Source: Fodinicola acaciae
Lineage (GTDB): Bacteria; Actinomycetota; Actinomycetes; Mycobacteriales; HKI-0501
Reading direction: 5' to 3'
Length of the DNA: 64,000 nt
Assembly (NCBI RefSeq): GCF_010993745.1
Contig: NZ_WOTN01000001.1
Location: 2,235,235-2,299,234, forward strand
Positions 1 to 64,000 of this stretch are shown in pieces. Position numbers and translations under genes: made by a program. The notes beneath the pieces are model-generated. The model was not told the DNA's origin and made no database searches. It saw only the letters and a program-made list of their open reading frames with translations. How positions within the stretch are numbered: the first letter of the stretch is position 1; the number at the start of each line of letters is the position of its first letter.

Positions 1-579
1 AGTGGCAGGTCCGCCGGCAGGGAGGCGATCATCGCGGCCCAGCCGCCGTCGTAGGCCGTCGCCTTGACGACGGTCTCCGGCGCGGCGAACATGAGCGCAC
101 CGGAGATTCCCAGCGGTGTCGCGATTTCCTCGGCCAGCACCGCATCCGCACCGCGTCCGGTGGCTCGCCTGACGATCTCGGCGACCAGCACACCGCACGT
201 CCAACCGTGATAGGCCGTCTGTGTCCCCGGCTGCCAGGCCGGCGGTTGGCTGGCCAGCCGCGCCGCCATCGCGCGCTGGTCGAGAAGCTCGTCGACATCG
301 ACGTCGGGCTCGATCCACGGCAGCCCGACCGAATGCGACATCACCTGCCCGACCGTCGCTTCCGCCTTGCCGGCAACGGAAAACTCCGGCCAGTAGCGGG
401 CCACCGGGGCCTGGTAGTCGAGGAGGCCTCGGTCGACCAGGACGGCCACGGCGGCGGCCGAGATCCCCTTGCCGGCGGAGGCCGAATCAAACAACGTGTC
501 GCTGGACGCCGATTTCGGCGCCAGAGGCGGTCAAATCGGCCAACACATCCTGCACTCGCTCTTGTGCGCTCATTGCCAT
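1..579 (-). pseudogene. Serine hydrolase (beta-lactamase/esterase family), frameshifted and cut by the window edge
   Basis: The minus strand encodes an EstB-like class C beta-lactamase-fold hydrolase, but in two frames. From the ATG at 579 a short frame (M-A-M-S-A-Q-E-R-V...) reads 'ASGAEIGVQ' and stops at a TGA at 487-489. The next frame begins 'DTLFDSASAGKG', the usual Ser-x-x-Lys nucleophile block (S-A-G-K), and runs on through 'HSVGLP' and a Tyr motif 'TAYHGW' to the window edge. In this family about 25-30 residues normally lie between the 'GAEIG.Q' and 'DTLFD' blocks. They are missing here, so an out-of-frame internal deletion near 500-507 is inferred. The C-terminus lies outside the window. 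It is probably inactive, unless translation restarts downstream or this is an assembly error. Confidence 0.7.
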
Positions 580-582
580 GTC

Positions 583-613
583 TGCAGTATATGAATTCTT
601 TGCATTTACTGCA
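583..613. promoter_or_regulatory. Operator-like inverted repeat upstream of the broken hydrolase
   Basis: A perfect 7-base inverted repeat, TGCAGTA (583-589) and TACTGCA (607-613), encloses an A/T-rich 17-base centre in an otherwise very GC-rich region. It starts 4 bases before the hydrolase ATG at 579. The layout fits a TetR- or MarR-type repressor site. No regulator gene is visible in the window, so the assignment is inference. Confidence 0.35.
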
Positions 614-676
614 ACCGCCTGGATCGCGTCTTGCCCGATGCCGCGCGGCTTTCTTGGCGCTTTCTTGGTCGTGCCG

Positions 677-705
677 TTGACGGATCAGGTGCGGTCCAGT
701 TACTG
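677..705 (+). promoter_or_regulatory. Candidate sigma-70-type promoter for the secreted protein at 748
   Basis: TTGACG at 677-682 is followed after 17 bases by TTACTG at 700-705. This is close to the housekeeping actinobacterial -35/-10 pattern and lies 42 bases before the GTC-ATG start of the next gene. A tandem GCTTTCTTGG repeat lies just upstream (about 649-668). Confidence 0.4.
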
Positions 706-747
706 TCCCGCCGACCCGCTGGTTTAGCGCTAAGAAGGGACCCCGTC

Positions 748-1275
748 ATGCGCAGATTCCTTGGCAGGGCAACAAGACTCGTGGCGGTCGCCGTCGCCGC
801 CGGCACGCTCCTGCTCACGGCACATCCGGCGGCCGCCGCCACCAGTACGAGCACCGAAGGCGAGGCGCTGGTCCCCGGCGCGACCCCGTTCCAGGCCACC
901 GCGACCGTGCAAAGTGGATCGATCTGGTCCGGCGGCAAGCAGATGCTGGTCAAGGTCGACAGCGGCCAGACCCAGGGAATGATCTCCAACACCATCAGCC
1001 TGCCGTCGCCGAGCGCCGCCGCGTACCACGTCACGGCCTTGCTCACCACCGGCCCGAACTATGGCGTGGTTGAGCTGAAGTTCGGCGGCCACGGCGGCAA
1101 CTACTTCGACGCGTACTCCCCCACGACCGCCGTCAAGACGGTGGAATTCACCGACGTAGTCGTATTTCCGGGCTCCAACAGCACGACCGTGCTGAGCGTC
1201 CTGGTCGCCTCCAAGAACGCCGCTTCCTCCGGCTACAACGCCGGTCTCGACAAGATCACCATGACCCTGCAGTAA
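748..1275 (+). CDS. Small secreted protein of unknown function
   Basis: The product has 175 residues. The start at 748 is preferred over an upstream in-frame ATG at 631 because AAGGGA (735-740) lies 7 bases before it and a classic Sec signal peptide follows: a basic n-region (MRRFLGRATR), a hydrophobic core, and an Ala-rich cleavage area near residue 28-31. The mature part, about 145 residues, is rich in Ser, Thr, Val and Gly with alternating hydrophobic residues. That suggests a beta-sandwich, such as a carbohydrate-binding or jelly-roll fold, but no catalytic motif or known family was recognised. It stands alone between a divergent broken hydrolase and a convergent permease and is probably monocistronic. 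Confidence 0.8.
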   Translation: MRRFLGRATRLVAVAVAAGTLLLTAHPAAAATSTSTEGEALVPGATPFQATATVQSGSIWSGGKQMLVKVDSGQTQGMISNTISLPSPSAAAYHVTALLTTGPNYGVVELKFGGHGGNYFDAYSPTTAVKTVEFTDVVVFPGSNSTTVLSVLVASKNAASSGYNAGLDKITMTLQ

Positions 1276-1286
1276 GAAGTTCGCAT

Positions 1287-1323
1287 GGCCACCATGCTTG
1301 CGTTGGACGCAAGCATGGTGGCC
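1287..1323. terminator. Strong bidirectional hairpin between convergent genes
   Basis: A perfect 16-base stem (1287-1302 with 1308-1323) with a 5-base loop lies 11 bases after the secreted-protein stop and 10 bases beyond the permease stop (1333). It can terminate both converging transcripts. There is no U-tract, as is common in high-GC actinobacteria. Confidence 0.7.
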
Positions 1324-1332
1324 GTGCGGCCG

Positions 1333-2715
1333 TCAGTCGTCGAGTTTGAGGTCGGTGGTGCGGCCGCGCAGGACCAGGACCAGCGCGACCACGCCACCGG
1401 CGAACAGCCAGACCAGGCCACCGATCTTGGCCAGGATGTCGGCGTTGACCAGCACGTACGCGATGATCACGAAGCCGAGTGCCGGCACCGCCAGATGAAG
1501 CCACCAGTTTCGGCTCCGCTCCCGGCGCAGGTAGTAGTACGCGACGGAGAAATGCAGGAGGAGAAACGAAAACAGCGCGCCGAAATTCACCAGCTGGGAG
1601 ACCAGACCGACCTGGCTGACCGCCGCCAACCCGAACACGAGCGAGATCCCGCCAACCACGAGTACGGCCCGCTCCGGCACCTTCCGGCGCGGATTCACGT
1701 GGGCCAGAAAGCGGAACAGCCGGCCGTCCCGCGCCATGCTGAACAACAGCCGGGAAGTGGCGGCCTGTGCGGCCATCGAGTTGGCGACCGCTGACGCGAG
1801 CGCGGAGGCCACCGCGACCGTCACCATCAGCCAGGCACCGCCGGCGATCCGCGCCACGTCATAGAAAGCGGTGTTCGTCTTGTCGCCGGCCGGAAAGGAC
1901 GTCAGCGTTGGTACGAGCAGACTTGCCACGTATGTCTGCACGATGAACAACACGGCCACCAGGATCAGCGACGCGACGGTGGCCCGGCCGACCACCTTGC
2001 GGTCGCCGCGCACCTCCTCAGACAGCGTGGAAATCGCGTCGAATCCGAGGAAACTCAGGACGGCGACGGACAGCGCACCGAAGATCAGGCTCGGTGTCGC
2101 GACCTCCGGACGGAAGAACGGCTGGAGCGAGAAATGCGCGCCGTTGACACCGCGCGAGATCGCGATAATGCCGACGACAACGAAGATCGCCAGCACGATC
2201 AGCTCGGCGACCAGGAAGATCCGGTTGAGCCGCGCCGTCGACTCGATGCCGAGATAGTTGACGATCGTGTTGAAAACGACGAAAACCACGACCCACAGCC
2301 ACTGTGGCACGGCCGGGATCAACGGGTTCAGCGCCGCGGCGCCGATGATGTAGAGCAGCGTCGGCACCAGCAGATAGTCGAGCAGGATGGCCCAGCCGGC
2401 GAAGAAGCCGACGATCGGATGGACACCGCGCGACACGTACGAGTAGACCGAGCCGGCGATCGGAAAGGCTCGCGACATCTCCCGGTAGCTGAGCGCGGTG
2501 AAGATCATCGCGACCATGCCGATCAGGTACGTCAGCGGCACCATGCCCTGCGAGGCGTTGAAAACCACGCCGAAGATGGAGAACGGCGCGATCGGCACCA
2601 TGAAGACAAGGCCGTAGATGACCAGGTCGCGCAGCCGCAGCGACCGCTTCAGCTCCTGCTGATAGCCAAACTCCTCCAGGGCCTTCTCGCCGCCGGAGAC
2701 CTCGCCGGTGGCCAT
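1333..2715 (-). CDS. APC-superfamily amino-acid permease
   Basis: The product has 460 residues and about 12 predicted hydrophobic segments. It resembles the amino acid-polyamine-organocation transporters: the N-terminal region around TM1 ('GLVFMVPIAPFSIFG') carries the family's unwound helix, and 'SREMSRAFPIAGSVYSYVSR' the TM3 area. It probably moves amino acids across the cell membrane by proton or sodium symport or exchange; the substrate is unknown. The start at 2715 is chosen because its A is the last base of the upstream TGA (TGATG), so translation is coupled to the proline-iminopeptidase-like gene. A longer open frame to 3051 only runs antisense-frame through that neighbour. The pairing suggests uptake and cleavage, or export, of small peptides or amino acids. 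Confidence 0.88.
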   Translation of the reverse strand: MATGEVSGGEKALEEFGYQQELKRSLRLRDLVIYGLVFMVPIAPFSIFGVVFNASQGMVPLTYLIGMVAMIFTALSYREMSRAFPIAGSVYSYVSRGVHPIVGFFAGWAILLDYLLVPTLLYIIGAAALNPLIPAVPQWLWVVVFVVFNTIVNYLGIESTARLNRIFLVAELIVLAIFVVVGIIAISRGVNGAHFSLQPFFRPEVATPSLIFGALSVAVLSFLGFDAISTLSEEVRGDRKVVGRATVASLILVAVLFIVQTYVASLLVPTLTSFPAGDKTNTAFYDVARIAGGAWLMVTVAVASALASAVANSMAAQAATSRLLFSMARDGRLFRFLAHVNPRRKVPERAVLVVGGISLVFGLAAVSQVGLVSQLVNFGALFSFLLLHFSVAYYYLRRERSRNWWLHLAVPALGFVIIAYVLVNADILAKIGGLVWLFAGGVVALVLVLRGRTTDLKLDD

Positions 2716-3602
2716 CAGTCGTGCTCTGCCAGGAAACCGCGCACCAGCTCCATGTACGCCTCCCGTTCCTCCACGTGCGGCATGTGGCTGGAGTCCTCGA
2801 AGATCGTCCAGCGTACGTCCGGAATGCGGTCCGCGTACGGCTGCACCGCGGCCGGTGTGGCCTCGTCGTGTCGGCCGGAGATCAGCAGCGTCGGCCGGTT
2901 GATCTGGTCGAGTCTGTCCACAATGGACCAGTCCTTGAGCGTGCCGACGACGTGGAACTCGGTCGGTCCGTTCATCGTGTGATAGACGGTCGGATCGTCT
3001 TCGATAGCGGCAAAAGTGCGCGCCACGTAGTCCGGCCACGGCACCCGGCACACGTGCCTGTCATAGAAGACGCGGGTGGCCGCCTGGTATGCCGCCGAGT
3101 CGGTCGTGCCGGCCGCCTCATGCTCGGACAGCGTTTTCCGTACGTCGTCGGGAAGTTTCTCGCGAAGGCCGTTCGCAGCCGCCAGCCACAACCGCATGGA
3201 GGCCGGTGAGTTGGCGATGATCAGCGACGTCAGGCCGGCCGGGCGGCGTACGGCGTGCTCGGCGCCGAGCATGCCGCCCCACGACTGGCCGAGCAGGTGA
3301 TAGCCATCGGCGATCCCCAGGAAGGACAGCAGATGATCCAGCTCACGCAGGAAAAGCTCGATCGTCCAGAAACCGGCGCCGGCCTCCGGCAAGTGCGTCG
3401 ACTTTCCATTGCCGATCTGGTCGTAATGCACCACCGCGCGTCCGCTGTCGGCCACGTCCGCAAGCGGCAGGACGTAGTCGTGCGTGCATCCGGGGCCGCC
3501 GTGCAGCACGACCAGCGGCGGTTTGCCGCTCCGCAGATCGCCAGTGACCCGATACCAGGTGGCGTAGCTGTCCCATTCGAGCATTCCCTCAGCGACTGAC
3601 AC
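2715..3602 (-). CDS. Proline iminopeptidase-like alpha/beta hydrolase (peptidase family S33)
   Basis: The product has 295 residues, the usual size of the proline-specific peptidase family (tricorn-interacting factor F1/PIP). The oxyanion-hole motif HGGPG is at residues 34-38, the nucleophile in GQSWGG (Ser107), the acid in GRHDEATP (Asp246) and the His in SSHMPHVE (His273), so the triad is complete. It would release N-terminal proline or other residues from small peptides in the cytosol. GTG at 3602 gives the family-like N-terminus '[18 protein letters not shown]'; ATG at 3584 is the alternative. The gene begins 22 bases after aroK-aroB and is coupled to the permease downstream. A broader esterase role cannot be excluded. 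Confidence 0.85.
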
Positions 3603-3624
3603 GCGCAGAGCGTACGCCGGATCG

Positions 3625-6359
<2,735 letters not shown>

Positions 6360-6381
6360 GTCACAAGTCTGTCACCCGGCG

Positions 6382-6412
6382 TTCAGGCTGCTCACATGGT
6401 GGTCCGTACGAT
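6382..6412 (+). promoter_or_regulatory. Candidate leaderless promoter for purC
   Basis: TACGAT at 6407-6412 lies exactly 6 bases before the purC GTG (6419), and no Shine-Dalgarno sequence is visible. TTCAGG at 6382-6387 could be a weak -35 with a 19-base spacer. A TAnnnT box 6-7 bases before the start codon is the known pattern for leaderless mRNAs in actinobacteria. The same TACGAT-N6-start arrangement occurs at 53850-53855. Confidence 0.45.
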
Positions 6413-6418
6413 CTCACT

Positions 6419-7258
6419 GTGCGGCATCTATACAGCGGCAAGATCCGCGACCTGTACGAAGACGACAACGGCGACCTCCTGCTGGTGGCGAGCGACAGGG
6501 TGAGCGTCTACGACGTGGTGCTGCCGACGCCGGTGCCCGACAAGGGCAAGCTGCTGACGCAGCTGTCGCTGTGGTGGTTCGGCCAGCTCGCCGACGTCGT
6601 GCCCAACCACGTGATCTCGGCGACCGACGTGCCGCCGCAGTGGAACGGCCGGGCCGTACGCTGCGAGCGGCTGGACATGGTGCGGGTCGAGTGCATCGCG
6701 CGCGGCTACCTGACCGGACTGGGGCTGAAGGAGTACGAGAAGGACGGCACGGTCTCCGGCCTGCGGCTGGGTCCGGGGCTGGTGGAGGCCTCGCGGCTGC
6801 CGGAGCCGATCTTCACGCCGACCACCAAGGCCGACGAGGGCCACGACGAGTTCATCACCTTCGACGACGTCGTTGGTGTCTACGGCGCCGACACGAGCGC
6901 CAAGCTGCGCGAGCTGACGCTGGAGATCTATCGGCGCGGTGCCGAGCTGGCGCTCAAGCGCGGCATCATCATCGCCGACACCAAGGTCGAGTTTGGCATC
7001 GACGGCGACGGCCGGCTGGTGCTCGCCGACGAGGTGCTGACGCCGGACTCGTCGCGGTTCTGGCTGGCCGACGAGTGGCAACCCGGTCAGCGGCAGAAGT
7101 CGATGGACAAGCAGTTCGTCCGCGACTGGGCCAACACGGTCACCGGCTGGGACCACACCTATCCGGGTCCGGAGATCCCGCCGGAGATCGTCGCGCAGAC
7201 GCGCGCGCGGTATGTCGACGCGTACGAGCAGCTGACCGGCAACCGCTGGCGCACCTGA
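6419..7258 (+). CDS. purC: Phosphoribosylaminoimidazole-succinocarboxamide synthase (SAICAR synthetase)
   Basis: The product has 279 residues. It ligates aspartate to CAIR with ATP in purine biosynthesis. Family motifs are clear: 'LYSGKIRDLYE' at residues 4-14, 'VASDRVSVYDVV', 'RCERLDMVRVECIARGYLTG' and 'IADTKVEFG'. The GTG start at 6419 gives the usual N-terminus and has no ribosome-binding site, consistent with a leaderless message. It is a single plus-strand gene, divergent from aroC and followed by a hairpin. No other purine gene is nearby. Confidence 0.96.
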   Translation: MRHLYSGKIRDLYEDDNGDLLLVASDRVSVYDVVLPTPVPDKGKLLTQLSLWWFGQLADVVPNHVISATDVPPQWNGRAVRCERLDMVRVECIARGYLTGLGLKEYEKDGTVSGLRLGPGLVEASRLPEPIFTPTTKADEGHDEFITFDDVVGVYGADTSAKLRELTLEIYRRGAELALKRGIIIADTKVEFGIDGDGRLVLADEVLTPDSSRFWLADEWQPGQRQKSMDKQFVRDWANTVTGWDHTYPGPEIPPEIVAQTRARYVDAYEQLTGNRWRT

Positions 7259-7307
7259 CCTGTAGCGCTTAGTGCCCGCCTCGTCCGTTTGAGCGATGGC
7301 GGCAAGG

Positions 7308-7341
7308 CCCCTTACGTGCGTCAGGCCAGACGCACGTAGGG
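7308..7341 (+). terminator. Rho-independent-type hairpin after purC
   Basis: TACGTGCGTC (7313-7322) pairs perfectly with GACGCACGTA (7329-7338). The stem is extended by CCC/GGG at 7309-7311 and 7339-7341 with a single bulged T, and the loop is 6 bases. It lies about 50 bases after the purC stop. Confidence 0.6.
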
Positions 7342-7425
7342 AGGCTCCGCGAACATCGAGTGGCGGCCGAGGTGGTGCTGGTGTGACTGACGTGGCTGAT
7401 AATGCAGGTGAGGCGGCTCGGTTGC

Positions 7426-7835
7426 GTAATACTTGTTTAACAAGGCATCAAAACGGACATCTGTTACAGCCCAGCAGTCACAACAGCACTACTGGCCTCG
7501 GCAGTCACACCCGTCACAGCCTCCGGTGATCGCGGAGCTGTGAAAGCCTTGTTTCTTGCATCTAGCGCCAGTGACTCGACATTCACACCATCTGCAAACC
7601 TCTCAAGCCAGACATTTAGCGCTCCACACGCCTTTAGATCCACATACCGGACCTTGCCGCCACTCACCGGGACGCCACGGCACCAGCCACACGCCTGGTC
7701 CGGTTTGTCAGTTCTCCCCCGCCACCGCGGCACCCGACCCCGGTCACAAACAAGCCCTCCCCTTGAGGTCGCCCGCCGCGAAGGCGCCACTACCCACCCA
7801 AGACAACGATCAGAAACTCAACCACCCCTCCCCAG
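7426..7835 (+). repeat. Intergenic repeat, long copy (inverted partner at 22230-22480)
   Basis: The 671-base space between purC and the next gene (7259-7929) holds no convincing gene. It shares three blocks, in order, with the minus strand of 22230-22480: a block from 7426 containing the palindrome CTTGTT-T-AACAAG, a block at 7611-7627 (GACATTTAGCGCTCCAC), and a block at about 7756-7785 (CCTTGAGGTCGCCCGCCGCG and onward). This copy has about 150-170 additional bases between the first two blocks, bounded by the related words GGACATCT and AGACATTT. A 108-codon open frame on the minus strand (7464-7790) spans the repeat but looks fortuitous. Confidence 0.6.
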
Positions 7836-7929
7836 CGCGACCACCGCAGGCATGGTGGCCATGCGACCATCCCGCCGTCATGCGTTGGCCGTATGAACTT
7901 GGCCACAGGGCACCAGGCAAGATGGTGGC

Positions 7930-9054
7930 GTGACCCCGAATGAGCTGATCGAGCAGGTCATGGGCCTTCCGCTCATCGACCACCACTGCCACGGCGTGAC
8001 CACCGAGGATCTCGACCGCGACGCATTCGAACTGCTCGCGACCGAGTCCGACTGGCCGGCGCCGGCTGGTACGTCGGCCTTCGACAGTCCGTTCGGCATC
8101 ACCGTCAGGGCCGAGTGCGCGCCGCTGCTCGACCTGCCGCGGCATGCCGGCGCCGACGACTACCTGGCGCGGCGGCGTGAGCTCGGCGGCGCCGAGGTGA
8201 CCGCGCGGCTGCTCAAGAACACCGGAATCTCCACCTATCTGGTGGAAACCGGCTATCGCGCCGACGAGATCCTCGGCTCGCGGGAGCTGGCCTCGGCCGG
8301 CGGCGCGCGGGCCGCCGAGGTCGTACGACTGGAGAGCATCGCCGAGCAGGTGGCGGCGACCGGCGTGACGGCCGGCCTGTTCGCCGACGAGGTGGCCGCG
8401 GCGATCAACGCGGCACTGGAAGACGCGGTCGGCGCGAAGAGCATCGCCGGCTACCGGATCGGCCTCGACTTCGACCCGAGCCGTCCGACACACACCGAGG
8501 TGAGCACGGCGGCGGCCGAGTGGCTGCGGCCGTATCCGCGGCGGCTCGACCATCCGGTGCTGATCCGCCACCTGCTGTGGACCGCGGTCGACGCCGGCAA
8601 ACCGATCCAGCTGCACACCGGCCACGGCGACGCCGACGCGGTGTTGCACCGCGCAGATCCGAGCCTGCTCAGCGGTTTCCTGCGGGCAACGCGCGAGTCC
8701 GGCGTGTCGATCATGCTGCTGCACTGCTATCCGTATCTGCGCGAAGCCGGTGCGCTCGCACAGGTCTATCCGCACGTGTACGTCGACAACGGCCTCGGCG
8801 TCAACTACACCGGCCCCGGCTCACTCTCGGTCATCCGCGCGTCGATGGAGATGACGCCGTTCGGAAAGCTGTTGTTTTCCTCCGACGCCTTCGGGCTGCC
8901 GGAGCTGTACGCCTGCGGCGCGTTGCTGTGGCGGCGCGGCACGGCTCGCGTTTTGGCTGACTGGCTCGAAAATGACGCGATCTCGGCGAAGGACGCGTTG
9001 CGCTATGCGGAAATGATCGCCTATCGCAACGCCGAACGGGTCTACGGCCTGTGA
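7930..9054 (+). CDS. Amidohydrolase-2 family metal-dependent hydrolase (FluG N-terminal-like)
   Basis: The product has 374 residues with a TIM-barrel amidohydrolase pattern: the metal-binding 'IDHHCHG' at residues 16-22, 'IQLHTGHGD' on a later strand, and the final Asp in 'SSDAFGLPE'. This subgroup is found as the N-terminal half of fungal FluG-like proteins, whose C-terminal half is a glutamine-synthetase domain. Here that partner is the gene at 10208, so the two halves are separate genes in one operon. Its end overlaps the next start (GTGA). The likely role is hydrolysis of an amide or decarboxylation of a small acid; the substrate is unknown. The GTG at 7930 is the only sensible start. Confidence 0.85.
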   Translation: MTPNELIEQVMGLPLIDHHCHGVTTEDLDRDAFELLATESDWPAPAGTSAFDSPFGITVRAECAPLLDLPRHAGADDYLARRRELGGAEVTARLLKNTGISTYLVETGYRADEILGSRELASAGGARAAEVVRLESIAEQVAATGVTAGLFADEVAAAINAALEDAVGAKSIAGYRIGLDFDPSRPTHTEVSTAAAEWLRPYPRRLDHPVLIRHLLWTAVDAGKPIQLHTGHGDADAVLHRADPSLLSGFLRATRESGVSIMLLHCYPYLREAGALAQVYPHVYVDNGLGVNYTGPGSLSVIRASMEMTPFGKLLFSSDAFGLPELYACGALLWRRGTARVLADWLENDAISAKDALRYAEMIAYRNAERVYGL

Positions 9055-10211
9055 CCGGTTGGGACGAGGCACTCACCGCCGAGCTGCCGCAAGCCGTTGA
9101 ACTGCGCCGAAAACTGCATCGGGATCCGCATGTCGGCGGTGACGAACATCCAACCGCGGCCGTCGTCGCCGCGGCGATCGGATCGCCGGACGCGCCGGCC
9201 GTCGCCGAAGGCCGGATCATCCGCATCGGTCCGGCAACCGGACCGGCGATCGCCGTTCGCGCCGAGCTCGACGCGTTGCCGATCCAGGAGCGTACGAGTG
9301 TGCCGTGGGCCTCGACGAACGGCGCGATGCACGCGTGCGGTCATGACGTACATCTCGCCGCGTTGACGGCTTTCGCCCGTGCGGCTGGAAAAGTCGAGCT
9401 GCCGTACGCGCTGCTCGCGGTGCTGCAGCCGCGCGAGGAGAGCTTTCCGCTTGGCGCCAAGGATGTCGTCGACTCCGCCGAGCTGGCCCGGCACGACGTA
9501 CGCGCGATGATCGGCGCACACGTCCAGCCGCGCGTCCGTTTCGGTGAAGTTGCCGCGACACCAGGACCGGTGAACGCGTCCTTCGACACGGTCACGATCA
9601 CCGTCACCGGCCGGGGCGGCCACGCGGCGTACCCGCAGGACGCCCGCGACCCCATCGTGGCCGCCGCCGCGATCGTGCTTGCGCTGCAACAGATCGTGTC
9701 GCGGCGTACGGACCCGTTGGCGCCGACCGTGCTCACCATCGGCGCGATCAACGGCGGCCACGCTGCCAACGTCATCCCGGAGACCGCCGTGCTGCGTGCC
9801 TCCCTGCGGACCTTCACCCAAAGCGAGCGCGAGCGGTTGCTCGGTCTCATCGAGTCGATCGCCACGTCGACGGCTGCCGCGTACGGCTGCACCGCCGCCG
9901 CGAGCGACGAGCTCGGCGAGCCGGTGCTGGACAACGATCCGGAGCTGACCGAGCTGGTCTGGCCGGAGCTGGCAACGGCCGGCCTGCGGCTGTCGGATCC
10001 CCTGCGCTCCTGCGGCTCCGACGACTTTTCCTTCTATTGCGAGCGTTTTCCGTCGCTGATGATGTTCGTCGGCACCCGCACGGGCGGTTTCGACGTGCAG
10101 CCGAGCCTGCACTCGCCGACGTTCCTGCCGGTCGAGGAAACGATCGGCCTGGTCGCCAAGTCGATGCTGGCCGGCTATTTGGGGGCCTGTCGGCTAATCT
10201 CCCGGTCATGA
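9051..10211 (+). CDS. M20-family metallopeptidase / amidohydrolase
   Basis: The product has 386 residues and resembles the M20D group (hippurate, IAA-amino acid and N-acyl amino acid hydrolases). Visible features are 'LRRKLHRDPH' near the N-terminus, the metal-site block 'MHACGHDVHLAAL', 'LQPREES' (the catalytic Glu position, usually P-x-E-E), the dimerisation-domain 'GRGGHAAYP', and 'GAINGGHAANVIPE'. It probably hydrolyses an acyl or glutamyl amide in the cytosol. The GTG overlaps the amidohydrolase stop and the gene's own stop overlaps the ligase start (ATGA), so the three genes are tightly coupled and probably act on one compound class. Confidence 0.88.
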   Translation: MTGWDEALTAELPQAVELRRKLHRDPHVGGDEHPTAAVVAAAIGSPDAPAVAEGRIIRIGPATGPAIAVRAELDALPIQERTSVPWASTNGAMHACGHDVHLAALTAFARAAGKVELPYALLAVLQPREESFPLGAKDVVDSAELARHDVRAMIGAHVQPRVRFGEVAATPGPVNASFDTVTITVTGRGGHAAYPQDARDPIVAAAAIVLALQQIVSRRTDPLAPTVLTIGAINGGHAANVIPETAVLRASLRTFTQSERERLLGLIESIATSTAAAYGCTAAASDELGEPVLDNDPELTELVWPELATAGLRLSDPLRSCGSDDFSFYCERFPSLMMFVGTRTGGFDVQPSLHSPTFLPVEETIGLVAKSMLAGYLGACRLISRS

Positions 10212-11542
10212 GCGATGCGGTGATCGAGCGGTTGCGTGACCAGGGATTGCGCCTGCTGGCCACGACTTTCGTGTGCAACGCCGGAGTCGTACGGACCAAG
10301 GCGGTGCCGGCCGCGCGACTGGAGGCACTGGCCACCAACGGCGTCGGCATGTCGCCGGTGATGGCCGTGATGGCGGCCGACGGCGGCATCACTTCGGGCG
10401 GTGGCTATGGCGGGCCGGTCGGCGACATGCGGCTGTTTCCGGACTGGGACGCCGCCGTGGTGATCGATCCGGACACCGGCATCGGCTGGGCTCCGGCCGA
10501 CCAGCTTTCCCAGGAGCTGGAGCCGATGTCGTGCTGTTCACGGTCGGCACTGCGGCGGGTGGTCCAGGCGGCGAGCGCCGACTACCAGATGGCGTTCGAG
10601 CTGGAATTCACCGTCTTCGACGCAGAAGGCGACGATCCGCCGGTCGCACACCACGGCCCCGCCTATGGTGGCGTCCCGCTGTTTTCGTTGGAAGACCTGT
10701 GCATCGACATCATTGAGGCACTGGACCGGGTCGGGATCGCGGTCGACCAGATCCATCCGGAATACGGGCCTGGCCAGATCGAGCTGTCGGTTGCGGCCAC
10801 CACACCGGTCGCCGCCGTCGACCGCTATGTGCTGACGCGTCTGGTCGTACGCCGCGTGGCGCAGGAACACGGCCTTGCCGTGTCGTACGCTCCGCTGACC
10901 GTGCCGGACGCCGTCGGCAACGGCGCGCACGTGCACCTTTCCGCTTGGAAAGACGGCAAAAACCTGCTCGGTGGCGGCGCGGGACCGCACGGACTGACCA
11001 CCGAGGGCACGCATCTGGTCGGTGGCGTCGTCGCCGGCCTGCCCGAAGCGGTCGGCCTGCTTGCCTCCGGCGTGCTGAGCTACGAACGGCTGCTGCCGAG
11101 CCGGTGGGCCGCGCCGTGGGCCACCTGGGGGCTGGAAAACCGCGAGTCGGCCGTACGCCTGGTGCAGGGCACCAAAACAGCGCGGCCGGACTCGGCCAAC
11201 GTCGAGGTGAAGGTCGTGGACGGCTCGGCCAACCCGTATCTGGCCGCCGCCGCACTCGTCGCGCTCGCCGAGCGCGGCATGGCCTCGATGACAGCGCTGC
11301 CAGAGCCGGTGACCGCGGACCCGGCCGCGTTGTCCGACGCCGAGCGCGCGCAGCGCGGAATCCGCAGACTTCCCACGGATCTCGGCTCCGCGCTGGACGA
11401 ACTGCAGTTTTCCACGTTTTTCTCGGAAACTCTGTCGCCGGAGCTGCTCGGATCGTTCATCGCCGTACGCCGCTATGAACACGACACCTACGGCGCGCGG
11501 CCGGTCGCCGACCGCATTCGCGCATTCCGCTGGGTGTACTGA
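10208..11542 (+). CDS. Glutamine-synthetase-like ligase (probably gamma-glutamyl-amine ligase)
   Basis: The product has 444 residues. Catalytic-domain motifs of type I glutamine synthetase are present: 'AFELEFTVF' (metal-binding Glu131 and Glu133), 'PEYGPGQIELS', 'GNGAHVHLS', 'LENRESAVRL' and 'VEVKVVDGSANPYLA'. The Tyr adenylylation loop of housekeeping GlnA is not evident. Relatives such as PuuA, GlnA3 and GlnA4 ligate glutamate to polyamines or ethanolamine. With the FluG-like amidohydrolase and M20 hydrolase upstream, gamma-glutamylation followed by oxidation or hydrolysis of an amine nutrient is a reasonable inference. The start is the ATG at 10208, overlapping the previous stop. Confidence 0.88.
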   Translation: MSDAVIERLRDQGLRLLATTFVCNAGVVRTKAVPAARLEALATNGVGMSPVMAVMAADGGITSGGGYGGPVGDMRLFPDWDAAVVIDPDTGIGWAPADQLSQELEPMSCCSRSALRRVVQAASADYQMAFELEFTVFDAEGDDPPVAHHGPAYGGVPLFSLEDLCIDIIEALDRVGIAVDQIHPEYGPGQIELSVAATTPVAAVDRYVLTRLVVRRVAQEHGLAVSYAPLTVPDAVGNGAHVHLSAWKDGKNLLGGGAGPHGLTTEGTHLVGGVVAGLPEAVGLLASGVLSYERLLPSRWAAPWATWGLENRESAVRLVQGTKTARPDSANVEVKVVDGSANPYLAAAALVALAERGMASMTALPEPVTADPAALSDAERAQRGIRRLPTDLGSALDELQFSTFFSETLSPELLGSFIAVRRYEHDTYGARPVADRIRAFRWVY

Positions 11543-11714
11543 AGTTACTGTTCGCGGTCGCTCTGCGAGGCAGCCGACAGCCGAATTTCGTTGACCTGCC
11601 GCGGTCATTTCCGCACAGAATTTTTAGCTATGTCCTCACAAATATGACACAGGGCATGTGACCCGGACCACAGGACGCTTGACGGCGTGCTCACCCGGAC
11701 GGAACGGTCGAGCA

Positions 11715-13028
11715 ATGCCGCGTTCCAGTGGGAAAGCCGGTTGGGTCCTGTTCCTGTTGTTCGTGTTCGGCGCGATCAACTTCGCGGACAAAGGCGTCCT
11801 CGGTCTGGCCGCGGCTCCGCTGATGGCCGAGTTACGACTGTCGGCGGCGCAGTACGGTTTCATCGCCAGCAGCTTCTATCTGCTGTTCATCGTCTCGGCC
11901 GTACTCGTCGGATTCGCCGGCAACCGGATGTCCAGCAGCCGGTTGCTGGTCGCGATCGCGGTGATCTGGGCCGTCGCGCAGCTGCCGATCCTGTTGCCGG
12001 CGGCCGGTTTCACCGTGCTGGTCGCCACCCGGATCCTGCTCGGCGTCGGCGAGGGGCCGGTGCCGTCGCTGATGAACCACACCGTTTTCACCTGGTATCC
12101 GCCGCGCGCGCGGCCGCTGCCGGTCGCGCTCGTCGCCTGCGGATCGGCCGCCGGCATCGTCTTCGGAGCGCCGGTGCTCGAGCTCGCGATCGTGCACCTC
12201 GGCTGGCGGTCGGCCTTCGGCATCCTCGGCGTACTCGGCCTGATCTGGGCGGTGCTGTGGCTGGCCATCGGACGCACCGGCGGCCACAACGCCGACGCGC
12301 GACCGGCCGACCCCGGCGACGACGGCCCGTCCGAGCAGCGCCAGCCATACTGGCGACTGCTGCTCAACGGTACGTTCCTCGGCGGCACGTTCGCCGGCTT
12401 CACCGTCTACTGGAACCTGGCCACCGCGCTCGCCTTCCTGCCACTTTTCCTCAACGAAGTCGTCCATCTGACACCGACCGCGGTGAGCCTGGCGGTGGGC
12501 CTGCCGAGTGGCACGTCGATCGTGCTCGTCATCGTGGCCGGCGCGCTGTCGCAGCAGCTGATCCGGCACGCGTTCTCGCGCCGCATCGCGCACGGCCTGG
12601 TCGGCGCCGCCGGGCCGCTGGTCGCCGGCGTCGCGATGCTGGTCATGACGCGACTGTCCGCCGTGCCAGCGATCCTGGTGGCGGTGGCGCTCGCGTTTTC
12701 GGCCGGAAACCTGCAACTTCCGTTGAGCAACGCGGCCATCGCCGACGTCGTGCCACCGCGCCAGCGCGCCGCCGTGCTCGGCATCTGGTATGCCGGCGTC
12801 TCGATGGCCAGCATCCTCTCGCCGTACGTGACCGGCCTGATCATCGACGCGGCACCATCGCGAGCCGTCGGCTATCAGCAGGCCTTCGGCCTCGCCGGCA
12901 TCCTGATGGTGGTCGGCGGCGTCGTCGCCGCGCTGGTCGTCAAGCCGGACCGCGACGCCTTCCGCCTGCGGATGCTCGTCGGCGCCTCTCCCCTCCACGT
13001 CCGCACCGCCAACGCACCCAACCCCTGA
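11715..13028 (+). CDS. MFS transporter (ACS/anion-symporter-like)
   Basis: The product has about 437 residues with 12 predicted transmembrane segments and a hydrophilic central loop ('ADPGDDGPSEQRQP') between the two six-helix halves. 'INFADKGVLGLAAAPL' in TM1 and 'GVGEGPVPSLMNHTVFTWYPP' in TM4-5 resemble the anion:cation symporter (ACS) group that takes up organic acids. ATG at 11715 removes a non-hydrophobic leader seen with the in-frame GTG at 11658; neither start has a strong ribosome-binding site. It follows the amidohydrolase/M20/ligase operon by about 170 bases and may import its substrate, but probably has its own promoter (TTGACC at 11591). Confidence 0.85.
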   Translation: MPRSSGKAGWVLFLLFVFGAINFADKGVLGLAAAPLMAELRLSAAQYGFIASSFYLLFIVSAVLVGFAGNRMSSSRLLVAIAVIWAVAQLPILLPAAGFTVLVATRILLGVGEGPVPSLMNHTVFTWYPPRARPLPVALVACGSAAGIVFGAPVLELAIVHLGWRSAFGILGVLGLIWAVLWLAIGRTGGHNADARPADPGDDGPSEQRQPYWRLLLNGTFLGGTFAGFTVYWNLATALAFLPLFLNEVVHLTPTAVSLAVGLPSGTSIVLVIVAGALSQQLIRHAFSRRIAHGLVGAAGPLVAGVAMLVMTRLSAVPAILVAVALAFSAGNLQLPLSNAAIADVVPPRQRAAVLGIWYAGVSMASILSPYVTGLIIDAAPSRAVGYQQAFGLAGILMVVGGVVAALVVKPDRDAFRLRMLVGASPLHVRTANAPNP

Positions 13029-13134
13029 CCGGCCGTCACTCCTGAGAGGGAACGGAGGCGATACCTGAGCGGGTACGCCGAACGGCCCCGCACGCGGGAC
13101 GCGTCAGCGGTTCGGTGGCGGGCACCATCTGCGC

Positions 13135-13848
13135 ATGGTCGCACTTCAGGAATCCGTCCAGTTGCCGGCGAAACGACCGAAGAAGCGGCAGGGATGGTGG
13201 CTGTTGCCGCTCGCCGTGGTGGTGCTGGCGACGCTCGCCTACATGCTTCAGCCGTACGTCCCGCCAGACATGCAGCACAGCCGGATCACGCCGCGCAGCG
13301 GCCCGCATTTCTGCCTGCTGGTGGCACACATCGGCACGGCGGCGATCGCGACGATCACCGGACTGCTGCAGTTTTGGCCGTGGCTGCGCAACAACCACCC
13401 CAAAACACACCGGTGGACCGGCCGCGCGTATTTCTTCGTCGGCGTCTTTCCATCGACGATCCTGGCGATCCCGGTGGCCGCGCTCAGCGTTTTCGGTGCG
13501 GCGAACATGGCCGCGTTGTACGCCTTCGACATTTGTTGGCTGGTCACGGCAATCGCCGGCTATCGCGCGGCTCGCCAGCGGCGCTTCGCCGACCACCGCC
13601 GCTGGATGATCCGGAATTACGCGGTCACGCTCGGCTCGGTGTTCTCCCGGTTCTGGCAGCCGGTCGTGGCCTTCGCGGTGATTTCCATGGCGGACACCGA
13701 CATCTATCGCGGCAGCGAGGTGGCGATCGCGCACGACATCGCGAGCGGCAGCGCCTGGCTCGGCCTGGTGGTCAACCTCATCGTCGCCGAGGCCTACATC
13801 CAACGCCGTTACGGCATCCCCAAGCGCACCAGGACATCGGTCGCGTAG
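13135..13848 (+). CDS. DUF2306-type predicted membrane protein
   Basis: The product has 237 residues with about six hydrophobic segments, the first at residues 20-38 after a Lys/Arg-rich tail. The conserved His/Arg pattern 'HRWTGRAYF' and 'FADHRRWMIRNYA' matches the DUF2306 family, which may bind haem or quinone; the function is unknown. Its 3' end overlaps the convergent prepilin-peptidase gene by 40 bases (13809-13848), so the two messages are antisense there. Confidence 0.8.
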   Translation: MVALQESVQLPAKRPKKRQGWWLLPLAVVVLATLAYMLQPYVPPDMQHSRITPRSGPHFCLLVAHIGTAAIATITGLLQFWPWLRNNHPKTHRWTGRAYFFVGVFPSTILAIPVAALSVFGAANMAALYAFDICWLVTAIAGYRAARQRRFADHRRWMIRNYAVTLGSVFSRFWQPVVAFAVISMADTDIYRGSEVAIAHDIASGSAWLGLVVNLIVAEAYIQRRYGIPKRTRTSVA

Positions 13849-14447
13849 AAGGCGGTCAACGCACCGGCGAACATGAAAGGGCCGAACGGAATGCGCGTAC
13901 GGCGCCCGACGATCCGCACCAGCATGAGCACACCGCTGATCAGGCCGCCGTAAACGAAGCACAGCACCAAACCGGCGACCAGCGTCGGCCAGCCAAACCA
14001 GCCGAGCGCGAGACCGAGGACGCCGGCCAGCTTCACATCCCCCAGACCCATCCCCCGGATCGCGCACAACAAGGCGAAAACCACCAGAGCCACGAGCATC
14101 GCCAGCGCCGCGCGACCCAACGACGCCCAGTCGGCACGGACGTACGCGACACCGGCCAGCCACAGCCCGGCGACAGCGTACGACGGCAACGTCACGACAT
14201 TTGGCAGGCGGTGCTCGGCGATGTCCACAATGGACAGTACGACCGCGAGCCAGGAAACGAAGCAGACCAGGAAAAGCTCCGCCGACAGTCCCATCCGCCA
14301 GCCGGCAAGACCGAACAGCAGGCCGGTCACCACTTCCGGCAACCACCAGACCAGACGCTCCGGCGAGGAAGTCGTACGCGCGACGACCAGGCGACCGGCG
14401 TAACCGGCCGCGACACCACACAGTCCACAAAGGACTATCAGGAGCAC
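13809..14447 (-). CDS. Prepilin peptidase (A24 family, C39/TadV-PilD-like)
   Basis: The product has 212 residues with about six transmembrane segments. Both catalytic aspartates of the aspartic prepilin peptidases are present: the first in 'SIVDIAEHRLPN' and the second in 'GMGLGDVKLAG' (the GxGD motif). The N-terminal methyltransferase cysteine domain is absent, as in the short type. It would cleave type IV pilin-like leaders at the membrane. The GTG start at 14447 is 9 bases after aroE. No pilin or secretion ATPase gene is in the window, but a prepilin peptidase next to aroE is common in actinomycetes. Confidence 0.9.
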   Translation of the reverse strand: MLLIVLCGLCGVAAGYAGRLVVARTTSSPERLVWWLPEVVTGLLFGLAGWRMGLSAELFLVCFVSWLAVVLSIVDIAEHRLPNVVTLPSYAVAGLWLAGVAYVRADWASLGRAALAMLVALVVFALLCAIRGMGLGDVKLAGVLGLALGWFGWPTLVAGLVLCFVYGGLISGVLMLVRIVGRRTRIPFGPFMFAGALTAFYATDVLVRLGMP

Positions 14448-14456
14448 GTGGTCAGC

Positions 14457-15260
14457 CTACTTGCGCAGCGCCGACCGCATCGGCTCCAGCGGACCCGGCT
14501 CGCCGGTCATCAAGGTGACCTGGTGGACGGCCTGGTGCAGCAACAGGTCCAGGCCGGAAAGCACGGCACCGCCGGACTTCCGCGCCGCCAAGGCAAAAGG
14601 CGTCGGCCACGGATCATAGAGCGCGTCCAGCACCACGTCGGCGCGTACGGCCACGTCGGCCAGCGAGTCGGCGGCGGCCTTCGGGACCGTCGAGATGACC
14701 AGGTCGGCATCGAGACCGGAGGCGAGCGACGACCACGAGCTCAGCTCGACGCCGATGCCGACCCGCTCCGCGGTGTGCAGCAGATCGGCGGCACGCGACG
14801 GGTCACGCACGTAGGTCCGCACCTCGTCGCAGCCGAGCTCGCGCAACGCCGCGAGCGCGGCCTGGGCCGTGCCGCCGGCCCCCAGCAGCGACGCCGACTC
14901 GAAGGTCCGCTCAGCCGCGGCCTCGCGTACGGCATCGACAATGCCGAGGACATCGGTGTTGTCCGCATGCCAGCCAGCCTCGCGCGGCACCAGCGTGTTC
15001 GCCGCGCCGACCGCGGCCGCACGCTCCGACCGCGACGACGACAGCCGCAGCGCCTCGCGTTTGAGCGGCATCGTCACCGAGAAACCGGCCCACTCCGGAC
15101 CGCAGCCGGCCAGCAGTGGCGCCAGTCCCGGTTCGTCGCACTCGATCCGGTCGTACGTCCAGCCGTCGAGGCCGAGCGCCGCGTACGCCGCCGTGTGCAA
15201 CACCGGCGACAGCGAGTGCCGCACTGGCGACCCCAGCACCGCACACCGCCGGCCGGTCAC
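14457..15260 (-). CDS. aroE: Shikimate dehydrogenase
   Basis: The product has 267 residues. It reduces 3-dehydroshikimate to shikimate with NADPH. The substrate-binding motif 'GSPVRHSLSPVLHTAAY' is near residue 10, the catalytic Lys in 'SVTMPLKREAL', Asn/Asp in 'AANTLV' and 'ADNTDVLG', and the nucleotide-binding 'LLGAGGTAQAAL'. The GTG at 15260 shares one base with the mltG stop (TAGTG). An in-frame ATG at 15371 would only add residues read out of mltG. The other shikimate genes (aroC, aroKB) lie 7.4 kb away beyond an accessory block. Confidence 0.95.
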   Translation of the reverse strand: MTGRRCAVLGSPVRHSLSPVLHTAAYAALGLDGWTYDRIECDEPGLAPLLAGCGPEWAGFSVTMPLKREALRLSSSRSERAAAVGAANTLVPREAGWHADNTDVLGIVDAVREAAAERTFESASLLGAGGTAQAALAALRELGCDEVRTYVRDPSRAADLLHTAERVGIGVELSSWSSLASGLDADLVISTVPKAAADSLADVAVRADVVLDALYDPWPTPFALAARKSGGAVLSGLDLLLHQAVHQVTLMTGEPGPLEPMRSALRK

Positions 15261-16441
15261 TAAGGGATCGCTCCGTTCGCCTTCGCCTTGCGGATGTTGT
15301 TCTGATGCTCGGCGTAGGTGGCGGCGAACGCGGAGTTGCCCTGCTTGTCGATCACGACGAAGAAATACCACGGGCCCGGTGTCGGGTTGATCGCCGCGAC
15401 CAGCGCCGCCTGGTCGGGGTTGCCGATCGGCGTCGGCGGCAGGCCCTTGTGCTTGTACGTGCTGTACGGGTCTGCGGCGTTCTCCTTCTCCGCCTGGCTC
15501 GGGTTGCCGGTCGGTGCGTTGGACCGGAACTGGCGGCCGTAGACCGTCGTGGAGTCCATCTGCAGCAGGCCGTACGTCGCACCCGCGTTGTGGTCGATCC
15601 GGTTGTAGATGACCTGCGAGATCTTGCCGTAGTCCGACGGGATGCCCTCGCCGATGATCAGCGACGCGATCTTGAGCACGTCGTACGGCTGCTTGCCCAG
15701 CTGCTGTGACTTCGCGACGAAGTTGATGTCGTTGAGGATCTTCATGGTCTGGCCGACCATCTTCTTCAGCGCGGTGGTCGCCGTGTCACCGGGCTCCAGC
15801 GTGTACGTCTCGGGATGCAGGAAGCCCTCGAGCTTGCCGCCGGCCCAGTCCGGCAGGCCGATGGCCGCGGGGTTCTTGGCCGCGTCGTTGAGCTGGTCGA
15901 CGGTGATCTTGGTGTTCTCCGCGATCTTCTGGAACGCACGCTTCACCGTCATGCCGGGTGTCACGATGAACGTCAGCTGCAGGCGGCTGGACGGATCGAG
16001 CAGCAGCGCGACCGCGTCGGTCGCCTTCATGTGCAGTTTCAGCTGGTACGTGCCGGGTTGCAGCCTGCTGGAGCGGCTGTCCGCCTCGGCCGCGTTGGTG
16101 AACGCGCGTACGCTCTTCACCACGCCTTTGCTGACCAGCGTGGCACCCACCTGGCGGAGCGTCTGGCCGTCGGTGACCTGGATCGTCACCTTGCCGTCGC
16201 CGGGACCGTCGTAGTCCTCGCCGTAGATGTACGAGCGCACCACACTGCCGCCGTACCACAGACCGCCGCCGAGCACGCCGAGGATGACGACCACGATCAG
16301 CGCGGTGACGACGTTGCGGCCTTTGCCGCGCGGCCGGCGGTGCTTGGAGCGTGGCCGGCGTCCGCGCGGCGGCTTGGCGCCGGCGTAGGCGTCGCGCTCG
16401 TCCTCGTCGCCGAACGGCAGGCCGACCAGGTCCTCACTCAT
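15260..16441 (-). CDS. mltG: Endolytic murein transglycosylase MltG (YceG-like)
   Basis: The product has 393 residues: a 45-residue basic cytoplasmic tail, one transmembrane helix (about residues 46-68), a LysM-like domain and the YceG catalytic domain. MltG cuts nascent glycan strands at the membrane and helps set their length. The usual 'ASIVE.E' active-site block is 'IASLIIGEGIPSD'. The second conserved Glu is kept, the first is Ile. 'VIYNRI' and 'LQMDSTTVYG' follow as expected. ATG at 16441 overlaps the ruvX stop by 8 bases; an in-frame start at 16453 is possible. It lies in the conserved alaS-ruvX-mltG-aroE block. Confidence 0.93.
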   Translation of the reverse strand: MSEDLVGLPFGDEDERDAYAGAKPPRGRRPRSKHRRPRGKGRNVVTALIVVVILGVLGGGLWYGGSVVRSYIYGEDYDGPGDGKVTIQVTDGQTLRQVGATLVSKGVVKSVRAFTNAAEADSRSSRLQPGTYQLKLHMKATDAVALLLDPSSRLQLTFIVTPGMTVKRAFQKIAENTKITVDQLNDAAKNPAAIGLPDWAGGKLEGFLHPETYTLEPGDTATTALKKMVGQTMKILNDINFVAKSQQLGKQPYDVLKIASLIIGEGIPSDYGKISQVIYNRIDHNAGATYGLLQMDSTTVYGRQFRSNAPTGNPSQAEKENAADPYSTYKHKGLPPTPIGNPDQAALVAAINPTPGPWYFFVVIDKQGNSAFAATYAEHQNNIRKAKANGAIP

Positions 16442-16946
16442 CGACCGCTCCACCCTGCCGGCTCGCGCGCGCGTCCAGCCACGACTGCAGAATCACCACG
16501 GCCGCCGCCTGGTCGACAACCGCGCGCTGTCGCTGACCCCGAACACCACGAGAAGACAGCGTACGGGTCGCGGACACGGTCGACAGCCTCTCATCCACGA
16601 AGTCGACCCGAACAGGCGCCACCCGGCTGGCCAGATCGGCGCCGTACGCGCGCGCCGCCTCGGCCGCCGTGCCTTCGGCGCCGGACAGGTGGCGAGGCAA
16701 CCCCACCAGCACCTGTACGGCGCCGCGTTCGGCCACCAGCTCGGCGAGCCGCGCCAGGTCGGAACCGTCGCCGGATCGACGCAGGGTCACCAACGGACTG
16801 GCCAGGATGCCGTCGCGGTCACTGACCGCCACGCCGACCCGCACGGAGCCGACGTCGACGGCGATCCGTACGCCCGGCCCGGGATCCCGCGCCGGCTTGC
16901 GTCGCGGCTTGCGCGGACGCACGGTCTCGCCGGTGCCATCCGGCAC
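16434..16946 (-). CDS. ruvX: Putative pre-16S rRNA nuclease / Holliday junction resolvase-like RuvX (YqgF)
   Basis: The product has 170 residues with an RNase H-like fold: 'IAVDVGSVRVGVAVSD' carries the first catalytic Asp, 'LVGLPRHLSG' the middle strand, 'VDFVDERLST' the Glu, and the last Asp is in 'VVDQAAAVVIL'. The family acts in 16S rRNA 5' maturation and/or junction processing. A basic 25-residue extension (RPRKPRRKPAR) precedes the domain. The GTG at 16946 is 2 bases after the alaS stop, so it belongs to the alaS operon. Confidence 0.93.
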   Translation of the reverse strand: MPDGTGETVRPRKPRRKPARDPGPGVRIAVDVGSVRVGVAVSDRDGILASPLVTLRRSGDGSDLARLAELVAERGAVQVLVGLPRHLSGAEGTAAEAARAYGADLASRVAPVRVDFVDERLSTVSATRTLSSRGVRGQRQRAVVDQAAAVVILQSWLDARASRQGGAVDE

Positions 16947-16948
16947 GG

Positions 16949-19621
16949 TCAGGTCGCTCCTCGCGCCGCCGCGAGCTGGCGCAGGCTGTCCAGAACCGGC
17001 CGCAGCTGGTCGGCCGCGACGCCACCGCCCTGCGCCAGGTCGGCGTTGCCGCCGCCCTTGCCACCGAGCGCGCCGCGGACCAGGTCGGCCGCGGACAGGC
17101 CACTGTCCTTGGCCGCCTTGGTGATCGCGACGACCAGCGAAGCCTTGCCGTCGGTCGCACCGGCCACCGCCACCACGCCGGGACGGCCCGGGTCGAGCCG
17201 GCCGCGAATCTCCTGCGCGAGCTTGCGGATGTCGCCGCCGCCGGTGCCTTCTGGAGTCTCGGTGGCGACGTACGCGACGCCGTCGAGATCCTCGGCGCCG
17301 GACGCGAGCTCACCGGCGCTGGACAGGACCGCTGCCGCGCGCATCCGCGCCAGCTCCTTCTCGGCGTCGCGCAGCCGGGTCACCATCGACTCGACCCGGT
17401 CGGCGACGTTGTCGCGCGGCGACTTGAGGATCTCGGCGAGCTGGCTGACCAGGTCGCGTTCCTTGGCCAGATAACGGAAGGCCTCGATGCCGACGACCGC
17501 CTCCACGCGGCGCGACGACGAGCCGACCGACGACTCGCCGGTCAGCACCAGCGGACCGATCTGCGAGCTGGACTGCACGTGCGTGCCACCGCAGAGCTCG
17601 ATCGACCACTGGCCCGGACCGATCTGCACGACCCGCACCTTCTCCGGGTTGTACGTCTCGCCGAACAGCGCGATCGCGCCGATCTCCCGGGCCTCGGTGA
17701 GCGGCATGTACGTCGCGCTCACCGGCAGGTCGCGGCGTACGGCCAGGTTGGCCACGTCCTCGATGTCGTGCCGGGACCGCTGGTCCAGCGCGCCCTTCCA
17801 GGCGAAGTCGAGCCGCAGATAGCCAGGCCGGTTGTACGAGCCGGACTGCAGCGCCGACGGGCCGAGCACCTGCCGCAACGCGGCGTGCATGACATGCGTG
17901 CCGGAGTGCGCCTGGCAGGCGCCGAGCCGCCACTCCGGGTCGACCTTGGCGCGTACGGCCGCGTCGACCGTCAGCTCGCCGTCGGTGATCCGGACCTGGT
18001 GCACGACCAGTCCGCGCAGTGGCCGCTGCACGTCCAGCACCTCGGCCGAGCCGCCGTCCCACTCGATGACGCCGGCGTCGGCGTTCTGGCCGCCCGACTC
18101 GGCGTAGAGCGGCGTACGGTCCAGGATCAGCTGGACGATCTCACCCTGGCCAGCGGCCGGCACACCGTCGGCGCCGCTGATCAGCGCCAGCACCTTCGAC
18201 TCGGTCTCCAGCGTGGTGTAGGCCTGCCAGTCGGTCGGACCGTGCTGGTCGAGCACCGCGCGCAACAGCGAGGTGTCGGCGTGACCGGTCTTCTTCGCGC
18301 GAGCGTCGGCGCGAGCGCGCTCACGCTGCTCGGTCATCAGCCGGCGGAAGCCGTCCTCGTCGACCTTGAGGCCCTGTTCCTCGGCCATCTCCAGGGTGAG
18401 GTCGATCGGGAAGCCGTACGTGTCGTGCAGCTTGAACGCGTCGCCGCCGGACAGCTGCTTGCCGCCGGCCTTCTTCGTGGTCTCCACGGCGGTGTCCAGG
18501 ATCGTGGTGCCGGCCGCGAGCGTCCGGCGGAACGCGTCCTCCTCGCCGTAGGCGATCTGCGAGATCCGGTCGAAGCCGGTCTCCAGCTCCGGATAGGACG
18601 CCTTCATCAGGTCCTTGGAGATCGGCAGCAGCTCCGGCAGCGCCGGCTTGTCATATCCGAGCAGCCGCATCGCGCGTACGGACCGGCGCAGCAACCGGCG
18701 CAGCACATAGCCGCGGCCCTCGTTGCCGGGGCTCACGCCGTCACCGATCAGCATCAGCCCGGAGCGCACGTGGTCGGCGATGACGCGCAGGTGCACGTCG
18801 TTGGTGTGGTCCTTCCCGTACGTGCAGCCGGCCAGCTCGGCGGCGCGTTGCAGCACCGGATAGACCTCGTCGATCTCGTACAGGTTGTCGACGCCCTGCA
18901 GCAGGTACGCGGCGCGCTCCAGGCCCATGCCGGTGTCGATGTTCCTGGCCGGCAGCTCGCCGAGGATCTCGTAGTCCTCCTTGCCGCTGCCTTCGCCGCG
19001 CTCGTACTGCATGAAGACCAGGTTCCAGATCTCCAGGAACCGGTCCTCGTCGACCACCGGACCGCCGTCCGGGCCGTACTCGGCGCCGCGGTCGATGTAG
19101 ATCTCCGAGCAGGGGCCACACGGGCCGGGGATCCCCATCGACCAGAAGTTGTCCGCCTTGCCGCGCCGCTGGATGCGCTCCTCCGGCAGGCCGGCGATCT
19201 TCTTCCACAGGTCGGAGGCCTCGTCGTCGTCCAGATAGACGGTGACCCAGATCCGGTCCGGATCGAAACCGAGGCCGCCGGCGTCCTGGCTGCCGGTGAT
19301 CAGCTCCCAGGCGTGCTCGATGGCGCCTTCCTTGAAGTAGTCGCCGAACGAGAAGTTGCCGTTCATCTGGAAGAAGGTGCCATGCCGGGTGGTCTTGCCG
19401 ACCTCGTCGATGTCGCCCGTACGGATGCACTTCTGCACGCTGGTGGCGCGCGTATAGGGCGGGGTCTGCTGGCCGAGGAAGTACGGCTTGAACTGGACCA
19501 TGCCGGCGTTGACGAACAGCAGGTTGGGGTCGTCCAGGATCAGGCTCGCCGACGGCACCTCGGTGTGGCCGCGCTGGACGAAGTGGTCCAGGAAGCGGCG
19601 GCGGATCTCCGCGGTACGCAT
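16949..19621 (-). CDS. alaS: Alanyl-tRNA synthetase
   Basis: The product has 890 residues, the normal length. It charges tRNA-Ala and edits Ser/Gly mischarging. Domains in order are the class II catalytic core ('[13 protein letters not shown]' at the N-terminus, '[16 protein letters not shown]'), the editing domain with the zinc-binding '[11 protein letters not shown]' and 'CGGTHV', and a C-terminal DHHA1-type oligomerisation/tRNA domain ending in a Gly-rich '[18 protein letters not shown]'. The ATG at 19621 overlaps the preceding stop by one base (TGATG). Confidence 0.98.
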
Positions 19622-19947
19622 CAGCGCCGGCCGCCGTTCTTCGGCGTGCCGTTGTTCTGGGTGCCGTTGTTCTGGGCGCGGTAGTTCTGGGTGCCGTCGT
19701 TCTGGCCGAGCACGTCGTCCAGGTCGACCTCGCCGGCCAGCGCTGCCAGCAGCTCGTCCTCGCGCTCGGACATGCCGTCGCGTACCTCGTCGACGAAGTC
19801 GCGGACGCTGTCCAGCATGCCGGTCACCGAGTCGCGGGCCCCCTCGGCCAGGCCGCGCGGAGTGTAGGACTCCGCGGTCTTGGTCAGCTTGCGCACGATC
19901 AGCGCTCCGACCGCGATCCCGATCCCCAACCAGATGAGCCGCCGCAT
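19621..19947 (-). CDS. Small membrane protein (DUF6167-like) with Asn/Gly/Thr-rich tail
   Basis: The product has 108 residues. One transmembrane helix starts at residue 3 ([15 protein letters not shown]), followed by an amphipathic region ('[26 protein letters not shown]') and a low-complexity tail with repeats of N-N-G-T-Q. At DNA level the tail is a short tandem of about 18 bases (about 19640-19705). The ATG at 19947 has AGGAAACAGGA upstream; an in-frame ATG at 19968 is less likely. Short proteins of this kind sit between DUF948 and alaS in many actinomycetes. The function is unknown; a membrane-anchored scaffold is a guess. Confidence 0.85.
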
Positions 19948-19981
19948 GGTCCTGTTTCCTTCTCTCATATCGCCTTTACCG

Positions 19982-20434
19982 CTATCGCGAGCGACGCGCG
20001 CGCCGCGCGGCCTTCTTCTCGGCCTTGATGCGCGCGGTCGCCTCCCTCTGCAATTCTGCGTCGCGCCGGCTGGCGATGGCTTGCCGCACCCCGTACGTCA
20101 CCGCCGCGACCCGCACCAGCGGACCGCCGACGGTCGACGCGAACAACGTCGTCATGGCCGCCGCGTTGGTGGTGACCTGCTGGACGTGCGTGGTCATCAC
20201 GTCGACCTTGACCAGCTGGCCGTTCACCCCCACCAGGGTCTCATTGACGCCGTCGATCGTCGTGTTGATGTTGGCGAGGGTGGGGCCCAGGCCGTCGGCG
20301 ACCTGGGTGAGCGCTCGAGTGGCCTGGTCCACCGTACGGCCAAGCTTGAGCAACGGCACCGCGATCGCGCCGACGAGCAACAGGAAGGCGATTGCCGCGA
20401 TGAGTCCGGCGATCTCACCGAACGTGATCTGCAC
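19982..20434 (-). CDS. DUF948 family membrane protein
   Basis: The product has 150 residues. An N-terminal transmembrane helix at about residues 8-30 is followed by a long helical, coiled-coil-like segment with regular hydrophobic spacing ('LTQVADGLGPTLANINTTID', 'VNETLVGVNGQLVKVDVM') and a very basic C-terminus (AEKKAARRARRSR). This fits DUF948, which lies upstream of alaS across actinomycetes. The GTG at 20434 has GGAGAAAGGG about 10 bases upstream. It lies 34 bases before the DUF6167-like gene, in the same direction as alaS. The function is unknown. Confidence 0.87.
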   Translation of the reverse strand: MQITFGEIAGLIAAIAFLLLVGAIAVPLLKLGRTVDQATRALTQVADGLGPTLANINTTIDGVNETLVGVNGQLVKVDVMTTHVQQVTTNAAAMTTLFASTVGGPLVRVAAVTYGVRQAIASRRDAELQREATARIKAEKKAARRARRSR

Positions 20435-20503
20435 GGGTCGTCACACCCTTTCTCCGACCTCTAACCTGCGCTGGTTAGAGTGCAAACCCTATCGTGATGC
20501 CGA

Positions 20504-22066
20504 TTACGGCCCGTGCCGGGTCACTGCCGTGTCCGGCTCGGGTGATCTTGGTCCGGTCGGCTGCGGAGCATCCCCGAGGGTGATCTGGAGCCTGTGCAGG
20601 TGCGTGAGTTGGAGCGCCGCGAGCACCACGAGCGCGAGGACACCCAGCGGCGCGGCCAGCCACAGACTGACCGGGTCGATGCGCGACACGTACTGCTGCG
20701 CACCGGCGATCGCGTTCACCGCACCGGTCCACACCTTCTGGTCGGAGCCGACCAATAGCGGCCACACGGTGGCGACCGACTCCACCAGCCAGCTGATCAT
20801 CCACACCGCCGCGGCCGCCGGCAGCGCAGGCACGATGACCGTACCGAACAGGTCGCCACCGGAACGCGCGCGTTGACCGGCGAAAAGCAGCGTGAAGAAG
20901 ACCAGCGCCGGCACGTTGACCAGCACCGGTGAGATCAGGCCGATCCAGGTGTTGAGGCTGCCGACGGCGTGCGCGATCTGGAAGTCGGCGACACTGAGCG
21001 GTGCGGCGGTGACGAACAACCACGGCGCGAACGGGATCAGCAGCAGCTCGCTGAAGCGGCCGAGCGGCCGCAGCCCGCCGATGCCGAAGCCGCCGAGGAA
21101 GGCCAGTCCGACCTGGACAGTAGCCGACAGGAACGACGGACCGATCGTGTTCAGCAGAGTGAGAAACGGGTTCGTCACCGGATGGCCGCCACCGAAACTG
21201 GCGATGATCCACGGCAGTTGCGCGACCACGACGACCAACACGGCGGCCGCGACGGCGATGTAACCGACTGTCTTGCGGCCGGAGGCCGCCGCCTCACCGA
21301 CTGAGATCCGCATCCGGCTGGCCAGGATCAGCGCGAGAGCGCCGATGCCGAGCAGGCCGAGCACGACGCCGAGGGCGGTCGCCGGCACGGCTGCCGCGCC
21401 GAACTGGTAATACACCACGCTCGTACGGAAAATCAGCGCCGCCGGCGTCGTCGGACCCGACCGGCCGCCGAAGACATAGCCGAAGGTGAAGCTCTGCAGG
21501 ACGTACGCGAGCGTCGCGATGGCGGCCAAGCCGGCCACCAGCAGCACGGCGCGCGGTCCGGGGCTACGCAGCGCGGCCAGGCTCGCCAGGCCGCCGATGC
21601 CGAGGAGTGCCGCGACGCTCGCGATCGCGGTCACGAGCACGATCGCCAGCAGTCCGCCACCGAGAAATCCGAGCGTGGCCAGCAGCGACGCGGAAAACGC
21701 GGCCGGTGCGAAGGAGGCGATGCCGACGCAGAAGGCGATGCGTACGATGCGCTGGCCGCCGGCGCCTGACCGCTGCGCTCCGGCCGCGGCCAGCGGCGCG
21801 ACCACCGCGACAACGATCACCGGGACGATCGCCACGGCCACTCCCGCGGCGAGCGACAACAGCGTGTCCGGCAGCAGCTGGCCGTAGTTCGTCAGGCCGG
21901 CGAAGCTCGGCCGGCTCAGCGCGTTGTTGCGCTCGAAGCTGGTGATCACCGTCAGCAATGACGGCAGGACGAGCGTCAACAGCCACGCCAGGCCGGCCGG
22001 TGCGAGCATCGCGAGCGCAACCATCCGGACAGCCGGCGACGCACGGGTCACGGTCGGGTTCGTCAC
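20504..22066 (-). CDS. Large polytopic membrane protein resembling two fused sugar-ABC permease domains
   Basis: The product has 520 residues and about 12-13 hydrophobic segments. The N-terminal third ('VLPSLLTVITSFERNN', 'FAGLTNYGQLL') resembles MalF-type permeases. The C-terminal half ('FSELLLIPFAPWLFVTAAP', 'LNTWIGLISPVLVNVPALVF') resembles the MalG-type half, so it looks like a degenerate two-in-one permease. No binding protein or ATPase gene is adjacent. The canonical EAA loop is not obvious, so transport activity is uncertain. The GTG start at 22066 is preceded by a 700-base gene-free region. A different polytopic family is possible. Confidence 0.65.
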   Translation of the reverse strand: MTNPTVTRASPAVRMVALAMLAPAGLAWLLTLVLPSLLTVITSFERNNALSRPSFAGLTNYGQLLPDTLLSLAAGVAVAIVPVIVVAVVAPLAAAGAQRSGAGGQRIVRIAFCVGIASFAPAAFSASLLATLGFLGGGLLAIVLVTAIASVAALLGIGGLASLAALRSPGPRAVLLVAGLAAIATLAYVLQSFTFGYVFGGRSGPTTPAALIFRTSVVYYQFGAAAVPATALGVVLGLLGIGALALILASRMRISVGEAAASGRKTVGYIAVAAAVLVVVVAQLPWIIASFGGGHPVTNPFLTLLNTIGPSFLSATVQVGLAFLGGFGIGGLRPLGRFSELLLIPFAPWLFVTAAPLSVADFQIAHAVGSLNTWIGLISPVLVNVPALVFFTLLFAGQRARSGGDLFGTVIVPALPAAAAVWMISWLVESVATVWPLLVGSDQKVWTGAVNAIAGAQQYVSRIDPVSLWLAAPLGVLALVVLAALQLTHLHRLQITLGDAPQPTGPRSPEPDTAVTRHGP

Positions 22067-22229
22067 GCGTGCAGTGTGCCACCGTCACGCACCTGTGCTC
22101 GCTGCCAGCAAGCCTCGCTGGTCGGTCACTTGGCGGCAGCACCTCGCGGTCGCTCGTCAGGTCAGTCAAATGCGCCTCAGGGTCTGTGAATTCTCGGTGG
22201 CTGGGTATGTTTCATTGCGTTTGGAGTAG

Positions 22230-22480
22230 TTGGGGCTTCCCTGATTGTTGCGTTGGGGGTGGCTTCGCCTTCGCGGCGGGCGACCTCAAGGGGGAGGGCG
22301 CGGGGTTCCGCTGTTGCTTCAAACCGGACATACGTGTGGCAAGAGGGCTGTCTCGCGTCGAGTGCCGGGATTTTCGCCGCGTTGGACGTCCAACGGCGCT
22401 GAAAGTACGGCAGCCGGCGAGATTGACGTGCCGTGGAGCGCTAAATGTCCATATTTGGTGTCTTGTTAAACATGTATTAC
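22230..22480 (-). repeat. Intergenic repeat, short copy (inverted partner of 7426-7835)
   Basis: The minus strand reads the same ordered blocks as the copy near 7426: GTAATAC-TGTTTAACAAG at the 22480 end, GACATTTAGCGCTCCAC near 22433-22449, and CCTTGAGGTCGCCCGCCGCG near 22275-22295, followed by a diverged A/C-rich tail. It lacks the extra 150-170 bases of the other copy. The space 22067-22771 has no convincing gene; apart from this repeat and the element at 22579-22745 I see nothing in it. Open frames crossing it differ from those in the other copy. Confidence 0.6.
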
Positions 22481-22578
22481 AGCGCGAGTGGCGTATCTGA
22501 CACCACTCGGCGTCGAATGGGGCCAAAAAAAATACCGCACTCGACGAACCGGACCATATTGCCGTGTCGCGGCTAGCA

Positions 22579-22745
22579 GTTTCGAAGTCCCACGTGGATG
22601 AGAGTAGAGATCCAAACGTCGTCTGGCGGTGCGGCGGGACCGCCCGGCCTGTGGCAGCGCCACGTGGGCCGTTTCGCCGTGCCGTCAGGCGGCCCGAGAC
22701 AGATGTGACAGCGGCTCGGCTATCGCCGCGGTGGGACTTCGAAAC
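22579..22745. repeat. 167-base element with 15-base terminal inverted repeats
   Basis: GTTTCGAAGTCCCAC at 22579-22593 is the exact reverse complement of GTGGGACTTCGAAAC at 22731-22745. The 137-base interior has no gene. CCACGTGG-type words occur just inside the left end and again in the middle. The size and perfect ends suggest a MITE-like or palindromic intergenic element, but no clear target duplication is seen (left flank ...GGCTAGCA, right flank AGGCCCTAG...). A very long hairpin at the rarA 3' end is the alternative. Confidence 0.5.
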
Positions 22746-22755
22746 AGGCCCTAGC

Positions 22756-22770
22756 GTCCCGACTCGGGAC
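22756..22770 (-). terminator. Hairpin immediately after rarA
   Basis: GTCCCGA and TCGGGAC (22756-22770) form a 7-base stem with a single-base centre directly after the rarA stop codon (22772-22774), flanked by CTAG on both sides. The loop is too tight for all 7 pairs, so 5-6 would form. Confidence 0.4.
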
Positions 22771-22771
22771 A

Positions 22772-24103
22772 CTAGTCCTCGCCGCGGATGACCTTGCGGA
22801 GTTTGGGCAGCCGGTCGGCGATCTCGGACTCGCGGCCGCGGCGCGTCGGCTCGTAGTAATCGACGCCGACGAGGTCGTCCGGCGCGTACTGTTGCCGCGC
22901 CACACCGGCGGATTCGTTGTGCGGATAGACATAACCCTCGCCGTGGCCATGCCGCTTGGCGCCGGCGTAGTGCGCGTCGCGGAGGGCCGGCGGCACGGCG
23001 CCTGTCTTGCCGGCGCGTACGTCCGCGGTCGCCGCACCGATCGCCGTGGTGACGGCGTTGGACTTCGGTGCGGTGGCAAGGTGTACGACGCCGTGCGCGA
23101 GGTTGAGCTGTGCCTCCGGCAGTCCGACCAACTGTACGGTCTGCGCAACCGCGACCGCCGTCTGCAGCGCGGTCGGGTCGGCCATGCCGATGTCCTCGCT
23201 GGCGAAGATCATCAGCCGCCGCGCGATGAACCGCGGGTCCTCCCCCGCGACCAGCATCCGTGCCAGCCAGTGCAGCGCCGCGTCCACATCCGACCCGCGC
23301 ATGCTCTTGATGAACGCCGAAACGATGTCGTAATGCTGGTCGCCGTCACGGTCGTATTTCACCGCGGCGGTGTCGACCGCCTTCTCCGCGACCTCCAGGT
23401 CGATCTCGGCTTTTCCCAGCGCCAGAGCCGATCCGGCGGCGGCTTCCAGTGTCGTGAGCGCGCGCCGCGCGTCGCCGCCGGCAAGGCGGACGAGGTGATC
23501 GCGCGCCTGCGCGGAGATCGTCACCGCGTTGTTCAGCCCGCGCTGATCGGTGAGGGCGCGGTCGAGAACATCACCGATGTCGTCGTCAGTGAGCGCCTGC
23601 AATGTCAGCAGCAGCGACCGGGAAAGCAACGGCGACACCACGGAAAACGACGGGTTCTCGGTGGTGGCGGCCATCAGCGTGACCGTACGGTCCTCGACCG
23701 CGCCGAGCAGCGAATCCTGCTGTGTCTTGGAAAACCGGTGCACCTCGTCGATGAACAGCACCGTCTGCTTGCCGTTGAATCCCAGCTCGCGCTTGGCGCT
23801 CTCGATGACCGCGCGCACCTCCTTGACGCCGGCGTTGAGCGCCGACAGCGCCGCGAACCGCCGGCTGGTCGCGGCGGAGACGATCTGCGCGATCGTCGTC
23901 TTGCCGCTGCCGGGCGGACCCCACAGGATCACCGACAGCGGCGCGTCGCCCTCCACCAACCGCCGCAACGGCGAGCCGGGATGCAACAGGTGCCGCTGGC
24001 CGATCAGCTCGTCGAGAGTGCGCGGCCGCATCCGTACGGCCAGCGGTGCCACCTTCGCCGCCGCGTCCTCGGCGGCCGAGTCGAACAGGCTTTCGGGTTC
24101 CAC
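22772..24103 (-). CDS. rarA: Replication-associated recombination protein A (RarA/MgsA AAA+ ATPase)
   Basis: The product has 443 residues. Walker A 'GPPGSGKTT' is near residue 62-70, Walker B '[10 protein letters not shown]', sensor 1 'ATTENPSF', the arginine-finger region 'LLSRSLLL', and the C-terminal tetramerisation domain '[22 protein letters not shown]' with '[12 protein letters not shown]'. RarA acts at stalled forks and single-strand/double-strand junctions. The GTG at 24103 gives the family-typical short N-terminus 'PESLFD'. It lies between aspS/hisS and alaS, as in related genomes, but transcription probably ends at the hairpin downstream. Confidence 0.96.
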
Positions 24104-24147
24104 GCCACGAGCCTACGTGGTGGCGTGGAACCCGTCCCGCGTCACCG

Positions 24148-26061
24148 CTAACCGACGGTGAACCGCACGTCCGCGGCCTTCACATAGCCGACCCGGTGGC
24201 CGAGCTGGATCTCGTAGAACACCGTCTTCCCGCGTACGACGGTGTGGTCCAGCGGCAGCGACTTGTCGATGGTCGGGGCGTAGTAGTACTCGGTCGGACC
24301 GACGCCGCCGAAGGCGTACTTCTGGCCGGCGAGCAGCTTGTACTGCAGCGGCGACACGGTGTTCGGCGGGATCTCGGCCGGATACTCGCTGGCGTCGGGA
24401 TAGGCGCCGCCGTAGACCGGGATCGAGGCCAGGCCCGGTTTCGGCGTCACCAACACGGCGTGCGTGGACACGGTCGCGGGTGCCTGGCGGCTGTCCCGGA
24501 ACCATCCCTCGAAGCCGTCGTACCAGATCGCCGTCCAGTCGCCGCGGCGCTCGGCCACCGCGTAGATCTGGCCGGTGCTGACCTTGTCACCCCAGTCGCA
24601 GTGCCTGGTGGTGCCGGGGCTGCCGTCCGGATGCAGCGCCGGGTCGGAGATCAGCGGCGCGCTGTCGGACGGTGCCGTGTGCAGCTGGACGGTCGAGGTG
24701 CCGGTGCCGGGGATCGGTACGCTCGGACCGGTGTCCGGACAGGACATCAGCGGTTCGGTCCGCCGGTCCGACGGCAGGATCATGACCACCGACGAGCGGC
24801 CGTGGCCCCAGCCGCGCAGCGGCGCGCCGAGCAGGTCGAAGTAGTGCTGCCAGTCCCAGTACGCCGCCGGGTCCCAGTGCATGCCGGCCACGCCGCGCTG
24901 CGTCAGGCTCGGCACATTGTCGTGGCCGATGATGTGCTGGCGGTCCAGCGGGATGCCATAGCGCTGCGCCAGATAGCGCACCAGCCGCGACGACGACCGA
25001 TACAGCTCCTCGGTGTACCAACTGCCGCCGGCGTCGGCGTAGCCCTCGTGCTCGATGCCGACCGAGTGCGTGTTGACGTACCAGTTGCCGGCCTGCCAGG
25101 CCACGTCCTTCGTACGCACCATCTGCGTCACGTGACCGTCGGCCGACCGCAACACATAATGCGCGGAGGTGAATTTCAGCGGGTTCTGGAAGATCGCGAT
25201 CGAGTCCGCGTACGTCTCTTCGGTGTCGTGGATGACGACCGTGTTGATCCGGTTGGTGCGCGGCCGGTCGGCGGTGTCGTAGTTGCCGTAGTTGCCCTTG
25301 TCGGTGCCGTCGCCGTTGAGCTTGTACGCGGCCGGCTGGAAGTCGCAGCCGAGCCGGGCCGGGCAGTCGGTGCCGGGCTGGTTGGGCGCGCCCTGCGCCG
25401 CGACGGAGCGATCGGCGGCGAGCGTGATGGTCTGCCCCTCGGCGGTCGTACGACTGGCGCCGGTGCGAATCACGTCGAAGACGTCCGCGGCGTAGGAGTC
25501 GCTGCCGGTGACGGCCTTGACCGCCGGATACCAGCCGGCGACCGACGACGGCAGCGTGCCGTGGCCGAGCTGCCTGGCCTGCGCGGCCAGCACCGCCGCA
25601 CCGCCGAGCAGGTTCTGGCGTGCGTCCGTGCGCAACGTGCTCGCCGGCACGTGCAGCAGGCTCGCGGCGCGCGGCAGCGTGTCGTCCTTGGCCGCGGTCG
25701 GCACTGCCTTGGTGGTGGCCGCCGGCGCCGTGGCCGGACGACTGGTGTCGCCGCGCGCGTCGTCGCCGAAGTCACCCTTGTGCGTACGCGCGTAGTCGGC
25801 GCGCAGCGTTGTCATGTCGGTGAGGTGCATCGGTCCGTAGCCGCCGGCGGTCGACGGCTTGCCGGCGTGGCTGTCCCATTGCGACGCCAGATAGGACACC
25901 GCAAGCAGCACCGGCTCCGGCACTCCGGACGCGGCCGACGCGGTCGCGAAGTCGGCCTGCGACACGCCGTTCGCGGCGGCCGTCACCGGCGAGGCCGCCA
26001 CCAGACCGGCACCGACCAGCAGCGCGGTGACGGCGCTGGCCCCAACCTGTCGTATCGACAC
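24148..26061 (-). CDS. Secreted N-acetylmuramoyl-L-alanine amidase (Amidase_2) with accessory domains
   Basis: The product has 637 residues. A signal peptide ends near residue 28 (LVAASPVTAAA). Residues 30-200 look like a helical lysozyme-like or cell-wall-binding region ('SGVPEPVLLAVSYLASQWDSH'). The Amidase_2 domain spans about 270-415, with 'VVIHDTEET' (His278), 'HSVGIEHEG', 'IIGHDNVP' (His380) and 'MHWDP' (Asp397) as likely zinc ligands. The C-terminal 200 residues hold two SH3-like segments ('WTAIWYDGFEGWFRDS', 'LGHRVGYVKAADVRF'). It would cut the lactyl-Ala bond of peptidoglycan outside the cell, in wall turnover or lysis of other cells. It is monocistronic between rarA and an iron-uptake lipoprotein. 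Confidence 0.9.
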   Translation of the reverse strand: MSIRQVGASAVTALLVGAGLVAASPVTAAANGVSQADFATASAASGVPEPVLLAVSYLASQWDSHAGKPSTAGGYGPMHLTDMTTLRADYARTHKGDFGDDARGDTSRPATAPAATTKAVPTAAKDDTLPRAASLLHVPASTLRTDARQNLLGGAAVLAAQARQLGHGTLPSSVAGWYPAVKAVTGSDSYAADVFDVIRTGASRTTAEGQTITLAADRSVAAQGAPNQPGTDCPARLGCDFQPAAYKLNGDGTDKGNYGNYDTADRPRTNRINTVVIHDTEETYADSIAIFQNPLKFTSAHYVLRSADGHVTQMVRTKDVAWQAGNWYVNTHSVGIEHEGYADAGGSWYTEELYRSSSRLVRYLAQRYGIPLDRQHIIGHDNVPSLTQRGVAGMHWDPAAYWDWQHYFDLLGAPLRGWGHGRSSVVMILPSDRRTEPLMSCPDTGPSVPIPGTGTSTVQLHTAPSDSAPLISDPALHPDGSPGTTRHCDWGDKVSTGQIYAVAERRGDWTAIWYDGFEGWFRDSRQAPATVSTHAVLVTPKPGLASIPVYGGAYPDASEYPAEIPPNTVSPLQYKLLAGQKYAFGGVGPTEYYYAPTIDKSLPLDHTVVRGKTVFYEIQLGHRVGYVKAADVRFTVG

Positions 26062-26182
26062 GAAGACTCCCCTCTGTGAGCTGAGGGAACGCTAGCGGGT
26101 GACGGCCGTACTTGTCTCTAGTCTTCGGTCATTAAAAACTTCGTGGCGGCGATTGACGGCAAGGAATTACCAACCTCAGTCG

Positions 26183-27169
26183 TCAGTGGAGCGCGGCCGC
26201 CATTTTCGGCACGAGGCGGTCCAAAGCGTACGGAATGCTCAGCACGTCGTTGCAGGACATGGCCAATCCCTCGTCCTGCAGGCTCAACCGGATCACCGCC
26301 TTGCGCCTGGCCACATTGAGACCGTTGAAAATCTGGTCGGTGTCGACGGCTTTCGCGGACGTCGCGTCGAAAGAGATGATCACCACCAGGTCGGCCTCCA
26401 TCAGGTCGGCCTTCTCGCGGCTGATCGGCACGGTGAACCGGCTGGTGCCGAGCGCGTCGACCCTCGGCGCCGGCTTCAGTCCCAGTGCCGCCATGAACTG
26501 CATGCGGCCGTCCTGACGGGTGTAGGCGTTGTATGTGCCGGCCGCGGCGCTGTAGACCGACGCAACGACCACGGTCTTGCCGGCGAACGCCAGATTCGCC
26601 TTCCTGGCTTGGGAAAACCGGTCGTTGACGCCGGCCACCAGCCCGTCGGCGCGCGACTGCTGCCACAGCGCGGTCGCGATCGCCCGCGCCTGTTTGTCCC
26701 ACGGCACACCCCAGTCGATGTAGCCGGCCGGCGCGGCGACCACCGGCGCGAGCTGGCTGAGCTTGTCGTAGCGGTCCTTGGTGAGGTCGTTCTGCACCGC
26801 CAGGATGAGATCCGGCCGCAGCTTGGCGACGCCTTCGAGGCTGATGTCGCTGGTGCCGTTGACGTACAGCTGCGGCCGCGCCCTGCCGAGCTGCCTCTCG
26901 GCCCACGGTCCGACGCCGGTCGGCGTACCGACGAAGTTGGCGATCGACACCGGCGTGACGCCGAGCTCGAGCGCGACGTCGTGGTCCGTGGTGCCGAGCG
27001 AGACGACGCGCCGCGGCTTTCTGGCGACCGTGGTGATGCCGAACTTGTGCCGGATCCGCACGCCGTCCGCCGCGGCACCGCCGGTCTGACCCGAACCGCA
27101 CGCCGTCAGACCGAGCAGTCCCGCGCCACCGAGGCCGGCCAGCACCGTACGCCTGTCGATCGCCATCAT
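26183..27169 (-). CDS. Iron-siderophore ABC transporter substrate-binding lipoprotein (FepB/FecB-like)
   Basis: The product has 328 residues. A signal peptide with Arg-Arg (AIDRRTVLAGLGGAG) ends in the lipobox L-T-A-C at residues 21-24, so the protein is a lipoprotein, possibly Tat-exported. The helical-backbone binding fold is shown by 'VVSLGTTDHDVALELGVTPV', 'LRPDLILAVQND', 'AGVNDRFSQA' and 'DLVVIISFDATS'. It would capture ferric siderophore outside the cell. ATG at 27169 or 27166 follows GGAGGG. A DtxR/IdeR-type iron box lies 13 bases upstream of the start. No permease or ATPase gene is adjacent, so it must share a transporter encoded elsewhere. Confidence 0.92.
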   Translation of the reverse strand: MMAIDRRTVLAGLGGAGLLGLTACGSGQTGGAAADGVRIRHKFGITTVARKPRRVVSLGTTDHDVALELGVTPVSIANFVGTPTGVGPWAERQLGRARPQLYVNGTSDISLEGVAKLRPDLILAVQNDLTKDRYDKLSQLAPVVAAPAGYIDWGVPWDKQARAIATALWQQSRADGLVAGVNDRFSQARKANLAFAGKTVVVASVYSAAAGTYNAYTRQDGRMQFMAALGLKPAPRVDALGTSRFTVPISREKADLMEADLVVIISFDATSAKAVDTDQIFNGLNVARRKAVIRLSLQDEGLAMSCNDVLSIPYALDRLVPKMAAALH

Positions 27170-27181
27170 CCCTCCATCCAC

Positions 27182-27200
27182 TAAGGCAAGCCTCACCTTA
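27182..27200 (-). promoter_or_regulatory. IdeR/DmdR1-type iron box
   Basis: On the minus strand the 19-mer reads TAAGGTGAGGCTTGCCTTA. It is a near-palindrome matching the actinobacterial iron-box pattern (TTAGGTTAGGCTAACCTAA) at most positions. It lies just upstream of the siderophore-binding lipoprotein, implying repression by the iron-bound regulator and expression in iron shortage. Confidence 0.8.
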
Positions 27201-27270
27201 GCTTTCGTGGATGGACGGCGACAGGTCCCCCGCACGCATCACGAGAGGAGCAGGCGGAAGACCGTACGGC

Positions 27271-29028
27271 CTATTCCGGCTTGGCGTCGATGCCGGCTTC
27301 CTTGCGCTGTTGCGCGGTGATCGGCGCCGGAGCACCGGTCAGCGGGTCGAAACCGCCGCCGGTCTTCGGAAACGCGATCACGTCCCGGATCGAGTCCGAG
27401 CCGGCCAGCAGCGCGGTGATCCGGTCCCAGCCGAAGGCGATGCCGCCGTGCGGCGGCGGGCCGTACTGGAAGGCGTCGAGCAGGAAGCCGAACTTCTCCT
27501 GCGCCTCGTCCTCACCCAGACCCATGATCTCGAAGACCCGCTTCTGCACGTCGCGGTTGTGGATACGGATGGAGCCGCCGCCGATCTCGTTGCCGTTGCA
27601 GACGATGTCGTACGCGTAGGCCAGCGCGTTGCCGGGGTCCTTGTCGAAGGAGTCGATCCACTCCGGCTTCGGCGAGGTGAAGGCGTGGTGCACGGCGGTC
27701 CACTTGCCGCTGCCGACCGCCACGTCGCCGGCGCTGACCGCGGCCTCGGCCGGCTCGAACAGCGGCGCGTCGACGACCCACACGAACGACCAGGCACTCT
27801 CGTCGATCAGGCCGAGGCGGTGACCGATCTCGACCCGCGCCGCGCCAAGCAGAGCGCGCGCCGACGACGGGTCGCCGGCGCCGAAGAAGACCGCGTCGCC
27901 GACCTGCGCACCGGTGGCCGCGGCCAGGCCGGCGCGCTCGGACTCGGACAGGTTCTTGGCGACCGGACCGCCGAGCGTGCCGTCCTCCAGGAACGTCACG
28001 TACGCCAGGCCGCGCGCACCGCGCTGCTTGGCCCACTCCTGCCACGCGTCGAACTGCCGCCGCGGCAGCGAGGCACCGCCGGCCATCACCACGGAACCGA
28101 CGTACGGCGCCTGGAAGACCCGGAACGGCGTCTGCGCGAAGTACGCCGTCATGTCGGTCAGCTCCAGGCCAAACCGCAGGTCCGGCTTGTCGGTGCCATA
28201 GCGGCTCATGGCGTCCGCGTACGTGATCCGCGGGATCGGCGTCAGCACCTCGTGGCCGATCAGCCGCCACAGCGCGGCCAGCAGCTCCTCGGTGAGCGCG
28301 ATGACGTCGTCCTGCTCCACGAAGGACATCTCGATGTCCAGCTGGGTGAACTCCGGCTGCCGGTCGGCGCGGAAGTCCTCGTCGCGATAGCACCGCGCGA
28401 TCTGGTAATAGCGCTCCATGCCACCGACCATCAGCAGCTGCTTGAACAGCTGCGGCGACTGCGGCAGCGCATACCAGGAGCCCGGCCGCAGCCGTGCCGG
28501 CACCACGAAGTCGCGCGCGCCTTCCGGCGTCGAGCGGGTCATCGTCGGCGTCTCGATCTCGACGAAGTCGTGCCGGTGCAACACCTCGCGGGCCGTACGG
28601 CTGACCTCGCTGCGCAGCCGGATCGCGCGTCCCGGCGCGGTGCGGCGCAGGTCGAGATAGCGGTATTTCAGCCGTACGTCCTCGCCGACGTCGACGTGGT
28701 CGTCGATCTGGAACGGCAGCGGCGCCGCCTCCGACAGCACCTCCAACTCGTCGGCGATGACCTCGATCGCGCCGGTCGGGATAGCGTCGTTGGCATTGCC
28801 TTCCGGCCGCTCGGCAACCTGGCCGGTGACCTTGATGCAGTATTCGTTGCGGAGGTTGTGCGCCACCTCCTCGTCGCGCACCACCACCTGCGCGACGCCG
28901 GACGCGTCCCGCAGGTCGAGGAAGGCCACCCCGCCGTGGTCGCGGCGGCGCGCGACCCAGCCGGCCAGCGTCACGGTCTGGCCGGCGTGCGACGAGCGCA
29001 GCGTGCCGGCCTCATGCGTACGTATCAC
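27271..29028 (-). CDS. aspS: Aspartyl-tRNA synthetase (bacterial type)
   Basis: The product has 585 residues with the large bacterial insertion. The N-terminal OB-fold anticodon-binding domain includes '[21 protein letters not shown]', then class II motifs 2 ('[26 protein letters not shown]') and 3 ('[15 protein letters not shown]'), with the GAD domain between. It may be non-discriminating (Asp/Asn), as in many actinobacteria that lack AsnRS. The GTG at 29028 has AGGAG 6 bases upstream. In many relatives it is next to hisS; here 8 kb of sigma/propeller genes separate them. Confidence 0.97.
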
Positions 29029-29120
29029 GAGAACTCCTGTTGTCTTGGCATGGTCGATGGTCAGTTGCGACTACCGACCGGTATCTCGCGTACGCACGAC
29101 TCCCCCTCGACACACAAAGC

Positions 29121-29153
29121 GACGGACCGGTCCATGGTACGGACCGGCCCGTC
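29121..29153 (-). terminator. Hairpin after the first sigma/propeller module
   Basis: GACGGACCGGTCC (29121-29133) pairs with GGACCGGCCCGTC (29141-29153), 12 of 13 positions, around a 7-base loop. It lies 24 bases beyond the stop of the propeller gene at 29177 and before aspS, so it probably insulates aspS from the sigma array. Confidence 0.6.
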
Positions 29154-29176
29154 ACCGCCACGAACTGGTTTCGGCG

Positions 29177-30514
29177 TCAGTCCGGCATCGGCAGCCGCCT
29201 CCAGTGCAGGCCGTCCGCGGACAGCAGATAACGGCCGGGCTCGGCCACCGTCGAACTGCCGAGGACCACGATCACGTAGCCGTCGCGGCTGTTGCCGGAG
29301 ATGTCACCGGAACCGGCCAGGCCGTCCAGCGACGGCAGGTCGGCGACCCTGGCAAACGTACGTCCGCCGTCGGTCGACCGGCCGACGGCCCAGCCGCCGC
29401 CGACTGCCGTGGTGCCGCGCAGGCCGCTCGCCGTACCGACCAGGCTGCCGTCCGGCAGCACGACCACGTTCTGGATCTCGAACGCGCCGGTCGCCGGCAC
29501 GCGCGGACCCCAGGTCCGGCCTCCGTCGGTGCTGGTGCGGATGCCGAGCGGCACGACGGCGCCGTCGGTGGTCGGCTTGCCGTCGGCGTCCTCGCGTCGC
29601 GCGTCCGGTCCACCGAGCAGGTAGACGGTCCGTCCGTCCCTGGTCGCGACCTCCTGGTATCCGTTGCTGAGCTTGTCGTCGACGGTCGACGGCGACCAGG
29701 TGGCGCCGCGGTCGTGGCTGACCGCGATGCTGGTGACCCCCTGCGAGGGATTTCCGATGGCCCAGATCGACGCGTCCGGCGTGGTCTTCACGATGAACGG
29801 TGAGTTGCCCGGCTGCGTACGCAGCGGATGGTCGACGCCGGTGGCCGGGTCGACCGCGTCCACGGTCCTGGCATCCGGCTGGCCGATCCGCACTCGCAGG
29901 CGCCATCCGGCCGGTGCCACCGCCACCGGAGCACCGACGGCCAGGATCGGATCGCGGTTGTGCGGATCCGATTTCGGCACCGGCGCGCCGCCGGCACCGG
30001 CCGTCTTCCAGCTGGCACCGTTGTCCGTGGTGATCATCGAACCGATCACGACGCTGGTCGGACCAACCACCTGGATCGGCGGGAACAGCGCCTGGCCCGC
30101 GCCGGTGACCGGGTCCTCGCGGGACGGTGGCGGCGACGCTTTCGCGGCCGCCTGCCGAAGCTGGTCAGGCAGCTGCCTCCAGGACCAGTGCGCGCCTGCG
30201 TCGGTGCTCAACGCCAGCTCGTAGTCGCCGCGCTTCGACCTCATCACCGCGTACGCGCGGTGGCCGTCCGGCACCGCCATCGCCAGGACCCCGCCGTCGG
30301 CCGGCGACGCCGGCTGGCTGACGATCCGCTGCGTGCCGTAGAGGCCGCCGGCGAGGAGCAGCACCGCACTCACCGCGGCCGCGGCGCCGACGACTCGGCC
30401 GCGCACGCTCCGGCGGCGCGCGAGAGCACGCAGTTCGGCGGCTGACGCCAGCGGCACCGCGTGGATGACGTGCGTACGGATGTCCCTGACCTGCTGGTCG
30501 TTGATCGGGCTCAT
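29177..30514 (-). CDS. Membrane-anchored Asp-box (BNR) beta-propeller protein, module 1
   Basis: The product has 445 residues: a cytosolic tail of about 40 residues ending in Arg-rich 'ARRRSVRGR', one transmembrane helix (about 41-60), then an outside domain with repeated S/T-x-D-x-G-x-x-W/F boxes ('STDAGAHW', 'TTDNGASW', 'SHDRGATW', 'STDGGRTW', 'STDGGRTF') and a final 'SADGLHW', which is six blades of a sialidase-like propeller. Sialidase catalytic residues were not recognised. The ATG at 30514 overlaps the sigma factor stop (ATGA). By position it is the partner, perhaps the anti-sigma, of that factor and could sense an extracellular ligand. This is inference; no known anti-sigma domain was recognised. 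Confidence 0.85.
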   Translation of the reverse strand: MSPINDQQVRDIRTHVIHAVPLASAAELRALARRRSVRGRVVGAAAAVSAVLLLAGGLYGTQRIVSQPASPADGGVLAMAVPDGHRAYAVMRSKRGDYELALSTDAGAHWSWRQLPDQLRQAAAKASPPPSREDPVTGAGQALFPPIQVVGPTSVVIGSMITTDNGASWKTAGAGGAPVPKSDPHNRDPILAVGAPVAVAPAGWRLRVRIGQPDARTVDAVDPATGVDHPLRTQPGNSPFIVKTTPDASIWAIGNPSQGVTSIAVSHDRGATWSPSTVDDKLSNGYQEVATRDGRTVYLLGGPDARREDADGKPTTDGAVVPLGIRTSTDGGRTWGPRVPATGAFEIQNVVVLPDGSLVGTASGLRGTTAVGGGWAVGRSTDGGRTFARVADLPSLDGLAGSGDISGNSRDGYVIVVLGSSTVAEPGRYLLSADGLHWRRLPMPD

Positions 30515-31050
30515 CCGGTCCTCCCGATGTAGGCGGTCTTCGAATCGTCGGAACCGCTCGGCCTTTCGTCGCTGAGCAGGCCGGCCAGTGCCTCGCGGCC
30601 GCGGCTGAGCCGCGACTTCACCGTGCCGGCCGGCGTCCTGAGGCAGACGGCGATCTCCTCGACGCTCATGTCGGCGAAATAGTGCAGCGCGATCGCCTCG
30701 CGCTGTCCGGACGGCAGCTTGGAGACCGCGGTGAGCACCGCGACCCGGTCCGGCGCGAGCCCGGGTACCGCCGGATCCGGCGGGATCCGGCGTAACAGCA
30801 CGCCAAGTCTTCGGTGCCGGCGATAACGGCCGCGCGCGATGTTGATCGTCACCGTGCGCATCCACGCGACCGGGTTGTCGGCGTTGGCCACCCGCGACGG
30901 ACGCTGGAAGGCCTTCACGAAGGCCTCCTGCACCGCGTCCTGAGCGTCGGCCAGGTCGCCGGTCAGCGCGTACGCGGCGAGCACCAGCTGGCCACTGGCC
31001 TCGCGATACAGCCGCTCAACCGCCTCGACGGCGGGCTCTGCTTCGACCAT
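30511..31050 (-). CDS. ECF/SigE-family RNA polymerase sigma factor, module 1
   Basis: The product has 179 residues. Region 2 is 'AVERLYREASGQLVLAAYAL' through 'DAQDAVQEAFVKAF' and 'NPVAWMRTVTINIARGRYRR'; region 4 is 'LPSGQREAIALHYFADMSVE' with the helix-turn-helix 'TPAGTVKSRLSRGREAL'. It would direct RNA polymerase to a small regulon. ATG at 31050 follows GGGGG-TTTGG, a leader similar to that of module 2; an in-frame ATG lies at 31062. A GGAACC promoter signature is 63 bases upstream. The 4-base overlap with the downstream propeller gene ensures co-translation. Confidence 0.9.
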   Translation of the reverse strand: MVEAEPAVEAVERLYREASGQLVLAAYALTGDLADAQDAVQEAFVKAFQRPSRVANADNPVAWMRTVTINIARGRYRRHRRLGVLLRRIPPDPAVPGLAPDRVAVLTAVSKLPSGQREAIALHYFADMSVEEIAVCLRTPAGTVKSRLSRGREALAGLLSDERPSGSDDSKTAYIGRTG

Positions 31051-31086
31051 CCAAACCCCCATGTGGTGGCGAGTCGTCATCCCACC

Positions 31087-31113
31087 GATGCACGAGAGTC
31101 CGGCGCGGGTTCC
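31087..31113 (-). promoter_or_regulatory. ECF-type promoter signature before sigma module 1
   Basis: On the minus strand GGAAC (31113-31109) is followed after 19 bases by ATC (31089-31087), 36 bases before the sigma ATG and 11 bases after the stop of the module 2 propeller. The other three modules have GTC at the same place. This suggests transcription by an ECF sigma factor, possibly its own product. Confidence 0.55.
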
Positions 31114-31123
31114 ATCCGCCTTT

Positions 31124-32419
31124 CTACAGAGCGACCGGCGGCACCGGAGCGGCCGTCCAGGACCGGCCGTCCGGCGAGAACAGGGCCTGCGGGTTGAGCC
31201 GGTCGACCGTCGCGGCCGGGCGCTCCGGCGACGACGGGTCGGCGCCCGACAGGATGACCGCGTAGCCACCACCGACCGTCGTGGTCAGTCCGCTCAGCGC
31301 CGCTGGCACCAACGCCGCCTGCCCCACCGGCCGGAACGTACGGCCACCGTCCTCGCTCCGCACCAGCGTCCCGGCCATGACCTGCTTCCCGCCGGCTGAC
31401 AGCTGGCGATCGCCGAGCAGGCCGATCAGCGTACGGTTGTCGGCCAGCAACTCCAACGCGGTCAGCGCCTGCGCGGTGGACGCCACATACGTCCAGTGCT
31501 GGCCGTAGTCGTGAGTGGTGTAGAGCTTCGAGCCGTCGGCCAGGTCGTCGCTGGCGTCGACCGCGACGTAGCCGACCGAGCCGTCGTACGTGGCGACCGC
31601 TCCGGTGCGCATCGGCGTGTCCGGTCGCGGTGTGAAGTCGCGCCAGGTGCGACCGCGGTCGCGGCTGACCCACACGGTGGCCGGGTTGCCGCTGGCCTTG
31701 CCGCCGTACGGCCCGAAGCCCCACAGCGAGCCGTCGGTGGCCGACACCGCGTCGTATCCGCCGTTCTGCACGGACAGGTGCTGGCCGCCGAACTCGTGCT
31801 CGACTCCGGTCGCCGGATCGGTCGCGGTCAAACCCTTGGTCTGCACACCGGGCCCGACGACCCAGGCCGGCGGCTGCGTCGGCACCGGATCGGCCAGCGA
31901 GTAGTCGACCTTCTGCCACGACCGGCCCATGTCCTTGGTGACCACGTCGGTGTCCTTGTTGAGCTGCGAGACCCGTACGGTCGTCGCGGTCAGCACGGTC
32001 ATCCTGGTGACCGCCGAGAACGCCACGATCGGCACCTGGTAGCCGGTCCACTCGACGCCGCCGCTGCTGGTCACCGCGAGCACCCAGCTCCGCTCGGCGT
32101 TGGAGCGTCCCAGCGCGTAGGTGATCTGCCGGTCGACCGGGACGACCTGCTCCAGCTGTACGGTCCGGTCGAGCGTGACGGCCGCGGCCACGTCACGCGG
32201 CTGGCCGGCCGCCAGCGAGTGCCGCACCTGCGGCACCGACCAACCGGCCAACCCCACCACGGCCAGCACGGCCACAAACAGCGTCGACATCGCATAGTGC
32301 CGATGCCGTCGCCGCCGGCGGCCCAATGCGCGTACCGCCGGCAGCTCCGGAAGCGCCCCCCGCTCCACCACGCCGGCCCGCACACCGGCGAAGCCGTCCT
32401 CCAGGTCCAACCGCCTCAC
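31124..32419 (-). CDS. Membrane-anchored Asp-box beta-propeller protein, module 2
   Basis: The product has 431 residues. A cytosolic tail of about 42 residues ending 'GRRRRRHRHY', a transmembrane helix (about 43-60), then a secreted propeller with Asp boxes 'TKDMGRSW', 'SRDRGRTW', 'THDYGQHW', 'SEDGGRTF' and 'SPDGRSW'. The start is GTG 32419, overlapping the sigma stop as GTGA; upstream in-frame starts lie inside the sigma gene. The layout matches modules 1, 3 and 4, yet the sequence is strongly diverged from them. Presumed sensor or anti-sigma partner of the sigma factor at 32416, by position only. Confidence 0.85.
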   Translation of the reverse strand: MRRLDLEDGFAGVRAGVVERGALPELPAVRALGRRRRRHRHYAMSTLFVAVLAVVGLAGWSVPQVRHSLAAGQPRDVAAAVTLDRTVQLEQVVPVDRQITYALGRSNAERSWVLAVTSSGGVEWTGYQVPIVAFSAVTRMTVLTATTVRVSQLNKDTDVVTKDMGRSWQKVDYSLADPVPTQPPAWVVGPGVQTKGLTATDPATGVEHEFGGQHLSVQNGGYDAVSATDGSLWGFGPYGGKASGNPATVWVSRDRGRTWRDFTPRPDTPMRTGAVATYDGSVGYVAVDASDDLADGSKLYTTHDYGQHWTYVASTAQALTALELLADNRTLIGLLGDRQLSAGGKQVMAGTLVRSEDGGRTFRPVGQAALVPAALSGLTTTVGGGYAVILSGADPSSPERPAATVDRLNPQALFSPDGRSWTAAPVPPVAL

Positions 32420-33021
32420 CTGCCGGCCCCCTCCACCAACAACCGTGTCTCCGGTACGGCGCGCTCGACCGGTGGCCGCATGGTGCCGGCCGCCGTCCCG
32501 ATGTCGATCCCCTGTTCGCGCATCAGCTTCGCGAGCGCCTGCCGTCCCCTGTGCAGCCGCGATTTCACCACGTTGACCGAGACCTTGAGCGTCCTGGCCA
32601 CGTCTTCCAGGGAGAAGTCCGCGAGATAGAAGAGCGCGATCACCTCGCGCTGCGCCTGCGGCAGCCGCCGCACCGTCTCGACCAGCACGATCCGGTCCGG
32701 GTCGGCCGCCGGCACCTCGCTGTCCGGCGCCGGCACGCGCCGCAGCAACACGTTGAGCCGCTGCTTGCGGCGAAACCGGCTGCGCGCGATGTTCAGCGTC
32801 ACGATCCGCATCCAGGCCACCGGGTTGTCGGCCCTGGCGACCTGGCCGGGACGCGCGAAGGCGCGGACGAACGCCTCCTGCACCGCGTCCTCGGCCTCGG
32901 CCAGGTCGCCGGTCAGCGCGTACGCGGCCACCAGCAGCTGCCGGGAGCACTCCCGGTAGAGCCGCTCAACGACCGCTTCGGCCCCGTACTCGCCGGTTGA
33001 GGCGCCGTCACGCTCGTCCAA
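32416..33021 (-). CDS. ECF/SigE-family sigma factor, module 2
   Basis: The product has 201 residues: region 2 'VVERLYRECSRQLLVAAYAL', 'EDAVQEAFVRAF', 'NPVAWMRIVTLNIARSRFRR'; region 4 'LPQAQREVIALFYLADFSLE' and 'VSVNVVKSRLHRGRQAL'. A 30-residue C-terminal tail (GTAAGTMRPPVERAVPETRL) is longer than in the other modules. The start is unusual. No ATG or GTG suits, and TTG at 33021 preceded by GGGGG-TTCAGGC is chosen because the same GGGGG leader precedes module 1. It is coupled to the propeller gene by a 4-base overlap. Confidence 0.88.
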   Translation of the reverse strand: MDERDGASTGEYGAEAVVERLYRECSRQLLVAAYALTGDLAEAEDAVQEAFVRAFARPGQVARADNPVAWMRIVTLNIARSRFRRKQRLNVLLRRVPAPDSEVPAADPDRIVLVETVRRLPQAQREVIALFYLADFSLEDVARTLKVSVNVVKSRLHRGRQALAKLMREQGIDIGTAAGTMRPPVERAVPETRLLVEGAGR

Positions 33022-33065
33022 GCCTGAACCCCCGTTCGGGTGCCGGACCTCCCTCTCACAGACTT

Positions 33066-33092
33066 GACGTTTGAGCAGCCGGCACGGGTTAC
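33066..33092 (-). promoter_or_regulatory. ECF-type promoter signature before sigma module 2
   Basis: GTAAC (33092-33088), 19 bases, then GTC (33068-33066) on the minus strand, 44 bases before the TTG start. The -35-like word begins at the last base of the module 3 terminator stem. The extended GNAACCCGYGCCGG is shared with module 1. Confidence 0.55.
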
Positions 33093-33124
33093 GGCCGGCG
33101 CCGAAAATTTTCCGGCGCCGGCCG
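33092..33124 (-). terminator. Strong terminator after module 3
   Basis: A perfect 12-base stem, CGGCCGGCGCCG (33092-33103) with CGGCGCCGGCCG (33113-33124), with an A/T loop (AAAATTTTC), begins 9 bases after the stop of the propeller gene at 33134. It separates module 3 from module 2. Confidence 0.8.
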
Positions 33125-33133
33125 CAGCAGGCG

Positions 33134-34438
33134 CTACTTGCTGTTCGGCGGCTTTGGAACGGTGATGAACGTACTACCGTCGGAGGAGAACAGCCGACTG
33201 AGCGGGACATGCGGCTGGCTGCTGGACGTGTAGGCCAAACCGCCGGTCACCGTACGGACGAGCGCTCTGGCCAGGCCAATCTTGTCGTTCGCCACGAAGG
33301 TCCGGCCACCGTCCCGGCTGATCACCGCCGGACACTCGACAGGATTGCCGTCCTTTGCCAGTCTCGTGTCGGCGCTGAGCAACGCACCGTCCGGCGTGAC
33401 AGCCAGGCCCATCGGAATCCGCAGTCCGGCGACCGGCGTGAACGTGCTCCAGGTCTGGCCGCCGTCCCTACTCTCGGCCCGGATGACCGGATCGGAACGG
33501 CCAACCAGCGTGCCGCGGATCACGTACACCTTCTCGCCGTCCACTGTCGCGACCCACAGATCGCCGGCACCGCCGGTGCCTGCGAAGACATGCGTGCTCC
33601 AGGTCCGGCCGCGGTCGCGGCTCACCGCGACCGCCTTGTCATTGCGGCCACGCGCGCTGCCGACCACCCACAGCGAACCGTCCTTCGCCGGAACGACGAG
33701 CTTGTCGCCGTTGGGTCGGGTGTAGAGCTCAAGATCCGGCTGATGACGCAACAGGTGTTGGACGCCGGTCGCCGGATCGATCGCGACCAGTCGACCGTCG
33801 CCGCGGTTGACCACCACCCATCCGTTCTCGGCGGAGTCGATCGGATCTCCGAACGCGTCGGGGACTTCCTGCCAGGTGCGGCCACCGTCGCGCGTGAGGC
33901 CGGTCATAGACAACACAGTGTTCTCATCCAGGACCGTCACACCGATGAGGTGCACCGGAGGCTGCGACGTATCTGGATAAACATAGGGTTTGCCGTTTTT
34001 AAAGGACATTGTCCCGCCTTGTACGTAGGTCCGCGGCCGGAACTTCGCCGGAATCTCCCATGCCTTCCACGACTGTCCGCCGTCCGTCGTGTGCGCCAGC
34101 GCCGCACGCTGCGGGTCGCTCGCCCCCCCTGAAACGGCAAGCACGGCGTACGCCTGGCCCACGCCGAGCGGAAACTCGTCAAGGATCGACGACGGGGTTG
34201 TCAGCGACCATGGCTGGGCCGCGATCGGCCCCGCAGCCGCCAGACCGCCGTGGTCGAACGCGTGCGTGGTCGCGACAACGGCGCCGCCGGCGAGCGCGAT
34301 CGCCGCGACCGCCGCCGCACCACCGAGCTGGTGGCGCTGCCGCCGGCGACGGCTTTCGCCGACGATCGACGAGAACTCCGGAGTCTTGATCCGCTCGCGT
34401 ACGGCCGTCCGACCACGCTCGAAGTCACTGCTGTTCAC
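33134..34438 (-). CDS. Membrane-anchored Asp-box beta-propeller protein, module 3
   Basis: The product has 434 residues: a tail of about 37 residues with 'SRRRRQRH', a transmembrane helix (about 38-57), then a propeller with 'TTDGGQSW', 'TRDGGRTW', 'SRDRGRTW', 'SRDGGQTW', 'SRDGGRTF' and 'SSDGSTF'. The start is GTG 34438 (GTGA overlap with the sigma stop). The first blade, 'ALAHTTDGGQSWKAW', is closely matched by the relic at 36985-37021 ('AIAHTADGGRTWQAW'), so module 3 may be the closest living copy of the lost fifth module. Likely topology is N-in, C-out. Confidence 0.85.
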   Translation of the reverse strand: MNSSDFERGRTAVRERIKTPEFSSIVGESRRRRQRHQLGGAAAVAAIALAGGAVVATTHAFDHGGLAAAGPIAAQPWSLTTPSSILDEFPLGVGQAYAVLAVSGGASDPQRAALAHTTDGGQSWKAWEIPAKFRPRTYVQGGTMSFKNGKPYVYPDTSQPPVHLIGVTVLDENTVLSMTGLTRDGGRTWQEVPDAFGDPIDSAENGWVVVNRGDGRLVAIDPATGVQHLLRHQPDLELYTRPNGDKLVVPAKDGSLWVVGSARGRNDKAVAVSRDRGRTWSTHVFAGTGGAGDLWVATVDGEKVYVIRGTLVGRSDPVIRAESRDGGQTWSTFTPVAGLRIPMGLAVTPDGALLSADTRLAKDGNPVECPAVISRDGGRTFVANDKIGLARALVRTVTGGLAYTSSSQPHVPLSRLFSSDGSTFITVPKPPNSK

Positions 34439-34986
34439 GACGACTGCTCCTCGTCCAGTTCGACATCGGTCAGGATGGCGGCCAGCGTCGCGCGGCCGCG
34501 GGAGAGCCGGGCCTTGATGGTCCCGACCGGAGCGTTGAGAGTGCGCGCGATCTCGTCGATCGGCAGGTCCGCCAGATAGTGCAGCGCGATCGCCTCGGCC
34601 TGCGCGGCCGGCAGCCGACGTACGGCCGCCAGCACGGCCAGCCACTCCGGTCCGGCGTCCGGGATCTGTTGCGGTGGCGGCGGAATCCGCCGCAACAGGA
34701 TGTCCATCCGGTGCCGCCGCCGGAAGCGGCTGCGCGCGATGTTCAGCGACACCGTCCGCAGCCACGCCTCCGGACTGCTCGCGGACAGCACCTTCGCCGG
34801 CCGCGACACGGCTCGCACGAACGCCTCCTGCACGCAGTCCTGCGCCTCACCGAGGTCACCAGTCAACGTGTATGCCGCCAGCACGAGCCGTTCGTGCGTG
34901 GCGCGATAGATCTCCTCCAACTGCGCGACGGCGCCGGCTCTGCTCACCCGGCCGACCATCGCCTCACCCACAGCATGGATCGTCAC
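34435..34986 (-). CDS. ECF/SigE-family sigma factor, module 3
   Basis: The product has 183 residues. Region 2 is 'QLEEIYRATHERLVLAAYTL', 'CVQEAFVRAVSRP' and 'SPEAWLRTVSLNIARSRFRR'; region 4 is 'LPAAQAEAIALHYLADLPID' with 'APVGTIKARLSRGRATL'. GTG 34986, with GGGGAG just upstream, is preferred; ATG 35027 and the internal ATG of 'MVGRVSR' are alternatives. A much longer open frame to 35679 is only the antisense frame of the next propeller gene. It is coupled to the propeller gene downstream. Confidence 0.88.
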   Translation of the reverse strand: MTIHAVGEAMVGRVSRAGAVAQLEEIYRATHERLVLAAYTLTGDLGEAQDCVQEAFVRAVSRPAKVLSASSPEAWLRTVSLNIARSRFRRRHRMDILLRRIPPPPQQIPDAGPEWLAVLAAVRRLPAAQAEAIALHYLADLPIDEIARTLNAPVGTIKARLSRGRATLAAILTDVELDEEQSS

Positions 34987-35029
34987 CAACTCCCCGCCTT
35001 TCCACCACCTCGCCGATGGGTCACACATA

Positions 35030-35056
35030 GACCCACGGGAGGTGGCGGAAGGTTGC
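35030..35056 (-). promoter_or_regulatory. ECF-type promoter signature before sigma module 3
   Basis: GCAAC (35056-35052), 19 bases, GTC (35032-35030) on the minus strand, 43 bases before the GTG. It overlaps a hairpin (CCACCT 35005-35010 with AGGTGG 35040-35045, inner GGGT/ACCC), which could affect read-through or the leader. The -35-like word lies directly beyond the stop of the module 4 propeller. Confidence 0.55.
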
Positions 35057-35063
35057 GTTGGCG

Positions 35064-36344
35064 CTATTTCACCGTGTTGTCGACCGGCGCCGCAGGGATG
35101 ACCGACCAGTGCACCCCGTCCTCGGACACCCGGAAGTTGTTGCGGAACGCGGCACCGCCGATCGGCGAGATGTACGCGCCTGTGACGGTGGTGCGGAAGC
35201 CCACCGGAGATCCGGTGTCCGGGACCGAGCTGAACGTCCGGCCGCCGTCCCGGCTGACGAGGAAGCCGGCATCGGAGTTGGCCGTCCCCCACAGCGTCCC
35301 GTCCGCGGACACCGCCAACTGCGCCAGGTCCGCCCCCAACGCCTTCTTCGTCCAGGTCGTCCCGCCGTCGGTGGACACCAGCGCCGCGGTCCCCGTCATG
35401 GCCGTGCCGTTCGACCGCATCAACAGTGCGTACGTCGTGCCGTCGGCTGCCGTCACTGGCGGCGACAGTACACATCCGTACGCGACCGGCACCTGGTAGG
35501 TCGACCAGTTCGCGCCACCGTCCGTGCTGTGGCTGACGGTGCAGCCGGGCTTGCCGAATTCGACCTGCCGGACAGCCCACAGCACACCGTCGCGGCCTGC
35601 GGCGGCCGAGGTCATCGCTGGCTGCCGAGCCAGCTGGTGCCAGACCACCGTGGACAGATCCACGGCGTACAGATGGCACACCGACCCGTCGCCGGCGCAG
35701 AAGGTGTTCATTACCTGCCCCCTGCCAAACGCCTCGACCGGAGCACCGACCGTGATGGTCAACGGCCTGCTCTCCTGCCAGTTGGTCACATTGCCGGCGA
35801 CCCGCTGACCGGCCGCCTTCGACCAGGTCTGGCCGGCATCGCGGCTGACGTAGTCACCAAGCAGCAGCACCGTCCGGCTGAGCGCCACGAACGGGGTCAG
35901 GACATATCCCGTCGAGTCAGGCTTGGCGGCGCCGGCCGGCACCTGCCACGCGTGCCAGGTCGCGCCGCTGTCAGTCGTGCGCGCCACCGCGAACCGCTTG
36001 CCGTCCTGGACCAAGGCATAGACCTGTCGCTGGTCGACGACCTCGTACGACTGGGCCTTCATCGCCTTCGTCAGGGTCACCGGCCCGCCGGCGATCGATC
36101 CACGCACCGAGCCGGCCAGCAGGTCGGGCCCGGCCGCCGGTTGCTCCTTCGTGCCATGCGACCCGGTGAGCAGCGGTATGGCCGCGATGGCCAGCGCGGC
36201 CAGCACCGCGACCGCGGCGACTCCGGCGACGCGGCGGCGGCGTACCCGGCCGCGCGCCTGCCGGCCGAGGTCGTCCAGATCCGGGAACCGGCCGGCGGCG
36301 ACCACGTCCTCACGCAGGCGCACCAGCTCGTCTGACATCATCAC
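35064..36344 (-). CDS. Membrane-anchored Asp-box beta-propeller protein, module 4
   Basis: The product has 426 residues: a tail of about 39 residues with 'RQARGRVRRRR', a transmembrane helix (about 40-59), and a propeller with 'TTDSGATW', 'SRDAGQTW', 'STDGGANW', 'STDGGTTW', 'SRDGGRTF' and 'SEDGVHW'. It has Cys residues in the middle blades ('NTFCAGDGSVCHLY'), which could form an extracellular disulfide. GTG 36344 gives the GTGA overlap seen in modules 2 and 3; ATG 36341 is possible. Its tail 'SDELVRLREDVVAAGRFPDLDDL' looks most like a short anti-sigma-type helix, but that is a guess. Confidence 0.85.
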   Translation of the reverse strand: MMMSDELVRLREDVVAAGRFPDLDDLGRQARGRVRRRRVAGVAAVAVLAALAIAAIPLLTGSHGTKEQPAAGPDLLAGSVRGSIAGGPVTLTKAMKAQSYEVVDQRQVYALVQDGKRFAVARTTDSGATWHAWQVPAGAAKPDSTGYVLTPFVALSRTVLLLGDYVSRDAGQTWSKAAGQRVAGNVTNWQESRPLTITVGAPVEAFGRGQVMNTFCAGDGSVCHLYAVDLSTVVWHQLARQPAMTSAAAGRDGVLWAVRQVEFGKPGCTVSHSTDGGANWSTYQVPVAYGCVLSPPVTAADGTTYALLMRSNGTAMTGTAALVSTDGGTTWTKKALGADLAQLAVSADGTLWGTANSDAGFLVSRDGGRTFSSVPDTGSPVGFRTTVTGAYISPIGGAAFRNNFRVSEDGVHWSVIPAAPVDNTVK

Positions 36345-36859
36345 GCGATCTCACCTACCGTGGCAGTCGGAAACGGACGCAGGTCACCGAGCCGCACGGC
36401 CAGCGCCGCGCGTCCGCGGGACAACCGGGACTTCACCGTGCCGGCGGACACCCCGAGCGTGTCCGCGATCTCTTCGACAGACAGGTCGGCGACGTAGAAC
36501 AGTGCGATCGCCTCGCGCTGGCCGCGCGGCAGCGACCTGATCGCGTCGAGCATCACCACCCGATCGGGCGTCGGCTCGGGTACGTCAGGCGGCCGCAGAC
36601 CGCTGCGAACCAGCAGCTCGGCGCGATGCCGCACGCGCCGCCACCGGCTGATGGCGACGTTGCGGGTCACCCGCCGCAGCCACGCCTCCGGACTGTCCGC
36701 GCCCAGCACCTTGGACCGGTTGACCAGCGCACGGATGAACGTCTCCTGGACCACGTCCTCCGCCTCGGCCATGTTGCCGGTCAAGGCGAACGCACTGACC
36801 AGGATCCGGTCGTAGGTGTCCCTGAAGAGCTCGTCCAGCTCGCCTTTGTCGGCTTCCAC
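36341..36859 (-). CDS. ECF/SigE-family sigma factor, module 4
   Basis: The product has 172 residues. Region 2 is 'ELDELFRDTYDRILVSAFAL', 'VVQETFIRALVN' and 'SPEAWLRRVTRNVAISRWRR'; region 4 is 'LPRGQREAIALFYVADLSVE' with 'VSAGTVKSRLSRGRAAL'. The GTG at 36859 has GGGGTGAGG upstream. Region 2.4 differs clearly from modules 1-3 ('NVAISRW' against 'NIARSRF/NIARGRY'), consistent with different promoter preference. It overlaps the propeller gene by 4 bases. Upstream lie its promoter signature and a broken fifth module. Confidence 0.9.
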   Translation of the reverse strand: MEADKGELDELFRDTYDRILVSAFALTGNMAEAEDVVQETFIRALVNRSKVLGADSPEAWLRRVTRNVAISRWRRVRHRAELLVRSGLRPPDVPEPTPDRVVMLDAIRSLPRGQREAIALFYVADLSVEEIADTLGVSAGTVKSRLSRGRAALAVRLGDLRPFPTATVGEIA

Positions 36860-36897
36860 ACCTCACCCCGCTTCCTTCGTCACTCTGTCAACTCGCT

Positions 36898-36924
36898 GAC
36901 ATCGCGACCACCGAGGAAGGTTCC
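36898..36924 (-). promoter_or_regulatory. ECF-type promoter signature before sigma module 4
   Basis: GGAAC (36924-36920), 19 bases, GTC (36900-36898) on the minus strand, 38 bases before the GTG start. It is the fourth occurrence of the same arrangement at nearly the same distance from a sigma gene. Confidence 0.55.
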
Positions 36925-36944
36925 AGACACGACGAAGCCGCCGT

Positions 36945-37200
36945 ACGCGGCATGCGTACGGCGGCCGGGGCGGGTCCAGGCCTGCCAGGTCCTTCCGCCG
37001 TCGGCGGTGTGCGCGATCGCCCTCGGAAGGCCCGGACCTGGCGCCGGCCCACGCGTTCGACGCCGGAAGACTCCGGAATGACGAGCATCTGCCGGCGCCG
37101 ACAGCGGCCGCGTGCCACGGTCATGACGACCGTGAGCAGCCACTTTCTCCGGATTGTCGGCGGCCAGTACGCGCCGCGGTAGATCTCCGCTATCCCGACG
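36945..37200 (-). pseudogene. Relic of a fifth sigma/propeller module
   Basis: Translated in all minus-strand frames, this stretch contains pieces of both gene types in the right order. 'GIAEIYRGA' is like the start of sigma region 2. 'RVLAADNPEK' in another frame is like 'KVLGADSPEAW' of module 4. 'KWLLTVVMTVARGRCRRRQ' in a third matches region 2.4 ('TVTINIARGRYRR'). Then 'AIAHTADGGRTWQAW' matches the first Asp-box blade of module 3. Several internal deletions and frameshifts are needed. No intact gene can be drawn between 36860 and 37231. Confidence 0.7.
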
Positions 37201-37231
37201 CCCGCCTCCGCACGGTCACGTCTGGCTGCGG

Positions 37232-38563
37232 CTAACCCGAGATGATGCCGGGCCACCGGTCGGCGTCCGGCGGCTGCCAGCCGGCCGGGTCGGCGTCGAC
37301 CTGGTCGCCGGAGCGGATGTCCTTGACCTGGTCGGTTCCCCCGGGGAACCACACGTACGGGATGCCGCGCCGCTGCGCGTACCGGATCTGCTTGCCGAAT
37401 TTCGCCGCGCTGGGCGACACCTCGGTGGCGATGCCGCGGCGCCGCAGCGCGTTGGCGATCCGCCGGCAGGCCGGCCGGTCGTCCTCGGACGGCAACGCCA
37501 CGAGTACGCAGGTCGGCACCGACCGCGTCGCGGTGAGCTGGTCGCGGCCGAACAGCCGGCCGAGGATCCGCGACACGCCGATGGACAGGCCGTTGCCCGG
37601 GTAGGTCGTCTTCCCGTCGGTGGCCAGCGAGTCGTAGCGGCCGCCGGAGCACACGCTGCCGAGGTCCTCGTGCCCCTCCATCACCGTCTCGTAGACCGTG
37701 CCGGTGTAGTAGTCCAGGCCGCGCGCGATCTTCAGGTCGGCGGTGAGGAACCCCGGCGCGTACTCCAGACCGGCCTCGATCACCGCGGCCAGCTCCTCAA
37801 GGCCGGTGTCCAGCAGCTCGTGCGAGACGCCGAGCGCGCGCACCCTGTCGACGAAGGACAGGTCAGGCGTGCGGATCTCGGCCAGCGACAGGCACGCGTC
37901 GGCCTGCCCGTCGGTCAGCGACAGCTCGTCGACGAGCAGCTTGCGTACGACGTCCGGGCCGACCTTGTCGAGCTTGTCGACCCGCTGCAGCACCTCGGCT
38001 GGCTCCTCGATGCCGATGCCCCGATAGAAACCCTCGGCGAGCTTGCGGTTGTTGACGTTCATCCGCAGCGGCGGCAACGGCAGCGCGGCCACCGCGTCGG
38101 CGACGACCAGCGGCAGCTCCACGTCGTAGTGCGCCGGCAGGTTGTCACGATCGACGATGTCGATGTCGGCCTGCAGGAACTCGCGATAACGGCCCTCCTG
38201 CGGCCGCTCGCCGCGCCAGGCCTTCTGGATCTGGTAGCGGCGGAACGGAAACTCCAGCTTGCCGGCGTTTTCCAGCACGTACCGCGCGAACGGCACGGTC
38301 ATGTCGAAGTGCAGCGCCAGCGTCTTGGCCGGATCGAGATCGTCGCCGGAGTCGGCGTGCAGCCGGCGTACGACGTAGACCTCCTTGTCGATCTCGCCTT
38401 TGCGCTGGATGACCTCCAACGGCTCGACGGCGCGCGTCTCGACGGACACGAATCCGTGCAGCTCGAACGTACGGCGAAGGGTGTCGACGACCTGCTGCTC
38501 GACGATGCGCTGCGGCGGCAGCCACTCCGGATAGCCGGACAGTGGACGGGGCTGGCTGGGCAT
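37232..38563 (-). CDS. hisS: Histidyl-tRNA synthetase
   Basis: The product has 443 residues. Class II motif 1 region 'GYPEWLPPQRIVEQQVVDTL', motif 2 'FRRYQIQKAWRGERPQEGRYREF', the His-specific 'ARGLDYYTGTVYE', and motif 3 'GNGLSIGVSRILGRLFG' are present, followed by the C-terminal anticodon-binding domain. ATG at 38563 has AGGAG 4 bases upstream; the longer open frame to 38776 reads into the metallo-beta-lactamase gene. It starts 52 bases after that gene and probably shares its transcript. Confidence 0.97.
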   Translation of the reverse strand: MPSQPRPLSGYPEWLPPQRIVEQQVVDTLRRTFELHGFVSVETRAVEPLEVIQRKGEIDKEVYVVRRLHADSGDDLDPAKTLALHFDMTVPFARYVLENAGKLEFPFRRYQIQKAWRGERPQEGRYREFLQADIDIVDRDNLPAHYDVELPLVVADAVAALPLPPLRMNVNNRKLAEGFYRGIGIEEPAEVLQRVDKLDKVGPDVVRKLLVDELSLTDGQADACLSLAEIRTPDLSFVDRVRALGVSHELLDTGLEELAAVIEAGLEYAPGFLTADLKIARGLDYYTGTVYETVMEGHEDLGSVCSGGRYDSLATDGKTTYPGNGLSIGVSRILGRLFGRDQLTATRSVPTCVLVALPSEDDRPACRRIANALRRRGIATEVSPSAAKFGKQIRYAQRRGIPYVWFPGGTDQVKDIRSGDQVDADPAGWQPPDADRWPGIISG

Positions 38564-38615
38564 GGTTCTCCTGATGCTCTGGTGTACGGACGTGTGGTCG
38601 CTGGGTCGGCGGCGC

Positions 38616-39311
38616 TCAGCCGCCGGTATGCCCCGCGACCAGTCCGGCCAGGAAAGGGTTGGACGCGCGCTCGCGTCCGATGGTCGTCGCCGGGCCGTGG
38701 CCCGGCAGCACGACCGTGTCGTCGGCCAGCGGCAAGACGCGGTCGCGCAGGCTGCGCTGCATCGCCGCGTGGTCACCGCCCGGCAGGTCCGTACGGCCGA
38801 TCGAGCCGGCGAACAGCACGTCGCCGGCGAAGCACAGCTCGGGGCCGTCGGCCTGCGGCAACCGGAACAACACCGAACCCTCGGTGTGCCCTGGTGCGTG
38901 CTCGACGGTCAGCGTGAGGTCCGCGAAGGAAACCGTGTCGTGGTCGGCAAACGTACGAGCGTCGCTCGGCTCGGTCCAGGTCGCGGACTGGCCGAACTGC
39001 TGCTCCAGCATCGCCACCAGCTGCGGGCCGAGCTCGCCGAGCGGGTCGCGCAGCCGGTATGCGTCGTCGGTGTGGATCAACGCCGGGATGCCGCTCGCGT
39101 CGCAGACCGGGGTGACCGACCAGGTGTGGTCGGCGTGGCCGTGGGTGAGCAGCACGGCCTGTGGCTCCAGCCGGTGCTCGCGGAGCACCTCGCCGAGCTG
39201 GTCGACGACGCCGATGCCGGGGTCGACGATCAGGCACGGGCCACCCGCCTCGGGCGCGACGACGTAGCAGTTCGTCTCGAACGCCGCGGCTGGGAAGGAC
39301 AGAAGCAGCAC
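38616..39311 (-). CDS. Metallo-beta-lactamase-fold hydrolase (glyoxalase II-like)
   Basis: The product has 231 residues. The metal-binding 'THGHADHTW' (HxHxDH, residues 57-62), 'APGHTEGSVLF' and 'GDVLFAGSIGRTDLPGG' give a complete binuclear site of the hydroxyacylglutathione-hydrolase-like group, and 'LPGHGPATTIG.E' is typical of the end. Since actinomycetes use mycothiol rather than glutathione, a thioesterase for another thiol is likely. The GTG start at 39311. It lies directly upstream of hisS, a common actinomycete order, and is divergent from the cyclophilin gene. Confidence 0.92.
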   Translation of the reverse strand: MLLLSFPAAAFETNCYVVAPEAGGPCLIVDPGIGVVDQLGEVLREHRLEPQAVLLTHGHADHTWSVTPVCDASGIPALIHTDDAYRLRDPLGELGPQLVAMLEQQFGQSATWTEPSDARTFADHDTVSFADLTLTVEHAPGHTEGSVLFRLPQADGPELCFAGDVLFAGSIGRTDLPGGDHAAMQRSLRDRVLPLADDTVVLPGHGPATTIGRERASNPFLAGLVAGHTGG

Positions 39312-39402
39312 CTCTCGAGTTTAGCGGGGGCCGGTGATCGTAGACTCGCGCGGACGACCCCTCTGTAGCGGCGGGACAGCCCCGCAGGACAAGGAGCCAC
39401 GA

Positions 39403-40239
39403 GTGCCCGGCAAATCCGGCCGTGACCGCCAGCGCGCGCTCGCGCGCGCCAAGCTCGAACGCCAGATGGCCCGCCGGGCCGCGGCGGCCCGCAAGCGCCG
39501 GCAGATGCAGGCCGGCATCGGCGCCATCGTCGCGGTCGTCGTGCTGGTCGCCGGTGGCTGGTTCCTGATCAGCAAGTTCGGCGGCACGACGGTCAACAAC
39601 GCCAGCGCCAACGCGTCGGCGAGCGCCTCGGCCTCCGCCTCGCCGCCGCCTGGCTCCTGCGTCTACTCCAAGGACGCCGGCCAGCCGGTCAAGGGTGCAC
39701 GCAACGTCGGCGTACCGACCACCACCAACGTCCCGCACACCGGCACGCAGACGGTCACCATCACGACCAACCAGGGCGTCGTCGAGTTCACCATGGACAC
39801 CGCGAAGGCGCCGTGCACCTCGCACAGCTTCACCTTCCTGGCCGACAAGAAGTACTACGACAACACGCCGTGCCACCGCATCCTGACCAGCGGCTCGTAC
39901 ATGCTGCAGTGCGGCGACCCGACCGGCACCGGCCAGTCCGGCCCCGGCTACCAGTTCGGCACCGAGAACCTGCCGACCGGCAAGACCCCGCCATACCCGG
40001 CCGGCACGGTCGCGATGGCCAACGCCTCCGACCCGAACACCAACGGCAGCCAGTTCTTCCTGGTCTACAAGGACAGCAACTTCGACGGACCGAACTACTC
40101 GGTGTTCGGCAAGATCACCAAGGGGCTGGACGTACTCACCAAGATCGCCGCCGGCGGTGTCACCGGCTCCGACCAGTCCACCCCGAAGACCAAGGTCACC
40201 ATCACCTCGGTCAAGGTCACCCCGCCCCCGGCCGGCTGA
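39403..40239 (+). CDS. Membrane-anchored peptidyl-prolyl cis-trans isomerase (cyclophilin type)
   Basis: The product has 278 residues: a basic cytosolic tail, a transmembrane helix at about 38-57, an Ala/Ser/Asn linker ('NASANASASASASAS'), and a cyclophilin domain from about residue 115 ('TNQGVVEFTMDTAKAPCTSHSF', 'PCHRILTSGSYMLQCGDPTGTG', 'NGSQFFLVYKDS', 'YSVFGKITKGLDVLTKI'). It would assist folding of exported proteins on the outer face of the membrane. GTG at 39403 has AAGGAG 6 bases upstream, so the longer frame from 39334 is rejected. The gene sits between relA and hisS as in many relatives. Confidence 0.93.
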   Translation: MPGKSGRDRQRALARAKLERQMARRAAAARKRRQMQAGIGAIVAVVVLVAGGWFLISKFGGTTVNNASANASASASASASPPPGSCVYSKDAGQPVKGARNVGVPTTTNVPHTGTQTVTITTNQGVVEFTMDTAKAPCTSHSFTFLADKKYYDNTPCHRILTSGSYMLQCGDPTGTGQSGPGYQFGTENLPTGKTPPYPAGTVAMANASDPNTNGSQFFLVYKDSNFDGPNYSVFGKITKGLDVLTKIAAGGVTGSDQSTPKTKVTITSVKVTPPPAG

Positions 40240-40288
40240 GCCGCGTCCATTTGCTCATCGTGCGCAGGGCCAAGCCCAACGGAAAGGT

Positions 40289-40325
40289 TTGTCCACAGGC
40301 CGGTCCTGGTCGAGCTCTGTCCACA
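40289..40325 (+). promoter_or_regulatory. Pair of DnaA-box-like sequences
   Basis: TTGTCCACA at 40289-40297 equals the actinomycete DnaA-box consensus. CTGTCCACA at 40317-40325, same orientation, differs at one base. The starts are 28 bases apart, in the non-coding gap 40240-40460. The gap has no other origin features, so they may titrate or respond to DnaA, or be chance matches. Confidence 0.3.
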
Positions 40326-40413
40326 GATCGCCGACCGACCGGCCGCCGGTGACGATTTTCCGGCCAGCATGGACGTACGCTCCGCCGGGCCGGTGAGGGG
40401 GAAGGCACAGAGG

Positions 40414-40456
40414 GCTCCCGGTCTGGCGGAGTGACCATTTCCGACACTCCGGGAGC
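40414..40456 (+). promoter_or_regulatory. Leader hairpin that can hide the ribosome-binding site of the gene at 40461
   Basis: GCTCCCGG (40414-40421) pairs with CCGGGAGC (40449-40456), and that second arm contains the GGGAG ribosome-binding site (40451-40455). A competing inner stem, CGGAGT (40427-40432) with ACTCCG (40446-40451), is also possible. A translation-control switch is inferred from pairing only. Confidence 0.4.
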
Positions 40457-40460
40457 TGTT

Positions 40461-40946
40461 GTGCGTACGTTGTTCGCGTTTATCTTGGCGTTCATGTTTC
40501 TGGCCACCTCCATGGGAAATCCGGCCACGGCATCGCCGGTCACGGTGGACGGATACGCCGTCGGCTATCTGCCGCACGGCATCTCCCGTCCGCCGTCGGC
40601 GTTCGCGTACGAGTGGGAGAACGTCGTTTTTCACAGCCTGGTGTGGGAATCGGGTGACGACGAGCACGGCTGGAAGGTCGACATGTCGGTGGCGATCCTG
40701 CGCGGCTCGCGGCTCACCAGCCCGGCCGCGCTGAACGCTTTCTGGACGAAGTACACCGCCGGCGACGCCGAGCCGTGGCGGCCGGTGCCGGTGCGCGTAC
40801 ACGGCAAGCCGGGATTTCGCAGCGGGTCGCGGATCGTGTGGCTCGACCAGGCCGGCATCGCGCCGACGGTCTCCATCGACATCTCGCGCTTCAGCGCCGA
40901 CGAGCTGATGCCGACCGCCCAGGGAATCCGCCAGCTCAGCGACTAG
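40461..40946 (+). CDS. Small secreted protein of unknown function
   Basis: The product has 161 residues. The GTG at 40461 is chosen over an in-frame GTG at 40431 because GGGAG lies 5 bases upstream and a signal peptide then starts immediately ('RTLFAFILAFMFLATSMG'), with cleavage near 'PATASP'. The mature part of about 130 residues has 'GYLPHGISRPPSAFAYEWENVV', 'WESGDDEHGWKVDMSVAILRG' and 'LNAFWTKYTA'. It resembles the small secreted actinomycete proteins of unknown role, with no enzyme motif seen. It converges on relA and is probably monocistronic. Confidence 0.8.
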   Translation: MRTLFAFILAFMFLATSMGNPATASPVTVDGYAVGYLPHGISRPPSAFAYEWENVVFHSLVWESGDDEHGWKVDMSVAILRGSRLTSPAALNAFWTKYTAGDAEPWRPVPVRVHGKPGFRSGSRIVWLDQAGIAPTVSIDISRFSADELMPTAQGIRQLSD

Positions 40947-41019
40947 CGCCATACAACCGCCTATAGCGTGCGGATGGCGGCTGTCGATCCGATCGCCGGC
41001 TGGGTCAGGGTGGCCAGAC

Positions 41020-43386
41020 TCAGCCGGTCGCGCCGCCGGAGGTGATCCGGTAGGCGTCGTAGACGCCTTCCACCTTGCGTACGTTGCGCATCAGGTGGCC
41101 GAGGTGCTTGGGGTCGGCCATCTCGAAGGTGAACCGGCTGACCGCCACCCGGTCGCGGGTGGTGGTGACGGTGGCGGACAGGATGTTGACCTTCTCGTCG
41201 GACAGCATCCTGGTCACGTCGGAGAGCAGCCGATGCCGGTCCAGCGCCTCGACCTGGATCGCCACCAGGAACATCGAGCCGGCCGACGGGGCCCAGGAGA
41301 CCTCCATCAGCCGCTCGGGCTGAGACCGCAGGTCCTCGGCGTTGGTGCAGTCGGAGCGGTGCACGCTGACGCCGCCGCCACGGGTGACGAAGCCGAGGAT
41401 GTCGTCGCCGGGGACCGGCGTGCAGCACTTGGCCAGCTTGACCCACACGTCGCTGGCGCCCTTGACGACCACGCCGGGGTCGTTGACACCCTGGGTGCGC
41501 CGGCGCTCCTTGACCGGGCTCGCCGCCTCGGCGAAGTCCTCGGTGGCGCCTTCCAGGCCCCCCATCAGCGCCATCAGCCGCTGGACGACCGACTGCGCGG
41601 AGACCTGGTTTTCGCCCACCGCCGCGTAAAGCGCGGACACATCGGTCAGCCGCAGGTCGCGTACGACGTTGAGCAGCGCGTCGCCGCTCATCACCCGCTG
41701 CAGCGGCAGGCCCTGCTTGCGCATCGCGCGGGTGATCGCGTCCTTGCCGGCCTCGATGGCGTCGTCGCGGCGCTCCTTGGCGAAGTGCTGCTTGATCTTC
41801 GTACGCGCACGCGGACTGGCGACGAAGCTCAGCCAGTCCTGGCTGGGGCCGGCGTGCTCGCTCTTGGACGTGAAGATGTCGACGGTGTCGCCGTTGGCGA
41901 GCCGGCTCTCCAGCGGGACGAGCTTGCCGTTGACCCGCGCGCCGATACATCGGTGGCCGACCTCGGTGTGCACGCTGTAGGCGAAGTCGACCGGCGTCGA
42001 CCCGGTCGGCAGCGCGATCACGTCACCCTTCGGCGTGAAGACGTAGACCTCCTGGCCGCGCAGGTCGAACCGCAGCGACTCCAGGAACTCACCCGGGTCG
42101 ACGGCCTCCTTCTGCCAGTCGAGCAGCTGGCGCAGCCAGGTCAGCTCGTCGGAGTCGGCTGGCGGGCCGGCCACCTCCGACCCCTTGGCGTCCTTGTATT
42201 TCCAGTGCGCCGCGATGCCGTACTCGGCCGTCCGGTGCATGGCCCAGGTGCGGATCTGCAGCTCGACCGGCTTGCCTTCCGGACCGATCACGGTGGTGTG
42301 CAGCGACTGGTACATGTTGAACTTCGGCCGCGCGATGTAGTCCTTGAACCGGCCCGGCACCGGCTGCCAGGTCGCGTGCACCACGCCGAGCGCCGCGTAG
42401 CAGTCGCGCAGGCTGTCGACCAGCACCCGCACGCCGAGCAGGTCGTAGATGTCGGCGAAGTCGCGGCCGCGGACGATCATCTTCTGGTAGACGGAGTAGA
42501 GGTGCTTGGGCCGGCCGGTCACCGTCGCCTTGATCTTGGCGGCCTTCAGCTCCGCCGACACCCGCTCGGTGACCGACTCCAGCACGGCGTCACGGGCCGG
42601 CGCCTTCTCCGCGACCAGCCGCGCGATCTCCTGATAGCGCTTGGGATAGAGCGCGGCGAACGCGAGGTCCTCCAGCTCCCACTTGACCGTGTTCATGCCG
42701 AGGCGGTGCGCGAGCGGCGCCAGCACCTCGAGGGTCTCCTTGGCCTTGCGCTCCTGCTTGTGCCGCGGCAGGAAGCGCAGCGTGCGCATGTTGTGCAGCC
42801 GATCGGCGAGCTTGATGACGAGTACGCGCGGGTCACGTGCCATCGCGACGATCATCTTGCGGATCGTCTCGGCCTCGGCGGCGTCCCGGTCGCCGAACTT
42901 CACCTTGTCCAGCTTGGTCACGCCGTCGACCAGGTGCGCGACCTCGCCGCCGAAGTCGGCGGACAGCTGCTCCAGCGTGTAGCCGGTGTCCTCGACGGTG
43001 TCGTGCAGCAACGCGGCCACCAGCGTGGTGGTGTCCATGCCGAGCTCGGCGAGGATGGTGGCGACCGCGAGCGGATGGGTGATGTACGGGTCGCCGCTGC
43101 GCCGCATCTGGCCGCGGTGGAACTCGTCTGCCGTGTCGTACGCACGCTGCAACAACCGCACGTTGGCCTTCGGATGCGCGGCGCGGTGGATCGCGGCCAG
43201 CGGCTCCAGCACGGCCCGGATCGGCGCGGAGCTCTGGTTGCTGCCAAACCTGGCCAGTGCGGCCCGTACGCGCCGGCCGGTATGGCCGCCCTGCTGCGGC
43301 GCGTCCTCCGCGGTGTCGACCTCGACCGCGTCGCCGCGCAGCAGCGCAGCGCTGTGGTCCAGGTCCCCTACCGCATCGGTGGCCAC
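41020..43386 (-). CDS. relA: Bifunctional (p)ppGpp synthetase/hydrolase RelA/SpoT
   Basis: The product has 788 residues. The HD hydrolase domain has '[10 protein letters not shown]' (His128, Asp129). The synthetase domain has '[16 protein letters not shown]', the '[12 protein letters not shown]' motif typical of bifunctional enzymes, and 'YQSLHTTV'. TGS ('[21 protein letters not shown]'), a zinc-finger region ('[14 protein letters not shown]') and a C-terminal ACT domain ('[18 protein letters not shown]') follow. It makes and degrades the stringent-response alarmone. The GTG at 43386 is the best start. It lies next to apt, as in most actinomycetes, with a 188-base gap. Confidence 0.98.
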
Positions 43387-43574
43387 GGCTGTGCTCCCTC
43401 AAACGACCCGGTCGATCCCGGCAGCCGGATCAGTCCCCCGCTGATCAACTGCTTCGATCAAGTGGCACTGCAGGTCACCATGGTATCCCGCCGGCACCGC
43501 CGGTGTATGACCACGGGCTCGTCGGCCACGACGAGTCGCGCCAGCGAGCCACCTGACCAGGGTGAACGCTCGAG

Positions 43575-44141
43575 TCAAACCGATAACAATGCGTGCACCG
43601 GGAGGCTACTATGCGTGGCGGCGATGCGCTTTCGGCCGGTCAGCGCCGCGAGCTCCAGCACGACCGACACGCCGACCAGGCTGCCGCCGCCGCGCGACAA
43701 CAGCTCGGCGGCCGCGACCACCGTTCCACCAGTGGCCAAGACGTCGTCGACCAGCAGGACGCGACGGCCGTCGACACCGGACCTTTGCGGGATTTCCAAA
43801 GTGGCGGTGCCGTATTCCAGCTCGTACGTGATCGCCGTCGTCGGACCCGGCAGCTTGCCGGCCTTGCGCACCGGCACGACGCCGCGGCCGGTGGCGTAAC
43901 CGACCGCGGCCGCGACGATGAAGCCACGCGCCTCAATGCCGGCGACCAGGTCGAAGTCGGCACCGGCCGACGCCGCGACGGCGTCGGCGCAGGCTCGCAG
44001 CGCCGCACCGTCGCCGAACAGCGGCGTGAGGTCCTTGAACAGGATCCCCGGCCGCGGGAAGTCCGGCACGTCCACGACGTGGTCGGCGACCAGCTGTGCG
44101 ATGCCGGTGGTCCCCGACGTCGCCGTGCCGGCGTCGGTCAC
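43575..44141 (-). CDS. apt: Adenine phosphoribosyltransferase
   Basis: The product has 188 residues. It salvages adenine to AMP with PRPP. 'DFPRPGILFKDLTPLF' near the N-terminus, 'GIEARGFIVAAAVGYA', 'RKAGKLPG' and the PRPP-binding loop 'VLLVDDVLATGGTV' are all present. GTG 44141 overlaps the secF stop (GTGA); a longer open frame to 44942 is the out-of-frame shadow of secF. It is the last gene of the yajC-secD-secF-apt run, with relA following. Confidence 0.96.
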   Translation of the reverse strand: MTDAGTATSGTTGIAQLVADHVVDVPDFPRPGILFKDLTPLFGDGAALRACADAVAASAGADFDLVAGIEARGFIVAAAVGYATGRGVVPVRKAGKLPGPTTAITYELEYGTATLEIPQRSGVDGRRVLLVDDVLATGGTVVAAAELLSRGGGSLVGVSVVLELAALTGRKRIAATHSSLPVHALLSV

Positions 44142-45361
44142 CGGCGCCGCTTGCTTCCCGACGGCCGACCCGGTTTGCCGCCTGGCCGCTTGCGCTGCAC
44201 CGGCCGGTTGGACGCACCGGCGGAGGCCTTCGACGCGCCGGCGCCGACCGGCTCGTCCGCGTCGTCGGCGGCCTCCGGCTCGGCGTCGGCCTTGCGCAGG
44301 CTGGTGCCGGACTTCGCGGCGGCCTTCCCAGTGGCCGTTGTCTCGGACGTACGGCTGGTCACGCCGGACGCGGCGGCGCGCCGAGCGGCGACCCGCTTGT
44401 GCAGCGCCTTGTAGCGCGGCTCGCGCTCCTTGAGCTCGGCGGTGATCGGCGCGGCCAGGAAGATCGACGAGTAGGCGCCGGCGATCATACCGATGAACAG
44501 CACCAGACCCAGGTCCTTCAGCGTGCCGGCGCCGAGCAGGCCGGCACCGATGAACAGCAGGCCGGCGACCGGCAGCAACGCGATGATCGAGGTGTTGATC
44601 GACCGCATCAGGGTCTGGTTGACGGCCAGGTTGGCCGCCTCGGAGTAGGAGTAGCGGCTGCCGCCGAGGATCCCCTTCGTGTTCTCCGCGACCCGGTCGA
44701 ACACCACCACCGTGTCGTACAGCGAGAAACCGAGGATGGTGAGCAGGCCGATCACCGTGTTCGGCGTGACCTCGAAGCCGACCAGCGAGTAGACGCCGGC
44801 GGTGATCAGCAGGTCGTGCGCCAGCGCGATGATCGCGCCGACCGCCATCTTCCATTCGTAGCGGAACGCCAGGTAGATGATCAGCAGCGCGAGGAACACG
44901 GCGAGAGCGATCAGCGCCGACTGGGTGATCTGGCCACCCCACGAAGCGCTGACCCGCGACTCGCTGATGTTCGTCGTGGTGGTCTTCAGCTCGGCGGCGA
45001 TCGAGGTCAGCGCCTCGTTGGCCTGCGTCTCGCTGATCGGCGCGATGCGCACCAGGTAGGAGTCGCTCTTGGCACCCTGCGTGCTGCGGACCGTCTGCGT
45101 GCTGATGACCTCGATGGCGCCGCCGGAGATCTTCGCGTTGCGTACCGCGTTCTCGGCGACCTCCTGGCTGGCGGCGACGGTGGCCGGGACCTGGAACGAG
45201 ACCCCACCCTCGAACTCGATCCCCCAGTGGAAGCCGCGGATCAGGAAGCTGGCCAGCGCGACCACCAGGATCGCCAGGCTGATCAGATACCAGGTGCGGC
45301 GCCGGCCAACGAAGTCGATGCCGGCCTCGCCGCGATAGACGCGCTGAGCGAAGGATGGCAT
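44138..45361 (-). CDS. secF: Protein translocase subunit SecF
   Basis: The product has 407 residues with six predicted transmembrane helices, the large first external loop ('IEFEGGVSFQVPATVAASQE') and the family signatures 'LSLYDTVVVFDRVAENT'-like block and 'INTSIIALLPVAGLLFIG'. With SecD it uses the proton-motive force to complete Sec export. The C-terminal 80 residues are a charged Ala/Lys/Arg-rich cytosolic tail (ending 'RPGGKPGRPSGSKRRR'), longer than in E. coli but usual in actinomycetes. ATG at 45361 is one base after the secD stop. Confidence 0.97.
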   Translation of the reverse strand: MPSFAQRVYRGEAGIDFVGRRRTWYLISLAILVVALASFLIRGFHWGIEFEGGVSFQVPATVAASQEVAENAVRNAKISGGAIEVISTQTVRSTQGAKSDSYLVRIAPISETQANEALTSIAAELKTTTTNISESRVSASWGGQITQSALIALAVFLALLIIYLAFRYEWKMAVGAIIALAHDLLITAGVYSLVGFEVTPNTVIGLLTILGFSLYDTVVVFDRVAENTKGILGGSRYSYSEAANLAVNQTLMRSINTSIIALLPVAGLLFIGAGLLGAGTLKDLGLVLFIGMIAGAYSSIFLAAPITAELKEREPRYKALHKRVAARRAAASGVTSRTSETTATGKAAAKSGTSLRKADAEPEAADDADEPVGAGASKASAGASNRPVQRKRPGGKPGRPSGSKRRR

Positions 45362-45362
45362 C

Positions 45363-47333
45363 TCAGGCTCCCTTGGTGGCGCTGGCCGCGCGGGCCCCGC
45401 CGGTGGTCTTGGTCGTCCGGTCCGTCGACACCCGGCCGAGACCGCTGATCCGCGGCGACATGAACGTCCTGGACCTGGCCATCAGAGCCACCAGCGGATG
45501 TGTGAACAGGAATACCACGACAAGGTCGAGGATGGTGGACATTCCGAGGGTGAAGGCGAAACCCTTCACCCCGCCGGAGGCGAGGAAGTAGAGCACCGCG
45601 GCGGCCAGGAAGGTGACCATGTCGGCGGAGATGATCGTCCGCCTGGCCCGGATCCAGGCGCGCGGCACCGCACTGCGCGCCGATCTGCCGTCCTTGACCT
45701 CGTCCTTGAGATATTCGAAGAAGATCACGAAGGAGTCGGCGGTGATACCCATCGCCACGATGAAGCCGGCTATGCCGGCCAGGCTCAACGTGAAACCGAG
45801 CGTGAACGGCCGGCCGAGCAACACCAACACCGCGTAGACCATCGCACCGGAGATCGCCAGGCTGGCGACGGCGACCAGGCCGAGCAGGCGGTAGTAGATC
45901 AGCACCCACACCAGGACCAGCGCGAGGCCGATGCCACCGGCGATCAGGCCGGCGACCAGCTGCTCCTCACCGAGTGTCGCGGTGATGCTGTTGATCGTCT
46001 CCACCTGGAAGGTGACCGGCAGCGCGCCGTACTTCAGCTTGCTGGCCAGGCCCTGCGCCTCGTCACGGGTGAAGCTGCCGGTGATCTCGGCCTGGCCGGG
46101 GATGACCGACTGGATCGTCGGTGCCGACACCACGTCGGTGTCGAGCACGATCGCGACCTGCTTCTGCAGCGCGTCCTTGGTCAGCTGGGTCCACTTGTTC
46201 TGGCCGCTGGTCTTGAAGTTGATGACGACCCGCCAGCCAGGCGTCTGGCCGGTCGACCCGCCGGTGCTGTAGTCGAAGTCGGCGCTGGACACGTCGGTGC
46301 CGACGACCGCGGCCTTGGCCAGCAGGTATTTCATCCCCTGGCCGCAGGCGGTGACGACCTGGCCGATCGCGTCGACCGAGCCCGGCGGCCGCTTGTCCAG
46401 CTTGGCGCAGGTGATCTGCGGGATCTTGAACTGCATGTCGGCCGGCAGTACGGCGATCTCGGCCGGCGTCAGCTGGCTGAACGGCGCCAGGATCGGCGCG
46501 CTCTTCATGCTCTGCGCGAGCTGGCCGGACTGCTGCGGGTCGGAGAAGTCGACCTGGGTCAGCTGCTGCTTGAGCCAGTCGTAGTACTTGCCGGTGCCTT
46601 TGGCGTCGGCCAGCGGCTTGGCGCCGAGCGTGTCCAGCTTCTGGATCACCTGAGCGAGCGTGACGGTGCCGGTCGCGGGGTTGCCGCCGCCAGTGGCACC
46701 GGTCGACGGAGCCGACGCCGACGGCGACGGGCTCGGCGGCGTGGTCGGAGCGGTCTTGGCGACCGTGTTGACCTGCGCCTTGCCGTCGCCGACGGCCGGC
46801 TCGATGACGGCCTTGCCGGTGGCCGCAGCCGGCTTCTTGGACGAGCCCGTCGACGGGCTCGGCGTGGGGCTCGGCGTGCCGGCCTTCGACGAGGAGGAGG
46901 TGGACGGCTTCGGCGTCGGACTGGTGGACGGCTTCGCCGCCACGTCCGGTACGTCGCCGACCGAGCTGGTCACCTGGCGGAACCGCAGCTGCGCGGCCTC
47001 ACCGATCTGCTGCAGCTGTGTGCTGTCCGCGCCGGCGGCGACCGACACCACGATGTTGCGGTCGCCTTCGGTCACCACCTCGGCCTCAGCCACCCCCAGA
47101 CCGTTGACCCGCTGCTCGATGATCCCGCGGGCCACCTCCAGGTCCTGCGCGGACGGCGGCTTGCCGGCCTGCGTGGCGCTCAGCGTCTCGGTGGCCCCGC
47201 CGGACAGGTCGAGACCGAGCCGGGGTAGCGGCTTGCCGCTGCCGGGGATGAACATCAGCCCGTACAGCGCCGCGACGATGACGAACAGCGCGACGAAATA
47301 CCGCCACACGCGCAGCTGGCCAGATGGTGCCAC
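45363..47333 (-). CDS. secD: Protein translocase subunit SecD with a long Ser/Thr/Pro-rich insert
   Basis: The product has 656 residues. The N-terminal 'LPRLGLDLSGGATETL' and the C-terminal helices with 'FTRDEAQGLASKLKYGALPV', 'GGIGLALVLVWVLIYYRLLG' and 'MGITADSFVIFFEYLKDEV' are typical of SecD. Residues of about 140-230 form a low-complexity insert in the first periplasmic domain ('KPSTSPTPKPSTSSSSKAG', 'TTPPSPSPSASAPS'), so the protein is somewhat long. Polar P1-domain strands continue after it. It works with SecF and YajC at the SecYEG channel. GTG start at 47333. Confidence 0.97.
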   Translation of the reverse strand: MAPSGQLRVWRYFVALFVIVAALYGLMFIPGSGKPLPRLGLDLSGGATETLSATQAGKPPSAQDLEVARGIIEQRVNGLGVAEAEVVTEGDRNIVVSVAAGADSTQLQQIGEAAQLRFRQVTSSVGDVPDVAAKPSTSPTPKPSTSSSSKAGTPSPTPSPSTGSSKKPAAATGKAVIEPAVGDGKAQVNTVAKTAPTTPPSPSPSASAPSTGATGGGNPATGTVTLAQVIQKLDTLGAKPLADAKGTGKYYDWLKQQLTQVDFSDPQQSGQLAQSMKSAPILAPFSQLTPAEIAVLPADMQFKIPQITCAKLDKRPPGSVDAIGQVVTACGQGMKYLLAKAAVVGTDVSSADFDYSTGGSTGQTPGWRVVINFKTSGQNKWTQLTKDALQKQVAIVLDTDVVSAPTIQSVIPGQAEITGSFTRDEAQGLASKLKYGALPVTFQVETINSITATLGEEQLVAGLIAGGIGLALVLVWVLIYYRLLGLVAVASLAISGAMVYAVLVLLGRPFTLGFTLSLAGIAGFIVAMGITADSFVIFFEYLKDEVKDGRSARSAVPRAWIRARRTIISADMVTFLAAAVLYFLASGGVKGFAFTLGMSTILDLVVVFLFTHPLVALMARSRTFMSPRISGLGRVSTDRTTKTTGGARAASATKGA

Positions 47334-47424
47334 GTGAGTCTGTCTCCTCGGTCGGTGGGGAGTCCGGCCGGATGTCGACCTGCTGGCGCGCAGGCCGACG
47401 GCTGACCGGGAAAGGTCCGGTCGG

Positions 47425-47898
47425 CTAGCTTTCTTTGGACAGCTTCGGGGCCTGCGTGCCGTCGCCGGCGGTGGCCGACAGCGCGTCGGAGGGACGCTCG
47501 TCGTCGTCGGCCGCCGGCCGCTGCTCGGCCTCGGCGGCCGGCGCCTCGTCCTCGGCGTCGTCGGTGTCGTCCGCGTCGCTCTCGGCGGCCGGCGCGGTCT
47601 CGGCCGGCGCCGGCAGTACGCGCGCGACCGCCTGCCGCGTGTAACGAGCGGTCACGCCTTCGTCGATCTCCAGCGTCACCGACTCGTCGTCGGTCTCGAC
47701 GACCGTGCCGTACAGGCCGCCGATGGTCACCACGTCCGAGCCGACGCCGAGCGTGCGCTGCATCTCCATCGCCTCTTTGCGGCGCTTGGACTGCGGACGG
47801 ATCATGAAGAAGTACATCAGCGCGAACAGCGCCACCACGATGATGATGGGGAAGAACTGATTCAGTGGGGAGCTGCTAGCCGCGGTCGCGATTACCAC
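47425..47898 (-). CDS. yajC: Preprotein translocase accessory subunit YajC
   Basis: The product has 157 residues. The membrane helix 'FFPIIIVVALFALMYFFMIRPQ' and the conserved 'RPQSKRRKEAMEMQRTLGVGSDVVTIGGLYGTVV' block (split here) are diagnostic. An acidic Ala/Glu/Asp-rich tail of about 60 residues follows, as in other actinomycetes. It binds SecDF at the membrane. GTG 47898 has GAAAGG about 7 bases upstream. secD starts 91 bases further on. Confidence 0.94.
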   Translation of the reverse strand: MVIATAASSSPLNQFFPIIIVVALFALMYFFMIRPQSKRRKEAMEMQRTLGVGSDVVTIGGLYGTVVETDDESVTLEIDEGVTARYTRQAVARVLPAPAETAPAAESDADDTDDAEDEAPAAEAEQRPAADDDERPSDALSATAGDGTQAPKLSKES

Positions 47899-48018
47899 GA
47901 GGTGCCTTTCGTCGGTGTTCCGCCCTGATCGCGCGAAGTCTAGCCAGCCGCGCTGAGCGGAATCGTGCGGACCGGGCCGAGTCCGCAGCGGATCGGTCCG
48001 ATCACATTCCGTATGTCC

Positions 48019-48036
48019 GCCCGCCGGCCGGCGGGC
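48019..48036 (-). terminator. Palindromic hairpin after ruvB
   Basis: GCCCGCCGGCCGGCGGGC is a perfect 18-base palindrome (7-base stem, 4-base loop) just beyond the ruvB stop (48043) and before yajC. It probably ends the ruvCAB transcript. Confidence 0.5.
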
Positions 48037-48042
48037 TGTGCA

Positions 48043-49152
48043 TTATGACTCGTCGCCGAACAGGTCGAGCGTTGCGCCACCTGCCGAGGGTACCCGTCCC
48101 AGGTGGCGCCAGGCGGCCGGAGTGGCAACTCTGCCACGGGGCGTACGCGTGAGCAGTCCGGCGCGCACCAGGTAGGGCTCGGCGACCTCCTCCACGGTCT
48201 CCGGCTGCTCACCGACAGCTACCGCAAGTGTGGACAAACCGACCGGACCGCCGTTGAAGTTTCCGACCAGAGCGTTCAGTACGGCGCGGTCGAGCCGGTC
48301 GAGGCCGAGCTCGTCCACCTCGTACACCCGCAGCGCTCGCCGCGCGACCGCCCGGTCGATCATGCCGGCGGCGCGCACCTCGGCGTAGTCGCGGACGCGG
48401 CGCAGCAGACGGTTGGCGATCCGTGGCGTGCCACGCGAGCGGTTCGCGATCTCGACGGCACCGTCATCGAGCACTTCCACGCCGAGGATGCCGGCGGAGC
48501 GCCGGATCACGATCTCCAGCTCGTCCGGATCGTAGAAGTCCATGTGGCCGACGAAGCCGAACCGGTCGCGCAGCGGTGAGGTCAGCAACCCCGACCTCGT
48601 GGTCGCACCGACCAACGTGAACGGCTCGACGTCCAGCGGGATCGCGGTCGCACCGGGCCCCTTGCCGACCACCACGTCGACACGGAAGTCCTCCATCGCC
48701 GAGTAGAGCAGCTCCTCGGCCGGCCGGGCGATCCGGTGGATCTCGTCGATGAACAGCACCTCGCCGGCCTCCAGGCCGGTCAGGATCGCGGCCAGGTCAC
48801 CCGACCGCTCGATGGCCGGACCGCTGGTGATCCGGATCGCCACGCCCAGCTCGGCGGCCACGATCATCGCCAGCGAGGTCTTGCCGAGACCCGGCGGACC
48901 GGACAGCAGGATGTGGTCCGGCGGACGGCCACGCTGCTGCGCCGACCGCAGCAGCAGCTCGAGCTGCTCGCGTACGCGCGGCTGGCCGATGAAGTCGGTC
49001 AGCTGCCGCGGCCGCAGGCTCGCCTCGACCTCGCGCTCCGCCGGCTGCGCGTAGCTGGAGACCACGGCGTTGGATTGCTCGTCTCCGGAACCGCTCCGCG
49101 CCTCCGCCGAAGATCCATCGCTGTCGCTCCGGATCTTCCGTTCGATGCTCAC
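48043..49152 (-). CDS. ruvB: Holliday junction branch-migration helicase subunit RuvB
   Basis: The product has 369 residues: a 45-residue variable lead, then '[12 protein letters not shown]', Walker A 'GPPGLGKTS', Walker B 'VLFIDEIHR', sensor '[19 protein letters not shown]' with the Arg finger, and a C-terminal winged helix ('[13 protein letters not shown]'). It drives branch migration with RuvA. GTG 49152 has GAGGTGA upstream, 28 bases after ruvA. Confidence 0.98.
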
Positions 49153-49180
49153 GAACCCGTCACCTCGCGAAAAGGCTCAG

Positions 49181-49789
49181 TCACTTACGACCCAACCGCT
49201 GGATAGCGCCACGCAGCGCCTGCGACACGTCCGGGTCGGAGCCGTCGGCCGGCGCGACCGCGTCGATCGCGCCGTCGATGTCCTTGCCGGTGAAGCCGAG
49301 GCTGATCAGGCCGGCGCGCACCTGCGTACGCCACGGCGCTTCGGACATCGCACTGGCGGCCGACGTGCCGTTGGGCGACGACGTGACGATCGCGCCGATC
49401 TTGTCGCGCAGCTCGACGATCAGCTTCTCCGCGCCTTTACGCCCGACGCGTGGCACGCGCGTCAGCGTCGCGACGTCCCCGGTGGAGATCGCGCGGCGGA
49501 CCTCGTCGGGGCTGAGCACCGACAGGATCGTCCTGGCCAGCGCCGGACCGACCCCGTTGGCGGTCTGCAACAGCTCGAAGAGGTCGCGCTCGTCCTCGTC
49601 GGTGAAGCCGTACAACGTCAGCGAGTCCTCGCGTACGACCAGGCTGGTCGCCACCTTGCCCTGGCCGCCGGTGCGCAGGCCGGCCAGCGCGCGCGGCGTG
49701 CAGTGCAGCTCCAGGCCGACACCGCCGACCTCGACGACCGCGCGGTCGGCACCGATCCGCGCGACCGTGCCGGAGACCGAGGTGATCAC
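49181..49789 (-). CDS. ruvA: Holliday junction-binding protein RuvA
   Basis: The product has 202 residues. The OB-fold N-terminus '[20 protein letters not shown]' and '[16 protein letters not shown]', the helix-hairpin-helix pair ('[15 protein letters not shown]', '[20 protein letters not shown]'), and a C-terminal UBA-like domain ('[17 protein letters not shown]') that contacts RuvB. GTG 49789 overlaps the ruvC stop (GTGA). Confidence 0.98.
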
Positions 49790-50310
49790 CGGCCCACCGC
49801 CAACCGCTGCTGCAGCTTGGTCTGCATCTTGGTCTGCATGGGGCTGCGCCAGCAGTGGCAGATCGCCAGCGCCAGCGCGTCCGCCGCGTCGGCCGGTTTC
49901 GGCCGGTCGGAGAGCTTGAGCAGTCGGGTCACCATCGTCGTCACCTGTGCCTTGTCCGCGCGGCCGCTGCCGGTCACCGCCGCCTTGACCTCACTCGGAG
50001 TGTGCATCGCCACCCGTACGCCGGCGCGCGCGGCGGCGGTCAGTGCCACCGCACCGGCCTGCGCGGTCCCCATCACGGTTCGTACGTTGTGTTGGCTGAA
50101 GACCCGCTCGACCGCGACCACGTCGGGTTGGTATCGCGCGATCGCCGCCGTGAAGGCCAGGTCGAGCGCGAGCAACCGCGCGCCGATGTCGGCGTCCGGC
50201 GGGGTCCGTACGACCTCGACGTGGACCAGCTTGCAGCGGCCGCCGGGACCGCCGTCGACCACCCCCACGCCGCACCGTGTCAACCCCGGGTCGACGCCCA
50301 GCACCCGCAC
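49786..50310 (-). CDS. ruvC: Crossover junction endodeoxyribonuclease RuvC
   Basis: The product has 174 residues. Catalytic acids are in '[12 protein letters not shown]' (Asp), '[10 protein letters not shown]' (Glu) and '[12 protein letters not shown]' (two Asp). It resolves Holliday junctions. GTG 50310 is chosen because AGGGGG lies 7 bases upstream and it gives the standard N-terminus; in-frame ATGs at 50340 and 50352 are less likely. In most relatives yebC follows directly upstream; here a 7-kb accessory block intervenes. Confidence 0.97.
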
Positions 50311-50463
50311 CAGCGACCCCCTCGTTGTCTGCGCCGTCATCACGCCGAACACGCGTTCGACACGCTACCGGCCGGCGGCTTGGGACCGGTCATCGACACG
50401 CCATCCGCCGGCGACGCCGCGGCGATTGGCCGGGTTCGGCCCGTATGTGCAGGTAAACACTTC

Positions 50464-50513
50464 TTGACAGCACGGTGTGATGCCTGTCACGGTCGTCGGA
50501 CCGACTAGTCGGT
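50464..50513 (+). promoter_or_regulatory. Promoter and palindromic operator before the MHS transporter
   Basis: TTGACA at 50464-50469 is an exact -35 hexamer; the -10 is unclear. ACCGACTAGTCGGT at 50500-50513 is a perfect 14-base palindrome placed at the expected transcription start, 35 bases before the ATG at 50549. It is probably a repressor site. The regulator is not in the window. Confidence 0.45.
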
Positions 50514-50548
50514 ATGCCCTGCACGCCTCCCGGGTCAAGGAGACTGCG

Positions 50549-51883
50549 ATGGCCACTTCCACCCCCACCCGTCCCCACTCGCTCGGCAAGTTGATGGCCG
50601 CCGGCCTGATCGGCAGCTCGATCGAGTGGTACGACTTCTTCATCTACGGCACGGCCGCGGCGCTGGTCTTCGGTCCGCTGTTCTTCCCGTACGCGTCACC
50701 GCTGATCGGCACACTGCTGGCCTTCAGCACGTTCTGGGCCGGCTTCATCGCGCGGCCGATCGGCGGACTGGTCTTCGGCCACATCGGCGACCGGGTCGGC
50801 CGCAAGCCGGCACTGGTGACCTGCCTGGCCATCACCGGCTCGGCGACCTTCCTGATCGGCGTACTGCCGACCGCCGCGACGATCGGCGCGGCGGCGCCGA
50901 TCCTGTTGGTCACTCTGCGGTTCCTGCAAGGCATCGCGGTCGGCGGCCAGTGGGGCGGTGTCACGTTGCTGCTCACCGAAAGCGCGAGGGCACGCAACCG
51001 CGGCCTGGCCGGCTCGTTCTGCCAGATGGGGGTGCCGATCGGCGTGATCCTCGGCAATGTCGCCTTCCTGGTGGCCAGCGAGTCGATGAGCTCGGCGGCC
51101 TTCACGGCGTGGGGTTGGCGCGTGCCGTTCCTGCTGAGCGCACTGCTCTTCCCGGTGCTGGCCTTCATCCAGCTGCGCTTCGAGGACACGCCGGCTTTCA
51201 AGGAACTGCAGGAAAAACGTGCCGCCGCGACGACAGAAAAGAAGGAGGCCTCTCCCCTGCTGACGGTGATCCGTACGCACTGGCGGCCGATCCTGCTCGG
51301 CTCCGGACTGCTGTTCGCGTGCAACTCGATCTTCTACGTCAGCATCTCCGGCCTGCTCGACTACGGCACGCGCGTCCTACACCTGGAACGCGACGGGCTG
51401 CTGCTGTTTGGCCTGATCTCCTCGGCGATCAACGTCGGCGTGATCCTGCTGTCCGGCCATTTCTCCGACCGGATCGGCCGGCGCCCGCTCATCGTGGCCG
51501 GCGCGGTGCTGCTGGTGCTGTGGGCCTTCCCGTTCTTCTGGCTGGTGGACACCGCGTCGCTGGCGATGATCCTGGTCGCGGTGACGATCGGCGGCTTCGG
51601 CTCCAGCCTGGTCTACGGTCCGCTCGCCGCCTATCTGAGCGAGCTGTTCAGCCCGGAGGTGCGCTATTCCGGCGCGTCGATGGCGTACCAGTTGGCCTCG
51701 ATCCTGGTCAGCGGCGGCACGCCGTTCCTGATGACCGCGCTGCTCGCCGCGACCGGCACGTCGGCCTCGGTCTCGGGCTTCCTGGCGCTGATGGCCCTTT
51801 GCACGCTCGGCGCCGCGCTGCTGTTGCCGGAGACGATCGGCGCGAAAGCCCGTCCAGCGGCGGTGAAAGCTAAGAGTGTGTGA
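50549..51883 (+). CDS. MFS transporter, metabolite:H+ symporter (MHS) type
   Basis: The product has 444 residues and 12 predicted helices. 'IGSSIEWYDFFIYGTAAALV' in TM1, the loop motif 'GDRVGRKPAL' between TM2 and TM3, and 'FLQGIAVGGQWGG' are typical of the MHS group (ShiA, KgtP, ProP-like carriers of organic acids or osmolytes). ATG at 50549 has AAGGAG 6 bases upstream, so the frame from 50477 is rejected. It converges on, and overlaps by 14 bases, the peptidase gene. A related transporter lies at 54357. Confidence 0.92.
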   Translation: MATSTPTRPHSLGKLMAAGLIGSSIEWYDFFIYGTAAALVFGPLFFPYASPLIGTLLAFSTFWAGFIARPIGGLVFGHIGDRVGRKPALVTCLAITGSATFLIGVLPTAATIGAAAPILLVTLRFLQGIAVGGQWGGVTLLLTESARARNRGLAGSFCQMGVPIGVILGNVAFLVASESMSSAAFTAWGWRVPFLLSALLFPVLAFIQLRFEDTPAFKELQEKRAAATTEKKEASPLLTVIRTHWRPILLGSGLLFACNSIFYVSISGLLDYGTRVLHLERDGLLLFGLISSAINVGVILLSGHFSDRIGRRPLIVAGAVLLVLWAFPFFWLVDTASLAMILVAVTIGGFGSSLVYGPLAAYLSELFSPEVRYSGASMAYQLASILVSGGTPFLMTALLAATGTSASVSGFLALMALCTLGAALLLPETIGAKARPAAVKAKSV

Positions 51884-53843
51884 TGCCGAGCCGGTCGCGG
51901 AGAAAACCGGCCTGACGACGTAACACGGCCCCGGCCGCCGGTGTCGCGAACGGACGATGGCCGGCGCCGGGGATGAGCATCAGCTCGTGGTCGCGACCCG
52001 CACGCGAGAGCGCGTCGGCGAAGCGGAGCGTGTTGACCACGTGCACGTTGTCGTCGAGCATGCCGTGCATCAGCAGCAGCGGCCGGCGCAGCGTGGCGGC
52101 CTCGCGGATCAGCGAACATTCCTCGTAACGCTCCGGAAACTCGTCCGGGTGGCCGAGGAACCGCTCGCGCCAGTGCGCGTTGTAGAGCCGCTGGTCGGTG
52201 ACGCCGGCGCCGGCAACGGCCGCGCTGAAGACCTCCGGATGCCGCAACACGGCGCGGATCGCCAGGCCGCCGCTGAACGACCAGCCGCGGATGCCGACCC
52301 GGTCCAGGTCGAGATCCGGCTGGCGGCGCGCGGCCTCGCGCAACGCCGTCAGCTGGTCCTCGAGCACCAGCCGGTAGAGGTCGCCGTGGACCGCGCGTTC
52401 CCAGGCCGGGCCGCGTCCCGGCGTGCCGCGGCCATCGGCGACGACTACGGCGAACCCCTGCTCGGCGAACCATTGCGAGATCAGGACACGCCAGGTCAGC
52501 TCGGCCGTGACCCGCTGCAGCGCGCCGCCACCGTACGGGTCGAGTAGCACCGGCAACCGCATGCCTGGCCGGTGCCACGACGGCAGGTGCAGCGCGGCGC
52601 GCAGGCCGAGGTCTCCGAGGTCCATCCGGATCCGGTGCGGCGCGAGCACCGGCCGCTCGGCGAACGACCGGATCTCCTGATCCGGACTTTCCTTTCGCCG
52701 CACCAGAAACCGGCCGCCCGGGGCGGTCAGATCGCGGCTGACCGTCACCGAGGTGCCGTGTCGCCGGCAGCCGGTGTGCACCGCGGAGCCGTCGGTCAGC
52801 CGCACGAGCCTGCCGTCGTACGACCACACGTGTGTCTCGGTCGGTTCGTCGGAGGCGGTGAACAGGACACGCTCGCCGTCGACGCTGAGCACCGATCGCA
52901 CCTGCAGTCCCGGCGGCGTGACAGCGTCGCCGTCGATCGTCAGGTGCCGCGTGTCGCCGATGTCCGCGTGCGCCACCAGCGCACCGGTCGCGGTCAGCGC
53001 CGGCAACCCCGGGACGACCTGCGTCCAGCACGGATCCGTCCACTCCGCGAGCACGATCGTGTCGCCACCTGGCCCGATGGCCAGATAGCGGGCCGTCCGC
53101 TGGTCACGCGACTGGACCACCGCGTACGGCCCGTCCGCGTCCCAACCGGCGGCCGGCAGATATTCGTACGCGGCTCGATCCCAGCGCACCTCCACACGCG
53201 AGCCGTCGAGACCGACGATCCACAGCGACGCGTCGACGTTTGGCGTGCCGACAGCCGCATAGCGGAGCACGCGCGGCGGTCGCGTCGGATCGGCCGGATC
53301 GGCCAGATGCCAGCGCTCGACCCGGCTCGCGTCGATCCGCGCGACCAGCAATGCGTTGCCGTCGGGCGACCACCAGAATCCGCGCGCGTCGGTGGTGTGC
53401 TCGCCAATGCCAAAGCTCACCTCAGGTCCGTCGGAGGCGGCCAGCTCGCGATCGTCGTCGCCGTCGACCACTCGCAGCGCGCCGTCACGGACGTACGCGA
53501 TGCGCCGGCCGGTCGGATCCGGCCGCGGATCGGTCACCGGTCCTTCGACCGGCGACAGCCGCTGCTCGCCGTCGCGGATCACGGCGAGCCGGCCGCCGGT
53601 CGCGTACGCGATCAGACGGCCGGTGTCGTCGGTCGCGTACGTGTCGACACGCTCGGCGAGCAGCCGCTCCACGCCGGTCTCGGCATCGAAGGACCACAGG
53701 CAGGTGTCCGGGTCGTCGCCGGCGCGACCACGCAGAAACAGCACGGTGGCGCCGTCGTCGACGATGGTGAACCGCTCAGGCACACCTCTAGCGAACAGGC
53801 GCGTACGAGCGAGCTGGTCTGGCAACGCGTCGACCGGATCCAT
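51870..53843 (-). CDS. S9-family serine peptidase (dipeptidyl-peptidase IV-like)
   Basis: The product has 657 residues: an N-terminal beta-propeller of about 400 residues and a C-terminal alpha/beta hydrolase. The nucleophile is in 'IRGWSFSGGLAIR', the Asp in 'HGMLDDNVHVVNT' and the His in 'PGAGHRPF'. 'GGGALQRVTAELTWRVLISQ' precedes the catalytic core. No signal peptide is seen, so it is cytosolic and would trim dipeptides or process oligopeptides. The ATG at 53843 has TACGAT 6 bases upstream and no ribosome-binding site, suggesting a leaderless message; GTG 53858 is the alternative. Confidence 0.92.
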   Translation of the reverse strand: MDPVDALPDQLARTRLFARGVPERFTIVDDGATVLFLRGRAGDDPDTCLWSFDAETGVERLLAERVDTYATDDTGRLIAYATGGRLAVIRDGEQRLSPVEGPVTDPRPDPTGRRIAYVRDGALRVVDGDDDRELAASDGPEVSFGIGEHTTDARGFWWSPDGNALLVARIDASRVERWHLADPADPTRPPRVLRYAAVGTPNVDASLWIVGLDGSRVEVRWDRAAYEYLPAAGWDADGPYAVVQSRDQRTARYLAIGPGGDTIVLAEWTDPCWTQVVPGLPALTATGALVAHADIGDTRHLTIDGDAVTPPGLQVRSVLSVDGERVLFTASDEPTETHVWSYDGRLVRLTDGSAVHTGCRRHGTSVTVSRDLTAPGGRFLVRRKESPDQEIRSFAERPVLAPHRIRMDLGDLGLRAALHLPSWHRPGMRLPVLLDPYGGGALQRVTAELTWRVLISQWFAEQGFAVVVADGRGTPGRGPAWERAVHGDLYRLVLEDQLTALREAARRQPDLDLDRVGIRGWSFSGGLAIRAVLRHPEVFSAAVAGAGVTDQRLYNAHWRERFLGHPDEFPERYEECSLIREAATLRRPLLLMHGMLDDNVHVVNTLRFADALSRAGRDHELMLIPGAGHRPFATPAAGAVLRRQAGFLRDRLGITHS

Positions 53844-53849
53844 GAGGTG

Positions 53850-53855
53850 ATCGTA
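53850..53855 (-). promoter_or_regulatory. Candidate leaderless -10 box for the S9 peptidase
   Basis: TACGAT on the minus strand ends 6 bases before the ATG at 53843, the same sequence and spacing as before purC (6407-6412). No Shine-Dalgarno sequence is present. Confidence 0.4.
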
Positions 53856-53868
53856 CACACGTTCGAAT

Positions 53869-54180
53869 CTATGGCAGGTTGGAGTCGCGGAAGCGTGACG
53901 CCATCAGCCGCTCGGCGTCGGTCAGTTGGTCGTCGGGAACCGGCGTCACCACGGTCCAGTGACCGGCGACCGGACAGAACTGCAGCCGGACCGGACCGAG
54001 TCGGATCGCCTTGACCGAGACGCCAGGCAGCCAGATCGTGGTGAACAGGTGACCGTCACGGCAGCGTACGACGACCTGTCCGCCGGCCGGATAGCCGCGA
54101 CCGCGCGCAAGGATGCCGATCGCCACGACGGCGCCGAGCACGATGACACAGACGACCACGGCCTGCGAAAGCGTCGGCAT
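53869..54180 (-). CDS. Small conserved membrane protein
   Basis: The product has 103 residues. One transmembrane helix ('AVVVCVIVLGAVVAIGIL') is followed by a conserved-looking block 'VVRCRDGHLFTTIWLPGVSVKAIRLG' and 'LQFCPVAGHWTVVTPV', and an ending 'LMASRFRDSNLP'. Proteins with the C-x-D/H-G-H-x-F-T-T...C-P-V-x-x-H-W pattern are found as single-pass membrane proteins in many actinomycetes; the role is unknown. The Cys and His residues could bind a metal. ATG at 54180 has GGTGAGAGG upstream; the open frame to 54402 is an extension into the next promoter. The peptidase starts 26 bases downstream. Confidence 0.8.
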   Translation of the reverse strand: MPTLSQAVVVCVIVLGAVVAIGILARGRGYPAGGQVVVRCRDGHLFTTIWLPGVSVKAIRLGPVRLQFCPVAGHWTVVTPVPDDQLTDAERLMASRFRDSNLP

Positions 54181-54356
54181 GCCTCTCACCTCGCCTCCAG
54201 TCTCCGCCGCCAGCCGCGGCCTCGCCAGCACAGTCGTCCAGACGGCCCATTGATCGAAACCGCCGTACGCCACTAGAGTTACAGCAAGTCGAAGATGTTT
54301 TCGAAATGGGGAAGCATCGTGGTAACGGGGACTCGCAGGCGAGAGGACCGTCGTCG

Positions 54357-55661
54357 ATGAGCGTTTCCGGAGTGCCGCAGGAGGCACCAACCGAGGCCAC
54401 ACCGTCCGCCGACCGGCGCCAGCGCCGCCGTGCCGTGCTCGCCGCGGCCGTCGGAACGTTGCTGGAGTATTACGACTACTACCTCTACGGCCTGGCCTCG
54501 GCGGTCGTCTTTCCCAAGCTGTTCTTCCCGTCCGGCGACCCGGTGGTCTCGCAACTGCTCTCGTTCGCGACCTTCGCCGTCGGCTTCATCCTGCGCCCGC
54601 TCGGCGGCATCGTGCTGGGTCATATCGCCGACCGGGTCGGCCGCCGGCCGGTGCTGATCTTCACGATCGTCACGATGGGGATCGCCTCGACGCTGATCGG
54701 CCTGCTGCCGACGTACGCGCAGATCGGCGTACTCGCGCCCATCCTGTTGATCGTGCTGCGGCTCGTGCAGGGATTCTCGACCGGTGGCGAGATCGGCGGT
54801 GCGGCGTCTTTGGCCGTCGAAAACGCACCACCGCGGCGGCGCGGCCTCTACGGCTCGCTGCTGCTGGCGGGCGCCGGCGTGGCACTGTTCGTGTCGTCCG
54901 GCCTGATGAACGGCGCGTCGGCACTGCCTGGCGACGCCTTCCTGACCTGGGCCTGGCGCGTGCCGTTCCTGCTGAGCGTCGTGCTGCTGGTCGGTGGCCT
55001 GCTGATCCGCCGCGGCGTACACGAGACGCCGGTCTTCACCGCCAACAAGGACAAGTCGCGCGCGCCGCTGCTGGAGGTGCTGCGCCGGCCGCGGATGTGG
55101 GTCTTCGGCATCCTGTTCGGCTTCGCCAACTCGATCGGCGGCTATGTGCTGACCGTGTACGGCCCGAGCTACCTGCAGGGCCGCCATGTCTCGGCGACCG
55201 TGGCGCTGTCGGCCGTACAGGTCGCGTCGGCGTTCGAGATCGTGCTGGCACCGACCTGGGGCTGGCTGTCCGACCGGTATGGCCGGCGGCCGATGTTCCT
55301 GGTGCCGTGCGTCGGCCTCGCCGTGCTGATCTTCCCGATCTTCTGGCTGTGGAACACCGGCAACCCGGTGCTCGTCTTCGCCGGCATGGTGCTCGGCTTC
55401 TCGGTCTGTGTGATCGGCATGTCCGCGCTGTCGCAGACGATCCTGTCCGAGCTGTTCAGCACCTCCGCGCGCACCACCGGCATCAGCGTCGGCTATCAGT
55501 TCACCGCGGTTTTCGCCGGCGGATTCGCGCCGTTGATCGCGACGGCCATAGGCACCGCGCCGGGAGTCGCGGTCTACTTGATCATCGCGTGTGTGCTGAG
55601 CGCGGTGGCGATGCTGCTGCTGCCGGAGCGCTCGCGCGCCGACCTCGCGACCATCGACTGA
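54357..55661 (+). CDS. MFS transporter, MHS type (second copy)
   Basis: The product has 434 residues and 12 helices. 'LLEYYDYYLYGLASAVVF' in TM1, 'ADRVGRRPVL' and 'LVQGFSTGGEIGG' resemble the transporter at 50549, so the two are paralogues or relatives of one family. ATG 54357 follows GAGAGG; an in-frame ATG at 54306 would add a non-hydrophobic leader. The stop is 10 bases before the dimethylformamidase-like gene, which has its own good ribosome-binding site. The pair probably imports and degrades one amide or acid compound. Confidence 0.9.
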   Translation: MSVSGVPQEAPTEATPSADRRQRRRAVLAAAVGTLLEYYDYYLYGLASAVVFPKLFFPSGDPVVSQLLSFATFAVGFILRPLGGIVLGHIADRVGRRPVLIFTIVTMGIASTLIGLLPTYAQIGVLAPILLIVLRLVQGFSTGGEIGGAASLAVENAPPRRRGLYGSLLLAGAGVALFVSSGLMNGASALPGDAFLTWAWRVPFLLSVVLLVGGLLIRRGVHETPVFTANKDKSRAPLLEVLRRPRMWVFGILFGFANSIGGYVLTVYGPSYLQGRHVSATVALSAVQVASAFEIVLAPTWGWLSDRYGRRPMFLVPCVGLAVLIFPIFWLWNTGNPVLVFAGMVLGFSVCVIGMSALSQTILSELFSTSARTTGISVGYQFTAVFAGGFAPLIATAIGTAPGVAVYLIIACVLSAVAMLLLPERSRADLATID

Positions 55662-55671
55662 GGAGAGCTTC

Positions 55672-57258
55672 GTGCCGGTCATCGGCTATGTCAGCGACGA
55701 GCGCTATCTGGCCCTGCCAGGCGCCGCGGTGGAGATCAGCGACGGGACGCGGTTCTGGCGTACGGTCTCCACCGCCAGCGGCGCGATCGACGTGGACTGC
55801 CCACCCGGCACCTACCGCGTCACTCTGGCGCGCGACGGTTACGGCGCCAAGCACGTCGACGCGGTCATCGGCGGCGCGCCGCACCAGTTCCGGCTGACGT
55901 CCGACCAGCTCTACGGCTACGTCTGGCCGAAGTGGTCGCGCTCCGGTGAGTCCGCGGAGTTTCGCGTGCACTCGCCGGCGGCGTACCGGCTGAGCATGCA
56001 CCGCTACGGCGCCGGTGTGCAGGAATGCGGCGTCGTCGGCTGGTTCGACGAGCACGCGCCGCGCGCGACCGTACAGACGACGCCGGACGGCGACTTTACC
56101 CAGACCGGCGTCGACTGGAACAGCCGCGGCTACGTCGACCCGGCGATGCGCCAGTTTGTCACAGCGCCGGAGCGCGGCGGCCTCTACTACTTCCACGCGG
56201 AGAACGAGGCCGGCCAGTTCTTCAGCTTTCCGTGGGTCGTCGCGCCGGCGCGGCCGACCGCGCGCATCGCGGTGCTCGCGTCGACCAACACCTGGAACGC
56301 GTACAACAACTTCGGCGGACGCAGCAACTACATCAACCCGGTCGGCCTGCCGGACCGGCCGGTCCTGGTGCCGCGCCAGGAGTTGCGCCGCTATGGCGAC
56401 TCGTCGTACGCGGAGAACGCCTTCCCCGACGACGACTATCCGCCGCTGTCCTTCGAGCGACCCGAGCCTCTCAACCAGGTCCTCCGCGGCGAGCGTCCGG
56501 AGGACCCGGTGCGCGGCCGCCAGCCGTGCCACCTCGCCTCGGCGGAGTGGCGGCTGCTGAGCTGGCTCGAGCGCAACGGCTATCCGTACGACCTCTACGC
56601 CGACGCGCAGCTGCACGACGGCACCCTCGACCTGGATGCCTATCGCGTACTCGTGCTGAACACGCATCCGGAGTACTGGTCGCGAGAGATGTACGCGGCG
56701 GTGCACTCGTGGGTCTTCGAACGCGGCGGCCGGCTGATGTACCTCGGCGGCAACGGCGTCGACTGCGAGGTGGAGTTTGTCAATGACGGCACCGCCTTGC
56801 ACTATCTGACGCAGCAGGGACCGGGGTTCTTCGACAAGTACGAGAGCCGGATGCACCGCACCTACCGGCCGACCTCGGAGCTGCTCGGCGTGGTGTTCAC
56901 GCCGGCCGGCGCGATGACCTCGGCGCCGTACGAGGTGGTGGACGCGCGGCACTGGGCCTTCGCCGGCACCGGCCTGGCCACCGGGGACGTGTTCGGCCGG
57001 TTCAGCCTGCACGAGCGGTGTCCCGGCGGCGCGTCCGGCCACGAGACCGACAAACGTACGCCGCACTCACCGGACGGCACGACCGTCATCGCGCGCGGCC
57101 AGAACGTCGACAACGGCGGCGCCGAGATCGTGCACTTCGCGACGCCTGGCGGCGGTGAGGTGTTCTCGGCCGGCTCGATCACCTGGTCGACCGCGCTGCC
57201 GGTGGACGAGGCGGTCGGGGCGGTCACCGCCAACGTGCTGGACCGTTTCCTCGGCTGA
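55672..57258 (+). CDS. N,N-dimethylformamidase large-subunit-like protein
   Basis: The product has 528 residues. The C-terminal 300 residues carry the family pattern: 'IAVLASTNTWNAYNNFGGRS', 'LNTHPEYWSREMYAAVHSWV' and 'GGNGVDCEV'. The N-terminal 170 residues look like a beta-sandwich that starts with a carboxypeptidase-regulatory-like segment ('LALPGAAVEISDGTRFW', 'PPGTYRVTLARDGYGAKHVD'). The characterised bacterial enzyme needs a small subunit, and none is visible here. The substrate may be another small amide, or the protein may not be an amidase. GTG 55672 has AGGAGAG 5 bases upstream. Confidence 0.85.
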   Translation: MPVIGYVSDERYLALPGAAVEISDGTRFWRTVSTASGAIDVDCPPGTYRVTLARDGYGAKHVDAVIGGAPHQFRLTSDQLYGYVWPKWSRSGESAEFRVHSPAAYRLSMHRYGAGVQECGVVGWFDEHAPRATVQTTPDGDFTQTGVDWNSRGYVDPAMRQFVTAPERGGLYYFHAENEAGQFFSFPWVVAPARPTARIAVLASTNTWNAYNNFGGRSNYINPVGLPDRPVLVPRQELRRYGDSSYAENAFPDDDYPPLSFERPEPLNQVLRGERPEDPVRGRQPCHLASAEWRLLSWLERNGYPYDLYADAQLHDGTLDLDAYRVLVLNTHPEYWSREMYAAVHSWVFERGGRLMYLGGNGVDCEVEFVNDGTALHYLTQQGPGFFDKYESRMHRTYRPTSELLGVVFTPAGAMTSAPYEVVDARHWAFAGTGLATGDVFGRFSLHERCPGGASGHETDKRTPHSPDGTTVIARGQNVDNGGAEIVHFATPGGGEVFSAGSITWSTALPVDEAVGAVTANVLDRFLG

Positions 57259-57271
57259 GCGGCGCCTCCGG

Positions 57272-57407
57272 GACAATCGGGTCCCTATTGCGCGGTGCCC
57301 GATTGCGCGGCCCGATGTGACGCCTCGGTTTTGTCGGTGGCGACACCGGCCGGAGCTGCACCGCTACATGCGGCCTTTGTGGCCTTCCGCATCGGGACCC
57401 GATTGTC
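57272..57407. repeat. 14-base inverted repeat spanning a convergent intergenic gap
   Basis: GACAATCGGGTCCC (57272-57285) and GGGACCCGATTGTC (57394-57407) are exact reverse complements, 108 bases apart, filling the gap between the dimethylformamidase-like gene and yebC. Internal ATTGCGCGG...CCCGAT words are repeated directly. It could be a small palindromic element or a bidirectional terminator; no gene lies inside. Confidence 0.45.
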
Positions 57408-57430
57408 ACGCCACGGTGAGGCGGCGGAGG

Positions 57431-58180
57431 CTAACCAACCGCCGCCATGACCTCGTCGGACACGTCGAAGTTGGCGTAGACGGTCTGCACGTCGTCGAGG
57501 TCCTCCAGCGCCTCGACCAGCCGGAACACCTTCGGCGCGGTGTCCGCGTCGAGCTCGACGTTGGTGCTCGGCACGAAGCTCGCCTCGGCCGAGTCGTAGT
57601 CGATGCCGGCATCCTGCAGTGCCGTCCGCACCTTGACCAGGTCGGTCGGCTCGCTGATCACCTCGAAGGACTCGCCGAGGTCGTTGACTTCCTCGGCGCC
57701 GGCGTCCAGCACCGCCATCAGCACGTCGTCCTCGGTGAGCCCACTGGCCGGCACGATCACCACGCCTTTGCGGGTGAACAGGTATGCCACCGAACCGGGG
57801 TCGGCCATGGTGCCGCCGTTACGGGTCATCGCGACCCGCACCTCGCTCGCGGCACGGTTGCGGTTGTCGGTCAGGCACTCGACCATCACCGCGACACCGG
57901 ACGGACCGTAGCCCTCATACGTGATGCTCTGGTATTCGGCGCCGCCGGCCTCCTGGCCGGACCCGCGCTTGACCGCGCGGTCGATGTTGTCGTTGGGGAC
58001 CGAGCTCTTCTTCGCCTTCTGGATGGCGTCATACAGCGTCGGGTTGCCGGCCGGGTCTCCGCCGCCGGTGCGCGCCGCGACCTCGATGTTCTTGATCAGC
58101 TTGGCGAACATCTTGCCGCGCTTGGCGTCGATGACGGCCTTTTTGTGCTTCGTGGTCGCCCACTTGGAGTGGCCGGACAT
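57431..58180 (-). CDS. yebC: YebC/PmpR-family DNA-binding regulator (TACO1-like)
   Basis: The product has 249 residues. '[20 protein letters not shown]', '[17 protein letters not shown]', '[20 protein letters not shown]' and '[14 protein letters not shown]' are near-invariant in the family. Members act as transcription regulators or as helpers of translation through difficult stretches. It is flanked by pdxT upstream (13-base gap) and, past the inserted block, ruvC, as in relatives. Confidence 0.97.
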
Positions 58181-58193
58181 CGATGCCTCCTGT

Positions 58194-58802
58194 CTACGTC
58201 TGCTGTCTCACCATGTCCACGAACAGGGCGTGGACCCGCCGGTCGCCGGTCAGCTCCGGATGGAAGCTGGTGGCCAGCAGGGACCCCTGCCGGACCGCGA
58301 CGATCCTACCGTCGGCCGGTCCACCGCTGACCTGCGCGAGGACCTGGACACCCGGACCGACCGACTCCACCCACGGCGCGCGGATGAAGACGGCGTGCAC
58401 CGGCTGCTCCCCCAATCCTACGACCGGCACGTCCGCGGAGAACGAGTCGACCTGCCGGCCGAAGGCGTTACGGCGTACGACCATGTCCACGCCGCCGAAG
58501 CTCTCCTGGTCGGCACGACCGTCCAGGACGGTGTCGGCCAGCATGATCATCCCGGCGCAGGAACCGTACGCCGGCATGCCAGCGGCGATCCGCTTGCGGA
58601 TCGGCTCGGTGAGGTCGAAAATCCGCGCCAGCCGGGAGATCGTGGTCGACTCCCCGCCGGGGATCAGCAGGCCGTCGACACCGTCCAGCTCGCCGGCGCG
58701 GCGTACGGTCACCGGGTCGGCGCCGGCCTCGGCCAGCGCCGCCGCGTGCTCGCGTACGTCTCCCTGCAGCGCGAGAATGCCGACCGCGGGTCGCGTACTC
58801 AC
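58194..58802 (-). CDS. pdxT: Pyridoxal 5'-phosphate synthase glutaminase subunit
   Basis: The product has 202 residues, a class I glutaminase: 'ALQGDVREH' at the N-terminus, '[10 protein letters not shown]', the nucleophile Cys in '[11 protein letters not shown]', and His/Glu in 'ATSFHPELT'. It supplies ammonia to PdxS. GTG 58802 overlaps the pdxS stop (GTGA). Confidence 0.97.
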
Positions 58803-59722
58803 CAGCCGCGGGTGGCCAGCCGGTGGTCGACCGGCAGCTGCTCGACGTTGATGCCGACCATCGCCTCGCCGAGGCCGCGGGACACCTTGGCGATCACGTC
58901 CGGGTCGTCGAAGAACGTGGTCGCCTTGACGATCGCCTCGGCCCGCTGTGCCGGGTTGCCGGACTTGAAGATGCCGGAGCCGACGAACACGCCCTCGGCG
59001 CCGAGCTGCATCATCATCGCCGCGTCCGCCGGGGTCGCGATGCCGCCCGCGGTGAACATGACGACCGGCAGCTTGCCGGTGCGCGCCACCTCGGCGACCA
59101 GCGCATACGGCGCCTGCAGCTCCTTGGCGGCCACGTACAGCTCGTCCTCCGGCAGCGAGGTCAGCCGGCGGATCTCGGCGCGGATCTGCCGCATGTGCGT
59201 CGTCGCGTTGGAGACGTCGCCGGTGCCGGCCTCACCCTTGGAGCGGATCATCGCGGCGCCCTCGGTGATCCGGCGCAGCGCCTCGCCGAGGTTGGTGGCA
59301 CCGCACACGAACGGCACGGTGAAGGCCCATTTGTCGATGTGGTTGGCATAGTCGGCCGGGGTCAGGACCTCGGACTCGTCGATGTAGTCGACACCGAGGC
59401 TCTGCAGCACCTGCGCCTCGACGAAGTGGCCGATCCGCGCCTTCGCCATCACCGGGATGGAGACGGCCGCGATGATGCCGTCGATCATGTCCGGGTCGGA
59501 CATCCGGCTCACGCCACCCTCGGCACGGATGTCGGCCGGTACGCGCTCCAGCGCCATCACGGCCACCGCGCCGGCGTCCTCGGCGATCTTCGCCTGCTCC
59601 GGCGTGACGACGTCCATGATCACGCCACCCTTCAGCATCTCGGCCATCCCGCGTTTGACCTGCGGGGTGCCGACCTCACGCTCGGCTGGCTGCTGGCTTG
59701 GAGTGGGGGTCTGGTCAGACAC
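58799..59722 (-). CDS. pdxS: Pyridoxal 5'-phosphate synthase lyase subunit
   Basis: The product has 307 residues. '[18 protein letters not shown]', '[15 protein letters not shown]' (first active Lys), '[11 protein letters not shown]' (second Lys) and '[14 protein letters not shown]' are diagnostic. It builds PLP from ribose 5-phosphate, glyceraldehyde 3-phosphate and ammonia from PdxT. GTG 59722 gives an N-terminal extension of about 20 residues rich in Gln and Pro; the longer frame to 59773 lacks a ribosome-binding site. Confidence 0.97.
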
Positions 59723-59778
59723 GCTGTCACGGCCTCTCTGCGGACGCTGGGATGTTCCGACGGTCAGCCACAAGTGTA

Positions 59779-60360
59779 CTAGTACGGCTGAGCACAGTCA
59801 CCCCACACACTTGTGTTGGCGCCGTCACTCGCCGGTCGCACGGACCCCGGGAGTGAGTCGTCCACGTCGAAGTAGTGCGGCTCCGGCCGGCGAGCCGACA
59901 GGCCGAGTGCGCGCGGCAGCCGTCGTCGGCGGAGCGCCAGCGAGTCGCGTACGGCGTCGTTGTAAATCTGCCGGGCGACGAGTACGCGCCGGGCCGCCAC
60001 CGTCACCGGCTCCAGCCGCGGGTCGCCCGCCGGCCACGGCAGGTCGCGCAGCCGCCTGGTCAGGTCGTTCTCCACCAGCTCGCGGCGGTCCAGCAGCGAG
60101 GCCGGCGGCTCGCCGGCGGCTCCCTGCACCGCGCGTACGGCCGCCCTCAGCGGCGCCGCGGAGGATCCGAGCTCCGCACCATGGTCGCGCTCCAGCGCGC
60201 CAGCGGCAGCCGCGCGATGGATCAGCTGTACGTCCAGCGACGCGCGCGCGGCGACACAACGATCGTGCAGACGGTCCATCCGACTGGCCGTCCACGCCCG
60301 ATAGGCGAGCGTCAGGAAGACGAGGAATACGACAGCGACGGCGAGCCAGCCGGCCATCAC
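59779..60360 (-). CDS. LemA-like single-pass membrane protein
   Basis: The product has 193 residues. The N-terminal helix '[21 protein letters not shown]' is followed by a helical bundle with '[20 protein letters not shown]', '[20 protein letters not shown]' and '[20 protein letters not shown]', a pattern like the LemA family ('R..YN..V'). The C-terminal '[13 protein letters not shown]' is also seen in actinomycete relatives next to pdxS. The GTG at 60360 overlaps the pimA stop (GTGA). Role unknown; placement suggests membrane lipid or envelope work. Confidence 0.75.
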
Positions 60361-61553
60361 GGCGGCGCTCCGGTGGCGACCGAGCTGTCGAAGACCGGCA
60401 GGTCCACGACCGCGCCGGCGGCGACCTCGTCGATCGTCGCCGCCACCAGCTCGTACACCTCGATCACCCGCGCCGCCACAGCACTCCAGTCATAGCCGGC
60501 GACCACGGCGGACGCGCGCAGCGCCAGTGCGGCACGCTCCTGCGGAGCGTCCAGCAGCCGGTCGAGTGCGGCCGCGAGATCGCCGGCGTCTCCGGCGCGG
60601 AACAGCCGTCCGGCAACACCTCCCGCGCCATCGGCGAGGACCCGGCGAAATGCGTCGAGGTCGCTGGCGACCACCGGAGCGCCGGCCGCCATCGCCTCGG
60701 TCAGCACGATCCCGAACGACTCCGCTCCGACGTTTGGCGCGACGAAGACGTCCACGCTGCGCAGCATCCGAGCGCGCTCCGCATCGGAGATCACGCTCAG
60801 GACCTGGACGCGTCCGCGATCGCTGGGCAACATCGCCAGCGCGTCCTCCGGACGGCCCGGTCCGGCCACCAACAGCCGCAGGTCCGGTCGCCGCTCAGCC
60901 AGCCGCGCGTACGCCTCGGCCAGCACCGCGAAACCCTTCCGCGGCTCGCCGAAGCGGCCGAGGAACCCGAGCGCACCGCCCGGCCCCGGCCAGCCGGGCA
61001 GCGGCGACGCGCCCGCGAGCGCCGCCACGTCGACCCCGTTGGGGATCTCCACGCCGCCACCGGCCAGGTGCTCGACCTGCACGCGCCGAGCCGACGGCGA
61101 GACGGCGATCCGGCCGGCGATCCTCTCCAGCACCGGCTGCAGGAACCCCTGGGCGGCGGCCAGCGCGCGCGACCGGTCCATGGACGTGTGAAACGTCGCC
61201 ACGATCGGCCCGCGCGCCACCAGACACGCGAGCAACGACAGGCTCGGCGCGAACGGCTCGTGGACGTGCAGCACGTCGAACGGCCGGCCGCCGACGCCGG
61301 CGCGCAGCCACCGCCGTACGCGGCCGAGGGTCACCGGATTGAGTGCCAGCCGCGCGACCGAGCCGTTGTAGCGGACCGGCACCGACCGGCCGGCCGGCAC
61401 GACGTACGCGGGCAGCCGGTGCAGATCCGTCGCCGGCGCCAGCACGCTGACCTGGTGGCCGCGCGCGATCAGCGCGTCGGCGAGTCCGCTGACGTGGCTC
61501 TGCACGCCGCCGGGGACGTCGAGAGAGTACGGACAGACCAGTCCCACCCGCAT
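60357..61553 (-). CDS. pimA: Phosphatidylinositol alpha-mannosyltransferase PimA
   Basis: The product has 398 residues, a GT4 glycosyltransferase with two Rossmann domains: 'VCPYSLDVPGGVQSHVSGLA' with the GGVQ loop, 'VLHVHEPFAPSLSLLA', 'VATFHTSMDRS', 'IPNGVDVAAL', 'LGRFGEPRKGFAVL' and the E-x7-E-like 'GAESFGIVLTEAMAAGAPVVA'. It transfers the first mannose from GDP-Man to phosphatidylinositol on the inner membrane face. It is 4 bases after the acyltransferase, in the order pgsA, acyltransferase, pimA known from mycobacteria. Confidence 0.93.
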   Translation of the reverse strand: MRVGLVCPYSLDVPGGVQSHVSGLADALIARGHQVSVLAPATDLHRLPAYVVPAGRSVPVRYNGSVARLALNPVTLGRVRRWLRAGVGGRPFDVLHVHEPFAPSLSLLACLVARGPIVATFHTSMDRSRALAAAQGFLQPVLERIAGRIAVSPSARRVQVEHLAGGGVEIPNGVDVAALAGASPLPGWPGPGGALGFLGRFGEPRKGFAVLAEAYARLAERRPDLRLLVAGPGRPEDALAMLPSDRGRVQVLSVISDAERARMLRSVDVFVAPNVGAESFGIVLTEAMAAGAPVVASDLDAFRRVLADGAGGVAGRLFRAGDAGDLAAALDRLLDAPQERAALALRASAVVAGYDWSAVAARVIEVYELVAATIDEVAAGAVVDLPVFDSSVATGAPP

Positions 61554-61557
61554 CGGG

Positions 61558-62493
61558 TCATCCCGCCTTGGCGGACGTCTCGGTGCTTTCCGCCGGGTCG
61601 CCGGACTCGTCCGGCCAGACGCGCTGGAGCATGTGCCAGTCGGCCGGATGCGCGCGGATCGAGTCGGCGAAGGCGTCGGCCATCCGCTGCGTCATCGCCG
61701 CCACCGCGGCACGCTCGTCCAGCCCCTCCGGAGCGACGATCGGGCCGACCAGATGGCCGGCGGTGCTGGTCGGCGTGTACCACAGCTGCGCGACGATCAG
61801 CGGCGCGCCGGTCCGCACCGCGAGCCGCGCCGGGCCGGGCGGCATCCGCGCCACGCCGCCGAAGAAGTCGACCTCGACCGAGCTGGCCGACAGATCGCGG
61901 TCGGCCAGCAGGCACACCACCTGGCCGCCGGCGAGCCGCTCGGCGAGCACGTCCATGGTCGACCGGTCGCCGCCGGTCAGCGGCAGGATGTCGATGCCAA
62001 TGCTGGCGCGGTAGGCGACGAACCGGTCATAGAGCACCTCCGGCTTGAGCCGCTGCTGCACCGACACGACCGGCATCCCGCGATAGGCGGCCCAGGCGCC
62101 GGCGTGGTCCCAGTTGCCGGAGTGCGTGAGCGCGACGATCACACCTTTGCCTTGTGCGTGCAGCTCGTCCAGCAGCTCCGGGTTGGCCATGTCCAGCGTC
62201 GCGTGTAGCCGGCTCACCGGGACCGATGGAAAGCGGAAGGCCTCCAGCCAGTAGCGCGCGTACGACCGCATGCCGTCGCGTACCAACGCGTCCAGCTCCG
62301 CCTCACCGACCTCGGCACCGACGACCCGGCGCAGGTTGGACCGCAGCCGCTGGACCCCCTTGCCGCCACGCCGCGTCGACCGGTCAGCGGCGGCCTGGAA
62401 GATCCGTGCGGCCAGCCGCGCCGGCAACGCGCGTACGACCCGCCAGCCGGTCAGATAGCCGGCGGCCGCGGCCGCCTCCCCGAGCCGGCTCAT
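61558..62493 (-). CDS. Phosphatidylinositol mannoside acyltransferase (PatA-like)
   Basis: The product has 311 residues of the LpxL/HtrB-type acyltransferase superfamily. 'IVALTHSGNWDHAGAW' holds the H-x4-D catalytic motif, followed by 'CLLADRDLSASSVEVDFFGG' and 'PPGPARLAVRTGAPLIVAQL'. It would add palmitate to the mannose of PIM at the inner face of the membrane. The ATG at 62493 overlaps the pgsA stop (ATGA). A longer open frame to 62844 runs into pgsA and is rejected. Confidence 0.93.
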   Translation of the reverse strand: MSRLGEAAAAAGYLTGWRVVRALPARLAARIFQAAADRSTRRGGKGVQRLRSNLRRVVGAEVGEAELDALVRDGMRSYARYWLEAFRFPSVPVSRLHATLDMANPELLDELHAQGKGVIVALTHSGNWDHAGAWAAYRGMPVVSVQQRLKPEVLYDRFVAYRASIGIDILPLTGGDRSTMDVLAERLAGGQVVCLLADRDLSASSVEVDFFGGVARMPPGPARLAVRTGAPLIVAQLWYTPTSTAGHLVGPIVAPEGLDERAAVAAMTQRMADAFADSIRAHPADWHMLQRVWPDESGDPAESTETSAKAG

Positions 62494-63086
62494 CGCGCCT
62501 GCGTCCGGACGGCGTACATCCGCTGGCCGACGGTCACCGCGCAGGCGGCCGCGAGCAGCCAGAGGCCGACCTCCATCGCGTACGGCACGCCGAATGCCTC
62601 CAGCAGGCCGATGACCCCGATGGCGATGAGTCGCTCGCCGCGCTCGGCGATGCCGACCTCGCAGGTGAAGCCGAGCCCTTCGGCACGGGCCTTCACGTAC
62701 GACACGATCATCGCGCCGGCGACACACGCGAGCGCGCCGGTCGCGCCCATCGTGCGATGCGCGCCGAACAGCCAGAACGCCAGCGACCCGAAGATCGCCG
62801 CGTCGGCGATCCGGTCGGCGGTCGAGTCCAGGAAGGCACCCCACTTCGAGCTCGTGCCGCTGGCGCGCGCGACCGCTCCGTCGAGCACGTCGGTGAAGGC
62901 CGACAGCGTCACGATGATCACCGCGACCAGCACCTGGCCGCGCGCCGCGAAACCGATCGTGCCGACGAGTACGCCGAGCAGGCCCACCAGCGTCAGAGCG
63001 TCAGGGCTGACGTGAGCGCGGGCCAGCGCGCGGCCGACCGGCGCCAGCGCGGCCGACACCCGGGCCCGCGCGAACACGTTGAGCAT
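62490..63086 (-). CDS. pgsA: Phosphatidylinositol phosphate synthase (CDP-alcohol phosphotransferase)
   Basis: The product has 198 residues with about six helices. The CDP-alcohol phosphotransferase signature D-x2-D-G-x2-A-R-x8-G-x3-D-x3-D is exact: 'DVLDGAVARASG' then 'KWGAFLDSTADRIAD'. It joins CDP-diacylglycerol and inositol phosphate to start PI synthesis. As the first gene of pgsA-acyltransferase-pimA, it is transcribed away from EF-G2; its promoter lies in 63087-63319, where no other gene is seen. Confidence 0.95.
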   Translation of the reverse strand: MLNVFARARVSAALAPVGRALARAHVSPDALTLVGLLGVLVGTIGFAARGQVLVAVIIVTLSAFTDVLDGAVARASGTSSKWGAFLDSTADRIADAAIFGSLAFWLFGAHRTMGATGALACVAGAMIVSYVKARAEGLGFTCEVGIAERGERLIAIGVIGLLEAFGVPYAMEVGLWLLAAACAVTVGQRMYAVRTQAR

Positions 63087-63319
63087 CGCAACCCCGATCC
63101 GAGGAGCCGGCGGGACGACAGCGGTGCCCCCGGCCGGGACGGCTGGACTTTGCGGCCAAGCCTAACGGCGGCCCCACTGTCGCCGGGATCTCACCTGCGG
63201 ATGGGCGATCTTCGCGGCGGGAATCCGTGGATTCGGCACGGCTTGCGGGGTTGTCCCGAGCGGCCATCGGGTGTGGGATCGATCACACGGCTGGTTAACG
63301 CTATCGGGAGGCGATTCGA

Positions 63320-64000
63320 ATGCCGGGTAAAGGAGCAGAGACAGGGCAGGTGAGCAGTGCCGGCAGGGCCGGTGCCGCGGCGGGTGCGGCGGTGGTCGCC
63401 GACGACCCGTCGAAGGTCCGCAACGTCGCGCTGGTCGGCCACTCCGGGTCGGGGAAGACGACACTGGCCGAGGCGCTGCTGGCGGCCTCCGGCACGATCG
63501 GCCGGCCAGGCAAGGTCGTCGACGGCACCACCGTGTGCGACTTCGACCCCGCCGCGATCAAGCAACAGCGGTCGGTGGCGCTCGCGGTGGCGCCGTTGCT
63601 GCACCAGGGCATCAAGATCAACGTCTTCGACACCCCCGGCTATGCCGACTTCACCGGCGAGCTGCGCGCCGGCCTGCGGGCCGCGGACGCCGCGCTCTTC
63701 GTGGTCGCCGCGCCGGACGGAGTGGACGCGACGACGTCCGGGCTGTGGGCCGAGTGTGCCGCGGTGGGTATGCCCCGCGCGGTGGTGATCACGCGCCTCG
63801 ACCACCCCCGCGCGGACTTCGACGCCGCCGTCGCGGCCTGCCGCGACGCCTTCGGCGACAACGTGCTGCCGCTCTACCTGCCGGTGGACCTCGGTGACGG
63901 ACCGGCCTCCGGCCTGCTCGGACTGCTCACCCAGCAGACGTACGACCACTGCGGCGGACAGGTCGCTCCCGAGGTCCACGATCCCGACGAGGACCAACGC
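63320..64000 (+). CDS. fusA2: Elongation factor G-like protein EF-G2 (5' part, runs off the window)
   Basis: The first 227 residues are present. The P-loop 'NVALVGHSGSGKTTLAEALL' is near residue 35-55, then 'GTTVCDFDPAAIKQQRSVAL' (switch I area), 'INVFDTPGYADFTGELRAGL' (G3) and 'AVVITRLDHPRADF' (G4 region, TKLD-like). This closely follows mycobacterial FusA2/EF-G2, a translational GTPase that does not replace the main EF-G. ATG 63320 has GGGAGG 8 bases upstream. The C-terminal domains lie outside the window. Confidence 0.9.
   Translation, partial: MPGKGAETGQVSSAGRAGAAAGAAVVADDPSKVRNVALVGHSGSGKTTLAEALLAASGTIGRPGKVVDGTTVCDFDPAAIKQQRSVALAVAPLLHQGIKINVFDTPGYADFTGELRAGLRAADAALFVVAAPDGVDATTSGLWAECAAVGMPRAVVITRLDHPRADFDAAVAACRDAFGDNVLPLYLPVDLGDGPASGLLGLLTQQTYDHCGGQVAPEVHDPDEDQR

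Follow-up and report, generated by a model that had tools for sequence, protein, structure and literature searches.

The interval between hisS and aspS of Fodinicola acaciae was analysed in a window of 64,000 nucleotides, the whole stretch of DNA considered here. The interval carries four intact modules (A to D), each composed of a sigma gene and a propeller gene, and the remains of one more. In order from hisS, the features are:

37232..38566, minus strand: hisS, the left anchor of the interval
36961..37193, minus strand: relic of a sigma-propeller module, read as a pseudogene (frameshift-aware and residue-level alignments)
37167..37193, minus strand: sigma region 2.1 fragment of the relic, IAEIYRGAY (residue-level alignment)
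37083..37170, minus strand: sigma pre-2.4/2.4 fragment of the relic, VLAADNPEK, with a frameshift, WLLTVVMTVARGRCRRRQML (residue-level alignment)
37024..37065, minus strand: possible remnant of the linker between sigma regions 2 and 4, RRRTRGPAPGPGLP (weak; seen by eye and in one low-weight alignment)
36961..37023, minus strand: propeller blade 1 fragment of the relic, with Asp-box, RAIAHTADGGRTWQAWTRPGR (alignment)
36936..36966, no strand: perfect hairpin (13-bp stem, 5-nt loop) at the margin of the relic
36341..36859, minus strand: sigA, the sigma gene of the first intact module, SigE-fam_strep
35064..36344, minus strand: propA, TM-anchored BNR/Asp-box propeller protein, putative anti-sigma
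33134..34959, minus strand: module B (sigB, propB)
31124..33030, minus strand: module C (sigC, propC), start approximate
29177..31080, minus strand: module D (sigD, propD), start approximate
27271..29028, minus strand: aspS, the right anchor of the interval

All four sigma factors of the window resemble SigE-fam_strep (TIGR02983), which is their top NCBIfam match; sigA (142.2 bits) lies above the cut-off of 141.55 bits, and sigB (125.3), sigC (124.9) and sigD (137.8) lie below it, while the relic keeps pieces of region 2 only. Pfam Sigma70_r2 and Sigma70_r4_2 are above cut-off in all four intact sigma factors. Their four partners are encoded adjacent to them and have a short N-terminus and one hydrophobic stretch from about residue 38-44 (as judged by hydropathy only). 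The Pfam BNR repeat is found in all partners and is above cut-off in three; for propC it scores 20.7 against a cut-off of 27 bits, and BNR_2 scores 31.6 against 31.4. A profile of the partners matches sialidases in the PDB, and a modest structure model of propB (mean pLDDT 66.6, built from four sequences) yielded sortilin, YCF48, sialidases and GH74 enzymes in Foldseek. We infer that the partners may act as anti-sigma factors.

The tested precedent for such an anti-sigma factor is Tt-TolB of Thermoanaerobacter tengcongensis. In the parts of the paper used here, the gene of the ECF sigma factor Tt-RpoE1 is directly followed by a membrane-protein gene, and residues 1-39 of Tt-TolB bind the sigma factor, residues 39-61 form a TM segment, and the large outer domain carries a TolB annotation (PMC3397946). 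The intact partners of the window, with a hydrophobic segment at about residue 40, are similar to Tt-TolB in this respect. They differ in that the outer domain is of the BNR/Asp-box and not the TolB type and that the Tt pair is single; moreover, binding was demonstrated for Tt-RpoE1/Tt-TolB (PMC3397946) and is only predicted for the window pairs. A literature search for ECF sigma factors together with BNR repeats in actinobacteria retrieved nothing, which does not prove absence in print; a paper on Leptospira mentions an ECF sigma factor, a beta-propeller and an anti-sigma factor. Upstream of sigA, at 36898-36924 on the minus strand, the motif GGAACC ... TGTC resembles an ECF promoter. A common autoregulatory promoter (GGAAC/GAACC, 15-18 nt, NGTC) was found in five of 40 upstream regions and 15 of 608 control pieces, and was rejected as too weak.

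The relic is situated between hisS and module A, in the stretch 36860-37231 that forms the gap from the hisS stop to the sigA start, and its sigma pieces precede blade 1, as in an intact module. The minus strand of this stretch was compared with the four sigma factors and four propellers of the window by frameshift-aware local alignment; two nulls were used, one of 200 dinucleotide shuffles and the other of 428 real segments of 372 bases, taken from both strands of the window outside the array. The scores of sigB (78), sigD (76), propB (75), sigC (69) and propA (65) were reached by none of the shuffles and none of the real segments, the top real segment being close behind propB at 74 (one control). 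The scores of propD (60; 3/200 shuffles and 4/428 segments) and sigA (53; 1/200 and 2/428) were weaker and marginal, and propC was not significant (43; 37/200 and 135/428). Hence, in the translated alignment that the earlier note had proposed, five of the eight queries beat both nulls, and the similarity is not at shuffle level. The sigB score is partly inflated by a spurious run of the alignment into the propeller part of the relic; the clean sigma block alone scores 76 with sigD and 90 with sigX of a sister genome described below, the best query overall (maximum over 12 shuffles, 54).

It is extremely improbable that these matches represent chance similarity in GC-rich intergenic DNA. Such a reading could appeal to sigA, propC and propD, which by themselves are not convincing, but five queries exceed every control, the antisense strand of the same stretch scores 27-46 (sigB, sigC, sigD, propA, propB, sigA, propD), and none of the four other gaps of the window array has debris above the null.

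The earlier note had described four blocks, region 2.1, the block preceding region 2.4, region 2.4 itself and the first propeller blade, broken by deletions and frameshifts. Since all four were placed by residue-level alignments on the minus strand and in gene order, they are real; two or more internal deletions and one or more frameshifts separate them. In the possible linker remnant RRRTRGPAPGPGLP (37024-37065, minus strand) the frame stays open into the blade. The left edge proposed at 36945 is slightly too far out, as the aligned blade stops at 36961 and 36936-36966 is the hairpin. The relic does not have the intact frame of an ECF sigma factor of the SigE family: region 4 is absent and there are a frameshift and deletions, so it is a pseudogene and not a member of the family. 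At the level of sequence analysis, the assignment of 36961-37193 (minus strand) as a pseudogene of a sigma-propeller module is confirmed. Over the 62 aligned codons its GC3 is 0.90, within the 0.80 to 0.94 of the intact genes; this would fit recent decay, but G+C-rich mutation would give the same value.

It is very unlikely that the stretch has a function at present, whether through a regulatory RNA or through a small protein made from its open frame. The hairpin is strong, and a frame is open across the stretch (ORF 36888-37652, minus strand); however, at this G+C content long open frames occur often (88 ORFs of at least 100 aa overlap 24 kb), and the blocks with homology are not all in one frame. 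A search for RNA families gave nothing convincing, the sole Rfam match, P17, being far below the gathering score (18.3 versus 45 bits, E 0.052). The hairpin may be the putative end of hisS transcription; the terminator scan found no U-tailed terminator for it.

The same interval was compared with that of the sister genome G001, which fits F. feengrottensis and is the only other Fodinicola genome compared (two genomes of the genus). For F. acaciae GKU 173 and F. feengrottensis HKI 0501, an ANI of 77.92% is given in the part of PMC7232338 used here. The sister interval holds five sigma genes, which are, in order from hisS, X, the sigB orthologue, E, and the C and D orthologues. The sigma factors of the B, C and D orthologues are 78, 71 and 74% identical to their window counterparts and have the same order; the C and D orthologues keep their propellers, and the sigB orthologue is without its N-terminus. 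Module X adjoins hisS and is nearly whole. Its propeller gene, propX, is frameshifted once and continues without a stop into the truncated sigB copy (L039 5960-6428); the cause is either a genuine deletion, which may have taken an A-type module, or an error in the assembly. Unit E (L039 7780-8530), between B and C, consists of a sigma gene with one frameshift and a propeller of which about 40 codons are left; the B-C gap of the window shows no counterpart of it. One of the six sister gaps, C-D, was slightly above the null, with a score of 39, the highest of 12 shuffles reaching 36. The sister assembly is rich in frameshifts (11,978 CDS versus 8705), and as its aspS is likewise broken, matching in several shifted pieces, small frameshifts in the sister genes were not read as decay.

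The order of the relic pieces together with the five sigma genes in the same interval of the sister supports the loss of a fifth unit. This agrees with the earlier proposal that the array once had at least five units and that modules can be lost, and the comparison of the hisS-aspS interval with relatives, suggested at the same time, supplied the nearly whole X beside hisS. No module match was found in the interval of any of the 16 other members of the order whose interval was fetched, or between hisS and aspS in any of the 44 named genomes with both genes on one strand within the fetched stretch. These 44 belong to 80 named hisS loci, the other 36 of which do not reach aspS; at four of the latter (L151, L161, L169 and L170) sigma matches are located beyond hisS on the opposite strand. 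When the best five candidates per genome were scored, 93 of 298 genomes of the order had propeller profile matches (E <= 0.001), and full-length matches outside the genus came mostly from one family, f15.

The 41 sigma residues of the relic, compared with 38 sigma factors, are most similar to sister X (score 122, 25 of 41 identical), followed by sister E (120), L100 and L111 (116), and L093 (115), with the window's own sigB eighth (106). FastTree placed the relic in the X/L095/L096 clade with local support 0.753. IQ-TREE placement, tried on the 38 terminal branches only with internal branches left out, ranked L096 best, followed by L104, E, L095, L111, L100, L093 and X, so that X is eighth of 38, 2.3 log units below L096 (AU 0.174). 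For the window sigma factors, the AU values were 0.129 (sigA), 0.045 (sigB), 0.0225 (sigD) and 2e-5 (sigC); sigC and sigD are rejected. The relic blade, compared with 39 others, is closest to propB (75), X being tied ninth (65); the other window propellers score 65 (propA), 41 (propD) and 36 (propC). The suggestion made by eye that the relic is closest to module 3 is therefore correct for the blade among the four window modules, if these are numbered from the left, but not for the sigma part, for which sigB is at the edge of rejection and X-type and E-type sigma factors fit better. Nucleotide alignment was discarded as not discriminating for naming the parent module (X 48; L088 58, sister D 56, L096 52), and its top score, 82 for ownA, is an artefact, since 41 bases of the relic lay within the target stretch.

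Since X is not set apart by placement, by the blade or by the DNA scores, the orthology rests mainly on position, the candidate counterpart in the relative being module X beside hisS. By its sequence the relic would not be C or D and hardly B, and its position points to X; we consider orthology to sister X somewhat more probable than all other origins taken together. An appreciably smaller chance is given to a remnant of a module of the E type, or of another dispersed type, inserted beside hisS. Placement with E falls 0.67 log units short of the top one (AU 0.602; L104 0.60, L111 1.56), and the YRGAY of the 2.1 block is identical in sister sigE, but in the sister it is X that is beside hisS, while E lies between B and C, and X has the top simple score. 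It is improbable that a mere fragment was copied or inserted at this spot and that a whole module never existed there: about 230 nt survive and module fragments are present elsewhere in both genomes, yet the pieces of both genes are in native order and orientation and the sister has a nearly whole module in the same place.

We regard it as likely that a module with a sigma/anti-sigma-like pair was located directly downstream of hisS in the ancestor of both Fodinicola species and decayed on the branch leading to F. acaciae. Its counterpart would be sister module X. The intact module would have made a SigE-type ECF sigma factor and a membrane partner with about 40 cytoplasmic residues, one TM segment and an extracellular Asp-box propeller, and this partner would have held the sigma factor until the propeller met its signal. 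Regions 2.1 and 2.4 are 126 nt apart in X and 17 nt apart in the relic, 2.4 and blade 1 are separated by 605 nt in X and about 60 in the relic (62 from L to the first A of the blade), and after the blade X continues for about 900 nt, compared with about 100 nt to sigA in the relic. Measured against X, four segments would have been lost in decay: about 110 nt that lay between regions 2.1 and 2.4; about 540 nt between the latter and blade 1, corresponding to sigma region 4 with the sigma-binding end and TM segment of the anti-sigma factor; the propeller beyond blade 1; and, beside hisS, about 160 nt. At their joint, the 2.1 and 2.4 blocks have the tetranucleotide GTAC in common, as a putative deletion between short repeats would leave it. 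A deletion over the border of the sigma and anti-sigma genes would silence both partners and so leave neither an uncontrolled sigma factor nor an orphan anti-sigma factor.

Outside the array, we read the best 19 of the 71 SigE-type sigma matches in the F. acaciae genome. At 14 of these 19 loci the gene downstream is full length and encodes a hydrophobic segment and at least three Asp-boxes. In the 18 intact modules (these 14 and the four of the array) sigma and propeller distances are correlated (Spearman 0.354; none of 5000 permutations as high), which suggests that the two genes tend to travel together. Among the loci read (the same best 19 of 71), the nearest relatives of all four array sigma factors are dispersed (A-L087 0.57, B-L093 0.67, C-L089 0.64, D-L101 0.60), as are those of three of the four array propellers, the exception being propC, nearest to propB (0.30). 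Growth of the array by recent tandem duplication is therefore not supported; the array is an old, mixed collection. The birth-and-death that the earlier note had read from the locus is thus upheld as regards the loss of a fifth unit, but not as regards birth by tandem duplication within the array.

The turnover itself is real but not special to the array, since broken modules, two in F. acaciae and two in the sister, show that it is genome-wide. In F. acaciae, L104 (G000:C3, about 1325125; about 1426-1824 onwards) has a sigma gene truncated within region 4.1 and joined to blade 1 in the same reading frame, followed by a frameshift, and L103 (G000:C2, about 1140742; from about 1443) has an open sigma gene and a propeller that stops after blade 1, followed by DUF222 debris. 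In the sister, the sigma gene of L117 is cut after region 2 and fused to mid-propeller, and L111 (G001:C20, 1546-1860 onwards) is a cut sigma gene adjoining an MFS transporter gene. A tentative and rather unlikely generalization is that sigma/propeller pairs die preferentially by one border deletion that takes sigma region 4 and the binding and TM parts of the anti-sigma factor together, because the loss of one partner alone would be harmful. The window relic, L104 and L117 fit this idea; L103 and sister E, which kept the sigma gene and lost the propeller or most of it, and L111, which kept part of the sigma gene, are against it.

In summary, a pseudogene in an expanded gene family is a kind of finding already known, and such gene loss is fairly ordinary and expected in itself. 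In the Bacillus cereus group, expansion is concentrated in ECF sigma factors with dynamic duplication and loss, which, in the part of the paper used here, were inferred from gene content (PMC3171730); the Fodinicola remnant differs in that its joints are readable in place. A literature search for ECF sigma factor duplication as birth-and-death retrieved nothing, again without proving absence in print. With the relic, the loss of ECF sigma systems, otherwise an inferred process, can be read as an event with its joints. A genus in which some sigma/propeller pairs are intact and others broken, about twenty in all, could reveal the consequences of losing a sigma factor and its likely inhibitor jointly or one at a time.
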